Assembly: GCA_027625915.1 (NCBI GenBank)
Contig: JANTQA010000023.1
Coordinates: 9,300,001-9,364,000 of the forward strand
Direction of reading: 5' to 3'
Origin: Anaeramoeba flamelloides
Lineage: Eukaryota > Metamonada > Anaeramoebidae
DNA length: 64,000 nucleotides
The position numbers were made by a program, and so were the translations under genes. Every line of letters begins with the position of its first letter. Position 1 is the stretch's first letter. A model generated the notes under the pieces. The model was not told where the DNA came from and did no database searches. It was given only the letters and a program-made list of their open reading frames with translations. This document shows, in pieces, positions 1 through 64,000 of this stretch.

Positions 1-305
1 AGTTAGAATAGTTTACTAACATTTCCAAATAAAAAGAAATGATAAAGGAATTATATTTATTCTTAAATGTTTTTTGAATTGCCTTTCTTATTTCTTCAAT
101 AAATTCTTCGTTTGATTTGAATTCCTCATTCCAGAATTTTTCTAAAACCTTCGATATGAATTCAAATTCAAATTTTAATGCCAAATAGCTGATGTTTTTT
201 GCTATTTTCAATGGATTTAATGAGTTTATTAATAATTTCATTGATTTTTGAATATAACCATCATCATAGAAATAATTATTATTTTTATCGTCTTCATCGT
301 TGTTG

Positions 306-351
<46 letters not shown>

Positions 352-2097
352 TCTCATTCCCATTCTCATTCTCATCGTCATTATTACCAAAACCAAAGTT
401 GTCATCAAAATCATTGATTTCATCATCGTCATCCGATTCGTCACGATAGCCATTTAGAAAATCTTCATTATTTCCTTCATTTTCGGTATTACCTATCTTA
501 TTTTCGTCCTTCTGTTCCTTTTCATGACGTTTTTTCCCATCATTTGTCATGCCCTTGTCAATACTGTTATCACCATCCTCATTGTTCTCACCATCGTTGT
601 CATTCTCATCATTGCTCTCCCTCTTTTTATCATTTAAATTATTTTTATAAATTAATAAGGGCAATAGGCTAATTAAATTAAAAATGATCAATTTTTCAGA
701 ATCCTTTTCAATAATTTGAGTAAAATTGATATATGTGAATTTTGAAAATAAGATCAGAATTTCCTTTTGACAACTTTTAAATTGTATTCCTTTCCTTATT
801 AAGATTTGCAAACCAAGAAATTCCTTTTCAAATTTTTGTGGCATTATTTTAAAAATTTTGGTGTAAGTTTCCAAATTGTTGATATCCTTTTTAAATAATA
901 TTATCAAAATTTTTAAGATCTGCTTGAAAAAAAATTGATTGGAAATATTCAATAGCGAAGTAATTGACCAAAATAAAGAAGGCGAGTTGATCAGTGAATT
1001 AATTTTTTTCGTCAAATGCTTGATTGTCAGTATAATTTCCAGGGACAAAAAATTGATCTTTTGAAACGATTTGAAGTTTCGAGCCAAGGTTTCAATTAGT
1101 GAATCAATAATTGAATTCACCAATACATTATTCTTTTTGATATTAATGTTTAGTGCACGGAAGATCTGATAAGATCTGGCGCTGTAGTTTAAAACATTAT
1201 TTGGCAAATTTTTATCGAAAATCAGACCATTGGCAAATTTTAAAGAATAAAGCGACCAATTTTTTTTTAAATTCGGATCTTTGGAAGAAAATATTTTGAT
1301 CGTTTTGAAAATGTAATATCTTAAAATCCTTTCTGATTTTAGTTTTAATTTATTGTTACACTTTCTATATTCAAAATTCCAAGGTGATTTTGATTTAATA
1401 TTTCTTAAATTTTCAATTAATTCATTTGATAATGATAAGATTTCTTTATTAATTTTAGTGTTTTCCAAATTAATATTTTGTTTTTTATTACTGTGATTTT
1501 TATCATCTAACAAATCATTTAAAGTTAAATTATTTGAAGAATTGTTATTAATAATTAAATTAATAATTAAATTTTCAATTAATAATTTTGAATGATAAAA
1601 AACAATCGGCGAGGGATGATCGAACGATAAAAAAGAGCAATGTAGCAAATACACCAAATTATTTATTAAAGACTTTTGAGGAATTTTATTAATAATTTCC
1701 GATAAAAAAACCATGCCAATATGAAAGATACCAATATAATTTTTCATTTTTTTGGAATTGTTTTTTTTTATTAGACCATTGAAAAGATTGTTATCTGCCA
1801 AATTATTTAGTAAATTATCAGATAGCCCATTAAATGAATTAAAATGTGTCGAATTAACAGTCTCTTCAGATCGTGTTTTTAATTTTTTGATTTGAATATT
1901 AATATTATTGCCTTTATCATTATTATCATTATTATCATTATTATTGTTCTTATTATTATTATTATTTTCAATATTATTATTATCATTATTATTAGAATTA
2001 GAATTATCATTGCTTTTGTTTTCTTTTTTATTATTAATATTATCATTCTTATCATTTTTTTGCTTTTTTTTTTGGTGATTATCAACATTATTATTAG

Positions 2098-2130
<33 letters not shown>

Positions 2131-2949
2131 TATTATTTTTATTATCATTATCATGATCATTATCATTATCATTGTTATCGTTATTCTTATTCTTCTTCTT
2201 ATTTTCATTATCATTTAATAAAATTTTCAAGTCATTTGGATACTTTTTTAACGATTTACTTTTTTTTTTACTTTTAATTCTTCGAAGTGATCTTCTTTTA
2301 TGGATGTTTTTTTTTTTTGATAAATTAACATAATTTCTTAAATGCTTTGAAAAGGTTGTAAATTGATTATCCTTTTGATAGATATTAAACCAATCAAAAT
2401 TAATTTGAGAAATTTCCATATTAGAATTTCTTTTCTTCCAAATTTTGGATAAACTTTTTGAATAATCGATTTTATTATTTATTTGAAAAATTAAATTACA
2501 ATTTTTTTGGTTCAATTGAATTTGGGCAATTAATATATTTTCAAAATAACGATTACCATTATTGTTATCCATTAAATAAGAAATAATTTTTTTACTGGTG
2601 TAAATTATTTCCTTTATGGGCCGTTCGCTGGAAAGTTTTAATAAAAAGTGGATTATATAAATTAAATTATCCATTTTTTTGGCTAATGTGTTCCATATTT
2701 TTGATAAAATATCTGAATTGATTAATACTCGATCCATTGTAATAATATATACTTCTTGGATTAAATATAAAAATTTATTATAATTTAAACTATCCTCATT
2801 ATTACTATTTTGCTTTTTTTCAGTGCCAACATCAATGTTGTTATTTTTTTTGTTTTTTTTATTTTTATGATTATTATTATTATTATTAGCATTATCGTTA
2901 TCACCATCATTCGTTGGTGTGTTATTCAATTTTGTAATGTTTAGAGATA

Positions 2950-2998
<49 letters not shown>

Positions 2999-5900
2999 GT
3001 TGTTGTTTTTAATTTTTTTTAAATTTAAATTCTTAATCCAGGGTAATAAAGAAATTAGCAACCCCCTTTTGCGTTCTTCAATTGAAATTGATTGATTTAA
3101 ATTTTGTAATTTTTTTTCAAAATCTATATTAAAATTCCAATATTTGTCAATTAATTCAAAGCAAATTTTCCATGATAATTTTGGCAATTTTTTTGCTAAT
3201 AAATTAGAAAAGTTCATTTGCCTTGCGATGGAATTATTGTTTGACAAATTAATTAAATTGATCTCTTCTTTTAAAAATGGGAATTTTATTGTCAAAATCT
3301 CCTTTGTCAAATACAATAGATGGTGCTGCTTGTTTAGGTTGATGGCATTTAAACAGAGGCAAATTAATAAATGGTCAGGGATCATCAATTTATCTTTGAT
3401 TATTTTTTTAAATAATTGGAATAAAAAATAGCAATCGATCGAGGGTGTTTTGGAGTAGCATAAGGTAATCATCAATTTTAAAGAGACATTTTGATTTGAA
3501 AAGAAGTTTTTGATTGATAGCTTGATTAATTTTTCGAGATTGTTCCTTTCCTGGTTCAATTTTAAATTAACCAATTCCTTGAGCCATATCAATATTGCCC
3601 TTTCCTGGAAATTTTCAAAATTGTTTATTTCCATTTTCAGCAATAACGAGCTAATGGCCTTAATTGAATTAATTTTCAACGCAGAAATTTTCAAATTGCA
3701 AGTTTCAATCCACCAATTTTGATCTCTCGATCCAGAAACCTTGTTTTTAGCCAGCTTTTTGATGTTCTTTGTTTCATTGGAATACCCATTTTTACTACTT
3801 TGCCCAATTCCACTCCAAATCCTGATTATTTGGAAGATGCTAAACGCCTTTTTGGAATTAAAATTGAACATGAATTTATAATACAAATTGGTGATTTTGT
3901 CTGTTATTAGGCAAAAGTTTTGTCTTATTGATAAATATTCAGAATTAAATTGCACCTCTTGGTTTTCGTAAAACCAATTACAAACTTCCAAAATTAATTT
4001 CAAATAGAATTCTCTGACTAGATCGGTCATAATGAGGGTCTTTTTGCTAACACGCGAAACGATCGCCCAGCACAATTTTAAAAAATCATTGATTTTGGTT
4101 TTAAATGGGGGCAAAGATGAAGACGATTGCTCGTTGGTTTTTTTTTTTTTCAAGATTTTGTCCAAATAGTCATTTAAAAACGGTATGAGGAACTCCAATG
4201 CCGTTGAATTCAAATTGGATAATGCATAGATGGCGATCTTTGATTGCTTTCGTTTGCTATTAGTGTTGCCGTTAATTTCTTCGCTTAGCAAATCAATCAT
4301 TTCCTGGAATTTATTTAAAAGGACTGGTTTTTCAAAATGCTTTGGGTGAATGGAACTGATTATTATGGAACTAAAGTTTTTCCATTTTTCCATTTTGTTC
4401 GTGTAATTCCTGATAATTTCAATTTCGCCATAATTTTTTAAATTAAATAAATTCAACTTTTCAATCCCCTGCTGAGATAAATCAAAAAGTAATGTTGCTA
4501 GATTCGGATTAATTCTAGTATAGTTCCGAATCGTTGAATAAAAAATCCGACACCAAAAATTGTATTTTATTGGTTCCATGGAGTCGATTAGGTTTTTTAT
4601 TTTGATTATTTTTTTACTTTTACCTTTGTTTCTATTGTTGTAATTATTATTATTATTAATCAAACTATTTTGAGAATTATTCATATCAATATTATCAATA
4701 TTCATACTTTGGTTATTATTTAGAGTATTAATGCTTTGGCTATGGATATTTAGATTATTGCTGCGATTGCTATTATTATTTACCTTATGTTTCAATTCTT
4801 TTAATTTTTTTAATTCCTTAATTAATTGTATGATACTATTTTTTTCATTGTACACGAGCCATTTAAATTTCAGGGGATCCTCAAGTGGGATACCAATCAA
4901 CGAATTGATTTTATTGTTTTCAATTGACTTTAGTAACTTCATAAAGCTTGTATTATTTTTATTTGTTAAATTTAATTCCTTTTGAATTTTATATAATGTT
5001 TTTAACGCTAAAAAGGATTGTGTTCGAATTTTAAGATTAAAATCACAAATAAATAATATTAAAATGGTTTCGCATTTGACAATATTAAATTCCTCTATTT
5101 TGTAACTTTTTAAAAACTTTTTTCGAATTTTTAACAATTTATTATCGATCATGTTAATGATTTTTTTATTTTTGGTTTTCATTTTCCCCATGTTGCTCAG
5201 ATTATTGTTTTCATTTTCATTTTGATTTTGATTTTTTTGCTTTTTAATATTTTCATTTTCATTGTTATTGTCTTGGCCATTATTGCTATTTGTATTTTTG
5301 TTACCTTTAATATTGCTGTTGGCGCTGATGTTATTTTGGTAATTGTGATTATTTTGAGTATTATTTTTTTTTAGGAAATCTAATTTTTTATTAATCAAAT
5401 AATTCAAATAAATTTGATAAAAATTGCCAATTTTCTTTAAAGTGTTGATAATCAATTGCGTGTTTTGATAGGGGATTAATAATAAAATTTCAGTTAATTT
5501 GATTATATTTTGAATTCTTAAACTCGAAATATTTTCAATGATATAAATTATAATCTTTTCTGATAAATTGTTAATATTTGGATCACAATGCAAAGTATAC
5601 CTTGATAATATTTCACAAATGTTGCTTGGTATGGGAAATAAAATGGGAATTAATTTTAACAAGCTTTGTAAAATCAATGAGGAATACAATTCCTTTTTTT
5701 GTTCGCTTTCATTCATCGAGCGAGATCGGTTTCTTGCCTGGCTGAATAATAAATTTGATCCATAATTTTTGTTGATCTGGATTAAATTCTGTTCCACTAT
5801 CATAATAATGTTATCCAAATATTTTTCTATTGGCAACGATAATAAATAATCGATTTTATTATCAATCAAAATCGAGACCAACAAATTTAAACCAAGTAAT

Positions 5901-7572
5901 AATCTTTCCTGGGGTAAATTTGTCCTTTCCGGTGGTATCACTTTAAAAATGATGTTATCCATAACAAAATTGAAATCCCAATTTGCCAAAATATAGATTA
6001 GCTTTTCTAAGCAATTTAAAGACAATTTGTCAAAAATGAAATTTGATTTTTTCTTTTTAAAGGGGTATATTTTTTCTAAAATTGGCTTCAGGAGATGGAT
6101 AGTCTTTTGTTGTGAATTTCGGACACTTGTTATTCTCAAATATATTTCACAAATATTGGTAAAGCATTCAATCCCATCAATGCGCTTTTTCCCCTTGTCA
6201 TTTAAAAATTTTTGAATCAGTTTTAAATAATCTGGAAATTTTGTGACTAATTCTTTAGAATCGGAAACACACAAAATGGCAGTATATAAGTGCAGCCCAG
6301 ATTCGTTTTCCTTCTTAGATTTTAATAGTTCGTTGCTAATCGTTTCAAAGGGTTTAACATTATGGTACCATAATGTGTAATCTAAGTTCTCAAATCGCTG
6401 GAGAAGAGCAGGCCTTTTTAAGAGCTTTGAGACCGATAGCGCAAACAGATATCGTTCCTTCTTATTACTTTTTAATTTCACAAAAAAGTTCTTGATGACA
6501 GTGAGAAAATGCGTGCTTATCTCAAGCCCATTTGGGGTGCTAACATCTAAATTGATAAATTGAAATGATCGTAAATACCCCAGACGATCCTTTGCAACCT
6601 CGCTTTTATTTAACAGCCCAAACAGCTTGTTCCCAATTAACTTCAAATGCGTGCTGCTTAAAAGCGAGATTAATTTCGAATACTTGCCAAGAGTTATCTC
6701 AAGGTTTGAGTGAAGAATTAAAATGGTTTGGCTTTTTTCATTTTTGGTTTGGATAAAAGGCTCATCACGAAGCATTTGATCTACTTCAACATAGCTGGAT
6801 ATAATTAATGAAATTATTTGATCCATAACTCGTGGTGAAACACCAGTCTTCCTACTAACTAATAACTTTTTGATAATCTTTGTAAAGACAAATTCCAATA
6901 AATTCTTTTTGTTTTTTTTTGTAGTGGGTTTTTGTTTGGGATTTGTTGTTTATTGTGGATTGTTTTTGTTTTTGGTTTTTTGTTTTTGGTTTATTGTTTA
7001 TTGTTTATTGTTTATTGTTTTGGGTTTATTGTTTATTGTTTTATTGTTTTTTGTTTAGGGTTTATTGTTTATTGTTGGTTGTTGATTGTTTTTGGTTTAT
7101 TGTTTATTGTTTTGTGTTTGTTGGGTTTTTTTTATTGTTTTTTTTTTTAAAAAAATTAAGGAAAGGGAATTTGAAGAAAGGTCACAAGAACAAGGAGAAA
7201 GAGATACTTTTTTTTGGCAATAAGAACATTGTTTCTCATTAAAAACACCTTTTTTAGTTGATCTATGAAGTTAATTTTAGGGAAAAAAATTTTGAATAAA
7301 CAAAAGTGTAAGCCAAATAAAAACAAAATATTTTTTATCAATAAAAATAACAAAAAAAAAAAGAAAAAAGAAAAAAAAAAATTTGTTTCTTTTTTTTACA
7401 ATTCGTTTGATGATCGCTCAGATAATGTTTTTAAATATTCTTCTCGCCATTTTAAAATTGAAATTATGATATTTGAAGTAAATTTTGTTGAAATTGATGT
7501 TAAGATCCTAATAGAATTAAAAAGTCTAATTTGATCTTTGTATTTAAAGGAATTTAGTGAGTAAAAATTGTT
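1..7572 (-). CDS. Furry/Tao3/Mor2/PAG1-family giant scaffold protein (partial at both ends)
   Basis: One minus-strand frame is open from 6904 to the left edge (about 2,300 codons, no stop). Two upstream exons join in phase: 7400-7572 and 7208-7262, with introns 7263-7399 and 6905-7207. Furry-family landmarks: an N-terminal helical block ending in ILKWREEYLKTL (exon 7400-7572), then NLLEFVFTKIIKKLL just after 6904, matching the 'LAxxFIFCxVLIEVL' helix; an NWDFNFVMDNIIF..PERTNLPQERLLLGLNLL block near 5850-6000; and ERKRGLLISLLPWIKNL near 3020-3090, like the central 'PWM.N' block. Furry proteins are HEAT-like scaffolds of NDR/LATS kinase (morphogenesis/RAM) signalling controlling polarity and cytokinesis. 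Species-specific inserts are Asn runs (near 2951-2998 and 1900-2000), a Lys run (about 2101-2130) and an Asp run (about 308-350). The first coding exon is not identified: the exon at 7572 opens at an acceptor (AG 7573-7574) with an in-frame TAG before it. The C-terminus lies outside the window. Confidence 0.82.
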
Positions 7573-7619
7573 CTATGTTTCGTGGAGTGAATCGGAAATT
7601 GTGGGTTTGTAAAGATAAC

Positions 7620-7652
<33 letters not shown>

Positions 7653-10600
7653 TAGAAGAGATTTATTAACAACAAGAGAAATTTATGAAGAGAGATTAGC
7701 ATTTAAAATGAAATAATTACAGTCCTGGTCACATTGTTAATGAAAAGAGTCACACTATTACTAAATTCTGACAACGAAAGTTCTATTATTCTAATTTGAA
7801 GAGAAGACATAAAAAATTTATATTCTTTAAATCAAAAAAGAAAATGAAAACTTTTTAATTGTAAATTTTTGAGGATCTTTTTCAGATGTAAAATATCCTT
7901 TGTAAACAACATTTGTGGGTAGGTATATATTTCTGCAATGATTCAACGGATTTCAAATTATTCCAAATTATTTTTTTAGTTATGAATTTCTTATCAAAAC
8001 AGTTTTATTAATTTTCAATTCTTCGAAAAAACATTTCAGACAATTGACTTGTGTTAAAACCCAAAAAGTTTATTTTTCTGCAAATAGGATAAATTGGTTG
8101 TTAATTTTGATACAATAAAAAACTCAAAATTCTTAAACCCAATTTCATTAAAGAATATAGGAAACTATTTTCAGAAAACAAAGAAATTCTCTCCCAACTA
8201 CTTTTTCAAAAAATCAAGACAAGTACAAAAAAAATCGGTAGGATAAGATTTCATTTTCAATATTTTACTTAGTTTTTTTTACTTGTTCCAAAAGTCATTG
8301 GGGCAAGTTAATCATTTTATTATGAGAGTGGTATCGAGTAGCGGCCAACTGTTCCGTGTGTAGGAGTTCATAGTTGGTGTCAAAAAACCCTTGAAAAAAT
8401 TTATTAGTATTTAAAAGTAAAAAGTGATAAAATTTTTGATGATTATCTTTATTTCAAGTTGAATATCTGACTTTAATTCAGGATATTTTATTTATCCAGT
8501 AAAATACTAATGTATATCTAAAAACGATCAAACAAATAAAATGATCATAAATTTCAATATGGTTATTGAATAATAAATGATAAGAAAATAAAGAATTTTT
8601 TTGCAATTTTTTTTTTTAAAATAGAGTCACAAATTAAAACCTACTTTGAAACAATCTATTTCTAAAGGAAAAACCACGATATGGTTTGTAAATTGTTAAG
8701 CACTTATGACACCAATACCCATGCATTACTTGGAAACTCAATTGTTGATGATAATTAAGAAGTTGGAGTGAAAATTTTTTTAATTTTTTTTTAAACACAA
8801 AACTCTAATGAAAAAATTTTTTCGATTGAAAATTTCGCATTTGCTAATTGTTCAATTTTTAATATCTTCACTTAGAATAAATATGATTGACTGATAAGAG
8901 ATTTTCGATCAAAAATTATTTTTATAAATATTTAATAATTTAAGTTGAAAAATCCACTTTTCCAGGTTCTATTATGAGTTTTTCTAAAATTCATGTTCAT
9001 AAAAATTGTTCAACCTTAAGTGGGATACGATAGGATTATATTTTAGAAGTATTTTAAAACTAATAAATATTTTTTAAATGGTGAATCAATTATTTTGACA
9101 ATTAAAGAATTATTTATAGATTTAAATTGAATATATTAATTGTCAAAATAATTGATTCACCATTTAAAAAATATTTATTAGTTTTAAAATACTTCTAAAA
9201 TATAATCCTATCGTATCCCAATTAAGAAAGAAAAATTTTTATTTCAAGGTCTCCAAAATTTTAATTTAGTCACTTATAGATGATAAAAATAAATCATTTC
9301 ACAAGAGTTGATCTTATTAATCTTGAGTTTTTTTAATTTCTCTGTCTTTTTATTCAGACTTCGAGATAAAATTTGTGACTTTTAAGATGAAAATATCTAA
9401 AAGAAAAAACGGATTAGTAGTGGTTTTAGGTCTATTTCTTTTTTTATCAAGATCATGTTTTTTTTCAACTAATAATGAGAATATAAATATTTTTGCTGGG
9501 TTGAAAGAAAAATAGTTAATATATTCAGGGAAAATGAAAGTAAAATGACTTCTTTTGTGTTAAGAAAAAAATATTCAAATTAATTACTATTAAATTGAAA
9601 AAAAATCACAATAGAATCTGGTAAATTGAATTTATCAACTTAAATTGAAAAATATCTTGAAAAATCTTCATATGAGCTGGAAAATTGGATTTTTGAAATT
9701 AAATTGTAAAATAATCTTAAAAAATAATTTTTTGATCCAAGATCTTTTATTAATAAATCATCTTTATTATAATTAAAGTTATTAAAAAATGTAAAATTAG
9801 CAAAGTTTTCTTTTTTTTTTGAATATATTTTTTCGTGATCATAATGGGTGTTTTATTCAAATTAAAATAAATTATATCTCAAAGTTCAATCAGTAAAAGC
9901 TAAATTAAATCTCAAAACTTTTATTAAACATTCTAATTGACCCTATGAATTTCTTTAGATTGTTCTCCAATTTAGAGAACCAATATTTGTGGACCTGATA
10001 TAAAAAATAACATTTATGAATTATAAAATGAAAGAATAGAAAAACAATTTCGAATATAAAAGTTACATTTTTCAATTCGGTATCATTTTTTTTTAGCACC
10101 TTTTAAGTTCAGAGATGTATTTAAAGAAGTTGTTTTTTTTTAATTTAAAGATGATTGTCAAGGTTTTCCAAGTCATTTTTTAAAAAAACAACCCAATTCT
10201 GAATGTACTGATGTATTCATAATAAATTGTAAAAAAATAATCACTTCTACATTTTGTTTTTTCAAATCGATAACAATTACTTTCATTTCTGATTCTTAGT
10301 TCATCCAATAAATTGAAGAGTATTAGTACAAAGAAGATCAAACAAATCGAGATCGCAAATGACAACCTACTTCTAAGAAAACTCAATTTTTACAAAAGAA
10401 AAATAAGGAAAATAAAGTAAATATTAACATTGGTTTTTTTAAGCAAAGACAAATAAATACACAGTTTTATATTTAAAACGAATCAAATCAAATTAATGTT
10501 ATCACTTCATCAACAATAATAACCCACCAAATCCTTTTTATTATAGAAACTTTTATTTTTATATCTGTGTATATGAAATACTCCAAACAAACTTTTGTCG

Positions 10601-10737
10601 AAAAAAAAATGTTTTCTTTGATTTTAGTCCTTGATCTCATTGTTAAATATAATCTTTTTTAAAAACTTAAAAACAGAGTTTGATTTAAATCTTGGATCAA
10701 ATTAACAAATCATTTTTTATTGTTTTATAATACCTGA
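7573..10737. other. Gene-free AT-rich interval
   Basis: No frame here shows recognisable protein similarity or sustained coding composition. It must contain the 5' exon(s) and promoter of the Furry-like gene and the promoter of the kelch-kinase gene, but no element can be pinned down. It holds a long A run (about 7620-7648) and a 90-bp hairpin listed separately. The short frames at 9905-10099 and 10180-10386 are low-complexity or chance. Confidence 0.6.
9015..9226. repeat. Near-perfect 90-bp inverted repeat with 32-base loop
   Basis: Positions 9015-9104 are the reverse complement of 9137-9226 almost base for base; one mismatch is visible near the outer end (CTTAAG versus CTTAAT). The centre, 9105-9136, is a 32-base AT-rich loop. 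It has no coding potential. A long foldback of this kind is typical of a recent foldback/MITE-type element or of a transcribed hairpin; the sequence does not decide between them. Confidence 0.9.
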
Positions 10738-13700
10738 ATGTGGTCACAAGCAAAAGGAGTTGGTAAGACCCCGTCTGGTAGACATGCACATGCGACTGTG
10801 GTATGGAAAAAAAAAATTCTTTTTTTTGGAGGCTATTCAAAAAACTCCAAGACAGACACACAATATTTCCATAATGACTATTATACTTTAGACACAGGTA
10901 AACAAAATCCAAAATATCCTACCATTTCTTATTTCTGTTTTTTTCTTCAAGAACAAAAGAACAAAAGAACAAATGGAAAAAAGATAAAAGAAGATCAATT
11001 AACAAAGAAAAAAAATTCACTAAGAAAATATTCTGTTTATTATCCTCTTTTCCTTTGGTTTTGAAATAACAAATTAATAGGAAGCTTAAAATGGAGTAGG
11101 AAACGGATCAGTAATGCGCCCCCACCAAGAGCCGGACATACCTTTACATTACTTCCCCAAGCCTCACGATGTATTTTGTTTGGTGGATCAATGTCTCTTC
11201 TCGACTACTCAAACGAGCTTTATCAATTGGACTTTGAAGGAGGGAAATGGTACAAGTATCCTTCAAACCAACTCACACCAAAGCCTCGGCATGGACATAC
11301 AATGAATGTTATTTCAAAACACCAAATGTGCCTTTTTGGTGGATATAATTTTTCTCAAGGAGACTGTGATTTTTATAATGATCTTCATTTGCTTGATTTT
11401 GGTAAGAATTTCTTTCAGTTAATAGTTAAAATCATGATAAACAAAAACAGTGATTCGACAAAAACTTGAAAAACAAAAACAAAGAAAAAAACCAAAACAA
11501 AAAACATAAAACAAAAAACAAAACAAAATCCAAAACAAACACCTTTTTCAAAAATTTAATTCCAAAAAGCTTTTTTCAATTCCAAAAGAAAAAAAAATTT
11601 AAAGAGCACAAATAATGATTTTTACGATTGGGTTTTCATATTTTTCAAAATCTAGAAAACAGACAACAAAATTTTCTAAAAAAAAGAAAGAAAACTTCTC
11701 CCTGATTTTATTAAATTGTAAAATAGTGAAAAAAATAGCGGATAAGAAAAAAATAATGGACAAGCTTTTTGATTGTTAATATTAGGAAAATAGTCTTGTA
11801 ATTTCTTTTATTTAAAATCAAATCCTTTTTTTAAGAATCAAATTTTTAAAATTATAACTCACCCACTTATTAGAATGATGATTAATTAAAATACACTTGC
11901 CTCAAAACACCATTCATCAATCGATAAACAAAGAATAAAAATTATTTATTTTCCAAACTCTCTCGCAAACCTCTAGATAATCTCGATTATTTTTCAAAAT
12001 AGGTTGTGCTTCTTTAGGTTCTTATCAAACAATTAAATGAGTATTCTATAGATACCCCCACTTTAGTGAACTTTAGGTGGGTTTATTACTTCGGTTCATA
12101 AAAGATTTGGTTATTTTTTTTTTTTTTTATTTTTTAACGGAGGAGTTGTTAGTCCCTCTTGTTGGCCCGAATTCCTAAATTTTTATTTAGAAATTTTAAT
12201 AAAGACTCGAAAATTAGTCTATTACCCACAAGTGATAATAAATATATTGAATCTTTTTTAATAATAATATTAAAAATATTATTATTATTTAATATATTAG
12301 ATATATTAATTTTTTTTAATTCAGATATCGAAATTCTACGATTATTTTCATAGGCTGGGCAGTTCCAGAGAAAATGATCCAAATCTTCAATGATATCCAA
12401 ATTTTTTGATTTTTTGCATAATTTGCAAAATTTTGATTTATCTTTGTTCATAACATAAGAGTATCTGTTTAGATAATTTGTAAAATTTCGGAGTTTTAAA
12501 ATCGAAGTTGAACCCTTCCATTTTAAATATCTTTGTTGTTTGTTAATATTATTTTGAATAGAAATAATTTTTAAATATTTATGAACTTTCCAACTGGGAC
12601 TATTTTCTAGTTGTTTGATTCTATATTTCTCGAGTTCAATTTCGAGTTCTTTTAAGGTATTTGATTGCCAGTTAATATTTTCGAATTTCTGCTCTCTAAA
12701 TTTAAGATTATTAACTATTTGATTAAAATCCAAAATTTTTAATTTTTGGATTAGTTTAAATCTTCTTTTATATATTGTTATTCTTGCTGTGTCGATTTTG
12801 GCTTCTGTTTTATAAATAAGTCTGGGAGAGTGTGGATTTATTAATAAAAATTTTGTTATTTTTTTATTTATCCATACATCGATTGCATTGAAGTCTTTTT
12901 GTGTTAGATCAAATATTTCTAACCCATATAATAATTGACTATGTAAAACCGCTTTAAAAAAATGAATCTTTAATCCATTGGTGAATTTTTTTTGTTGTAG
13001 GATATTAATTAATTTTTTAAAATTGGCCTTAACTTTGTCAAAGTTAAACTTTAAGTGAGTTTGTTTATCAAGCCAAATCCCAAGATATAAAATTTCTTTT
13101 GGATTTGTAGTTTTTTTAGTTTTATCCTTATTCGGATTCATTCCAAAATCTCTAATCATTTTAAATATTTTCTCTACATGATAATTTATTTCTATTAGCG
13201 ATCCCTTCATAATTAATATCAAGTCATCTGCAAACATTTGTACATGTATTGCTAATGGTTTGAGTTTATCTAAAAGAAAATGAGTAATAAATCCAAATAA
13301 TAAAGGGGGCAGAGGATCACCCTGATAAACACCAATTCCTTCTTTTGAATAATAAGCTAATAAAAATTTTACAATAATTTCATTTTTTATAATTTTTTTA
13401 ATTGAATGATAGATTAAAGAATGATGAATAGAGTCAAAACATTTTTGTATATCTATTGTTACAATATAAATATTTTCTTTTTTAAATTTATTTTTGATTT
13501 TGTTAAATTCATTAAATAAATTTAAAACTGCTATTCTTGTATCTAGTTTTTTTTTTGAAACCGAATTGATTTTTTGAAACTAAATCCCAAGAGTCCTGAA
13601 TTCCAGCATATAATAATTTTAGAAAAAATCTTGGAAGAGTTTGATTAATTGAAATTGGTCGATAATTTATCGGAATCCCTTCGTCTCCAGATTTATGTAT

Positions 13701-16700
13701 GAATAATAAATTTCTTTTTTTAATGAAATTAATATTTTTCTGAGATATATCTTTTATCCAATTTAAGTATATTTTTTGGATTGTTTTAATAAAATTTTCA
13801 TAATTAAAAAAAAATTTGGTTATTTATAAAAAGGATTTGATTTTAGACAAAAGAAATTACATATCAATTTTCCTGATACTCGCAATTTAAAATCTTGTCT
13901 GGGATTATTTTCATGTCTGGTATTTTTTTCCCTACTATATAAGTAAAATCAAATAATACGATTTATCATTTAAGTGCACAACCCATCTTTAACAGGTATT
14001 TGGAAAATGAATGGGAATTAATTTTCACTTCCTTTTCCTGATTTTTCTTTAACAATTTTTCAAAGAAATAGATGATAATTTGTGATCTCTATTTACTACA
14101 CTACAAAGAAAAAATAAATTCTGAAAATCAAAGTTAGTAAAAACTACATCTTGAATTTCAGTTATACATCTTTTATAAATTATTTTTTTCAAAGTTATGA
14201 TAATTTTATGTAATTTTGAAAAGATATCTATTTAACCCATTAGGATCCTAATACAACCTTTTTCAAAATTACCGACTTTTGAAAAAAACACCTATTTTTG
14301 GGGTATTATTTTTTATTGAAATTAGCTACAACGAATGAACTTTAGATTGAACATTAAGAAAGAAAAAATCATAAATGTTAAAACAATTTGCAGAAAAAAA
14401 CAAGGAATATATTAAAAACCAAAACATAAAAAAAAATAAAATGATAAAAAATATTCCAAAAAACAGAAAAAAAATCAGTTTTTCAATTTAATTTAGCGAT
14501 ACCTTTTGAATGAAATATTTTGTTTTATTTTTAAAAAAATTGAAAAAATATGATTCTTTTTAGACTATTAAAAAAATACATTCAAATAATCTCTCCGCTA
14601 AGTCAAATAAAAATTTCAAAAATTTTACAATTAAAAATGAAAAAAAAAATTACTCAAAATTTTCATTTTTATTCAATTCTCGTTAATATCTAATAAAGTG
14701 GTAAACCCTTTTTCAAAATTGTTATATACAATAGTGTTTATTATAAGTGTGGTTATTAAAAAGTTTAAAATTAGTAAATATTTAATTTTTTTTGAAAAAA
14801 ATTTTTTCATTATCATGTGGTGTTTGAATAATAAAGGGGAAAAAAATTTCCTTAAATTTCCCGATCCTTTTTTAACAAAGAACCTTTCATAGAAAAAGAA
14901 TGAAATTTGTGATCTCACTTTATGTGATTAGTACTTTTTTTTTTTTTTTTTAATATTATTTGGTGAACAAAGAATCCTAAATTAAAGTCATATTTCAAGA
15001 ATTTTTAAAAAACGACAATCAGCCGATTATTTATCCTATTGAATTTCAGATACCAGTAATCAACTTAAATTTTATCTTTTTTAAAAATCAAATACCAACA
15101 AAAAAAAAATATTTTATTGTATTTAAAGAGGTATGTTCCAAATGGATTCTTCAGATACACCGCAAAAACCTTTCTTTCATTATAGTTTTTTGTTTACGAT
15201 CATTTACCCAACAGACTACAATAATGTTTTTTTACTTTTTGGAAAAAATGTTTTTTTTTTTTTTCGTTTTTAATTTTCGTTCTTTTGTAAATACCCGCCA
15301 TCTCAAAGCCCTTAAAAATACACCTAAGAAGATATGTATTCAATTAATTTTTATTTTTGTTCTATTGCAAATATAGACTAACCACAAATTCATAATGAAG
15401 AGTTTTATTGATTTATACAAGAAATTATTGAATTTTACTTAGTTATGGAATATTAGTACCAATGAACGACTTAAATGAAAAACTAATTGAATAAATCTCT
15501 TCTTGGTTGTATTTTTAAGGACTGGGTTGGTGTTGTATTTAAAGTACATTAAAAAATTAAAATCTAAAAATAAATAAAAAATAATTTATTTTTATCTTTG
15601 GAAAAAATATCATATTCACCCTTAACTAATATAAAATGGGCAGTTTTTATCGTTTATCTGAGTAATTCATTTGAAACGCACATCCTTAAATCTTTCAGGT
15701 GATAGTATCCATAAAAAAAAGAAAAAAAAAGGCCTATAAAAATAATTGCTAATTTAAAAAATTTACACTCATCTTGAAATTGAAATATAGAAAGTGAAAA
15801 TTTAATTACTATATAAACCATACTTAGTTTTAAATACAATTTCAGAAATGAATTATTGCTTTTAAAACTTTGATCTCATTTTTCTCTTTTTTCAAAAGTT
15901 CAAAATACAACCATATTTCCAAATTATTTCAAATAAAATTATTTTCAAAGAAGAAGATTGAAAATCTTATTGTCTGCGGAGAAACAGTACAAAAATACCG
16001 AGTTAAAAATAAAACCAATGAGTTTTGAAATAATTCCAGTATAAAAAATCAACTTAATTTCAAAAAAAAAACAATAATTATTTTAAAAGTTGAAAAAAAT
16101 TAAAGTTTTTTGATTCAAAACAGATTTTTCCATAATTTTTTCATTTTTTTTTACCAAAAAAATAATAATAAAATCATCAAACCATTAAATTAAAAATTCC
16201 CACAAACTTACTTTTTTCAAACCTAGAAAATTCAAAATATAAGCAAAAGAAATATTTTTTAATTTGTATTATTTCTAAATAATAATTAATAATCCAATCT
16301 TAATTTTTTCAGTAGATCAGAAATAATCCAAAGATTAAAAGTATCAATAGACTTTATTCTTATTTCTCAATTTTTTTAAATTTTTTCAAACAAATAAAAT
16401 CAATTAATAATAGTAATAATAATAAATATAAAGATGTTATCAAAAATAACTTCTTTTAAAACTAATAACTATTCGTTATTTATACTCTGAATAATTGAAA
16501 AAAAAACAATTATTTAATCTTTCAAATTTCAAGAAAATTTAATAAATATTTATAAAAAGATATAAAATCAATTCTTTTTGATTTTCAATGATTAGGCATT
16601 TGCTTTCTTTTTCTTGTATTTTTTTAAAATAAGATTAAAGACTTTCAATATTATTTATCTGTAAAACAAACTATCAGAAATTACTAAAAGTGATTTTTCA

Positions 16701-17478
16701 TCAAAATAAAAATGTTTTGTAAATTTTTCTTTTTCTACATCCAAAAATTCAAACAAAAGGATCCAGATCATTTTTCTGAAAATTAAATTGGAAAAAATGA
16801 ACTTCTTTTAAAAATGATAATCCATTTCTCTAACCTTGAAAAATGAGTTTGAATGATTATAGTTATTTCCTAATTAATCAACGAAAAAAATTTTATTTGG
16901 AATTCACTAAATATTTTTCTAGTTATTACTGATTTATGAAAATTAAATTAGTACTTATTGAACACTTGATTAAATGAGAACAATTATAGTCGTGGTATTA
17001 TTAATCTCAAGATCTTCAATGGTTTTTTTTTTTAATGTAATTACTTATATGGTTCAAATAGGATTTCATAAATTGAAATGAAAAATAAAAAAACAAAAAT
17101 ATATACATTATTAGGACTTTATCAGTAGTTGAACGAAATAAAGATCTTTACAAATCCAATTGAAAATGAAAAATTTTAAGATTTAATTTGACTCTTCCTT
17201 ATTGAACTTTTGTTATAAATATAACCCTAATTAATTTGAATTTAACAGTATTATAACCCCGAAGATTTTTTAGAATTGTCTATAAAATAAGAAGAAAATG
17301 AATCCTCAAAAAGGAAAAAGGGGCAATACTCAAAGAAAATAAGATAAAAAAATTTAATTTAAAAATTATTTTATATATAAACTCCAATTCAAAAACTTTT
17401 ATTAACTTTTTTTAAAAAAAATATTAATTTGTTATTTTACAAATTTAAATAAAAAGGTCTGAACTTTTATATGGCTTA

Positions 17479-17515
<37 letters not shown>

Positions 17516-20500
17516 AATCAATTTAATAATATAATTTATTTAGAAACTAAAAAACTGAAAAAAAATAAGAACAAAATAAAAAAAATTGAATAAAAATTGT
17601 TGAATTTAGCATTACGAATTTTTTTCTATGTATTAAGAAAAAAAAAATCACATTATTAGGGCCATAACCTCTTTGATTCAACGCACATTTTCTATTTTCA
17701 ACTCAATAATCCATTTTTTTTTAAATTTTCATATCCAAACATAACCAAAAAATGAAACCAAAAAATATCAGGAAAATATTTAAACAAAAACAAATATAAA
17801 AGTAAAAGTAAAAGAAAAAGGAAAAACAACGTAATTTCACAAGAAAAAAAAAAATTCTATGAGCAAAAAAGAAAAGAAAAAGAAAAAAATTAGATAAATA
17901 TTTAAAACTTAATAATATTTTAATACATATCAGCCCATAACTTTACTTCAAAAAAATTATTCACATCTTTTTTAATTTCTAATTTTAAATTTCATAATTT
18001 CAAAAATATTATATTTATAGAAACAATGAATTGGAAAGAGATCGAATGTACTGGTGATGTACCAAAAAGCCGTGATAAACATACTTTAACATGCATTGGA
18101 AGAGATCAATATTTATTATTTGGTGGTCATAATTTTGATCAATATTTTTCGGAGGTTCATATTTTAGATGTTCACACACAAAAATGGATATTACCAGAAA
18201 TTAGAGGTAGGCATAGGCCAATGGCAAGAGATGGTCATACAACGATTGAAATTGGGGATGGTAGAATTTTATTATGGGGGGGTTCAAGTGGTGGTGAAAA
18301 TTTTTTAAAAGATTTATGGACAATGGATCCAAGTAAATAATAACCTTTTTTTTTTTTTTTTTTTTTTTTCTATATCTTTCTCAAAAAAACAAAGGAATAA
18401 ACCGTATTTTAGTTCTTTGTTCGGATATTAAAACAATGAATTTTGGAATTTAAATATTTTTTTTTCAATTCTACACAACATTTTCAAATTTGTGCAAACC
18501 TTTCATTAAATATTCACAAAAAATTTGAAAAAAGAAATTTTAGATAAAAAAATGAAAAATCAATTTTTTGTTATTTCAATGATATAATATATATATAACC
18601 TTGGAAATAAATATTTATTTTTGTTTGAATTACCAATGTCATATATTTTGAAGTTCTATTTTTCAAAAACTATTCACAAAAATGGAACCTTTTTTCACAT
18701 TATTTCACAAAAATAAAACAATTTGTGAATTTTTGTAAACAAAAGTTCGAGAACAATGTGCTGGGGATTTAATAGTTTTTTTTAAAGTATAATACAAAAT
18801 TTTATTTTTTACTCTCGTTTTCACAAGATTTTCACAAATAATTTGTGATTTGGTAACAAAAATATACTAAAAATGAAACAACCATTGAAAGTGGAAAAAA
18901 TATTTTTTTTGTTAATTTAATAAAAAAAATCAATTTTTATTGTTTTTTTATTTTGGTGAACTTTTTTGTAAAAATATATTTTTTTCTGAAAAACCAAAAT
19001 GAAAATGCTGTGTATTTAAAATAAAGAATCTTAAAACTCATTATTAATATTTAACATGAAGATCTACTAATTAAGAAATTATCTTGAAATTTTGGAAAAA
19101 TATCAAATATGGCAACAATATTTTTTTTTTTTTTTTTTATGTATTTTTTAGATTTTATCATTTTTTTAACCCCTTAAATATGATGTTTAAAAATAATAAA
19201 ACTAATTGTTATTTCTTATCTTGTTATAATTTTTAATTCAAAAAAAAAAAAAAAAAATCAATTAAAAAAGGGGAAATGAGATGGAGAAAACAAGAAGTGA
19301 AAGGAAAAACACCAGGTCCGCGCTCTGGCCATTCGATGGATTTAGTTGATGGCCGGATATTTGTATTTGGTGGGTTAGGAATAGGTGAAAATTTTTATGA
19401 TGATCTTTCAATGTTAAGTATTGGTGATGATGTTGATAAATTTGTAAAAAAAGAAGAAGGTGCAATTGGCTTAATGAAACAAGGAGAGGAAAGAATAAAC
19501 CATATGCAGATAAAAAGAAGTGAAAGAAACAATTATTCTAAAAGATTTTCGAAAGAAAATTACACCTCTTCGGGTGATGAATGGAATACAAACAAAAAAA
19601 ATCAATATAATTCAGAGTCTTTAAAGACTAAAATGCTATTTAATCAAACAATTACAACAACTTATATTAAAAATCCAGGTAAACAGACTTTCTAAATTTA
19701 ACTATGTTATTATTAATATTGATGAATTTTTTAAAAACCAATTTTTTTTTTTTTTTTTTTTATGCTGATTTTGAAATATACAAAAAAAAATAATAGAAAT
19801 TACTTCAAAATTATATTATGAAGAAAACATATTAAATTTTAATGATATAATTACTGATGGGTTTTATGATGGGGGGAGAGGAAGCTCCTTTTCATCTTTA
19901 GAAAAATTTGAAGAACAAACAATTTCCACAAATGATCGAGAAGTATTAGTTATTAATGCCAAGCTTGACAAAGCTTTAGAAAACTTTCGAAATAACACGG
20001 TCTATTTATTATGCTCAATTAGTGAAGTTAGAGATCGTATTTTATTATTATCATTAATTGTCTCTGATTTCTTTGGTGGGTCTCACAATCCAAAGATCAT
20101 TGGATTGTCTTTAAATAATATTGGAGAATTAAAGGAATCACTTGAGTCAAATGTAATACCCATTGGGCATATAAATTTTGGGTTATGTAGACATCGGGCG
20201 ATAATGTTTAAATATTTGGCTGATTGTCATAATTTTATTGAAAAGGACAAGCATTTAAAAATCCCATGTAAATTAGTTAGAGGTGTTTATGCGAAAAATA
20301 ATGAGGCGGAGCAAATTGGAGGTCATGTTTGGAATATTGTTAGACTGAGCGGGAACGATTATGTAATTGATGTTATGTTTGAACCAACAATATTACAAAA
20401 TAGGAAAGGGTGGAGGGCGTCAAAATATTTTCGAATCAAAAGAGAAGAAAATCGGGTAGTTATTGCAGGCGGATCTGGTGCCTCGCTGAAAATTGATAGT

Positions 20501-22570
20501 TCTATTGAGTTACAAAAGGGATTAACTCAAAAGAAAAAAGAATTGGAAAGGAAAAAGAAAAAAGTCAAAAAGCAAAGAAAAAAAAAAAATAATAAGGAAA
20601 ACAAAAATTATACTTTACAAAAAAAAAAAGCAAACTTCCCTATTGGAACAAATAAAACACAAAAAGATAAAAAAAAAAATCTCAATTTGAAAAATAATCT
20701 CTCTAGCAAAAAAAGAAAAGCAAAAACTAAGAAAAAAAAAAAAAATGTAGATTTTTCAGCAAGTAATTCAGAGAATTTATCACGGTCATCGAGATCAGAT
20801 TCAGGGGTTGGATTTGAAATGAAATTAGGGTCAGAGTCAGGATTTGAGAGTAAATCAGGATCAGGATCAGGATCAGGATCAGAACCAGAATCGGGATCAA
20901 GATCAGGATCATTTTCAGAACAAAAGTCTTTTGAAGAACAAATACACCAGGAAGATAAAAAGAAAAAGAAAAGATATAAAGATAAAAAAAAAAAAAAATC
21001 AAAATCAAAACTGGAAGTCTCTAATTCTGAACTAGAATCAAATTCTGAAAATGGAAATGATAATGATGACAATAATCAAAATAATAATAACAATAATAAT
21101 GAAAACATTAGTGATAATGATGATCAAGATGACGATGGCGATAGCAATAATGCTAATGATCAAATTATGAAAAAGAAATTAAAAAAAGGCAAAAGGAAAA
21201 ATAAAAGCAAAAAGAAACATAGAAATAAAAAAAGAAGCAAATCCGATCGTTCTGTACTGGAAACTGAAAAACAAAAAAAAAATGAAGAAATAGGAATTAA
21301 AACAGAAATAAATAACATTGAAGAAAAAACCAATGTCCGATCAACAAAATTTAATGAGAATAATCATGATGATGATAACAACATCAGAGACGACGATGAT
21401 GACGACGACGACAATGATGATGATGAGGAAAGTGGTCGGGGCAGTGGTGATGATGAAGGTCAGGATATTGATGATAATGAAGAAATGGTATCTTCAAAAC
21501 AAAGTCAAAATAAAAAAAAATCCAAAAAGAGAAGGCATTCCCACACGAAATCTAAAAATAATAATAAAGACAATTCAACAGAAAAAGATAGAATCGGAAA
21601 ATCTTCAACTTTTTCAAATATTATCAATAGTAAAAGCAAAAGCAAAAAAAGTCAAAGTTCCAGAAAGTCACATTCTCGAAGCAAATATAGTTTGGACCTC
21701 AAAGGCGGATTCAACGCAAAAACCCAAGAAGGAAAAATCACATGGAAAATAAGTGTTGATGAATTACATAGGATTAATATCTTAGGTGTGGGATCGATCG
21801 GTGTTGTCTATAGGAGTAAATGGCTAGGGATCAATGTTGCACAAAAGACATTATTTATACAAGATTTTGATGAGCAATTTATGGAGACCTTAAAAAGGGA
21901 AGTTTCAATAATGAGTGAAATGAGACACCCCAACATCGTCCAATTTTTAGGAGCCTGCTTCGAAAAGCCAAATATTTCGCTTGTTCATGAATTTTTACCA
22001 AAAAAGACGTTAAGGAATGTTTTAAGAGATCCAAAGTTTGTTATAGATGCAAATCTGGCAATCAATTGGGCAATCCAAATTGCCAAGGGGATGCATTTTT
22101 TGCATCATAAAAACGTTTTACATGGCGATTTAAAAACTGAAAATATTTTGGTAGCAAATGATCTTTCTTTAAAAATTTCAGATTTTGGACTAGAATTGGT
22201 CAAGCAAAAAACATCAAGTATCACCAACCGCGGAATGGGATCGCCTGTATTTTTATCACCAGAAAAGTTGAAAAATGAAAAAATTACTAAAAAGTCTGAT
22301 GTGTATTCCTTTTCAATAATACTCTGGGAAATCACAACCAGGGAATTGCCCTTCAAAGATTTAAACCCCATCCAAACAGCTTTAGCAATAGTTAATAATC
22401 AGGCGAGGCCAGATATTCCACAAAGTTGCCCAAAGAGTTTGGCTAAATTGATGAAAGAATGTTGGAATGAAGAGCCCAAAAAGAGACCCAATTTTGAGCA
22501 TTTATATAAACGATTAACAAAAATTAGTGATGAAATTAAAACTATGCATAAAAAAAAATCCAAAAAATAA
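10738..22570 (+). CDS. Kelch(x6)-EDR1-TKL protein kinase, five exons
   Basis: Exons 10738-10897, 11081-11401, 18021-18332, 19271-19678 and 19797-22570 join in phase 1 at every GT..AG site, giving 1,324 residues. Exons 1-4 carry exactly six kelch repeats (each PxxR..H...FGG...LD), one six-bladed propeller, so no exon is missing from the 6.6-kb intron 2. Exon 5 opens with an EDR1-type, transglutaminase-like domain (about residues 440-620) with Cys in GLCRHRAIMF (about 531), His in GGHVWNIV (577) and Asp in YVIDVMFEP (592). A charged, disordered linker of Lys, Ser-Gly, Asn and Asp runs follows (about 620-1045). The C-terminal TKL-like kinase (about 1051-1310) has GVGSIGVV, VAQK (Lys 1084), HGDLKTEN (1176-1183), DFG (1196) and SPE. 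The HRD Arg is Gly, so it is a non-RD kinase. EDR1 domains are known from plant Raf-like MAPKKKs; substrates here are unknown. The start is the first ATG before the first kelch repeat and is less certain. Confidence 0.88.
12105..12116. repeat. Target-site duplication, left copy
   Basis: The 12-mer ATTTGGTTATTT occurs here directly beside the T-tract (poly(A) on the minus strand) of the LINE, and again at 13814-13825 directly beside its truncated 5' end. This is the footprint expected of target-primed reverse transcription. Confidence 0.8.
12117..13813 (-). mobile_element. 5'-truncated LINE (non-LTR retrotransposon) with poly(A) tail
   Basis: Read on the minus strand, the element starts abruptly at about 13813 inside a reverse-transcriptase frame, runs through the RT and a zinc knuckle to a stop at 12149, then a short 3' UTR and a broken A tract (about 12117-12136). 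Identical 12-bp target-site duplications flank it at 12105-12116 and 13814-13825. No endonuclease or ORF1 region is present, so the copy is dead on arrival. It lies antisense inside intron 2 of the kelch-EDR1 kinase gene. The short flanking duplication and A tail distinguish it from group II introns and LTR elements. Confidence 0.88.
12149..13800 (-). pseudogene. LINE reverse transcriptase, 5'-truncated and frameshifted
   Basis: The 5' part (13800 down to about 13556) shows the RT finger motifs LLFIHKSGDE, INYRPISI and NQFGF. The 3' part (about 13545 down to 12149) continues with IDIQKCFDSIHHSLIY, the VYQGDPLPPLLF box, the FADD catalytic box near 13235, thumb-like sequence, and a C-terminal zinc knuckle (CKLC..13..H-FLWN-C) of the kind found at LINE C-termini. 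The two parts are in different frames, joined at a run of ten A (minus strand) at 13546-13555; nine would keep one frame. This is either a one-base insertion or a homopolymer miscall. Endonuclease sequence is absent. Confidence 0.88.
13814..13825. repeat. Target-site duplication, right copy
   Basis: Second copy of ATTTGGTTATTT, abutting the truncated 5' end of the LINE; identical to 12105-12116. Confidence 0.8.
15840..16850. repeat. Dispersed ~1-kb repeat, copy 1 (in kinase intron 2)
   Basis: Aligns along its length in the same orientation with about 43340-44345. Shared blocks are interrupted by many substitutions and small indels: the start TTC.GAAATG.ATTATTG, a middle block around AATCTTAATTTTTT, and a 3' block AAATTACT.AAAGTGA. 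It has no reading frame. It is probably an old non-coding transposon or the remains of a segmental duplication. Confidence 0.65.
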
Positions 22571-22673
22571 TATTTACAAAGATATATTATATTTTGAAAA
22601 TTTTTTTATTTTATTTCATTAAAAGAGAAGAGCAACTTTATAAAAGTGAAATTTGAAAAAAAAATTGAGAATA

Positions 22674-22711
<38 letters not shown>

Positions 22712-25585
22712 TACCCTAACATTTAATTTGTGTTTAACTTAATCTTTTGAAATATTTGATTCAAAGTTTTTAAAAATTTATTTTTTTAAAAAAACTTTTA
22801 ATCACTTTTCATTATAATATTTTGATGTAGAGAAAAAATTTTTTTGTCCAAATAAAATATGATTTTTTTTTATTTTTTTTGAAAAATTTACAACAAACAA
22901 AAATTTTGATTTCATAAAGAAATTTTTTTGTAAATTGCAATATTATTTTAATTATAAGTATTCAAATATTTTGACTTTTAAAATAAATTTTGTAAAAAAT
23001 AAATAATGTAAAATCAATAATTTTTTAGATTTCTTTGACTTTTGAAAATTTTTTTCGAGAATATATTTAATAATTCGTTAATTTGGTTAAAGAAAATATT
23101 ATATTTGAATTAATTTTATGGGGGTGGGGGAATAAATTACAATCAAAGAGCTCGAATAGTTAAATTTCTCATTTCGAAATACTAGCATGAGAAAAATAGA
23201 TTTCACAATAATTAATTAAGGAAAATAATTTTAAACAATCACAATTTAAAATTATTTCATTACTATTACATTCTTTTAATTTATTTAAAAATATTAATCT
23301 ATTGTTTTCATAGGAAAGATATAACCATAATAAGTGATCAGACTTTTCTAAAATTTTCTTTTGTTCGCGTTTTAAACATAAAAGACAAAATTTTATTTAA
23401 TTTTGATTTTTTAAATATTAGTATCGATTTAAAAATTTTGTAAATGTTCTGTATTTTAGAATTTTTCATTTGATGGATATCCAAAATATTTTTGATTGGT
23501 GAAATTATTTTTTGTTTTTTTATTATTCAAATTTGTTTTTATGATTATATAATAAATTATCATTCCTTCATTGGATCATTCGTACTATTTTGTTTTCAAT
23601 TGTTTTCGAATAAAATTAGTTCTTACAATTGTTTAAGGTATCATCAATATGTTTTTTACTGCTATTAGATATGTTTTTAATAATTTTAATTATTTTAAAT
23701 TTTTTTTAATATGTTATTATCTATAAGATTCAAACTTACAGTCAGTTTCACTTTTAAGGCACAAACTTTTAACGAAATTTAAGGCATAAAAAAATCTCAA
23801 ATTAAGGCACAAAATTTGGAATTTTTTTTTTTTACAATTTATTTTACTAGAATTTGAATTTTGCACCTTAATTTGAGATTTTTATTGTGCCTTAAATTTC
23901 GTTGAAAGTTTGTGTCTTAAAAGTGAAACTGACTGTATGAAAATATTGTATTGGAATTGTTAAATTTTATTATTAATTTTTGAATAATTTTCATATATTC
24001 ATTTTCTCTATCTTCTCTTAGATATCAGTTAATAAAGATTATATCTGAAAAAAAAAAAGGGGGGGGGGGCTTTTTAATTTGTCTGGTTTGCTTCCCAAAA
24101 ATTCATGATTTTTTTAAGTTAATAAATAATTTCATTCAAATCATCAAAAAGAAACCAAAAAAGGCAATATTATAATTTTTATTTAATTAAAATTATTTTA
24201 AAAAAAACTATATTGGTATGTAATTTATATTCTAACTATCAGAGGAAGAAATAGAAATTATCATCAAGTCTTGACATAAAAATCATAATATGAACTTTTA
24301 AATAGTAATGATACAATCAATATTGTATCAACTTTAACTTAAAATATGTGCTCTGGGTGTTATTTATCCTTTTAATATTCAATCGGATATATACCAAATA
24401 TAAATTTCTTTTGTTATTCCAAAAAGTTGAATTGATAAGATCATATTCCAAAATTAACACTCTTTGGCATTTGAAAAGTGTTATTAGATTGTTGTGCTAT
24501 TTGAGATTTATAATTAACAAAAAAACTATTTTTAATTTTTTTTTTGGAACAAAATAAGAAATTCTTATCGTTTTTTATAAAACAAAAAATTGAAACTGAA
24601 TTTACAAATAAATAATGTATTGTTCTCATAATAATCAACCTAAAAAGTTTTTATTATAAATAAAAAAAACTTTGAAAAACAGTTTATTTCATAATTTACA
24701 AATACAAAATTCTTTACTTTTAATGGCAAATTAAAAAGATCAATATTTTCATTCAACCATCCAAAAAAAAAGACACCTCAAGAATTAAAAATTAAAAACG
24801 ATCAAAGTTCCCAGTTTTAAAAAAGGGTAATTATATGATTTAAGTATCTTTTAAGAATTAAAAAATTGAAATATTAATTGACTTATAAAAAATCTTTTTT
24901 TGGCAAGCTGAATAAAAATTTTATTCCCTTTATTTTACAGTAAATAGTCGTTAATTGTTTTTCATCATAAAAACTAGAAAAGTGTTTCTCAAATGATTTT
25001 TTTTTTTGTTTGATCTTTGTTCTTGTTTTATTTATTGTTTTCCTTAAAAATTTTAACGTGTGTTAATTAATTTGAAAAAATTTAGAATCTTTTTTTTAAT
25101 ACAAAAAGGAATGAAAATAAAAGAATATATTCACTAAAAGTAAATCTGTTTCTGTTTATTATTCTCAATTTATTTTTTGATTGTAAAAACCCAATAAAAG
25201 GGTTCATAAATAAATGTACTTGAAAATAATTAACAAAAGAAGGTTATGAATGGAAAATTTATGTACTTTTCTTCGAGCTACACCTCACAAATCACAAACA
25301 AGACCTCATTTTGTTTCGGTTTTGGTGCAAATGCTCAACTTTAAGAGTTAATTTTCTATCTTTTCGATACAATTTGAAATATTGAAAATTATCTCATAAA
25401 AACATTTTTTAAACAAAAAGAACTTTCATAATTTCCAACAAAATCCTTGACAAAAGTATTGTTTTGTTTTTAAAATTCAAGAAACTAATAACGCTTATTT
25501 GCTTTTTAACTAATTTTTATTCTTTTTTTTTCTTCTCAAAACGGTTAAAGAGTTGAGAACTAAAAGCCTGAAAAATTAAACTGAA
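22571..25585. other. Intergenic interval, no gene seen
   Basis: Contains a (TA)n tract at about 22676-22708, a TA-flanked MITE at 23737-23937 and a G run near 24060. It separates the kinase gene from the corepressor gene on the same strand. Short frames such as 24348-24557 have the composition of surrounding non-coding DNA. Confidence 0.6.
23737..23937. mobile_element. TA-flanked MITE, family A, best copy
   Basis: A 201-bp element bounded by TA on both sides, with terminal inverted repeats of about 85 bp beginning ACAGTCAGTTTCACTTTTAA and ending with its complement TTAAAAGTGAAACTGACTGT. It has no coding capacity. TA target duplication and CAGT-type ends are characteristic of Tc1/mariner-superfamily non-autonomous elements; that assignment is inference. 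Related copies lie at 57249-57444 and about 58060-58226. Confidence 0.85.
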
Positions 25586-28500
25586 ATGATAGATCCTACA
25601 CTTTCACGTTACGATCTAAAGAGAAGTGTGTCCTCTTCTGCGCGTTACCAAAAGAATGATCGAAATAAATTCTCAAGGTATCCTCTTGAGCAAACTCCAA
25701 TTTCTAGGTAAAACATCTCCTTTCTTTTCTTGTTTGGAAAACTCTCCAAAACAAAAACAAAAAAAAAAACAAAATAAAATAAAAAAATTCTTGTCTTTTT
25801 TTTACCATACAACCTTTACCATTTTTTTTCCACTTCATTTCGATGGTATTTTCTTCAAAAAAAAAAATCAACACACAAAACAAAAAGTGTATCAAACAAT
25901 TTTGAACCTGAAGAATCTATATCGTCGACCTCAACTTCCAGAAGGAATGTACGCTATCGTTCGTCACATAAGTTTTATGAAAATAGCCACAACCATAATG
26001 AAAACCATTATTATCCTAATTCGTCAACAAGAACAGACTTTAATTCCCAGTCTCTTCACTCTGAACAGTACAATTCAATTCCTTCAAACTCTTCTTATAT
26101 GCCGAACACAAACCTCAATTCACGCACCTCTTCTCGTTCGGGTTCCTATGGACTCCACCGATCATTAACAGATCCCATGCTATCTAGCAATCAAAGAAAC
26201 CATTTGTCACCAAACAGTATGAATGAAAAACAACCGAACCGTTATTTTGAGAATACAAGTAAGATCTTTTTTAGTTTCTCATTTCGATTTTTAGGAAAAA
26301 GATTTTTTTTTTTTGGGTTTGTTTTTCAAATTGTATGGTTTTTTTTTTTTTTTGAGACAATCAGAAATTCAAACACACACTTTCCGTAATCATAAAAAAG
26401 TTCAAACAAAACAATTTATTCTATAATTTTTTTTAGAAAGAAAACTTTTAAAAATTATTTTGTGACTGTTTTTAAAAACTGTACACTAAAAAAATTCTAA
26501 AAAGTGTTATTCAAACCTTCTTAAAACGGGGAAATTAGAACAGTTTGACGAACCGCTTATAAAACTTTTTGTACACACTTTTTGAAAACATAGCTTATCA
26601 CCAACTTTTCAATTAAAAATAAACGAATTGTTTGATTATTTTATGATTTGTTCTAGTTTTCAGAGATTATGTTAAAATACAAACAAAGGACTTATTTGTA
26701 AAACTTTTAAATTCTTCAAGTTCGTTGCTCTCTTACAATTTTTTAAAAACAGTCATAAGGCCATAAAGATCAAACAAATTTTTAATCCCAAAATTTTTGA
26801 AACAATTTAAATCAATGAATTAACAAGTTTGTCGATGGAATTGGGACTGAAATTAATATCAACGTTTTTTAGCTAAAAAAAAATTTTGTGTTAATTTTTC
26901 CAAAATATTTTTATTGATATTAGAAATTTATGTGGGGGAAAAAATTCATGACTTATTGTTTTTCTCTTCCAAAACCTAACTTTCAGTTAGGGATCTCGGT
27001 TTTCCCAATGTTTTGTTGTATAAAAAAGCACATAGCCTATAAATAGAGAACACAAATTACAATCACTTTCTTTGGAAAACCGATAAAAAAAAAAAAAAAA
27101 GAAAATGAAGTGAAAATTTTTTTACCATTTCTTATTCAAATACCCCAATACTTGAGAGCCATTTTCAAAAAGTGAAAATTGTAAAGTTTTAATGGTTTGT
27201 AATCAAAGTGTTCTATTTAAGTTGCTGATCCTTTTTCAAGATCCTTGTTAAACATTTTTATGGATAATCTTTTAAAATTGTTGATTTGTACGTTTTTTAA
27301 AGGACTACTAATTTTAAAAATCTTGATAAAAATCAAAATTCTTTCTTTTTGTTTTAAGGAAATATAATTGGATTGTAAACCCCAATTAAAAAAGTATGAA
27401 AACAAAAAAGTTCAATTTTTGAAAAAAAGAAATCTTTGTAAATCAATTCAAGAAGAAACACCAAATTAGAACGATTAACTAATTGAAATGTTACCAATTG
27501 TTTATCATCTACATATACTCACAAAATAAAAGAATAAATAATTATCAATACGAACAATTTATCGGTCTCTAAAAATTTTGGAGGGAAGAACACAACAAAA
27601 AGATGCATTTGGTAAATTTGTCTAAATTTTATTAAGAATTATTGATTGATCAAAGTTCAGATACCAACAACTATTTCTATTTTTAAATGATTTTTTTATT
27701 AAAGTTGTCAACTTATTTTCTTTCACCAACTAAAAAACAATTTTTTTATACGCTTTTTATGTAATATTACTTTAAAGTTCACATTTATTAAATTATTTAT
27801 TTTTGGAAACATCATTCCACAAAATAAGCAAAAAAAAATATAAAAATTTAAAATATATTTTTATATTTATGTAAATATCTTTAATCAAATTAAAAATTTA
27901 ATTTTTAAAAGTATTAACAAAATCATTTTTTTTTTTTTCTTAATATTATTTTATTGGCTATTTAATTTTCATTGTAAATTTAATTTAACAATATAGATTA
28001 TCCTGTAAGAGAAAATAGATTTAATAAAAATGATTATCAAATAGATTCTTCAGATAATACTTATGAATACAATGAACGATTTTCAAATTCTAGATTTCAA
28101 AATGACATAATACCAAATTCAATAAATGATAAATTTGGAATGAAAATAAATGTAGAAGAAGATATATATGAAGATTCTGTTCAAATTCCATTAAGAGAGG
28201 AAAAACAATTTAGGGAAAAAATTCAAAAAAAACAACAAAGCAAAAACAATAGAAATCAAGTCCAATATGATGAATATTATCAACAGCAACAGCAGCAGCA
28301 GCAACAATATGAATATGAAAATCAAAATGGATATGAATTTGAAAAGAAAAATGAAAATGAAAATGATCATAATAATAACATTAAAAATGAAAAAATAAAA
28401 AATAAAAATAAAAACAAATTTCAAAGACAAAATCTTAATCAAATCAATAAACCATTAAATAATAAAATCAATAAAAATGAAAATGAAAAGGAAAATGAAA

Positions 28501-30527
28501 ATGAAAATGAAAAGGAAAAGGAAAATGAAAATTATGAAAAAAATGAATCAGGCAAATTGCAAGGTACTAAAGACACCAAAGATACCAAAGATACTAAAGA
28601 TCCAACATTTTCAAGTCCTTTAATAATTTTACAATTAGAAGATATTGATTCTCAAATTGCGAGTGTAAATACTGTAATGAAGACTATTCGTTTAATGAAT
28701 TTTGAAAAAACCAAAAAAGATTTAAGACACGATTATTTTGTTAAACAAATTTTGGGAGCAAATAAAAAAATGGTTAACAATGTTCATGGAGAATTTACCG
28801 ATCGGATGAAATCAAAAACGAAAAAAGATGTAAATTGACTATTTTTTTTTTTAAAATTTTATCTAATTCTTATATTAAAAACTAAATATTTTTAATTTTT
28901 TTTTTCAAATATATATCTGAAAAACTTGTAAAACTGATTATAGCCAAATTATCGGTCTATTAACGATAGCACACATTTTTTAGAAAACAAAAAATATTTT
29001 AATAAAAATTCTCTTTTATTAAAGGCTATGTTGTTTCATCGAATTTCTGAAGAGCAAACACAAAGTTTTGAATTGGTATCGTTATATCAGCAATTACAAG
29101 AAAATTGGAATTTTGAAACTCCCGTGCGCGAAAGAAAAAGGATCCAGGGCCTCCTCAATAAAAGAAGGAAGATTTTCAACGAAGAACAACAGCAAATCTT
29201 AAGTAACCGTATGAAATATCGAAATTATCCTCAGACAAGGAGAGAAGAGCAAATGGAGCACGTTGTATTTGAAGAAACAGAAGGGACCCTTGCGATGCAA
29301 GAAAATCTTTATGATTCTGGAGACGAATGGCGTGATAGCATGATTGAAGAAATCCAACCAATGACGCTTCATTTAACAGAAAGGAAAACAATGCGGTATT
29401 TGGATAACAATAGATTTGTTTTAAACCCGATAATTGAAAATAAATTTCAAAAAAGTTCCAAACAATGGAGCAAGCAAGAAGAAGAAAATTTTGTTGAGGT
29501 ATTCCGAAAGCATCCCAAAATTTTTCATAAAATTTCACAGGCCTTACCCAACAAATCAACGAAAGATGTCATTTCATTCTATTATTTAAATAAAACAAGG
29601 TTAAAATTGAAACAAAACATGGAACCAACAATGATCAAAAAACGTAGAAACAATAAGCAATTAATACATGAGGGGGATAGCGTAAGAAAGCCACGGCCAA
29701 AGCCCAAGCCAAAGGCTAAGCCCAAGCCCAAGCCAAGAATGAAAACTAGAAATAATGTAGCCAAGGAAAAAATTGAAACAAGTAATAGCCAAGCAAAAAC
29801 AAATAAAAATGTCAAGACAAATAAATCAAATGTCGAAAGGAAAAGAAAACGGGAAAGGGAAAAAAAACGAAATCGGAAAAGAAATGAAACAATTTTTAAT
29901 GAAGAAAATTTTGATAAGCCAAAAAAAATTAAGGGTGCAAATTCTAAAAAAAATCATAATAATAATAATAATGAAAAAATTAGTTCGCCAAAATTAGATA
30001 CAAAGAAATTAGAAAATAAAGAAACAATAATTTTTGAAAATAAAGATAATGGCTTTGTAGACATCGTTTCGCAAAACAAGGACCGATTCAAGCATTGGAA
30101 AAAAGAAGAAATTGAAATCTTTCTTCAAGGATTGAGGCGATATGGTAGAAAATTTACAAAAATTACTTCAACATTGAAAACGAAATCTATCAAGGATTGT
30201 CAAAATTTATATAAATTTTATATCAATAACAACATCAGTAGTGGCGGGGGCTCCACAGCCAATAATACAACGTTTAATTGGACAAACAAACAAAAGGAGT
30301 TTTTTTTGAAATGTTGGAAAGTATATTTCAAAAATTGGAAAAAATATACAGAACACATCCCCTCAAAGTCAATCACCCAAATTGAAAACTATTATAAAAA
30401 AAATAAAAAAAAATTAAATTTGCTGAAAAATCAAAAGCCTAATACCCGTTCAAATAGAACGAAAAAAAATAGTAAGGTGAAGGGATCTTCAAGGAAAGGG
30501 AAAAATTTATTTAATAAAAAAAATTAA
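25586..30527 (+). CDS. NCoR/SMRT-like transcriptional corepressor with three SANT domains, four exons
   Basis: Exons 25586-25707, 25888-26258, 27997-28829 and 29025-30527 join in matching phases (2, 1, 0) and give 942 residues. The N-terminal 370 residues are disordered and Ser/Asn/Gln-rich. Residues 372-442 form a helical block starting PLIILQLEDIDSQIASVN, comparable in place and pattern to the deacetylase-activating region of NCoR/SMRT ('MDRVDREIAMVEQ'). Next come SLYQQL...RKRIQGLLNKRRK, like the NCoR 'LYNQP...KKLILFFKRR' stretch, and the segment EIQPMTLHLTERKTMRYLDN (compare 'IPPMMFDAEQRRVKFINMN'). SANT domains lie at about 588-633, 797-845 and 859-905. Such proteins scaffold class I histone deacetylases and bind histone tails in the nucleus. 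The order of blocks supports orthology more than any single SANT domain could; SANT3 has no clear counterpart. The first two exons are the least certain. Confidence 0.78.
26259..27996 (+). other. 1.7-kb intron 2 of the NCoR-like gene
   Basis: Donor GTAAGA at 26259, acceptor AATATAG ending at 27996; it joins codon A|AT (Asn). It is AT-rich, with T runs near both ends, and shows no coding segment. Confidence 0.7.
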
Positions 30528-30904
30528 ATGGTATTAATTCTTTTCTTTTCTTTTTTTTTTTTTTTTTTTTTTTTCAATATTTCGATTATAAAATTAATAT
30601 ATTCTGGAATACATTAATTTTTTTACAAGCATTAATAATTTTTTAATCCTATTTTATTTCGAATAAAATTGAAAATGTAGTATTTTATTGTTTTTGTTTT
30701 TTTTTTTTTGTAAATTTCGTTGGAATGAAATTTTATCAAAACTATTATTATTGAGAGAAAGGAGTAATCAAAGAACATTTATCAAAATAAAAAAGAGAAG
30801 AAAAATAATTAAAATATTAAAGTACAAAATTATCATATCATTTACATGACCAAATTAAAAATTATCCACTGTTGTTAGGTTTTCTTCAGTTTTCGGTTTC
30901 TTTG

Positions 30905-31070
30905 GAAAAGCTCAAAAAAACCTAGAACACTTCACAAATAAAATAGAAAACCCCAAAAAAACCTAGAACACTTCACAAATCAAATAGAAAATCTCAAAAA
31001 AACCTAGAACACTTAACAAATAAAACATAATTACCAAGAAAACCTCAAGAAAACCTAGGCACTCGACGAC
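30905..31070. repeat. Short tandem repeat, ~50-bp unit, about three copies
   Basis: The unit, containing AAAAACCTAGAACACTT followed by AACAAAT-type sequence and GAAAA, recurs three times with few changes, then decays into CTCAAGAAAACCTAGGCACTC. No coding frame. Confidence 0.75.
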
Positions 31071-32045
31071 ACTTCTCCTGAAAAAAGGATATCTAAAAAC
31101 CTGGTAGAAAGATTATCAATAATAAATAAAAATTCCACAAACTGTGATTAATAAATTGGCATTCCACTGTCGTCGGTTTTTTTTTTAATTTATAAGAATG
31201 GAGTAAAATTTTTGATTTTGCTCAATTCTTTTGAATTGAAAAAAATGCTAGACACATTAGCTTCAAATTCTTGGAGATGTTGTATTTATTGTTGTTAGTG
31301 GTACAACAATTTTTAAAAGTCTCTAGTCTTGAAAAAAAGTCTATTTTGGGGTAAAATAATATAAATAAATGGAATATGGATTTTCATTTAATTGGGTTTT
31401 GGTAGATTTACTGGATGGATAATAACTAATATTTTTGAAAGTGGTGAACAGTTTTACTAAAACTGAAATGTGGGAAAAAAATTTTAACTGATGATAAATA
31501 ATGAAAATGTCCGTAGAGGGTCGTCAAGTGCCGTAGAGTACCTAGGTGTTTTTTAGAGTTCAAAATAATTGAGTTAAATCATATAATTTTTTTCAATTCT
31601 TTTAAGTTCGCCAAAAATAAATACTGTTACTCGATATTTTCAAATGTTCAAAAGAAAAGAGTAAATTTTAGGTATTTCGCTCTATTCTTTTAAACTACTT
31701 GAAACATGATGAGAGTGTACTTGTTTTTCCGGGGTTTCTGAGAAAGGGGTAAAATCACAAGTGATTTAGCCCAATCTTTTGAATTGTGGAGAATGTGAAG
31801 ATTGTGTCTCCGGGGGTTTTAGATTTTCTATTTTTCAAAGGAATGGGGTGGTTTAGGGGATTTTACTCAATTATTTTTCAATTCTGAAAAGGTTAATTTT
31901 TATTGTCTTTAATTTTTTGAATATAATGAATTTTTTTATAACTTTCGGTTTATTATAAAAATTAAAAAAAACCTAACAGAAGTGTCTGGTGATTCCTAAG
32001 TTTGTATGTTTTTTTCTTTTTTATTTGTGAAGTGTTCTGGTTTTT

Positions 32046-32387
32046 TTTTTACTTTTTGAAATAAGCCACAAATTTATTAAAATTTTCTGTTGATTTCAAA
32101 AAGTTAAAAAAACCTAACGAAAATCTATAGATTTTCCAAATAAACAGAAAACTCAAGTTAACCTAATGAAAGTATCCGCCAAGTGCCTAGTATTTCCAGA
32201 ATTCAAAGGAATAGAGAAAAATCAAAGATTTTGCTCAATTTTTTTAAATTCTGGAAAACCTAACGGTGATTTTTTTTTAATTTTTATAATAAATGGAAAG
32301 TTTTATAAATTTTCGTTAGGTTTTTTTAACTTTTTGAAATCAACAGAAAATTTTAATAAATTTGCGGTTTATTTCAAAAAGTAAAAA
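32046..32387. repeat. Inverted repeat, ~80-bp arms separated by 182 bases
   Basis: Arm 32046-32125 is the reverse complement of 32308-32387 with few mismatches; shared core AACTTTTTGAAATCAACAGA on the right arm. The spacer includes related CCTAACGG sequence. It may be a MITE-like element or a locally inverted duplication. Confidence 0.75.
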
Positions 32388-33260
32388 AAAACTTAGAATA
32401 TAATTAAAAAAAAAATATGTGTTTTTTAATTTAAAACAACAAATAATTCATTTTTAATAAAAATAATTAGTTTCCCATTTGAACTATATTTATTAAATTT
32501 AAAATTCATTTGAATCATAATAAAATGAACCCTTATCTTATTTGTAAAAAAAAATCATTCAAATTTTTACTATTAAATCTAAAAAAAAATATTAATAGAA
32601 ACGATAAAAGTGGACTTGTCGGCTTTAATTGTAAAATATCTATAAAATTTCTTCTTGATCAAAGATCTCTTATTAATCAATCATATTTATCATCAGTGAA
32701 AAATTATCACTGTTAATTTTTTTTTGAAAAAATTTTTTCAAATAGAATGAAGAGTAATAATGTTTTAAAATTCTTTCTGAGCAAAGTAGCTTACCTAATC
32801 AAAACTTTAGATAGAGATAGTAATTTCAAGTAGTGTGAAATTTACAAAAGATACCATCAAAAAATTTAATATTTTTGTGAATGCAATTTATTCATAATCA
32901 AAGAGTAATATGTTAATCTAAGAAATTCTCAAAGAAAAAAAAAAAATTAAAAAAAATTTATTAAATTTTATTTTTTTATTTTCGGTTATTACAGATTATT
33001 TAAAAAAAAAAAAAAAAAGAAATAAAGAAAGAAAGTAAAAAGATTAAATAGAAAGATTTTTTATTTTTCTTTCAGAAAATCTTGATTCCAAACTTTTAAA
33101 ATGTCCTGAAATTAAAAGATGGGAAAAGAAAAAGCAAATTCTATAAAAAATATAAAATAATTAATACTATTATTCACGTAGAAAAAAAAATATTTAAATA
33201 ATAATTATTCATTATATTCATAAAAAAAGGGATATAATATTATTTTAAATATTTTTTTTT

Positions 33261-34991
33261 TTACTCGTCGTCAAAATCAAATGAATAATAGTCACCACCA
33301 CCGCCATCATCATCATTTGCTAATTGTTTTTGATTCTGGTTCTGATTCCGATTCTGATTATGGTTATGGTTATAGTTATTGTTGTCGATATTTTTTAAAT
33401 TATGATTCAAATTTTGATCAAAAATATCTGTAAATTCTGGGTTGTTATTGTCTGTACCTAAATTTTTTTGATGTATATCATTTTCAAAATTTTTTTTGAA
33501 TTCTAAAAGATGCTTTTTGATTAAATTGCTAATTTTTATTTCTTCTTCTTCATCTATAAATTTAATATTTTTCGAGGGTTTATTAACATTGTTAAAATTA
33601 TAATTTAATTGGGATCTGCTTTCTAATTCATTATCAATCGAACACAAATGTTTAGATTGTGTATATGCCAATTGATCAACTTTTTGCGAATAATTTAGGT
33701 TAATATTTTGGTTTGTATTTTTGTTAAATGGCCAAACACCAAAATTTAAAAATAACCCAAATATAACAAAAATTGCAAATAAAGAAATCCCGAAAGTTTC
33801 AAATCCTCTTTTTCGAGTGTTATTGAATTGATCAGAATTTTTATCAAGATCGTCAAAGCTATATGACTCATCATCGTAATCATCAACGTCGTCAATCAGT
33901 AGGCTGTTATTGTTTTGGCTTTGTGAGAAATATGAATTTAATTTTTTATCTGGGATTGATATCATGTCTTTGAGCCAACTTTCAAATTGGAAGGAATCGT
34001 CTTCCTTGTTTGTTTCTTCTTCTTTCTTCACTTCTTGGTTTTGAAATTGTTGCGTTTGTTGCTTTTGTTGTAAATCTTGATGTAATAAGAATTGGAATTG
34101 CTGGTGCTGTTGTTGCTTTTGTAAAAGTTGCTGTATTTGTTCTTGTTGTTGCTTCATTTGCTTTTCTAAGAATTCAAATCGTTTGCTGACATTAATGATT
34201 TCTTGTTCTTTTTGAGATATTTGATTTTTTAAAACCTCGTTCTCTTGTTTTAGTTCCTTGTTATTGGTTTCTAAACTGTCCCAATAAGCTTTTTTTCTTT
34301 CTCTCGTCCTTCTTGCACTTACACGGTTTTTTTCTAACCTTCTTAGGCGCTTTTCTTCTTTATCCATTTTTCGTACTTGAGAGACACTCTCAATTTTTAA
34401 TAATTCTTGGCGGTGTTTGATTGCTTCCCTGGACAATTCTGTTTTTTTCCGTGACATCTTTGTTTTTTTGTTTGGTTTCTTTTGAACTATTTTTCCACTT
34501 TGAGTTTTTTTAATCTTTTGGGCAGGTTCGTAAATGGAATTGTTTGTTGTTTCTCGTTTGATTTCTCCAGCAATTTTCTCTTTTTTTACTAGGCGTTTGT
34601 TTTGTGTATTTTTTTTGTTCAGAGCTGTGGATCTTGTAGTCATAGTACCTGACCTCGTCTTTCTAGTACTAGATCTTGTTACTCTTCGTATGTTGTTGTT
34701 GTTTTTGTTGTTTTTGTTATTGGTAAAGATTGGCTGTATATCTGTATCATTTACGCTTTGATCAATCGGAGAGTCTTCAATTTTTTCAGACACTGGTGAA
34801 ATTGGACTTGAACGTTGATAAGGAACAGAAAACTGTAATTCAGAAATTGGTGAAGTTGTGAATAAAGAATCTTCGTTACAAATCTCAAAGTTATTTTGAT
34901 CATTATCACTAGTTATAAAAGTTGATTCTAAACCAATCTGTGAGATTTCTAAAGTGTTTTGTTCATCAAACCCAAAAATAGAATGTTCCAT
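33261..34991 (-). CDS. Membrane-anchored bZIP transcription factor (ATF6/OASIS-like layout)
   Basis: Single-exon gene of 576 residues. It has an acidic, Ser-rich N-terminus (1-100, a possible activation region), then a Lys/Arg-rich segment. The bZIP basic region at 211-235 has the N-x7-R signature (Asn222, Arg230) within KNRVSARRTRERKK. A leucine zipper and a Gln-rich coiled coil run to about 320. An acidic stretch (366-382) precedes one hydrophobic helix at about 399-420 (GISLFAIFVIFGLFLNFGVW), flanked by RKR on its N-side, which predicts a cytosolic N-terminus and luminal C-terminus. The luminal tail is Asn-rich. By family knowledge, ATF6-, OASIS- and plant bZIP28-type factors sit in the ER membrane and are released by site-1/site-2 proteolysis under stress. 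The basic region RERKK resembles XBP1/HAC1 more than ATF6. A luminal RSQL (459-462) loosely resembles a site-1 site; that is speculative. Confidence 0.88.
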   Translation of the reverse strand: MEHSIFGFDEQNTLEISQIGLESTFITSDNDQNNFEICNEDSLFTTSPISELQFSVPYQRSSPISPVSEKIEDSPIDQSVNDTDIQPIFTNNKNNKNNNNIRRVTRSSTRKTRSGTMTTRSTALNKKNTQNKRLVKKEKIAGEIKRETTNNSIYEPAQKIKKTQSGKIVQKKPNKKTKMSRKKTELSREAIKHRQELLKIESVSQVRKMDKEEKRLRRLEKNRVSARRTRERKKAYWDSLETNNKELKQENEVLKNQISQKEQEIINVSKRFEFLEKQMKQQQEQIQQLLQKQQQHQQFQFLLHQDLQQKQQTQQFQNQEVKKEEETNKEDDSFQFESWLKDMISIPDKKLNSYFSQSQNNNSLLIDDVDDYDDESYSFDDLDKNSDQFNNTRKRGFETFGISLFAIFVIFGLFLNFGVWPFNKNTNQNINLNYSQKVDQLAYTQSKHLCSIDNELESRSQLNYNFNNVNKPSKNIKFIDEEEEIKISNLIKKHLLEFKKNFENDIHQKNLGTDNNNPEFTDIFDQNLNHNLKNIDNNNYNHNHNQNRNQNQNQKQLANDDDGGGGDYYSFDFDDE

Positions 34992-35757
34992 TAAAGTTTT
35001 TATTGTTATTCAAAGAAGGGTTTTTTGTTTGTACTTTGCTTTTTTAGAAAAAAATTCGTTTGTTTTGGCTTGTTGTTCACAGAAAAAAAATGATTGGGTT
35101 TTTCCTTCAAATTAATTCAGATTTGTGTTTTTTTACTTTTATGACTTGTTAATGTGAAAAACTCTTTAGTTTGCCCCCCAGGTATCCATAACTCTTATAA
35201 ATTTTGGTTATGAACTCTTTATTCATTTGAAGAATGAATTAATTTTGGTTTGTCTGAAAATTGAAAAATTTCTGATCTGATGATGTGATCTTGAGAATCA
35301 TTTTGAATTGTCTTAAAGTGTTTTTGCCGACCCTTTTTGGGCCTTTTTTGTTCATTCTATTAACACTTTAATTTTGTTTAAATGAATTTGTATTTTCTCC
35401 AAAGGTTGAGAACTAATAGACTTTGTTTGTGGAAAAACTGATTGGTTTCTAAAATACTGAAAAAAATTGGGTAAATGGAATCGAATTTATTCTGTTTCTA
35501 AAGGATCCTTTTGAAAAAAAAAATAGTTATTTATTTTTTTGAAATTTAAATAAATAATATGATCCACAAGTCTTTTCAAATTTGGTTTAAAAGGTACTAT
35601 TTGCTTATTTTTTTGAAAATGTTTTGATTTTATCTGAAAAATTGGATTTTGCTATTTTTGAATCAAAATAAAAACAAAAAAATGTGGGAAAGAGAACAAA
35701 GGAAAGAGTGATAGTTTTTATTAAAGCTCTTAACATTCTAAATTGGGTTTCAAATTC

Positions 35758-36338
35758 TCATAATAATTGGAAATCGGAAAAACCTTTTCAAACGTTGAAT
35801 TTTTAACAATAGGAAGAATTATGATTATCGAAATTGAATTACCCCCTAAAGACACCAAAAGTTCAACGCCTGTCTTAAATATACACTTTCTAAAATTAAG
35901 AATGTAGCAACTTTAATTTTGAAAGAAAAGTTTTTTTCTTTTTCGAAAAAAAAGAGGAAACAAGAAAATATGTACATACTTTTTACTTGTTATTTGACTG
36001 AAACTTTTATTTTATTTTAAAAATACCTTTTAAAATCTCAGACTTTTTAAAATTGAATAATAATTTCAATGAAAACAAGAAATAAAAAAATTTTAACATA
36101 ATTGATGTATTAAAGATCAAAAATGCCTGAACTTAAAAAACATACAATCCTTGTTTCAAAATAAAAGTTGTTCTTATTTTTCTGTTTCCAATGGAAAACC
36201 CAAATCACCAACAGGAGTTATAACGGATACCAAATCGATTTTGAGGGTAAAAACCTTGTTATTATCCATAAAATGTAAATTCTGAATTAAATTTGTTCAA
36301 AATTTTTTGAAATTTTTTTTTTCAATCAAAATAAACTT
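35758..36338. repeat. Direct repeat of ~0.58 kb, copy A
   Basis: Nearly collinear with 36839-37426 (copy B), with small indels and scattered substitutions. Shared blocks include CAATAGGAAGAATTATGATT near the start and GATTTTGAGGGTAAAAACCT near the end. No coding frame is conserved. Confidence 0.85.
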
Positions 36339-36838
36339 AAGGACTATTCGAATTTTATGCTCTTTGAGGATTGAAATAAAATACTATAAACATAAAAAAA
36401 GCTTTAAAGACAATGGATTGAGGAAAAGTAAAAATATTGCAATTTTTGGGATTTTTTAGATTTTGCTTGAAAATCATTTATTGATCCATAAACTTTTTGA
36501 ATTTCCCGAACAAAGCATACAAAACGAGAAAGCTATTTTTTTTGATATTAAGAAAATGCCACTCCACTTTCTTTTCAAGTATATTTATACTCTCTTGCTA
36601 CCCTCTAACTTTCTTGAAAAAAAAGCGGAGTGACATTTTCCTAATGAAATTTTTTTTTTCAAAATTTGTTGAGAATAATTTGGATTTGATGAAGGAAAAT
36701 TGTTTTTTGTGAACTCACAATTTTCCAAAAAAACCTAAATTTTTCAAGTTAGCAAGTTCCATTAGATGAAGTTTCTTATAAGTCTATAAATGTGTTACTT
36801 GGTGAAAAAATAGTATTCACTAACCATAAAATTTAACT

Positions 36839-37426
36839 AATCCATAATAATTGTAAATTGGAAATTCCTTTTCAAATGTTGAATTTTTAACAATAGGAAG
36901 AATTATGATTATCGAAATTAAATTACCCCTTTAAAGAAACCAGAAGATCAATGTTTCTCTTAAATATACACTTTCTGAAATTAAGAATGAAGACACTTTA
37001 ATTTTGAAAAAAAAGTTTTTTTCTTTTTCGAAAAAAAAGAGGAAACAAGAAAAAATTGACATATTTTTTACTTGTTATTTGACTGAAACTTTTATTTTAT
37101 TTTAAAAATACCTTTTAAAATCTCAGACTTCTTAAAATTGAATAATAATTTCAATGAAAACAAGAAATAAAAAAATTTTAACATAATTGATGTATTAAAG
37201 ATCAAAAATGCCTGAACTACAAAAACATATAATCCTTGTTTCAAAATAAAAGTTGTTCTTATTTTTCTGATTGTTCCAATGGAACATCCAAATCATCAAC
37301 ATAGGTTATAACGGATAGTGAACCGATTTTGAGGGTAAAAACCTTGTTATTATCCATAAAATGTAAATTCTGAATTAAATTTGTTCAAAATTTTTTGAAA
37401 TTTTTTTTTTCAATCAAAATAAACTT
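36839..37426. repeat. Direct repeat of ~0.58 kb, copy B
   Basis: Second copy of 35758-36338, about 1.08 kb downstream in the same orientation. The sequence between the copies is unrelated. Confidence 0.85.
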
Positions 37427-39006
37427 TATTGATTGAGATAAAAAAATCTAATTTAATCCTTCATTTTTAGGACAAAGTTTTTTCATAAATGAACTTTTAG
37501 AAATTAACAAGATGTTTACTTATTTTTTATTACCAGTTTCTTTTATTGATTAATATATAGGTATTCTAAAAAGAAGAAACACTTCTTTTATATTGTAACA
37601 CTGTATTGACCCCTCTTCATATGTTATTTCGAAAACAGGAATTTTAACCAACAAACAACCAAAAACAATATCTATCTCGTTTTTTATTGGGATATATTAA
37701 GTGATTTTTAGAGATCTCAAAAATCATCAAATATTTCAACATTTTTTTCGAAAGGATCAACCAAGAAATAAACCCAAGATAAAAAAACTCTGTAAAAACT
37801 TTTTTATTACTGATACAATATTTTTTTAAAATTACTTATTTTTTCTTGAATTAAATTATCTTACTTTTCGTTTTCTCATAATATTTTCGAATAAAAAACA
37901 CATTTGAAACTTTTTTTCCTATTTCATTTTTTTTTCACATTGATAACTTCTTAACACTGGAATCAAAAATTATTGTTGTTAAAATAACCCAAATAGACTC
38001 AAAAAACCAGTGACGCCAATCAAAGTTCATATTTCATTTCCCAATAAGGCCTTAAAACCAAATGGTACACGCAATTTTTTTTACATTTTATTTTATTGGA
38101 AAATTTATAGTTTGTTTAGAAAGTTCTTTTATAATTATCGACTCTCTTACGAAATTTATATTTTTTCTCTTATTTAGAAAAATTGTATTTAGGTTTATAC
38201 TTATAAAAATTTCAATTTTTTGTTTTTGGCTGGGCCTCTCAGAGTGAAATGGGCCGAATATACATTCAAAATTCACCCGATGGAATTCAATAAGCATATA
38301 TTTTTAAAAATATCATAAATTCAAGTAAACAATAAATAAATTATGTAGAATATCTTTAATCAAATAAACAAACAAAGATTAAAAATTTTAATTGATAAGG
38401 AGTGAAAAAAAAAATAATTTCTGGTGCAAAAAAACTTTGTAAAAATTTTTACTTTCATATAGTAGTTAAAAGCATGTATTCAAAGTTTTTATATTTTCTT
38501 TATGAAAAACATAAAAAACAACCAAAGTATTAAAAAACTTGTTTTTTCAATTGATTATGTTTCACTAATTATTCTTCAAATAAAAATTATAAAAATAATT
38601 TGATTTTTGTTTTTGAGATACGAAAAAAATGAAATATGCATTTGTTTGAAAAATTATTTCAAAAAATATTATAAAATAAACTATATTATAAAAATTTGGA
38701 CAAAGTTTAAACATTGAGAAGAACATCAATACTGCACTTTAAATTCAATTTGGAAAGAATTTAGATTTTACAAAATATTTCATTTTTTGTCTTTTTTGTT
38801 TTTTTTTCATTTCCTTTTTTGTAGTTACGTAACCTGTTTTGTTAGATCTGAAATTTTTATTCGATGGTTGATAGAAGGTTAGTGTTGAGTTTGTTAAATT
38901 GAAAAATAACCTACAATTGGTTGATGGTATCTTAACAGTTGATTGATCAACAATTGTAGCTGAAATTTCAACAAATTTACCTATACATTTTTTGTTCCAC
39001 TCGTTT

Positions 39007-39200
39007 CATTATTTTGGACACACCTGTTTTTATTTTTGAGTTTTATATTGTTTTATTTTATTTGGATTAAAATGATTACTTAGTAAAACATTCATACTGG
39101 GTAAATTTACTGTGGTTTTATATTACGTTTGGTAAAATACAATAAATTGGGTTTTTTTTTGCCTATTTTTGATTTTGGGTGTGTCCAAATTTTTGGAATG
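39007..39200. mobile_element. Tc1-like TIR element (MITE)
   Basis: The left end CATTATTTTGGACACACC and the right end GGTGTGTCCAAATTTTTGGAATG are imperfect inverted repeats 194 bp apart. A GGACACACC-type end is common in Tc1/mariner-like elements. There is no reading frame inside. Exact boundaries and target duplication are uncertain. Confidence 0.55.
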
Positions 39201-39751
39201 GGGTTTATAATAGTAAAAGAAGTGAATTGTATTCTGCTAACAGATCTAGAGATACCTTAGAAAACTTGATAGACACAGTTTTTTAAAATGGATATAAATA
39301 TTCCCGAGGATTTGAATTCTTCATTGTTAATTCTTAAATTTAAAGTGATTATTTTGTAATTTTTTTTAAAAAAATTCCATTTCTTGGTCTTGATCAAAAA
39401 GTAAAAAAAAAAAAAAAAAAAATCATTTTTTAAGCATATATCTTGGTTAACATGTTAAAATTGTTATTTAAGGGTTAAAACAACAAATATTTAAATTCTA
39501 ATAAAAAAAAAAGTCTCATTTGGAAATAATAATAAAAAAAGTGGATTTGTTAAATAATTTATTAGTAAAAGGAAAAATTCTTTTTTGTCAAAGCCACATT
39601 ATTTCATATTTGGTAAAATTTTTTAAAAGATCATAATTCTATAAAAAAAAAAATTATTTGGAGCACATTTTGCTTGTAAGAAAAAGTGAATATTTTAAAG
39701 ACAAAACAAAATCTATTCAATAAAAATATATCCTTTCCTTTTTTTGTCAAC

Positions 39752-40975
39752 TTAATTATCTTTTACTTTATTAACTTCCAAAGTTTGATCAACAAATTCT
39801 TCCTTTTTTTTGTTTTCATTTTCCTTTTCCTTTTCGTTTTCTTTTTTCTCATCTTTTTCTTCTTTTTGCATTTCCTTTTCCTTTTTCTCTTCTTTTTCAG
39901 TTTCTTTTTTTTTCTTCTTTTCCTTTTCCTTTTCCTTTTCCTTTTCCTTTTCCTTTTCCTTTTCCTTTTCCTTTTCGTTTTCATTTTCCTTTTTCTCTTC
40001 TTTTTCAGTTTCTTTTTTTTTCTTCTTTTTCTTTTTTGATTTTTTTGATTTTGATTTTGATGGTAAAGATTTTGGTATTTTTTGGTTTAAACGGGTTTCT
40101 TGATCTGGATCCCATCCAGTATTTCGTAAATGGATAATCAAATGCATGTTAACTTCTTGAGGGTTTGAAAGTTGAGGGAAGTCACCGCCGATTTTCACCT
40201 GTGCGTATTTACAATCGGGGAACTTTGTAACAACTTTTTTGCGAACCTTTCTTGGTACATAGCCTTTATCTGATGGGTCGATAATTGTCACGAATTGAGG
40301 ATCGAAATCAATTTTGTCAATAATGGTTTCTGTCGAGATCATTGTAAGCCTTGATGCGAGGTCATCGTATTTCATTTTTTCAACAACCTCGACCATGAAG
40401 TCCAAGCCTTCGGCAATTGTCACCAGCACTTCCTTCTGGGGAAAGGTTTTCAAGAGCTTTCGCTTTAACCAAAATTCTGGTGCCCAAGTGATCATCCCAC
40501 CGCAAGTGTTCAGTCTTGAAAAGAACAATGTGGAAATAAAGGTGTTGCACAAAACAACAGATTTAATTCTTTTATCGTTTTCTTTTTCTAAATATTTCAT
40601 TATCAAGAAACCTCCATATCCTAATCCAAACAAATGGATTTTCTCCAATTCAAGCGAAGAAAGAAACTCTTTAAAGCTTTGGCAAAAGGTTCTGTATGAC
40701 CAAAACGGTGGGTATTGTGCAGAAATTACCCGATATCCCCGTGACGATAATGCTAACAATTGCTGGAAAAAGACATCACAAGAGCCAGGTACTCCATGAA
40801 GGCAAAGTAAGGCTTCATCATTTGAGCCACCTAACGAGTCATAATATTGCCAAACCCCTTCCTCGTTATCTGCATGGATAGAGATCGTGTTTAAGGCTAC
40901 TTCTCCAACAAAGGTTTCAAACATTTTGCTTATTTTTGATTGCTCTTCTTCTTTTTTCTTTTTTTGGTTGGACAT
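39752..40975 (-). CDS. Maspardin (SPG21/ACP33)-like alpha/beta-hydrolase-fold protein with Lys/Glu tail
   Basis: Single exon, 407 residues. Residues 18-295 follow maspardin through its length: VWQYYDSL, GSCDVFFQQLLAL, GYRVISAQYPPFW, KIHLFGLGYGGFL, SVVLCNTF, LDFMVEVVEKM, LASRLTM, VTIIDPSDKG and VKIGGDFPQL..EVNMHLIIHLR. Maspardin is an endosomal/trans-Golgi protein with a hydrolase fold and doubtful catalytic activity. Here the nucleophile elbow reads G117-L-G-Y-G-G: Gly119 stands where vertebrate maspardin has Ser (GASLGG), so serine-hydrolase chemistry is not expected. Residues about 300-407 are a family-atypical tail of Lys-Glu repeats, encoded by a run of the hexamer CCTTTT (plus strand, about 39919-39975); it would form a charged helix. 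The start ATG opens with MSNQKKKK and is the only upstream in-frame choice seen. Confidence 0.9.
   Translation of the reverse strand: MSNQKKKKEEEQSKISKMFETFVGEVALNTISIHADNEEGVWQYYDSLGGSNDEALLCLHGVPGSCDVFFQQLLALSSRGYRVISAQYPPFWSYRTFCQSFKEFLSSLELEKIHLFGLGYGGFLIMKYLEKENDKRIKSVVLCNTFISTLFFSRLNTCGGMITWAPEFWLKRKLLKTFPQKEVLVTIAEGLDFMVEVVEKMKYDDLASRLTMISTETIIDKIDFDPQFVTIIDPSDKGYVPRKVRKKVVTKFPDCKYAQVKIGGDFPQLSNPQEVNMHLIIHLRNTGWDPDQETRLNQKIPKSLPSKSKSKKSKKKKKKKKETEKEEKKENENEKEKEKEKEKEKEKEKEKEKKKKKETEKEEKKEKEMQKEEKDEKKENEKEKENENKKKEEFVDQTLEVNKVKDN
39919..39975. repeat. Coding hexanucleotide microsatellite
   Basis: Nine or so tandem copies of CCTTTT (plus strand) encode Lys-Glu dipeptides in the maspardin tail. 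Flanking sequence at 39820-40040 is a degenerate version of the same unit. Confidence 0.85.
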
Positions 40976-43900
40976 TTTGATTTTGGTGAGTTAAAAAAAG
41001 ATTCCACAAAAAAAGAGAAAAAATGAATTATTTTCGAGTCATAAAAGACAAGTATGGTAGAAAATTGTAGTAACTTTTTTTAATTGTCAACACTTTATTT
41101 TTCGGATTTATTTCAAATTTAGAAAGGAATTACAAGATCAAAATCCAAAAACTTGCAATTTAAAAGTTTTTACAAGTCGAATTTTTAACAACATGTAATT
41201 TAAACAACTTTTCCACTTTTTGGTTTTCATAAAAAGAGTTTCAGGTTTTTAAAAGTGAACCAATATTTTTCTTTTTGATATCTTTCAAAAATTTCAATTA
41301 AATTTCAAAATGTTCTCTGTGGTTAATTATTATTTTTTAAGCTTTTTTGGCTAATAAAAGTTGACAATAAAGTATTTGATATTTAAAAAAATATAAAAGA
41401 ATATTAAAGACTGAAATCATTCCGGTTTTTATCTGAAAGTTTGAAAAAGTCTTGAAAGTATTTATATGGATTGTTCTATTCTTCTTATTATTATTGTTTT
41501 AGGATTTATATCAATTATTGAGATCATCAAGAACTATTTTTAAGGGCCTAGGTTACAGACACAGTATACCAAAACTCAAGTGTTTTGTTATAAATTTAAA
41601 AATAGATAGACACTCTTACATTCAAACGGTTCTTAAAATTCTTTTAAAAATATTATTAAAATTTTTACTTATCCTAATTATTAACAAACAAAAGTACAAT
41701 TTTTAATCATAAGCAGCCCATACCTAAATTGGTAAATATTCTTGCAAAAGTTTTCATCAAAAACACAGCCCGTAATCTAATAACATTGTATCCCATAAGC
41801 GCAAAATTATCTCTTTTTAAAATAATTTTTTTATAAAAGTTAAAATTTTATAAATAAAATAATAACTAATTCCTAATCTGAAAAAATAAATGAAAGATTA
41901 AAATTTAAATATTTGTTGGAAATTTAAAAGAAAGGGTTTAAGAAATTGAACTAAAGAGAAACGTCTCCAAATACAAGGTCAATTTAACAATTTAAAACAA
42001 ATTGTAACAAAAATGCAATTTAGTCTTTTCATAAAAGGTATATATACATAATAATCCTTTTTTTGTTTCAATGTTAACTGATTTTTTAGCATATTTAAAC
42101 TGGCTTTTTGTGAAATTCTCTTAGGATTACAGAAACGATTATATTTTTTTCAAAGTGTTTAAAATTAATATGTAATATTCATTAGCCTATTCGAATAAAT
42201 AATATAGAAAATTACCATTTTTTAATATGATAAAATTGTTTTTTTCTTTCAAATTTATTTTTTAATTTTATGATCAAATTTTTTTTTTTTTGGATATCCA
42301 TACAATAAATCAAGTTAAAATGTGACTAAATAATTATTTAAAAAAAAAGGTATACTGGTTTAAAATCGATATATTTTTGTGAAGGTGGTGGGTTTAAGAA
42401 AAATTAAAAAAAGAGATGGTAATAAAAAGTACTTTTGAAAATAATATTTATTTTTTGTTATTGGAAATAATCAAAAAAAAAAAAAAAAAAAAAAAAATAT
42501 AAAAAAAAAAATGCAATTACTAAAAACTATACTCCATGTTCTAAATTTTCGAAATAAGCTTATATTACAAAATTTATTCTTTGAGGGATTAATGGAATCA
42601 TATTTAAAAAATGGGGGTGGGTTTTTGAGAAATAAAAATTCATAAACTCATGGTTTTTTAAAATTACAAATACATCCCAAAAAAAAAAAAAAAACAATAG
42701 CACATATCCATACAATCAAATTAATTTTTCATTGATCCAAAAACCTTGAACTTTTTCAGAAAAAAAAAAATCAAACTATGAGTCGGTCCACTTAAAGATA
42801 ATTATTTTTGAAATAATCAACTCATAAAGTTTGATTCTGTATGTTTTTAATTGTTTTTATTATTGGATGATTGTCATTTTGAAAAGAGAAATTAATCAAC
42901 GATTTTTTAATTTTGGTATATTGATTTTAAAAATAATAAGAACTTTTTTATACTTTTTTCAAGTTTTTTGTATAAAGAAAAGATATTTTTTTTTGTATAA
43001 AAACTTTTTTTATCGGTTTTCTTTTTTTAAAAGGCGTGGTCCCCACATTTAAAGTGGTATATGGGTTCACAGTGGAAAGAAAATAACTCGTTTGAAACGA
43101 ATTCATAATTTATTAAAATTCTCAAAATTTAAAAAGTTTTAATTCAATAAATCTAAAAAAAAAAAGTTCTCTCGCTTTTTTATAATGGTTATACTATTAT
43201 TTTCAAATTAATAGCCTTTTAAACTGTAAAAATCAACTAGTAAATCTAATAACAAATTCAAAAAAAAATATCAAATCTTGAAAAAGAAAAACCAAGTAAA
43301 AATCCGATTACTATAAAAGATAACTTACTTTTAAAGCTTTTTTCCGAAATGGATTATTGTTTTTGAGACATTTGATCCATTTTTATATCATTTTGGAATG
43401 GTTTAAAATTCAACATATTTCGGAATTATTTCAAAAAAAAAAATAATTTTGATAAAGAAGAAAGAAATCTTTGTATCTTTGAAGGAATTGTACAAATAAT
43501 TAATTTAAAGATTAAACCACTAAGTTTTAAAATAACTTGGTATAAAAAAACTACTTAATTTCAAAAAATAAATTATAAATTTAAACTTAAAAAATATAAT
43601 TTTTTGTTTATAAAAAGAGCAGTTCAAATCAATTTTTTTTTTTTATTTATTAGAAAAAGGGTGAAAAACATCCAAACAGTTAAATTAAAATTTCTCCCAA
43701 AATTCTTTTTTAAAATCTGGAAAATTCAACTTATAATCTAAAGAAATGGTTTTTAATTTGATTATTTTTAATAAATTTTTAATAACCACAATCTTAATTT
43801 TTTTAAGTAGGTTAATAACAACACAAAGATTAAATGTATCAATTGAATTTACAATTATTTCTCAATTTTTCAAATAATTTCAGACAAATAATATTAATTC

Positions 43901-45226
43901 AAATTAATAATTTTAATTAAAAAATAATAATAAATATTCCCAAATAACGGATTTTAATACAGATAGTTCGTTGTTTATATTATCAGGAATTGGAAAAGAA
44001 AAATGTTGAATCTTTTAAATTTCAAGAAATTGAATAAATATATTTGTGAATAAATTAAATGATCAATTTTTTTAGATCTTCATGATTCAATATTTGGTTT
44101 ATTTTTGATTATATTTTGAGAATAAGATTAAAAGTTTCAAGGTTACCTTTTCATAAAGTATTTGAGAAATTACTGAAAGTGAGATTTCAAAGCAAATAAA
44201 AATTTTTTAGCTAATTTTTTCTTTCTAATTTCGATCCAAAATTCTAACAAAAAATAATGGATCTGGATCTCTTTACTGGAAATTTCATTGGGAAAAAAGA
44301 ACTTCGTTTAATTTGATTATTTATCTCTCTAAAGTTGATAAGTGTTGTTTTATGTCGGGTTTAATTGGTTCCTCAGTTTAAATAAGCTCTCTATTATCTT
44401 TGGGGAAAAAAATAAATAAGAGTTGTTTTCCCTTAACCCAGAAATTTTGATGTTTGTGATTAGAAGAGAAGGGAATTGGATTTTTTGATAATTGAGTTGA
44501 AAAGGGGTTGTAAAATTAGAGTTGAAATTTGAAGAATTCAAGGAAAGAAAAGTTCTCTTATTGACCATACGATTTTGAATCCAAACTAAATCCAGATTGT
44601 TTCTGTTTTCTAGTCTTGGGTGTTGTACTTTCTTGTAAATCATAATCCAATTAACTTGTAGATTTGATGAACTTCAAAAAAAAAAGAACATCAAGTTAGA
44701 TTTGTTGCTTCAACACAGTCAAAAAAACTCTCACAAGAGTTCAATTTTGGAAATGTTTGGATTCTTCAATTTGGTTGCTTTTTCTTTTTTTTTACTGTTT
44801 TACAAAAAAAAAGAAAACTGAGAAAAAAAAAAAGAAATGTCTATGATGATTCATTTTCCCAAATTGTTTTTTTAAAGCTTAAACACAACCCTTTCCTTGA
44901 TCCAAGTATATGTTTAATTTTTTTTTTTTTGTCAAAGGAGAAAAAATTTGAAAAGAATTAACATAAAAACCAAAAAATCACAAACCTTTTTGTTTATTTT
45001 CAAATCATTTTAGAACTATTATATCAATTTTGAAAATCATTTTTTTATCTATTTTTTTATTAAAGTTTGTTTTTTTTTTTATTCCTTTTTACTTTTTTTT
45101 TTTTTTTTTGTTTTTCTTTTTATCATAAAATTTTTTTTTTTCTCACTTATCCCAACCTTTTCTTTCAAATTTTTGATTATTTTTTTTATTAATTTCAATG
45201 ACTAAATAGAATAAAACTCTTCACTT
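40976..45226. other. Intergenic interval between divergent genes
   Basis: Lies between the start of the maspardin gene (-) and the start of the BTB gene (+), so both promoters are here. Contains a dispersed repeat copy (about 43340-44345), A and T runs (about 42473-42497; 45060-45160) and no convincing gene. The long T tracts just upstream of the BTB start codon are notable but of unknown role. Confidence 0.6.
43340..44345. repeat. Dispersed ~1-kb repeat, copy 2
   Basis: Same orientation and block order as 15840-16850, in diverged form. The right end carries AAAATAATGGATCTGGATCT where copy 1 has AAAAGGATCCAGATCA. Confidence 0.65.
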
Positions 45227-46726
45227 ATGACCAACCGAGATAATATTAACGATGTCTTAACATCTCTCATCAATAACAAAGAAATTGCTGATGTCAAATT
45301 TGTTGTTGGAAAAGAAAAAAAAGAATACTACTGTAATAAGCTTTTCCTTCAAAACTGTTCCCCCGTCTGGAAGGAACAACTTTATGATCCCGAATGGAGA
45401 AACAAAACACAAGACTTTGTCACACTTGAAATTGCAGATGTCGAATCTGAAATCTTCTTAGTGATTTTACAATATGTCTACACCAGAAAGCCAGTTCTCA
45501 CCGACAGAAACTGTCTTCGTGTCCAAGAAGCCGCCGACAAATTCAAAATCGACGGATTAGGTGCCATGGCAATGTTATTTATGACCAAGAACATTTCCCC
45601 ACAAAACTGCTTTGATATCTTGAAGAAGGCTCAAGGATACAAAGACGCACTTCTTGAATCAAAAGTATTTGACTTTTTGATGAGAGACGAAGGTGTCTTC
45701 AAGGTAGCCAACATCTTAGTAGGTGTCAAAGAAGAAAACATCAAGACCATCCTTGGATTCAGAAAATGTACTTCATCCGAATATGACATCTTCCATCGAG
45801 TCATTGAATGGGGAAAATGGAAACTTAAGGAAGCCGGCATCGAAGAATCACCAGAGGCACTCAAAGATGTCTTATCTGGACTCTTACCATTAGTTAAACT
45901 CATCCTCATGGGACCCGAACAATTAAAGGAAATCAAAGCATTAAAACTTTATGAAACCAAGGTCATTTTTGACTATTCTCTCAATTTAATTGACAGATAT
46001 AAGGGAAGATCATTCAAAACATCTCGTGGTATTCCAGGACTCTCCAAAGAAACCATCCAAGTCTTACACTTGAGTGCTAACACCGAAAACTGGATCAAAG
46101 ATCTTAAAGAATCCATCCTCTGTACAGGACTTACCAACTACACATACATTTCTGCACAAAAAACAACACCTTCTGTTGAAACTTTAAAAAAATATCACGT
46201 TGTCTGGGTAAATTCAGGAAACTCCTTCCAAAACCCAACACAACTTGGTGACAACCTTGCCAAATATGTTGACGCTGGTGGTTCAGTCGTCATTGGTGGC
46301 GTTCATACCTTAAGATCCGATAACGCCAATTGGGTCATGAAGGGTAAATTAGCCACAGGAAATTACTTACCATTTAAAAAAGGATCATTAGTCCAAAACA
46401 AAAGATGTACCTTAAAAACAATCGTTGAAAAAGACCATATGATCATGAGAGGTGTCAAAACTTTCGATGGTGGAAGATACTCATCCCATGTCAACACTAG
46501 CATAAACTCAGGTGGTATTCCAATCTGTAAATGGTCCGATGACCAAGTTTTAATTGCCGAAAAACCAAGAGAAATGGGTAACACCGTTGTTGCAATTAAC
46601 ATTAGACCAGCAAGCTCTAAAGTTGACGGTTCTTGGTGGGATATCAACACAGATGGTAGACTTTTGATCGGTAACTCTGTTGAATATGCAGGTAAAATGT
46701 CCAAAATTGAATTAGCACAAAAATAA
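45227..46726 (+). CDS. BTB-BACK protein with C-terminal amidotransferase-like domain
   Basis: Single exon, 499 residues. The BTB/POZ domain (about 10-115) has ADVKFVVG, the NCSPVWKEQL helix and the YVYTRKPVL segment. A BACK-type helical region follows (about 120-225, NCFDILKKAQGY, FHRVIEWGKWKL). From about 277 there is an alpha/beta domain: a strand (TIQVLHLSA), KKYHVVWVNSG, DAGGSVVIGGVHT and a later DGRLLIGNSVEY. The pattern resembles class I glutamine-amidotransferase/ThuA-like folds, but no Cys follows the strand at the usual elbow, so activity is unlikely. BTB-BACK proteins usually pair with cullin-3 to present substrates for ubiquitination; kelch repeats, the usual substrate module, are absent and the C-terminal domain may take that role (inference). 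Codons are richer in C-ending forms (ATC, TTC, GTC, AAG) than neighbouring genes, which suggests strong expression. Confidence 0.85.
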   Translation: MTNRDNINDVLTSLINNKEIADVKFVVGKEKKEYYCNKLFLQNCSPVWKEQLYDPEWRNKTQDFVTLEIADVESEIFLVILQYVYTRKPVLTDRNCLRVQEAADKFKIDGLGAMAMLFMTKNISPQNCFDILKKAQGYKDALLESKVFDFLMRDEGVFKVANILVGVKEENIKTILGFRKCTSSEYDIFHRVIEWGKWKLKEAGIEESPEALKDVLSGLLPLVKLILMGPEQLKEIKALKLYETKVIFDYSLNLIDRYKGRSFKTSRGIPGLSKETIQVLHLSANTENWIKDLKESILCTGLTNYTYISAQKTTPSVETLKKYHVVWVNSGNSFQNPTQLGDNLAKYVDAGGSVVIGGVHTLRSDNANWVMKGKLATGNYLPFKKGSLVQNKRCTLKTIVEKDHMIMRGVKTFDGGRYSSHVNTSINSGGIPICKWSDDQVLIAEKPREMGNTVVAINIRPASSKVDGSWWDINTDGRLLIGNSVEYAGKMSKIELAQK

Positions 46727-49700
46727 AGTATCAACTGTCTAATTTAATCCGAAATTCTAATTAATTAATTATTTTACTTTTCTCAAATTTTAAAATTTAC
46801 ATCAAACATTTTTCGAAATATTGAAAAATTCAAAATAAACTACTTTTTTAGCACCTTTTATAAAACTTTTTTTAATAATTTTTTTTGAAATTAATTTTGT
46901 GTTATTTTCATTGTTGTTTTCGATTTTTAAAAGTAAAGTATTTCGAAAAATCTTATTATTTTCAATCATTCTTTCTCGTTTCAACAAACTTTTTTGAGTA
47001 ATTCGTCCTTAATTTTAAGTTAAGACGGATCAAAAAACTAGAACAAAAATGATACCAGTTTATTAATTTTTTATTTGTAGAATCATTAAAACCGTTCCAA
47101 CTTGGCTCTAAAATCTATCAGATACAGAAAAGTCATTTTCTGTCTCAGACTACCTATCCAACAGCAGAACTTAGGGCCTCTAATAGCCAATTATTTATTG
47201 TCAAAATTTGAAAACATCAAATTCTTTGAATATTGAAAATAAAACCAATTTTTATTTTGATCTACAATTTGAGATTTAAGAAAATTCCAATAGGAATTAA
47301 AATAATTTTCTACAATCATTTCCACACTTACAATACCATAATAATAACACACGTTTACTTGATAACTTAGTGACGATTGAACCTGTAATTCAAAAATTTA
47401 CGAAACAATTGAGTTTCCAAAATAAAATGAAAAAAACAAAGTGAAAAAAAACTTCAAAAAATAATTAATATTATGAAATTTCAAAAAAAGAAATTATTTT
47501 TTTAATAATGAATTCAAACCCCTTAACATTTGTAATTTATCTATTTAAAACTAGACTCCCCTCCAACCCGACCGGATAATTGATAACTTTTTATTAATAC
47601 CCTTGCTGATATTTGTGTAATATTTTATATTTTTAAATTAGAATTAACTAAAAAAAAACCTTTTATCACAACAAAAATAAACCTTAAACAAATAAATTGA
47701 TATTTAAAGTACCCACTATGAAATTGAGAAAATTTCACCATTTTGGTATTTTTTTTTAAATTTGAAAATTATATAGCTAAACTTGACAAAAAAATATAAA
47801 CTATTATTAAACAACAATTCAGCACCTCTACCAGTAATATTCAAACAAAAAATAACAGTTTTTAATGAAATAAACATGAAGAAACAGTTTGAATTTTGAA
47901 AATAAAATAAAATTCACACGTAAAATTTCTATACAATTAAAACACTGGATTTAAAAACTATGATATAATTAAAAGATATCCAAAAGAGGGAATTAAAACA
48001 ACTCATAATGTTTGACTCCACGACTATTGTTAAATAAAATGTTGATCAATTTTTGAAAAAAATGTATATAAAATAAATCTATGATACCACCTTAGAATAA
48101 TATGCAAGAAACAGAAGTCTTTGAACTATTAGGGGAAATTAACCAAAATTCAATTGTGCACTAACAACACCAGGCAGACAAATTGAACCCAATTCCAAAA
48201 AAAAAATCGAGTTTTTCACTTTTATTTATTTTTCAATATGTTTTTTTATTTTTTTTAGGGTTTATATATATATATCCCTTAGCACCCCGGATTTGCCTAA
48301 ATTTCATCAAGTTTTTTAAATTAGATTTAAAATGATATTGATCTACTAATATATTAATTTTCTTATTTGTCTTTAATCCAGATTTGAATTATAATAAAAC
48401 GTCAAAATAGTTCAAAGATAAAGTAGTTAAGTTATTGATTTTTTTTTTTGAAATTGAAAAAAAAAATAATAATTATTCATTTTTACATTTTTTTTAAAGA
48501 TTTTTATTTTTATTTTATTTTTCAAAATCAGAAATTTTATTACATTAATAGTAATTCAAAACTCGACACATTAATTTATTAATAATAACCACCAAAAAAT
48601 TTTGCTAATTTTATGATAAAAAAAATAAACAAAAAAATAAATTACTTTGAAATTTAATTTTTTTTTTAAGAAAAAATTTCAATAAATATCCAATTAAGAG
48701 AAAAATGAAATTTATTTCTTTAGGCCAAAATTAAATTTTTTAATAGGATTTATTTTCTAAAACTTTTATTTAAACAATAGATAATAATTGAAAATCAAAA
48801 AAAAAAAAAAAATTGTAAAATAATTTCAATTTATTAAATTGGAATAAAACAAATATAAATTACTTTTTAATCGATAAAATATTTATACCTAAATTTGAAA
48901 TAAAATAAAAAATATAACTCTTAAATATTATTCCAATATTATAAAATAATACCCGAAACCAAATTTTTTTTATTGCATTTTGATATTGGTAAAAATTTGA
49001 ATAATATATTTGCGATATTTGGATTTTTCCTTAATAAATTAATCCAGATCTTGTTAAATAAGTTCTGATATATGGTCTCTAATTCAACAATATTGTTTAT
49101 TTTATATCTAGATTTTAAAAAGTCAAAAAAAAAAAAAAATCATAAAAAATAAAAAAAAAAAATCAATTATTAATCTGACTCGAACTATTGGCCAAATCAT
49201 TTAAAATTGAAAAAAAATGTTGTTGAAAAAATTGTAAAATTTTGCAATGAAAAAAAATATGATTTTTTTTTTCTAATTTAATTTATATTTTTTTTTATTT
49301 TTAAATTATTTAGAATCTAATATAGATATTGATATTGAATAGTAATCAGTAGATAAAACAAATTTTCTATGTGATGTTATAATAACTTTTATAATGAATA
49401 AATTATTTAATCAAGCATTTTAGGCAATTTTGAGGTGCAAAGGACCCCAAAAAAATTTCCAGTAAAGTATGATGTGTTTTAAATGTTAAAAATAAGAGGT
49501 TTTTGATTTCTAGACAAACTTTTCAAAAAAAAAAAAAAAAAATTGATTTTTACAAAATTTGGAAAAATAATAAAATCACAATAACCAAAAAAAAATTCCC
49601 AATGTTGAAAAATTTTTTTCAAGTTATTTTTTTATTTTAAGTAACTATACAATTTTTAATTATAAAATTTTCTTTCTAAGATAATTGTTTATTAATTCTA

Positions 49701-52700
49701 TACCTTATTATCATTTGATAACATTTCAAATTAAAATTTTTGTTTGAAATGTTTTTAGGTTATTTGGGGTGCTAAGGGATATATATATATAGGTATATTA
49801 ATTAATCTATATTTTAATGATTTTTTCTTCCTCTCTGATTGAAAACAAAATTGGATTTGAAATCTTTCTAACGACTTCTTCTAGACAATCTATTGATCAA
49901 ACCATTTTCAAGTCAAAGGAACCAGTCATGATCGACGAAATACATATGTTTAAATGATTTGAAACTATATTTGAGAAAAAATATTTTTTTTCGAAATTTC
50001 AAAATTGGATCCATTTTTAATACAATTTACTTTTAACTTTTTTTTTCAATTATTTTTTTTTTTTTTGATTATAATTAATTCATTTTCATTTTTTTTATTT
50101 CAAGATCAATATTCAAGAAGCGCTAAACTGTTATTCTAAGGTTATTGAAATTTTGAAAATTATTTATGAGAAATATTATTTATTTCTATTGAAATCTTCT
50201 GAAGATCTTTAATAGGAGATCAAAAATAACATTTTTGCTTGTTTTTGAATGTTATACTCTGAATTTAAGTTTTTCAATTTTTAAGAAAATCTATTCATTT
50301 ATTAGTTTTCTTTCAGACAGATATCGACTATTCTTTGGTTTGTTTATTATAGTTAAAACATATTTTTTCTTCAAAGATTAATTATATAAAATAATTGATG
50401 TTTAAAAAAAAGGTTGATCAACTTTGTTCTAAAAAAGTTTATAAGACACAAATATTGAACATTTAAAATCCCCTCTCTACCAGATTAAGTTTTTTAACCT
50501 TTAGAAGTAAAGAATCAAACTCAATTTTTTTTTCATTTGTATAAATAGAGTCCAGAAGAAAATATTTCAAAGTAACAGTACAAATCATTTAATTTACCTT
50601 TTATAGATAGTTGTGGTTACGAATTACTTGAAAAAAAAATTGGTAACATTTTTTCGAGACATCTAGGTTTTCAAAATTATATATTTACCCTTTAAATATA
50701 CTCTATTTCTTCAACAAATGATATTTGTTCTAGATGTTTCAATTGGATTTAAAAAATTTATTCCAAATATTCTTGAATAATAAATTAGTAGATTTTTAAC
50801 AGATGATCATATTCAGATTATCATGGTAACTATTTTTTAAAGTTATTTCCAAATATAAAAATTGAAACCCAAAAAACTATTATTACAGTCTTTAATAATT
50901 CATGCTTCGAAATATCCAAAATCAAATTTATATTAATTTGTTAAATTCAAAGACTTATTCAATAATTACCAACATAACAAACCCAATAATTATTAGTTTT
51001 GTTTCCTTACTATTAAAGTAGCAGGAACAATAATATATTTTCAAGCGTTTAGAAATAATATGCCAAAAAAAAAAAAAACTGATTGATTAATTATTTAATT
51101 ATTAGAAAATAAAATTGAATAATTTGGGCTCTACAGATTTCACGATAAAGTTAAGAAATAGTAGTTTTAATTTTGAATTCTTGAAAATTGTAGTAAAACC
51201 TTAAAATTTGTTCTGAAAGTCATTTTTTTTTTAATTAGTGAATTTTTTACTAATACAGGAATCATTTTTAATTGATGATATCTAAATTTAGTACTATTTT
51301 ACTCTTTTAATTTTTCTGAGAAATTTGAGCCATGAGAATTATTATGATCAACATTAAATTACTACGTTCGAAAATTTTAGACGTCTTGAGGGGAAGGGTT
51401 AACCCCTTAAATTACCTGTAAATAAATTTAGTTTTTGAAGAATTGGAATTAATGATCACTTAGACAATTGTCAAATAATAGTAACATATTTTCATTATAT
51501 ATATATTGTTGAAGAATCTCTTTCTTTAAGATTAAGTCAACCCCCTTAGAGTTGAGAGGTTATACTGAAAAATATTTTTTTTTTAAAATAGATTAAAATA
51601 ATTTTGTAATTTTTATGATTACTTAATAACAATTAAAAAACTAAACAAGATATAGTGAAATATAGATCTATCAAAATCATCAATGAAAAAATATTACATT
51701 TTTTGAAAAAAAAAAACACCCACAAGTGACACCCCAATTTCAATTTTCAATCAATGTTAATTATAATTTTGAAAACAACAGTCTTTGTTCCAAAGTGTTT
51801 CTCTTTGGCACTTATTGAAGATATCGAAGATTTTTTACATTTTTTTTTCATTTACGAAATCAGTTATTTTTATCACAAGAATATTACAAAATGCCTTACT
51901 TTATCAAATTTAGAGGATTTTAAAATAACCATAAATTAATTTAAATTGAATTAAATTGATTGTATACTTATAGAAAACAATTTGTTTCAAATTTAAAAAC
52001 GTAATCCTTTGAAAAAATAAAATTAGAAACAAGAAATTTTTTTTCTTTAAATATGAATTTTTTTGATATATAATCCTTTTAAACTTTTTTTTGAAATTGA
52101 ATTTTTTGCCAAAGAGATCCATTAAATTCATTTTTTTTTGTTGTTTTCAACTTTTTTGACATTGGAGATCCCAGGGAAATTATTTTTCCATTAGTTCAAA
52201 TCTATAAACCCTTATATTTGAAATTTTTAAGTCTTTTTGTGATTAATTCAATTTTTTTACATGAATTAATCCTCTGAAATTTTTTAAATTTTTTTTTTTT
52301 TTTGAATTTTGTCAATCAAAAGAAGGGCAATTTCACAATACCCTTTTTGGAAAACAACCAACCCCTCTGGTTCAAATACAAAGTAAGACTAGGGCTTTAA
52401 ATAAATCTAAATAATTTTTTTCAACCCATGGTTCATAAATTGTTTACGAATTGTTTGATAAAAAAACCCCAAAATCAAACAGAAACGATATTTTTAGAAC
52501 TTTAATTGGTTAATAATAAGTGGACTTTTAAGTTAAAATTCTCTTTGGATAATTGGTATTAACAGTAACCAGACCATTTGCCATTTTATTTCCAAAATTT
52601 AAATAATATCAAGTTTTTCAAACAAGAAAAGTTTTCAACTTAGTTCACTACACAACAAGCATAATACAATCCATACTAATACTTTCAAGACCTTTTGCAA

Positions 52701-52962
52701 CTTTCAATAACCTGAAATTCTTTTTATGAAAACCAAAAACTGGAAAGTTATTTAAATTGAAAGTTTTAATTGTAAAAACTTGTAAATTGAAAGTTGTTGC
52801 ATTATGAACTTCTAATTCCCAACAAAATTTTGAACAATTTCAAAATAACGAAAGTGTTGCCAAGTAAAAAATATACTGAAATTTTTGTGTTATTCTTGTC
52901 GTGTTCGAATTAAATTTTTAACATTTTTTGTTGATTTGTTACACTTTTTTTATTCATCCATT
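46727..52962. other. 6.2-kb intergenic interval, no gene seen
   Basis: Very AT-rich. The only structure seen is a pair of inverted 25-bp ends at 48264 and 49790 that may bound a 1.5-kb element, plus A/T runs. The short frames at 46802-46987, 51754-51939 and 51910-52131 have no supporting feature. The region contains the upstream DNA of the RING gene at 52963. Confidence 0.6.
48264..49790. mobile_element. Candidate 1.5-kb TIR element (non-coding relic)
   Basis: The 25-mer ending in ATCCCTTAGCACCCC at 48264-48288 is perfectly inverted at 49766-49790. Half of it is TA repeat, so the informative part is about 14 bases; weaker similarity (CCTAAA) continues inward. The interior is AT-rich without frames. 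Expansion or insertion at a TATATA target would fit a DNA transposon; boundaries are uncertain. Confidence 0.45.
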
Positions 52963-54197
52963 ATGGGAACAAACAATTCCAAAAAAAAAAACGGATCTAA
53001 AAGATCACAAAAGACAAAAAAAAAATCAAAAAAGTCAAAAATCTCATTTAAAAAGGCAAGTAAAAAGAATTTTGTGCCTACTTACGAAATATACCCTTCA
53101 ATTAAGTGGTCACAAATTCGAATAAAAAATTTAATTCAAAAAAAAAAACTTGCACCAATTTTTCAACCAGAGGATGATCCTACTGAAACCTTTCCAATTG
53201 AGTGCCCTATTTGCAATTACTGTAACTTTTTAATTTTTTTCTCTTTTCTTGTCGTTTTAAATAGATCAATTTTTTCAGCGTGTTTCACAAAATTCCTAAA
53301 AATCAAAAACAACAAGTATTTCAAAATTGTCACTATTTTAACAAACCTTTAAATAATTACAACAACCTAAAACAAACAAAAAACATCCCACTTTCAACCA
53401 AACAATTTTTCTTTTTTTTTCATCTCAGTTTTCCCAATAGCCAATATGACAAATTGCTGTAAAAAACCTATTTGCACGGAATGTTATCTTCAAATATTAC
53501 CTTTTGGAATCCCAAACCAACCCTCGTCTGAACAGTAAAATTTACTTTTATTTTATTTGCAAAAAGCTTCTTTTTGGATGATTTTTTTGTTAATTTGCCA
53601 TAACCAAAATTTTTTGTTTTTTTTTCTCAAAAAAAATCTGGAAAAACAAAAAAAAAAAAAACAAACAAACTTAACCCAACAAACCCTTCACATAAAAAAT
53701 AACAACTAATCAAAAAACCAAGATGCCCGTGGTGCAGGCATGAGAATTTTTCAATTACTTATCATCACAATTTAAGAAGAAAGTTTGAAGACGAAACAGT
53801 CTTTTCACAAGAAGAGTTTGATCAAAAATTTGAATTAGAAAAAGAGGCATCAAAAAACGAAAGAGAAGTCTTCGAAAAACAAAGAAAAAAAACAATAAGA
53901 AAGTTGCTTGAAATTAAGAAGAAAGAAGAGGAAGAAGGTGAATATGAAGAACTCAAAATGGACCAAGAAAAAAACGAGGAACGCGAGCGGATCAAGCAAT
54001 TGTTTCTTGATCAAAAGAAGAATCAAGAACAGATCGACAAAAATAACATCGAAAGGATTGAACAACTTGAAAATACAACAAGGGATCCAAACTTCCTTTT
54101 AACACAGTTTTTGTCAAACGCAGGGATCAACGATCTTGATCGTCGTGAACAACTCTTAAATTTTGTTTTACAGGTTTCCAATCAACAGCAAAATTAA
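52963..54197 (+). CDS. SIP5/DA2-like RING-type zinc-finger protein, three exons
   Basis: Exons 52963-53221, 53429-53534 and 53723-54197 join in phases 1 and 2 and give 279 residues. The zinc module is split over all three exons: IECPIC (Cys81, Cys84), NCCKKPICTEC (Cys96/97, Cys102, Cys105) and CPWCRH (Cys123, Cys126). This spacing and the ICTECYLQI core are typical of yeast Sip5 and plant DA2. DA2 is a RING E3 ubiquitin ligase limiting organ size; Sip5 is linked to the Snf1 kinase. The N-terminus MGTNNSKKK fits an N-myristoylation signal followed by a long Lys-rich stretch, suggesting membrane attachment. The C-terminal half is a charged coiled coil (about 150-240) ending in a short conserved-looking helix (LLTQFLSNAGINDLDRREQL). 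No frameshift is needed. E3 activity is inferred, not shown. Confidence 0.87.
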
Positions 54198-56552
54198 ACA
54201 CTCTTTTGTTTTTATTTTTTTTTTTTTTTATTTCTGGATTGTTTGTTGTTTATGACTTTTTAATTTCATTTGTTTTTCAAAAAAGTGAAAACGTTTTGAG
54301 AGATTAAATCTTTTTCCTTAAAAATAAAAAGCTTTTATAAAAGTAAAAACATTTTGGTTTGTCCTTAATTTTTTCCACATTCTGAAAAAGGATCGAATAA
54401 AGTGAAAAAAATTTGTAAAGTCATAATTACAACAAAAACTTTATAATAACACAAAGAACTCTGACTATTTCTTGTCTATTACATTTGTTTTGGTTTTTGA
54501 AACCGTTTAACATATCGGTATATTCAGGTTTTGCAGTAAACTTTTTGCCAAAAGTGAATTAATAAAGAGAAATTATCAAATAATTGAGTGAAGTAAATTT
54601 TCAAGACAGGTTATCTTTTTATCGAGAGATATTGCTGAAAATGATTAAAGAAACAGAAATTTCAAAATAGTAAGATTTTGATTTAAATTTTCAAGAACTA
54701 AAGTCATCTTTTGAGGTAATATTTTTGAGAGTATGAATTATGTAACAGAAACTAATGAAAATAAATTCTGGATTGCAATTCCAAATTAGATTATTTTTTT
54801 TAAAATTAAAATTAACAGATCTAAAAAAGTATTTGAATTGAAAAATGGTAACAAAACCAAAAATAATAGTTTTGGCTTTTATTGTTTTTTTTTTTTTGAG
54901 TTTTATCTTAATTATTATCATAATTTAAGAATACATATCTATTTTTATACCATTTCTTAGATTCGCTCTGACTTCCTCTTCTTCAGACACGAGAACATAA
55001 ATATTTTGTTCTTGATTATGGTGTAGTCATCTTAAACGATTTTCTTTTCTCTTGAAATTTCTTTTTATTAAAATATATTTCTTCTCATTAAGTTATCTGT
55101 TTTTTATTTTATTTCGAATATATGTTATTATTTTTCAATTATTTTAGTTTACCACAGCTGTTCCAAGGCTACAATGAAATCTTATCTATATCAAAATTTG
55201 ATTTTGATATAAATTTGTAACCAAAGTTAAAAGTGTGAATAAGAAAACTCATTTTGATAAATTTTTTTCATAAATAATCTCTTATGAAAATTACTCTTAT
55301 GACATGAGTAAAAAAAATTAATTTATTAAATCAAATGTAAATAATAATTATTTCTCAACAAAAATTTTGATGTTTTAGGGTCAATTTGGGATCTGAAAAT
55401 TTATTTTTTGAATATCAGAAAAAAATATGTAATATTGCTCATTTATAAATTTTTTTTTCAAGTATGTGCTTTATTATTCTCATATTCAACTTTTTAACAA
55501 TTAAATCAACATCAAAATTTGATATTGAAATTTTTTCATGGTAGCTTTGTAAATACTGTATTTTTACTTCTGACTAAAATTTTATAAGAGGAAAATTTTG
55601 AAAAAATGAATCACATAAGTGAAATTAAAACAATATCACGATATGATATAAAATCATAAAATATCGATAGTATAACAAATTATTTAACCTAAATTGCAAA
55701 CTATTTTTTTTAAAAAAAATCTGAACTCAAAAAAAGGAGTTGTAGCTTTTAATTTTTTAATAGAATTCCCTGTTTTTTATTTGATGTATGATAATAAAAT
55801 TTGTGTATTTATTTTAAAAATATTATTTTTATTATATAATAAAAAAAGGAAACCCCCTATTAATCAGAAATGAGATGAAATTTTCATACTATCTTGTTTA
55901 TTTTCCTCATAGCGTTCAAAAATATAAATTTTTATCTTGGTTTTTACGCTGGTCTATTTATTACACGTCCGGTTACATAAGCCAAATTTCAAAATTAGGG
56001 AAAACTTTTTCTTATTATTTTTTCTTTTTTATTTTTCTTTCAAAAAATAAAATAATTATACTATATTTTTATTTATTCATATAAACTTGTTATTATCTCT
56101 AAAAACTTTAGTAAAATACATTATTATTCAAAAAAAAAAACAACAATTAAACAAATTTTTGTCTGATTAAAATTCTGCATCTAAACTAGAGATAAAAAAT
56201 TTTGAATCACTTTATAATGGTTATTGATGCTTTTTTGAGGGTTTATTCCAGTCTTTTTCTCAAAAAAAATATATTTTCCAATTTTTGGGTAATCTTCTTT
56301 TTTTCTAAGTTTGTAAATTTTTGTTTTAATTTTTCTTTTTCTTGTTTTTTAAAAGTTTTTCTTTTTTTTTTCTTTTTCTTTTTTTTTTAAAAGATCATGT
56401 GGAAAAAAAAAGAGTTCTTCGAAAAAACAAATAATCACTATGAAAATTTCAACTATGTAATGTCTTTGAAAATGAATTTAATAATTCATAAATAATCTTG
56501 ATGTTCAACTTTTTTTCGGTGAAAGTTCAGTAAATAAAAATCCGTATTACTC

Positions 56553-56755
56553 ATTTCAAAAATTGTGATTCACATTTTTTTAGTTTTTAGTTCTATTTTT
56601 TTTTTTTTTTTTTAATTTTTTAAATATCAGGCTTTTATATATTTAGAATGACTTAAAAGTGAATTAAAAATCAGATTTAGTTATTAATTGTTCTTCAATA
56701 CTAAAGGATTTTTTTTTTCAATTTATTATTTCGGGTGAGTCACAATTTTTGAAAT
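56553..56755. mobile_element. MITE family B, copy 1
   Basis: The ends ATTTCAAAAATTGTGATTCAC and GTGAGTCACAATTTTTGAAAT are inverted repeats about 203 bp apart. The interior aligns with 63795-63991, including TTTTTAGTTTTT, TATCAGGC/TATCGGGC and a TTTCAATTTATTATTTC block. Non-coding. Confidence 0.75.
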
Positions 56756-57248
56756 GGTGTTTATTTTAAAAATATAGCTAATTTTTCTTTTCCCGATACA
56801 AAAATTCTAAATTCGAGTAATAGTGAAGAATTGAAAAAAAAGATGGTTTTAAAAATTTATCAGTTGTTAATTCAAATCCCTGTAGATTTTAAATCTAAAA
56901 ACTTATAAATTTTTAAAACAATCAGGATGGATTTTTTTTTTTTTTTTTGATGAATAAAAACTATTAATCAAAAGTGGAAATTTTATTCTTGTTTTAAAGA
57001 GTCGAATTTCACTTGCCAATTAACCATTAAACACAATAATTGAGATATTCTTTCAATATATAAAAATATTTTAATTTTAGCCCTTTGTGTAAAGATTGAA
57101 ATAACAAAAAACCAAAAAATTCAAATTAAAAGTGAAGCTTGCAAAAAATTAAAACTAATTCATTGTAACTTTACATCTTCCCATAAAAGATAAATTGATG
57201 ATAAAATTATTTATTATCATTTTTAATTTCGTTTTTATATGAATAGAA

Positions 57249-57444
57249 TACAGTTAGTTCCACTTTAAAGACATAAACTTTGCTGTAAATATAAAACACA
57301 GAAAAATCTCAAATTTAAGCAAATTTTTTGCTTTTTTTTATACAAATTATTTTACTAGAATTTGAATTTTGACCTTAATTTGAGGGTATTTTTGTTCCTT
57401 AAGTTTTTTTCAAAGTTTGTACCTTAAAGGTGGAACTGAATGTA
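57249..57444. mobile_element. TA-flanked MITE, family A, diverged copy
   Basis: Starts TACAGTTAGTTCCACTTTAA and ends with AAGGTGGAACTGAATGTA, flanked by TA. It shares the core ATTTTACTAGAATTTGAATT with the copy at 23737-23937. More substitutions between its arms indicate an older insertion. Confidence 0.75.
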
Positions 57445-57588
57445 CTTGATTAAATTATTAGATATTTTCATTTATATTTTTTTCAAAAATTTATCTTAAA
57501 AATATTCAACTTATTGGATGATATTTTTTTATAAAAAAGTTTCCCTTAATTTTTTACAAATTCAAAATAACCAAACACTATCCCTAAA

Positions 57589-57593
<5 letters not shown>

Positions 57594-57648
<55 letters not shown>
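57594..57648. repeat. (TA)n microsatellite
   Basis: About 27 uninterrupted TA units. Shorter tracts occur at about 22676-22708 and 63275-63303. Confidence 0.95.
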
Positions 57649-57651
<3 letters not shown>

Positions 57652-58059
57652 CCCTTATAAAATAATTCTGATTTTAAAATATTAATATTAAAATTCAATT
57701 TTACTTTATCATGAGTTTATAAGTTATTTATTATTTTTTTTTGGATTTATGTACTTAGAAACCTGTTCCATTTTTTTTTTTTATTTGTATTTGAATTTTT
57801 CTAATTGATATACTGGCATTTTTTTTTTTTTTTTTTGGTTTATTAGAATTTTTTGTCAAAGAGATCCATTTAATTTTGTTTTTTTGATAAAACTTATAAT
57901 TTTTTTTTTATTTGAGTTTCCTTCTGAAACTGTTGTGAGTATCAATTTTACTCTAAATCCCATGAATTTTTAGTTTTTTTTTTTTGAATTTTTTCAACAA
58001 AAAGAATTACAATTTTACTAAAATATATTTAGCGAAAATCCCCTCCTTGAGTATTGATC

Positions 58060-58226
58060 AAATCCACAGTAAATGACTATAACCCTAAGGCACAAAATTC
58101 AAATACAGCAAGAACATTTAAATTCTAGCAAAATGATTTGTATATAAAAAAATGCCTGTATTTGAGATTTTTTAGTTTCTTAAATTTCTTAGAAAATATG
58201 TGCCTTTAAAGTGGTACCGATTGTAT
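58060..58226. mobile_element. TA-flanked MITE, family A, degenerate copy
   Basis: The right end GCCTTTAAAGTGGTACCGATTGTA matches the family terminus. The left part contains AAGGCACAAAATTCAAAT and a rearranged core (ATTCTAGCAAAATGATTTGTA). The left boundary is unclear. Confidence 0.5.
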
Positions 58227-59400
58227 TAGATTTTATATTACCAACATTCATAAAAGAAATAGGAAAAAAAACCATCTCTGTTGTCTTTTTTTTTTTTCAT
58301 TATGTAACCTGATTTTCATGTGTGGTTTTTCCTTCATCTTAATAAAAACCAAATCTTGCATAAAAAGGGGCAAAAAATAAAAAAAGATTCTAAATTACCT
58401 TAATTTTCTTTGAAAAAATCTATATGTATTCAAAAAAAGAGGTTTTAAATAAAAAAATATTTTATTTTTCAACCATTTTGGCAAACCCACAATATCTTTT
58501 ATATTAACAATCTTGGCCAGACTATAATCTTCTTGATGTATCTTTAAATATATTTTTTCAAATTTTAAAAAGAGTTTTATTTCATTTTTTTTCATTTTGC
58601 CCTTTTTGTTTTTTCATTTTTAGATTCTAATAAAATTTGATTTTTGATAAACAATAATTTTAAAATTATTGGCACTTAATTTTTTTTTATTTTTTGAGAT
58701 TTTTTACCACTAATGGGTTATTAATGAATTAAACATTTAATTTAGTTTTTAATCAGTGAGTAATTATTTAGATTATTGTCAAAACTATTTGTAATAATAT
58801 ATTTAATAAATAATTCGATATTTTAAATTTTGGGTATACCAAAAATACTAAAAATAGTTTCGTATCAAAAAAATACTAAAAAAGTGAAGTTAAAGTTTTA
58901 TGCAATTTATAATTCAAATACACGTAAACACGCTTTACACACCTTTTTTGTATTTTTTTGATTTTTTTATTTATATTTTGGGTGTATTATTTAGTTTTGA
59001 GATGATTTATCTGTTTCGAATAATGATCAGCAATTAACTTGTAATTAATTTTAAAATTATTCAAAAATTATTTTTAAATTTTTAATATCTAACCCCAAGT
59101 TTTTTTTTTTTAAAAAAATAATAATTCCCATTTCAATACATCAAATAACTTAAAAATGTTTTATTAATCTTAAATTATAAAAATAAAATATCAAGCTGGA
59201 TATATATATAGTAATCTTAAAAAAGTGTGAGAAAAAAGTTTTTCAATACAATTCAAAAAGTATTTCAGTTAAGTTTAATAACTGTTTTTTATTGAAACTT
59301 TTAAAACTTTTTTTGACACCTTTTTAAAATAACTTTTTACTTATTATTGAATAAAATAAAAAAAAAAAAAAAAAAAGGCTTAAATTAAAGCTAAATAAAT

Positions 59401-59721
59401 TTATAAATTTTCAATTGAATTTTCGCTAAATTTATATCTTAGGAATTTTACAATTCTAGAAATTCTTTCTTTTTCTTCTAATATTTCATTTTGGATTTCT
59501 TCCATTTCTTGATTAATTTGCTTAAAATTATTTTCTAATTCGTTTTTTTTTTTCAATCCGATCAATTAGGGTTGTTGTTAGTTGATCAATTACTCCTGAA
59601 ATTTTTCCCTTTTTTTTTTGTATTGAGGTTGTTAAGGTTTTATCATTATTAGATATGATTGTAAAATAATTACTAGGTACCATACCTTCGTCGCCATTTT
59701 CGTTTCTAGCTGTCCACCATC
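59401..59721 (-). CDS. Last exon of an SH3-domain protein (frame break in a homopolymer)
   Basis: After an acceptor (AG 59722-59723), the exon encodes the second half of an SH3 domain: (G)WWTARNENGDEGMVPSNYF, with the conserved WW, G..G..P.NY core. A linker and a coiled coil follow. As assembled, the frame ends at TAA 59528-59530, just past a run of eleven A (minus strand, 59543-59553). With ten A the frame continues as ELENNFKQINQEMEEIQNEI..., a clear heptad-type helix, to TAA at 59401-59403. Loss of only one base restores it, so either a miscalled homopolymer or a recent frameshift is present. The acceptor phase requires a preceding exon with the first half of the SH3 fold (ALYDF motif), which was not found. 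SH3 domains bind proline-rich partners in cytoskeletal and endocytic complexes. Confidence 0.75.
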
Positions 59722-60642
59722 CTAAAATTTAAAATAAAAAATTAAAATTTCGTAAAATAATTATTTTAAATTGAATATTCAAAAAACAAAAAAAAAAAAA
59801 AAAAGAATAAGAATAAAATTTTAATATTTTAAATATCTGTATTTTGGAGAATCTTTTTTATGTTTTTTTATGTTTTTTTTGTTTGAAATTTATAAAAAAT
59901 ATTATTAAAAGTATTATTATACATATTATCATATTTCCTTTGAACAATTATTCAAAAGAAAATATTAGAATTCATTACAAAAAATTTTTAACAAAAATCT
60001 TAGATAAAAAGTTAATAAGAAAAATTGTATTCAAAAGAATAAGTACTTCAAAATTATTTAATTTTGACTATGAAATAAAAGGTACCTGCTGCGGTTTTTT
60101 TTTGTATAAAATTTGGAATTTAAATATTTTATCATTTTTGATGATTGATATAAAAAGAAAGTTTTGAGCATGATAAAAAAGAATTTAGAAAATAACCTGA
60201 ATGTGGCTTTCACCATGAAGAAATGCTCTGATAGTTCAATATGTTCTTATATTTAGTCATGCAATTTCAATTTACTTTATTAGATCACTCCAAAAAATAG
60301 TGACAAAAACCATATGATTCTTAGATGAAAAAAATGAAAATACAATAAAAAACTCACAAAATCAGCTTTTTTTGAAATTATTTCACTTCAAATAAACAAA
60401 GTTTTTTTATTTTTTTTCATTATAAAATAAAAATAGAAATTATTTTTCTCTAAAATATTGTTTTTAAGAAAGATTAGTTGAAATTTTTTTGGAAATAATG
60501 AAATTTTAAGTAATTGAAAATTGTAATATTTTATTTTTGAAAAATAATTTTTTAATTTTTTCACACCATTAAAACAAAGTAAAAAAAAACAATTGTTAAA
60601 ATATTATATTTACTCAATGACAACAATTATATAAATAGAAGA

Positions 60643-62032
60643 AATCACAGAAACTATTCACACTCAAAATATAAATAAAAAAACTAGTAATTAAAATTAT
60701 AGAGGTTTTGATGATAACATATATTATCATGATATTAACAATTAAATCATGATAATATTAAAAAAATCGCTATTAGTCCTACTTTATCACAAAAAATCCA
60801 TAAAATCAAGATATTCCACGTTTTCGCGATATTCAAATTATCGTGAAAAAATGAAGTAATATTTTTTTGAAATCACCTTCAAAAAAATCTCTTGGCTTTT
60901 ACCATGCCTTGAGACTTTTACAATGCTTTTACCCTTTAAAAATGTTAGAAAGTGTTTTCAAGGGTTTTTAATTGTCTTCAAGTGTTTGAAAGTTTTGAAA
61001 GACTAAAAACTTTTATAAACTGAATGAGTTTGTTTGTAGTGGAAAAAAATATTTTTTTCTTTTCATTTTTTTTTTTTTTTAAAATGTAAAATCTCAAACG
61101 AATTTAATGATCAATCAAATAATAACCCATTTCAACAATATAATTGAATACAAGATAATTGTGTTTTTTTAAAATGTATTTATTACCTTCACAAATTAAA
61201 GAACCAAAAAGAATAAAGAGTAATTTTTTTTCGTATTGCTGATCGATCATACAAAAACTTCTAAGCTCTAGTTGTATTTTCTGTACATACAAGGATACTC
61301 AAAGAAGAATAATAAGAAAAAGAACACAATTCTTCAAAAAATCTTAATAAATAGTGATTTTAGAGCTAGGTTTTTGTGAAAGCTTTTGAAAATTTATCCA
61401 AATCCTTTCGGCTTTCATAGAATATTGAAAATGTTTTCATCAAAGAATACATTCTGTAAAGAGCAGGTGAAGGGTTGGTTGTTTTAGAAGCTCTTTTATT
61501 CAACACAATTTACAACGCCAGGATTCATAGAGAGAAAATATTTATTTATCTTTAGTTCTTATTATTGTTGTTGATCTAAAACGATCGATAAGTTTGTCAA
61601 TCAAATCAAAAGAAAATACAGTAAAACTCTTTGATCTGATCCTTGATTGGATCATGTATCTTTTTTGTTGTTTTTTCAATGAATAACTGTTTTTTCACAT
61701 AATCTGTTTTTTGATCAAAAAAATTTTTATTGTAAAATATTGCTGAATTAGCCCTCAATCTAATAAACTATTATATTACGATTACTTTTTAATTACGATA
61801 TTTTGGCATTTATCACGATTTTTAAATAACTATCGCAATTTTATATATTATCTTGATTTATTATATTATTGCGATAATACTGAATATCGCGATATGATAA
61901 GAATAATCGCGATTTTTATAACTTTATCGTGAATTTTTGTAACTTTATCGTGACGTGGGCATAGATATCATAAAAACCTCTAATAATTTCTCAATAGTTA
62001 AAAATTTCAATTTTACGAGTTTCTGTGATTCT
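60643..62032. repeat. Diverged inverted repeat pair around the BAR-like segment
   Basis: Left arm (about 60643-60860) and right arm (about 61760-62032) share, in inverted orientation, AATCACAGAAACT, TAGAGGTTTT and several TATCGCGATATTC/ATCGTGA-type words that are conspicuously GC-containing for this DNA. The arms are diverged. They may be two copies of one small element inserted head to head, or the ends of one 1.4-kb element. Confidence 0.45.
61370..61742 (-). CDS. Possible BAR-domain-like exons, perhaps of the SH3 gene
   Basis: Minus-strand exon 61620-61742 encodes FFDQKTDYVKKQLFIEKT followed by TKKIHDPIKDQIKEFY. The pattern F.....Y..K...IEK..KK......I resembles the first BAR helix of amphiphysin/RVS-type proteins. 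A phase-compatible acceptor at 61491-61492 adds LYRMYSLMKTFSIFYESRKD (within 61370-61490), again helical, but this exon meets a TAG with no donor, so the model breaks. It lies 1.7 kb upstream of, and on the same strand as, the SH3 exon, and BAR-SH3 proteins are common. The link is inference; the segment could be a pseudogene fragment or chance. Confidence 0.3.
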
Positions 62033-63271
62033 ACAAAATGTATAAAAAAAATTATTGAAAAATACAAATTAACAAAATACGATCAAGAATAGTTTCATTA
62101 TTTGAGTTGAATTTGATACCCTAAAGTAAAATTTTGAATTGAAAAAATTCAAAATTCAACAAAAAAATAAATTCATCTTTTAACCACTATTAAAATTAAT
62201 AGGTAATTGAAGATCGATCAGCTAAGAACAAAAATAGCATAACCTTATACCTAACACAAGATAATGTTTTTCCTGTTTCAGGTATTATAAAACTTAAGGA
62301 AATTTTAGAGCTATCATATTTTAATTTTGTTAAGAATCAACTAAAAAATGTTACTTTTCAATTTTAAAAACTGTTACTTGGATAATATAGAAATTGTTTT
62401 TTTAATAGAAAAGTTTTGATGTAATACAAATAATAAATTCTTTCAAAACATTTTATCTTTGGAGTTACCACTTTAAACAAAAGAGAATAAATATAAGTTT
62501 AATTTTCAGAAAGATTCAGTGAAAAAAGACGAGGAAACTTGAAAAAAAATTGTAATTCCAATGTCTTTAAATTTGAAATAAGTAATAAATATAAAAGGTC
62601 TAGAATCCCTTTTTTTGATATCTTCTTAAATTACTATACTACTCTTCTTGTTGCTCGAAATAAAAGGAAAATTGTATTGGAAATTTTAATTCGCCTTTTA
62701 GATAATTTACATAAAATTTGCTTCATAAATTAACTTGAATCCAAAAGTATTAATTTTGAAAAAGTAAAAAGATCAATACATCCCATACTCTTTGAAAATG
62801 TTTTAAGGACTGATCGAAAAAAAAAAAAAAAATTTTTTTTTTCATTCTTTTAACAATTTGGCTTAAATTGACAAATAAACTTTTAAAATAAAAAAATAAA
62901 CAAGATCTTTGAAGGTTGTTCATTCTTATAGTTAAAAAGAAATCAAGATAGACTTTTTTAATTACTTTTTGGAAAATCTTGAGTACATTCTCAAATTTTG
63001 AGAACTTTTTGATTTTTATTTATCCCAAAAGTTTGCGAGATATCAAATTAAAAATTATCGTGGATGAAAAATTGGTCCTATAATAAATTTTCGTCAGGTT
63101 TGGTATTACCCAGCTTGTTTATTTTTCATTTAATTCTATCAAAAAAAAATTCTATATAATTTAAAGTATTTATCCCCAATGCACATTCTTAATTAATTAC
63201 ATTTGTATTACTTTGAGGGATTTTTAATTTTTGGCTTAATGTTTACAGCAAAAGATTCGTTAATACCAATC

Positions 63272-63307
<36 letters not shown>

Positions 63308-64000
63308 TCAGAGAAACTAAACTATTTTTCAAAAATGTTGCATCACTTTTTAATGTTTCTGGGAAGTGGTTTTGTTGGGTTTTTATCCTCGATTTTTATC
63401 AAAAAATTTTTTCAATTTTTCGATCAAAATCATTTTTTTAATATTTTAATTATTTTTCTTCTTCTCTTTTTTATTTAGTAAATTTTCTTTAATTACTCGT
63501 TTCTCACAATAATTAAATCAAAATCATTTTTTCTAATTTTGCAAATTTTAGTTTTTTTTTCAAATTTTTTGTTTTTCTTTCTTTATTGTTTTTTTATCAA
63601 ATTCTTTTTTTTTTTTTCAACAAGATTTGCTCAAAAAAAAAAAAATTAAAAAAAAAAAAAAAGAATTTGATAAAAAAACAATAAAGAAAATTGAAACAAT
63701 GCAATGTCTTTTAAAATGTATATATTTAAAGCAAAAATTCTTCTTGTTAACCTTTTTTCATAGAAATTTCAGTAATCCAAAAGTTGTAAGGCTAATTTCA
63801 AAAATTGTGACTCACTTTTTTTTAGTTTTTGGTTTTATTATTTTTTAATTTTTAAAATATCGGGCCTTTATACGTTCAGAAGAATTAAAAAGTAAATTAT
63901 TAATAATATTTAATAATATATTATTCTTGAATACTGAAGAATAATATATTTTTTCAATTTATTATTTCAAGTGGGCCGCAATTATTGAAATATAGTTTAC
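61743..64000. other. Terminal non-coding interval
   Basis: No supported gene. Contains the right arm of the inverted pair, a (TA)n tract (about 63275-63303), A/T runs near 63603-63662 and MITE family B copy 2. The frames at 62539-62733 and 63627-63848 lack any motif. Confidence 0.6.
63795..63991. mobile_element. MITE family B, copy 2
   Basis: The left end ATTTCAAAAATTGTGACTCAC and the right end GTGGGCCGCAATTATTGAAAT are imperfect inverted repeats. The interior aligns with 56553-56755 in the same orientation. Confidence 0.7.

What the first reader, a model, noticed from the sequence alone, without database searches (positions are those of the whole stretch)
33261..34991. bZIP factor with a single transmembrane helix: candidate ER-stress sensor
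A basic region of XBP1/HAC1 flavour is combined with an ATF6/OASIS/bZIP28-like type II membrane layout in one short intronless gene. If real, one protein joins features usually split between two arms of the unfolded protein response.
Basis: partly seen in the sequence, partly recalled or inferred. Interest (0 to 1): 0.75.

Follow-up and report, generated by a model that had tools for sequence, protein, structure and literature searches.

The report
Membrane-anchored bZIP factor in an amoeba
An anaerobic amoeba encodes a gene-switch protein tethered to a membrane by one helix, one of a family, and its genome also holds proteases of the kind that release such proteins in animals and plants; this suggests, but does not prove, an ATF6-like stress pathway in a lineage where none was known to us.

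Summary
Window 33261-34991 (-) is an unbroken 576-aa ORF with a Pfam bZIP domain (211-265) and one strong transmembrane (TM) segment (about 399-420). The organism is the metamonad amoeba Anaeramoeba flamelloides. It is not a one-off: 9 of 10 related proteins found, this one included, carry one TM at the same place, and of 50 bZIP loci read (of 148 matched) 14-17 carry a TM-like segment after the zipper (one doubtful). Across the nine, the TM block is the best conserved stretch outside the bZIP module; its dN/dS is 0.07-0.53.

The same genome encodes a clear site-1 protease (E 1.8e-235 to MBTPS1), four site-2-protease-like loci and two IRE1 loci. Luminal tails carry RxxL in 10 of 17 TM loci (3.1 expected; pairs not independent). 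IRE1-type twin hairpins were not found. Best reading: a type II membrane-anchored bZIP released by S1P/S2P-type proteolysis, working like ATF6 or plant bZIP28.

That it fuses two UPR arms is not supported: the basic region (recalled panel) is nearest HY5, then CREB3L-type and XBP1; no IRE1 splice signal was found; and plant bZIP60 already joins a TM anchor with IRE1 splicing. ER stress as the cue is inferred.

The parts
33261..34991 (-). Complete coding sequence, 576 aa, single ORF
   Evidence: single-ORF gene models matched in three paralogs
34812..34991 (-). N-terminal region (residues 1-60), acidic/hydrophobic, putative activation domain; M1 and S4 invariant in 9 of 9 aligned
   Evidence: the activation role is inferred
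34368..34442 (-). Pre-basic conserved module (residues 184-208, RQELLKI...VRKM here), recognisable in the 10 related proteins; R194, L197 and I200 invariant
   Evidence: helices 188-199 and 203-207 in the model
34179..34361 (-). bZIP: basic region and leucine zipper (residues 211-271)
   Evidence: Pfam PF00170 at 211-265, E 1.8e-10; helix 211-318, block pLDDT 92-98 over residues 211-280
33810..34178 (-). Cytosolic linker (residues 272-394): Gln-rich coil, conserved block around 333-356, acidic stretch
   Evidence: local maximum 0.94 in the four closest paralogs; the cytosolic side is inferred
33732..33797 (-). Transmembrane segment (residues 399-420), preceded by RKR
33264..33731 (-). Predicted luminal tail (residues 421-576): RSQL at 459-462 (S1P-type RxxL), one Cys, one sequon, helix 481-510 in the model, acidic-aromatic end
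   Evidence: poorly conserved, mean pairwise identity 0.19 over 431-560 in the nine; the luminal side is inferred

Best explanation
The gene encodes a dormant, membrane-anchored bZIP transcription factor of type II topology, one of a family in Anaeramoeba flamelloides. The N-terminal activation region, basic region and zipper lie in the cytosol and the roughly 155-residue C-terminal tail in the lumen of the ER or secretory pathway (anatomy shown; orientation and compartment inferred from flanking charge and function). A luminal signal, most likely secretory-protein folding stress, lets the protein reach site-1 protease, which cuts the tail (RSQL is a candidate site). Site-2 protease then cuts in the membrane, and the freed bZIP enters the nucleus (inferred from the presence of the S1P and S2P-like genes and from the ATF6/bZIP28 precedent). 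The divergent tails suggest that different paralogs listen to different luminal cues (inferred).
For: Of 10 proteins returned by three searches, 9 (P0001-P0009; 84 to 21% identical to this one) have one strong TM at the equivalent site, K+R higher before it than after in 9 of 9; P0010 stops after the zipper and has none. In 50 bZIP loci read of 148 matched, 14 have KD19 >= 1.8 and 17 >= 1.5 after the zipper in the same ORF, one of them (L057) doubtful. dN/dS in the TM block is 0.07-0.53 over 9 overlapping pairs (0.13 for this gene and its nearest paralog), with dN below that of the tail in 8 of 9. Site-1 protease: L045, 1245 aa, E 1.8e-235 to MBTPS1 (8uwc), with three MBTPS1-specific Pfam domains. 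Site-2 protease: 4 M50 loci, best E 1.3e-8. RxxL in the tail in 10 of 17 TM loci, against 3.06 expected.
Against: No localisation, cleavage or stress data exist. RxxL is absent from 7 of 17 tails, is at the extreme C-terminus in one of the ten (L010), and paralog pairs are not independent. The charge rule fails or ties in 4 of 17 TM loci (L028, L049, L010, L057). The S2P catalytic HExxH was not found in the DNA read. Among the four closest paralogs the TM block is not the second-best conserved stretch: others reach 0.79-0.94 against 0.76. ER stress as the cue has no direct support, and no Pfam domain was found in the tail.
Confidence: 0.66

Rival explanations
1. It is membrane-anchored and released by intramembrane proteolysis, but for a cue other than ER folding stress: lipid or sterol state, phagosome or symbiosome status, or a paralog-specific luminal ligand.
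For: The luminal tail is poorly conserved across paralogs, and TM-bZIP loci are many; the species is known for symbiosomes and membrane-trafficking gene expansions (passages of PMC11550330).
Against: IRE1 is present, so an ER-stress programme probably exists; the closest functional precedents (ATF6, bZIP28) are ER-stress sensors. SREBP/SCAP-type genes could not be looked for.
Confidence: 0.25
2. It is a bZIP60/XBP1-like IRE1 substrate: cytoplasmic mRNA splicing removes the TM.
For: Two IRE1 loci, one of them E 1.5e-95 to solved IRE1; basic region fairly close to XBP1 in a recalled panel.
Against: No stem-loop with the loop bases C1, G3, G6 (6-9 nt loop, stem >= 3) in the gene and about 300 nt of either flank; none with stem >= 4 in 16 of 17 TM-bZIP coding regions and one lone loop just before the bZIP in L010; no twin loops in the 50 bZIP loci read; no Rfam match above cut-off. 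A divergent signal would be missed.
Confidence: 0.07
3. It stays in the membrane (for example inner nuclear membrane) or loses its anchor through an alternative transcript, without proteolysis.
For: Membrane factors with TM-lacking transcripts are known in plants (passages of PMC9237531).
Against: Single-ORF gene; S1P- and S2P-type proteases present.
Confidence: 0.08
4. The hydrophobic stretch is not a membrane span, and the protein is an ordinary nuclear bZIP.
For: Hydropathy is only a prediction.
Against: KD19 2.29 and crude insertion energy -1.6 (scales recalled); conserved position with one TM in 9 of 10 relatives; purifying selection.
Confidence: 0.03

Closest known systems
ATF6 / CREB3 (OASIS) family of animals
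   Same: N-terminal region, bZIP, one TM, luminal C-terminal tail; S1P and S2P-like genes in the same genome; conserved extension just before the basic region (the OASIS extension is recalled, not tested)
   Different: About 127 residues between zipper and TM (ATF6 has very few, recalled); basic region nearer HY5 than ATF6 in a recalled panel; no non-Anaeramoeba relative found by sequence
Plant bZIP17/28/49 (group B)
   Same: Membrane-bound bZIP; bZIP28 is released through S2P and bZIP17 is cut by S1P (passages of PMC9237531)
   Different: No sequence link found beyond the bZIP; recalled bZIP28 scores below HY5, CREB3L-type and XBP1
Plant bZIP60 (and XBP1/HAC1)
   Same: bZIP60 unites a TM anchor and the IRE1 arm (passages of PMC4891664); IRE1 is present here
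   Different: No IRE1-type twin hairpin found in this gene or in 50 bZIP loci read
Arabidopsis HY5
   Same: Closest basic region in a recalled panel (19/29 identical)
   Different: HY5 is soluble and light-regulated (recalled)

Membership tests
bZIP superfamily | N-x7-R basic region followed by a leucine zipper | tested here: met
   Pfam PF00170 E 1.8e-10; N222 and R230 invariant in 9 of 9 aligned; helix 211-318
Type II membrane-anchored bZIP (ATF6/bZIP28 class, by layout) | Single TM C-terminal to the zipper, positive side N-terminal | tested here: met
   prediction only, 9 of 10 relatives share it
Type II membrane-anchored bZIP (ATF6/bZIP28 class, by layout) | S1P encoded in the genome | tested here: met
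   L045, E 1.8e-235 to MBTPS1, three MBTPS1 Pfam domains
Type II membrane-anchored bZIP (ATF6/bZIP28 class, by layout) | S2P encoded in the genome | tested here: inconclusive
   4 M50 loci over the cut-off, with S2P-like motifs recalled; HExxH not seen in the DNA read; no solved-structure match
Type II membrane-anchored bZIP (ATF6/bZIP28 class, by layout) | S1P site (RxxL) in the luminal tail | tested here: inconclusive
   RSQL 459-462 here and in P0002; 10 of 17 TM loci, 3.06 expected
Type II membrane-anchored bZIP (ATF6/bZIP28 class, by layout) | Stress-induced cleavage and nuclear entry | not testable with these tools
   needs cell biology
Metazoan ATF6 family by descent | Orthology of the bZIP and luminal domain | tested here: inconclusive
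   No non-Anaeramoeba protein within the thresholds of three word-limited searches; recalled panel does not favour ATF6; bZIP has too few informative positions (PMC4736632, section 8)
IRE1-spliced bZIP (HAC1/XBP1/bZIP60) | Twin stem-loops with the conserved loop bases | tested here: not met
   none in this gene; none twinned in the 50 loci read
IRE1-spliced bZIP (HAC1/XBP1/bZIP60) | IRE1 in the genome | tested here: met
   2 loci, best E 5.3e-36; L071 E 1.5e-95 to solved IRE1

The most novel reading that the evidence does not exclude
An ATF6-type arm (membrane-anchored bZIP plus S1P and S2P) and IRE1 both operate in a metamonad, so the proteolytic UPR arm seen in animals and plants is as old as the last common eukaryotic ancestor, and Anaeramoeba has multiplied it into a bank of at least 13-16 anchored bZIPs with divergent luminal sensors.
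Probability: 0.3. Interest if true: 0.78.

Novelty: new variant of a known kind. Interest (0 to 1): 0.56.

Why it matters
Membrane-anchored bZIPs freed by proteolysis are described in animals and plants. In passages seen here, one survey lists no ATF6 in the five protozoan parasites and Dictyostelium that it sampled (PMC3084755), and a review says that it was not identified in Dictyostelium (PMC6025073). A metamonad with such factors, a clear S1P orthologue, S2P-like genes and IRE1 makes the age of the proteolytic arm directly testable. A bank of anchored bZIPs with divergent luminal tails could also show how one release mechanism is wired to many luminal signals.

Tried and rejected
Rejected: IRE1 splicing of this mRNA by the canonical signal and an Rfam element (three sub-threshold hits only). 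Rejected: chance hydrophobicity. Set aside: a tree of the bZIP block of 10 relatives, with no starred branch and long branches meeting. A soft test only: the nearest known basic region, as the panel is recalled. The AlphaFold2 model is too poor for a fold search (mean pLDDT 51), so none was run. A first pass over the bZIP loci did not turn minus-strand loci round and gave wrong counts (9 of 50); one search replaces it. L057 passes the hydropathy cut but its flanking charges are reversed and its tail is 23 residues, so I doubt it. Of the seven subtilase stretches taken, I had guessed that the 990-aa ones were S1P; four (L040-L043) looked like Cys-rich repeat proteins by eye, and L045 proved to be S1P.

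Not answered: searches for signal-peptide peptidase, the MBTPS1 fourth domain, bHLH and the sterol-sensing domain. Hence the S1P copy number (four long S8 ORFs, one read) and the presence of SREBP/SCAP stay open. 98 of 148 bZIP loci were not read, and the 50 read are the best-scoring ones.

Full report
What is there. The ORF at 33261-34991 on the minus strand runs from ATG to stop for 576 codons. The chance of so many sense codons from a given start at this composition is about 4e-24. Pfam finds bZIP_1 at residues 211-265 (E 1.8e-10) and bZIP_2, both over cut-off. One segment stands out by hydropathy: residues 401-419, mean 2.29, next best 0.05; 7 of 20000 shuffles reach that value. Before it lies RKR, and K+R counts are 3 before and 1 after, so the cytosolic side is most likely the N-terminal one, as a DNA-binding domain also demands. 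AlphaFold2 on nine aligned relatives gives a bZIP helix 211-318 at high confidence, a helix at 397-416 (pLDDT 75 falling to 56), a tail helix at 481-510, and mostly low confidence elsewhere.

Whose genome. The named relatives found by protein search are all from Anaeramoeba flamelloides. The window lies at C24:9300001-9364000 of a 254-Mb, 76-contig assembly, and three A. flamelloides database proteins (P0002, P0005, P0006) equal ORFs in it. No relative outside Anaeramoeba came within the thresholds (E 0.001, 0.01). These searches need shared 5-residue words, and only about 8000 candidates were scored, so distant relatives can be missed.

The TM is a family trait. The three protein searches returned ten different proteins including this one. 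Nine (P0001-P0009) have one strong TM (best KD19 2.11-2.55, second best 0.05-0.64) at the equivalent position, with more K+R before than after it in nine of nine; P0010 ends after the zipper and has none (best 0.29). Across the nine, mean pairwise identity is 0.54 in the bZIP, 0.45 in the TM and 0.19 over 431-560 of the tail, and the TM block is the highest local maximum outside the bZIP module; among the four closest paralogs alone it is not, as blocks near 48-54, 271 and 333 reach 0.82, 0.79 and 0.94 against 0.76. G401 and G412 in the TM are invariant in nine of nine. At genome scale, PF00170 gave 148 matches, with 150 of 272 candidates scored. I read the 50 best-scoring of the 148. In 14 of 50 the same ORF has KD19 >= 1.8 after the zipper, in 17 of 50 >= 1.5; L057 is doubtful, leaving 13 and 16. 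The 50 include the window gene. They fall into several basic-region types, so the anchor is not confined to one recent clade. The sample is the top third by score, not random. The charge rule holds in 13 of the 17 and fails or ties in L057, L028, L049 and L010.

Selection. Over nine overlapping paralog pairs, dN/dS in the TM block and 10 residues on either side (dN, dS) is 0.03/0.23, 0.08/1.08, 0.18/0.62, 0.02/0.29, 0.10/0.19, 0.07/0.47, 0.13/0.44, 0.02/0.08 and 0.01/0.13. In eight of nine, dN there is below dN of the tail; L006/L010 is the exception (0.10 against 0.07). High dS values are saturated and rough, and one tail dS could not be computed.

Release machinery. PF00082 gave 41 matches. 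L045 (C13) is a 1245-aa ORF with a signal-peptide-like start and the three catalytic-site motifs, E 1.8e-235 to membrane-bound transcription factor site-1 protease in solved structures, and the Pfam domains MBTP1_N, MBTPS1_3rd and MBTPS1_4th. Three other long S8 ORFs (C32, C48, C34; 1124-1173 aa) were not read. PF02163 gave four matches over the cut-off. L069 and L070 carry FSAGIWHN and NVSPCYYTDGG, L067 and L068 close variants; I recall these as hallmarks of animal site-2 protease. L069 gives M50 at 1.7e-7. HExxH was not found in the DNA read, and no solved structure matched. PF06479 gave two loci; L071 matches solved IRE1 at 1.5e-95; L072 was not tested further.

S1P sites. RxxL occurs in the tail of 10 of 17 TM loci against 3.06 expected from shuffled tails. 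Pairs share it (L025/L009 RSQL, L053/L059 RDQL, L028/L049 RTVL, L003/L007 RNIL), so the 17 are not independent; one of the ten (L010) lies at the very end of its tail, and 7 of 17 have none.

IRE1 arm tested and not met. On the sense strand of the gene and about 300 nt on either side there are three CNGNNG words, and none sits in a loop of 6-9 nt with a stem of 3 or more. In 17 TM-bZIP coding regions there is one lone loop, in L010 just before the bZIP. In the 50 loci, scanned with 100 nt before and up to 600 nt after the ORF, there is no twin. Rfam gives nothing over cut-off. A divergent IRE1 signal cannot be excluded.

Basic region. Solved structures give ATF4 first at E 0.0032. So 'XBP1 flavour' is fair and 'HAC1 flavour' is weak. 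PMC4736632 (sections 7 and 8 read, other passages seen) reports one cluster of OASIS-ATF6, HAC1, plant proto-B and heterokont bZIPs, says that such alignments have too few informative positions for meaningful bootstrap, and lists Giardia and Naegleria as its excavates.

Known context. Seen as passages: bZIP60 has a single TM, and its mRNA is spliced by IRE1 so that the TM is lost (PMC4891664; PMC9237531); bZIP28 is cut by S2P, bZIP17 by S1P; Dictyostelium has IreA but its ATF6 and XBP1 counterparts are unidentified (PMC6025073); a survey including five protozoan parasites reports no transcriptional UPR parts in them (PMC3084755). The main text of the Anaeramoeba genome paper holds no occurrence of 'bzip', 'unfolded' or 'stress' (PMC11550330; its supplements were not seen). 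My ten paper searches (only listings and abstract starts seen) listed no membrane-anchored bZIP in a metamonad; the library lacks most subscription papers, and long lists were cut.

Conclusion. Anatomy and gene complement match the ATF6/bZIP28 release mechanism. Membership by descent in ATF6 is not shown. Shown: open reading frame, bZIP, predicted TM, family conservation, selection, S1P orthologue, S2P-like and IRE1 genes. Inferred: orientation, ER residence, cleavage, cue, targets.

Noticed in passing
G000 whole genome: 148 bZIP_1 matches (150 of 272 candidates scored, so a lower bound) in a single-celled amoeba; passages seen give Giardia a solitary bZIP, Dictyostelium 19 and humans 53, and call bZIP diversification largely a trait of multicellular lineages (abstract). 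Some may be recent duplicates.
   Followed up: partly
35759-37426: About 1.1-kb direct duplication just upstream of the gene (blocks 93, 90 and 91% identical, spacing 1084-1088).
   Followed up: no
G000:C24:9279830-9280744, about 20 kb outside the window: The best site-2-protease-like locus lies about 53 kb from the bZIP gene on the same contig; probably chance.
   Followed up: no
G000:C19:307683-509424: Ten subtilase (S8) matches within about 200 kb of a 1-Mb contig, one with an internal stop.
   Followed up: no
33264-33290: Acidic-aromatic C-terminal end (YYSFDFDDE type) kept in P0001-P0004 although the tail is otherwise divergent; it looks like an activation or sorting motif in a place predicted to be luminal.
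   Followed up: no
12149-13237: Reverse-transcriptase-like fragment (PF00078 E 2.7e-5, below the curated cut-off).
   Followed up: no
20105-22570, 29028-30527, 39752-40975, 45227-46726: Neighbours: EDR1/CTR1-type kinase with peptidase-like domain, a Myb-type protein, an alpha/beta hydrolase with a long Lys-Glu tail, a BTB protein; none points to the UPR.
   Followed up: partly
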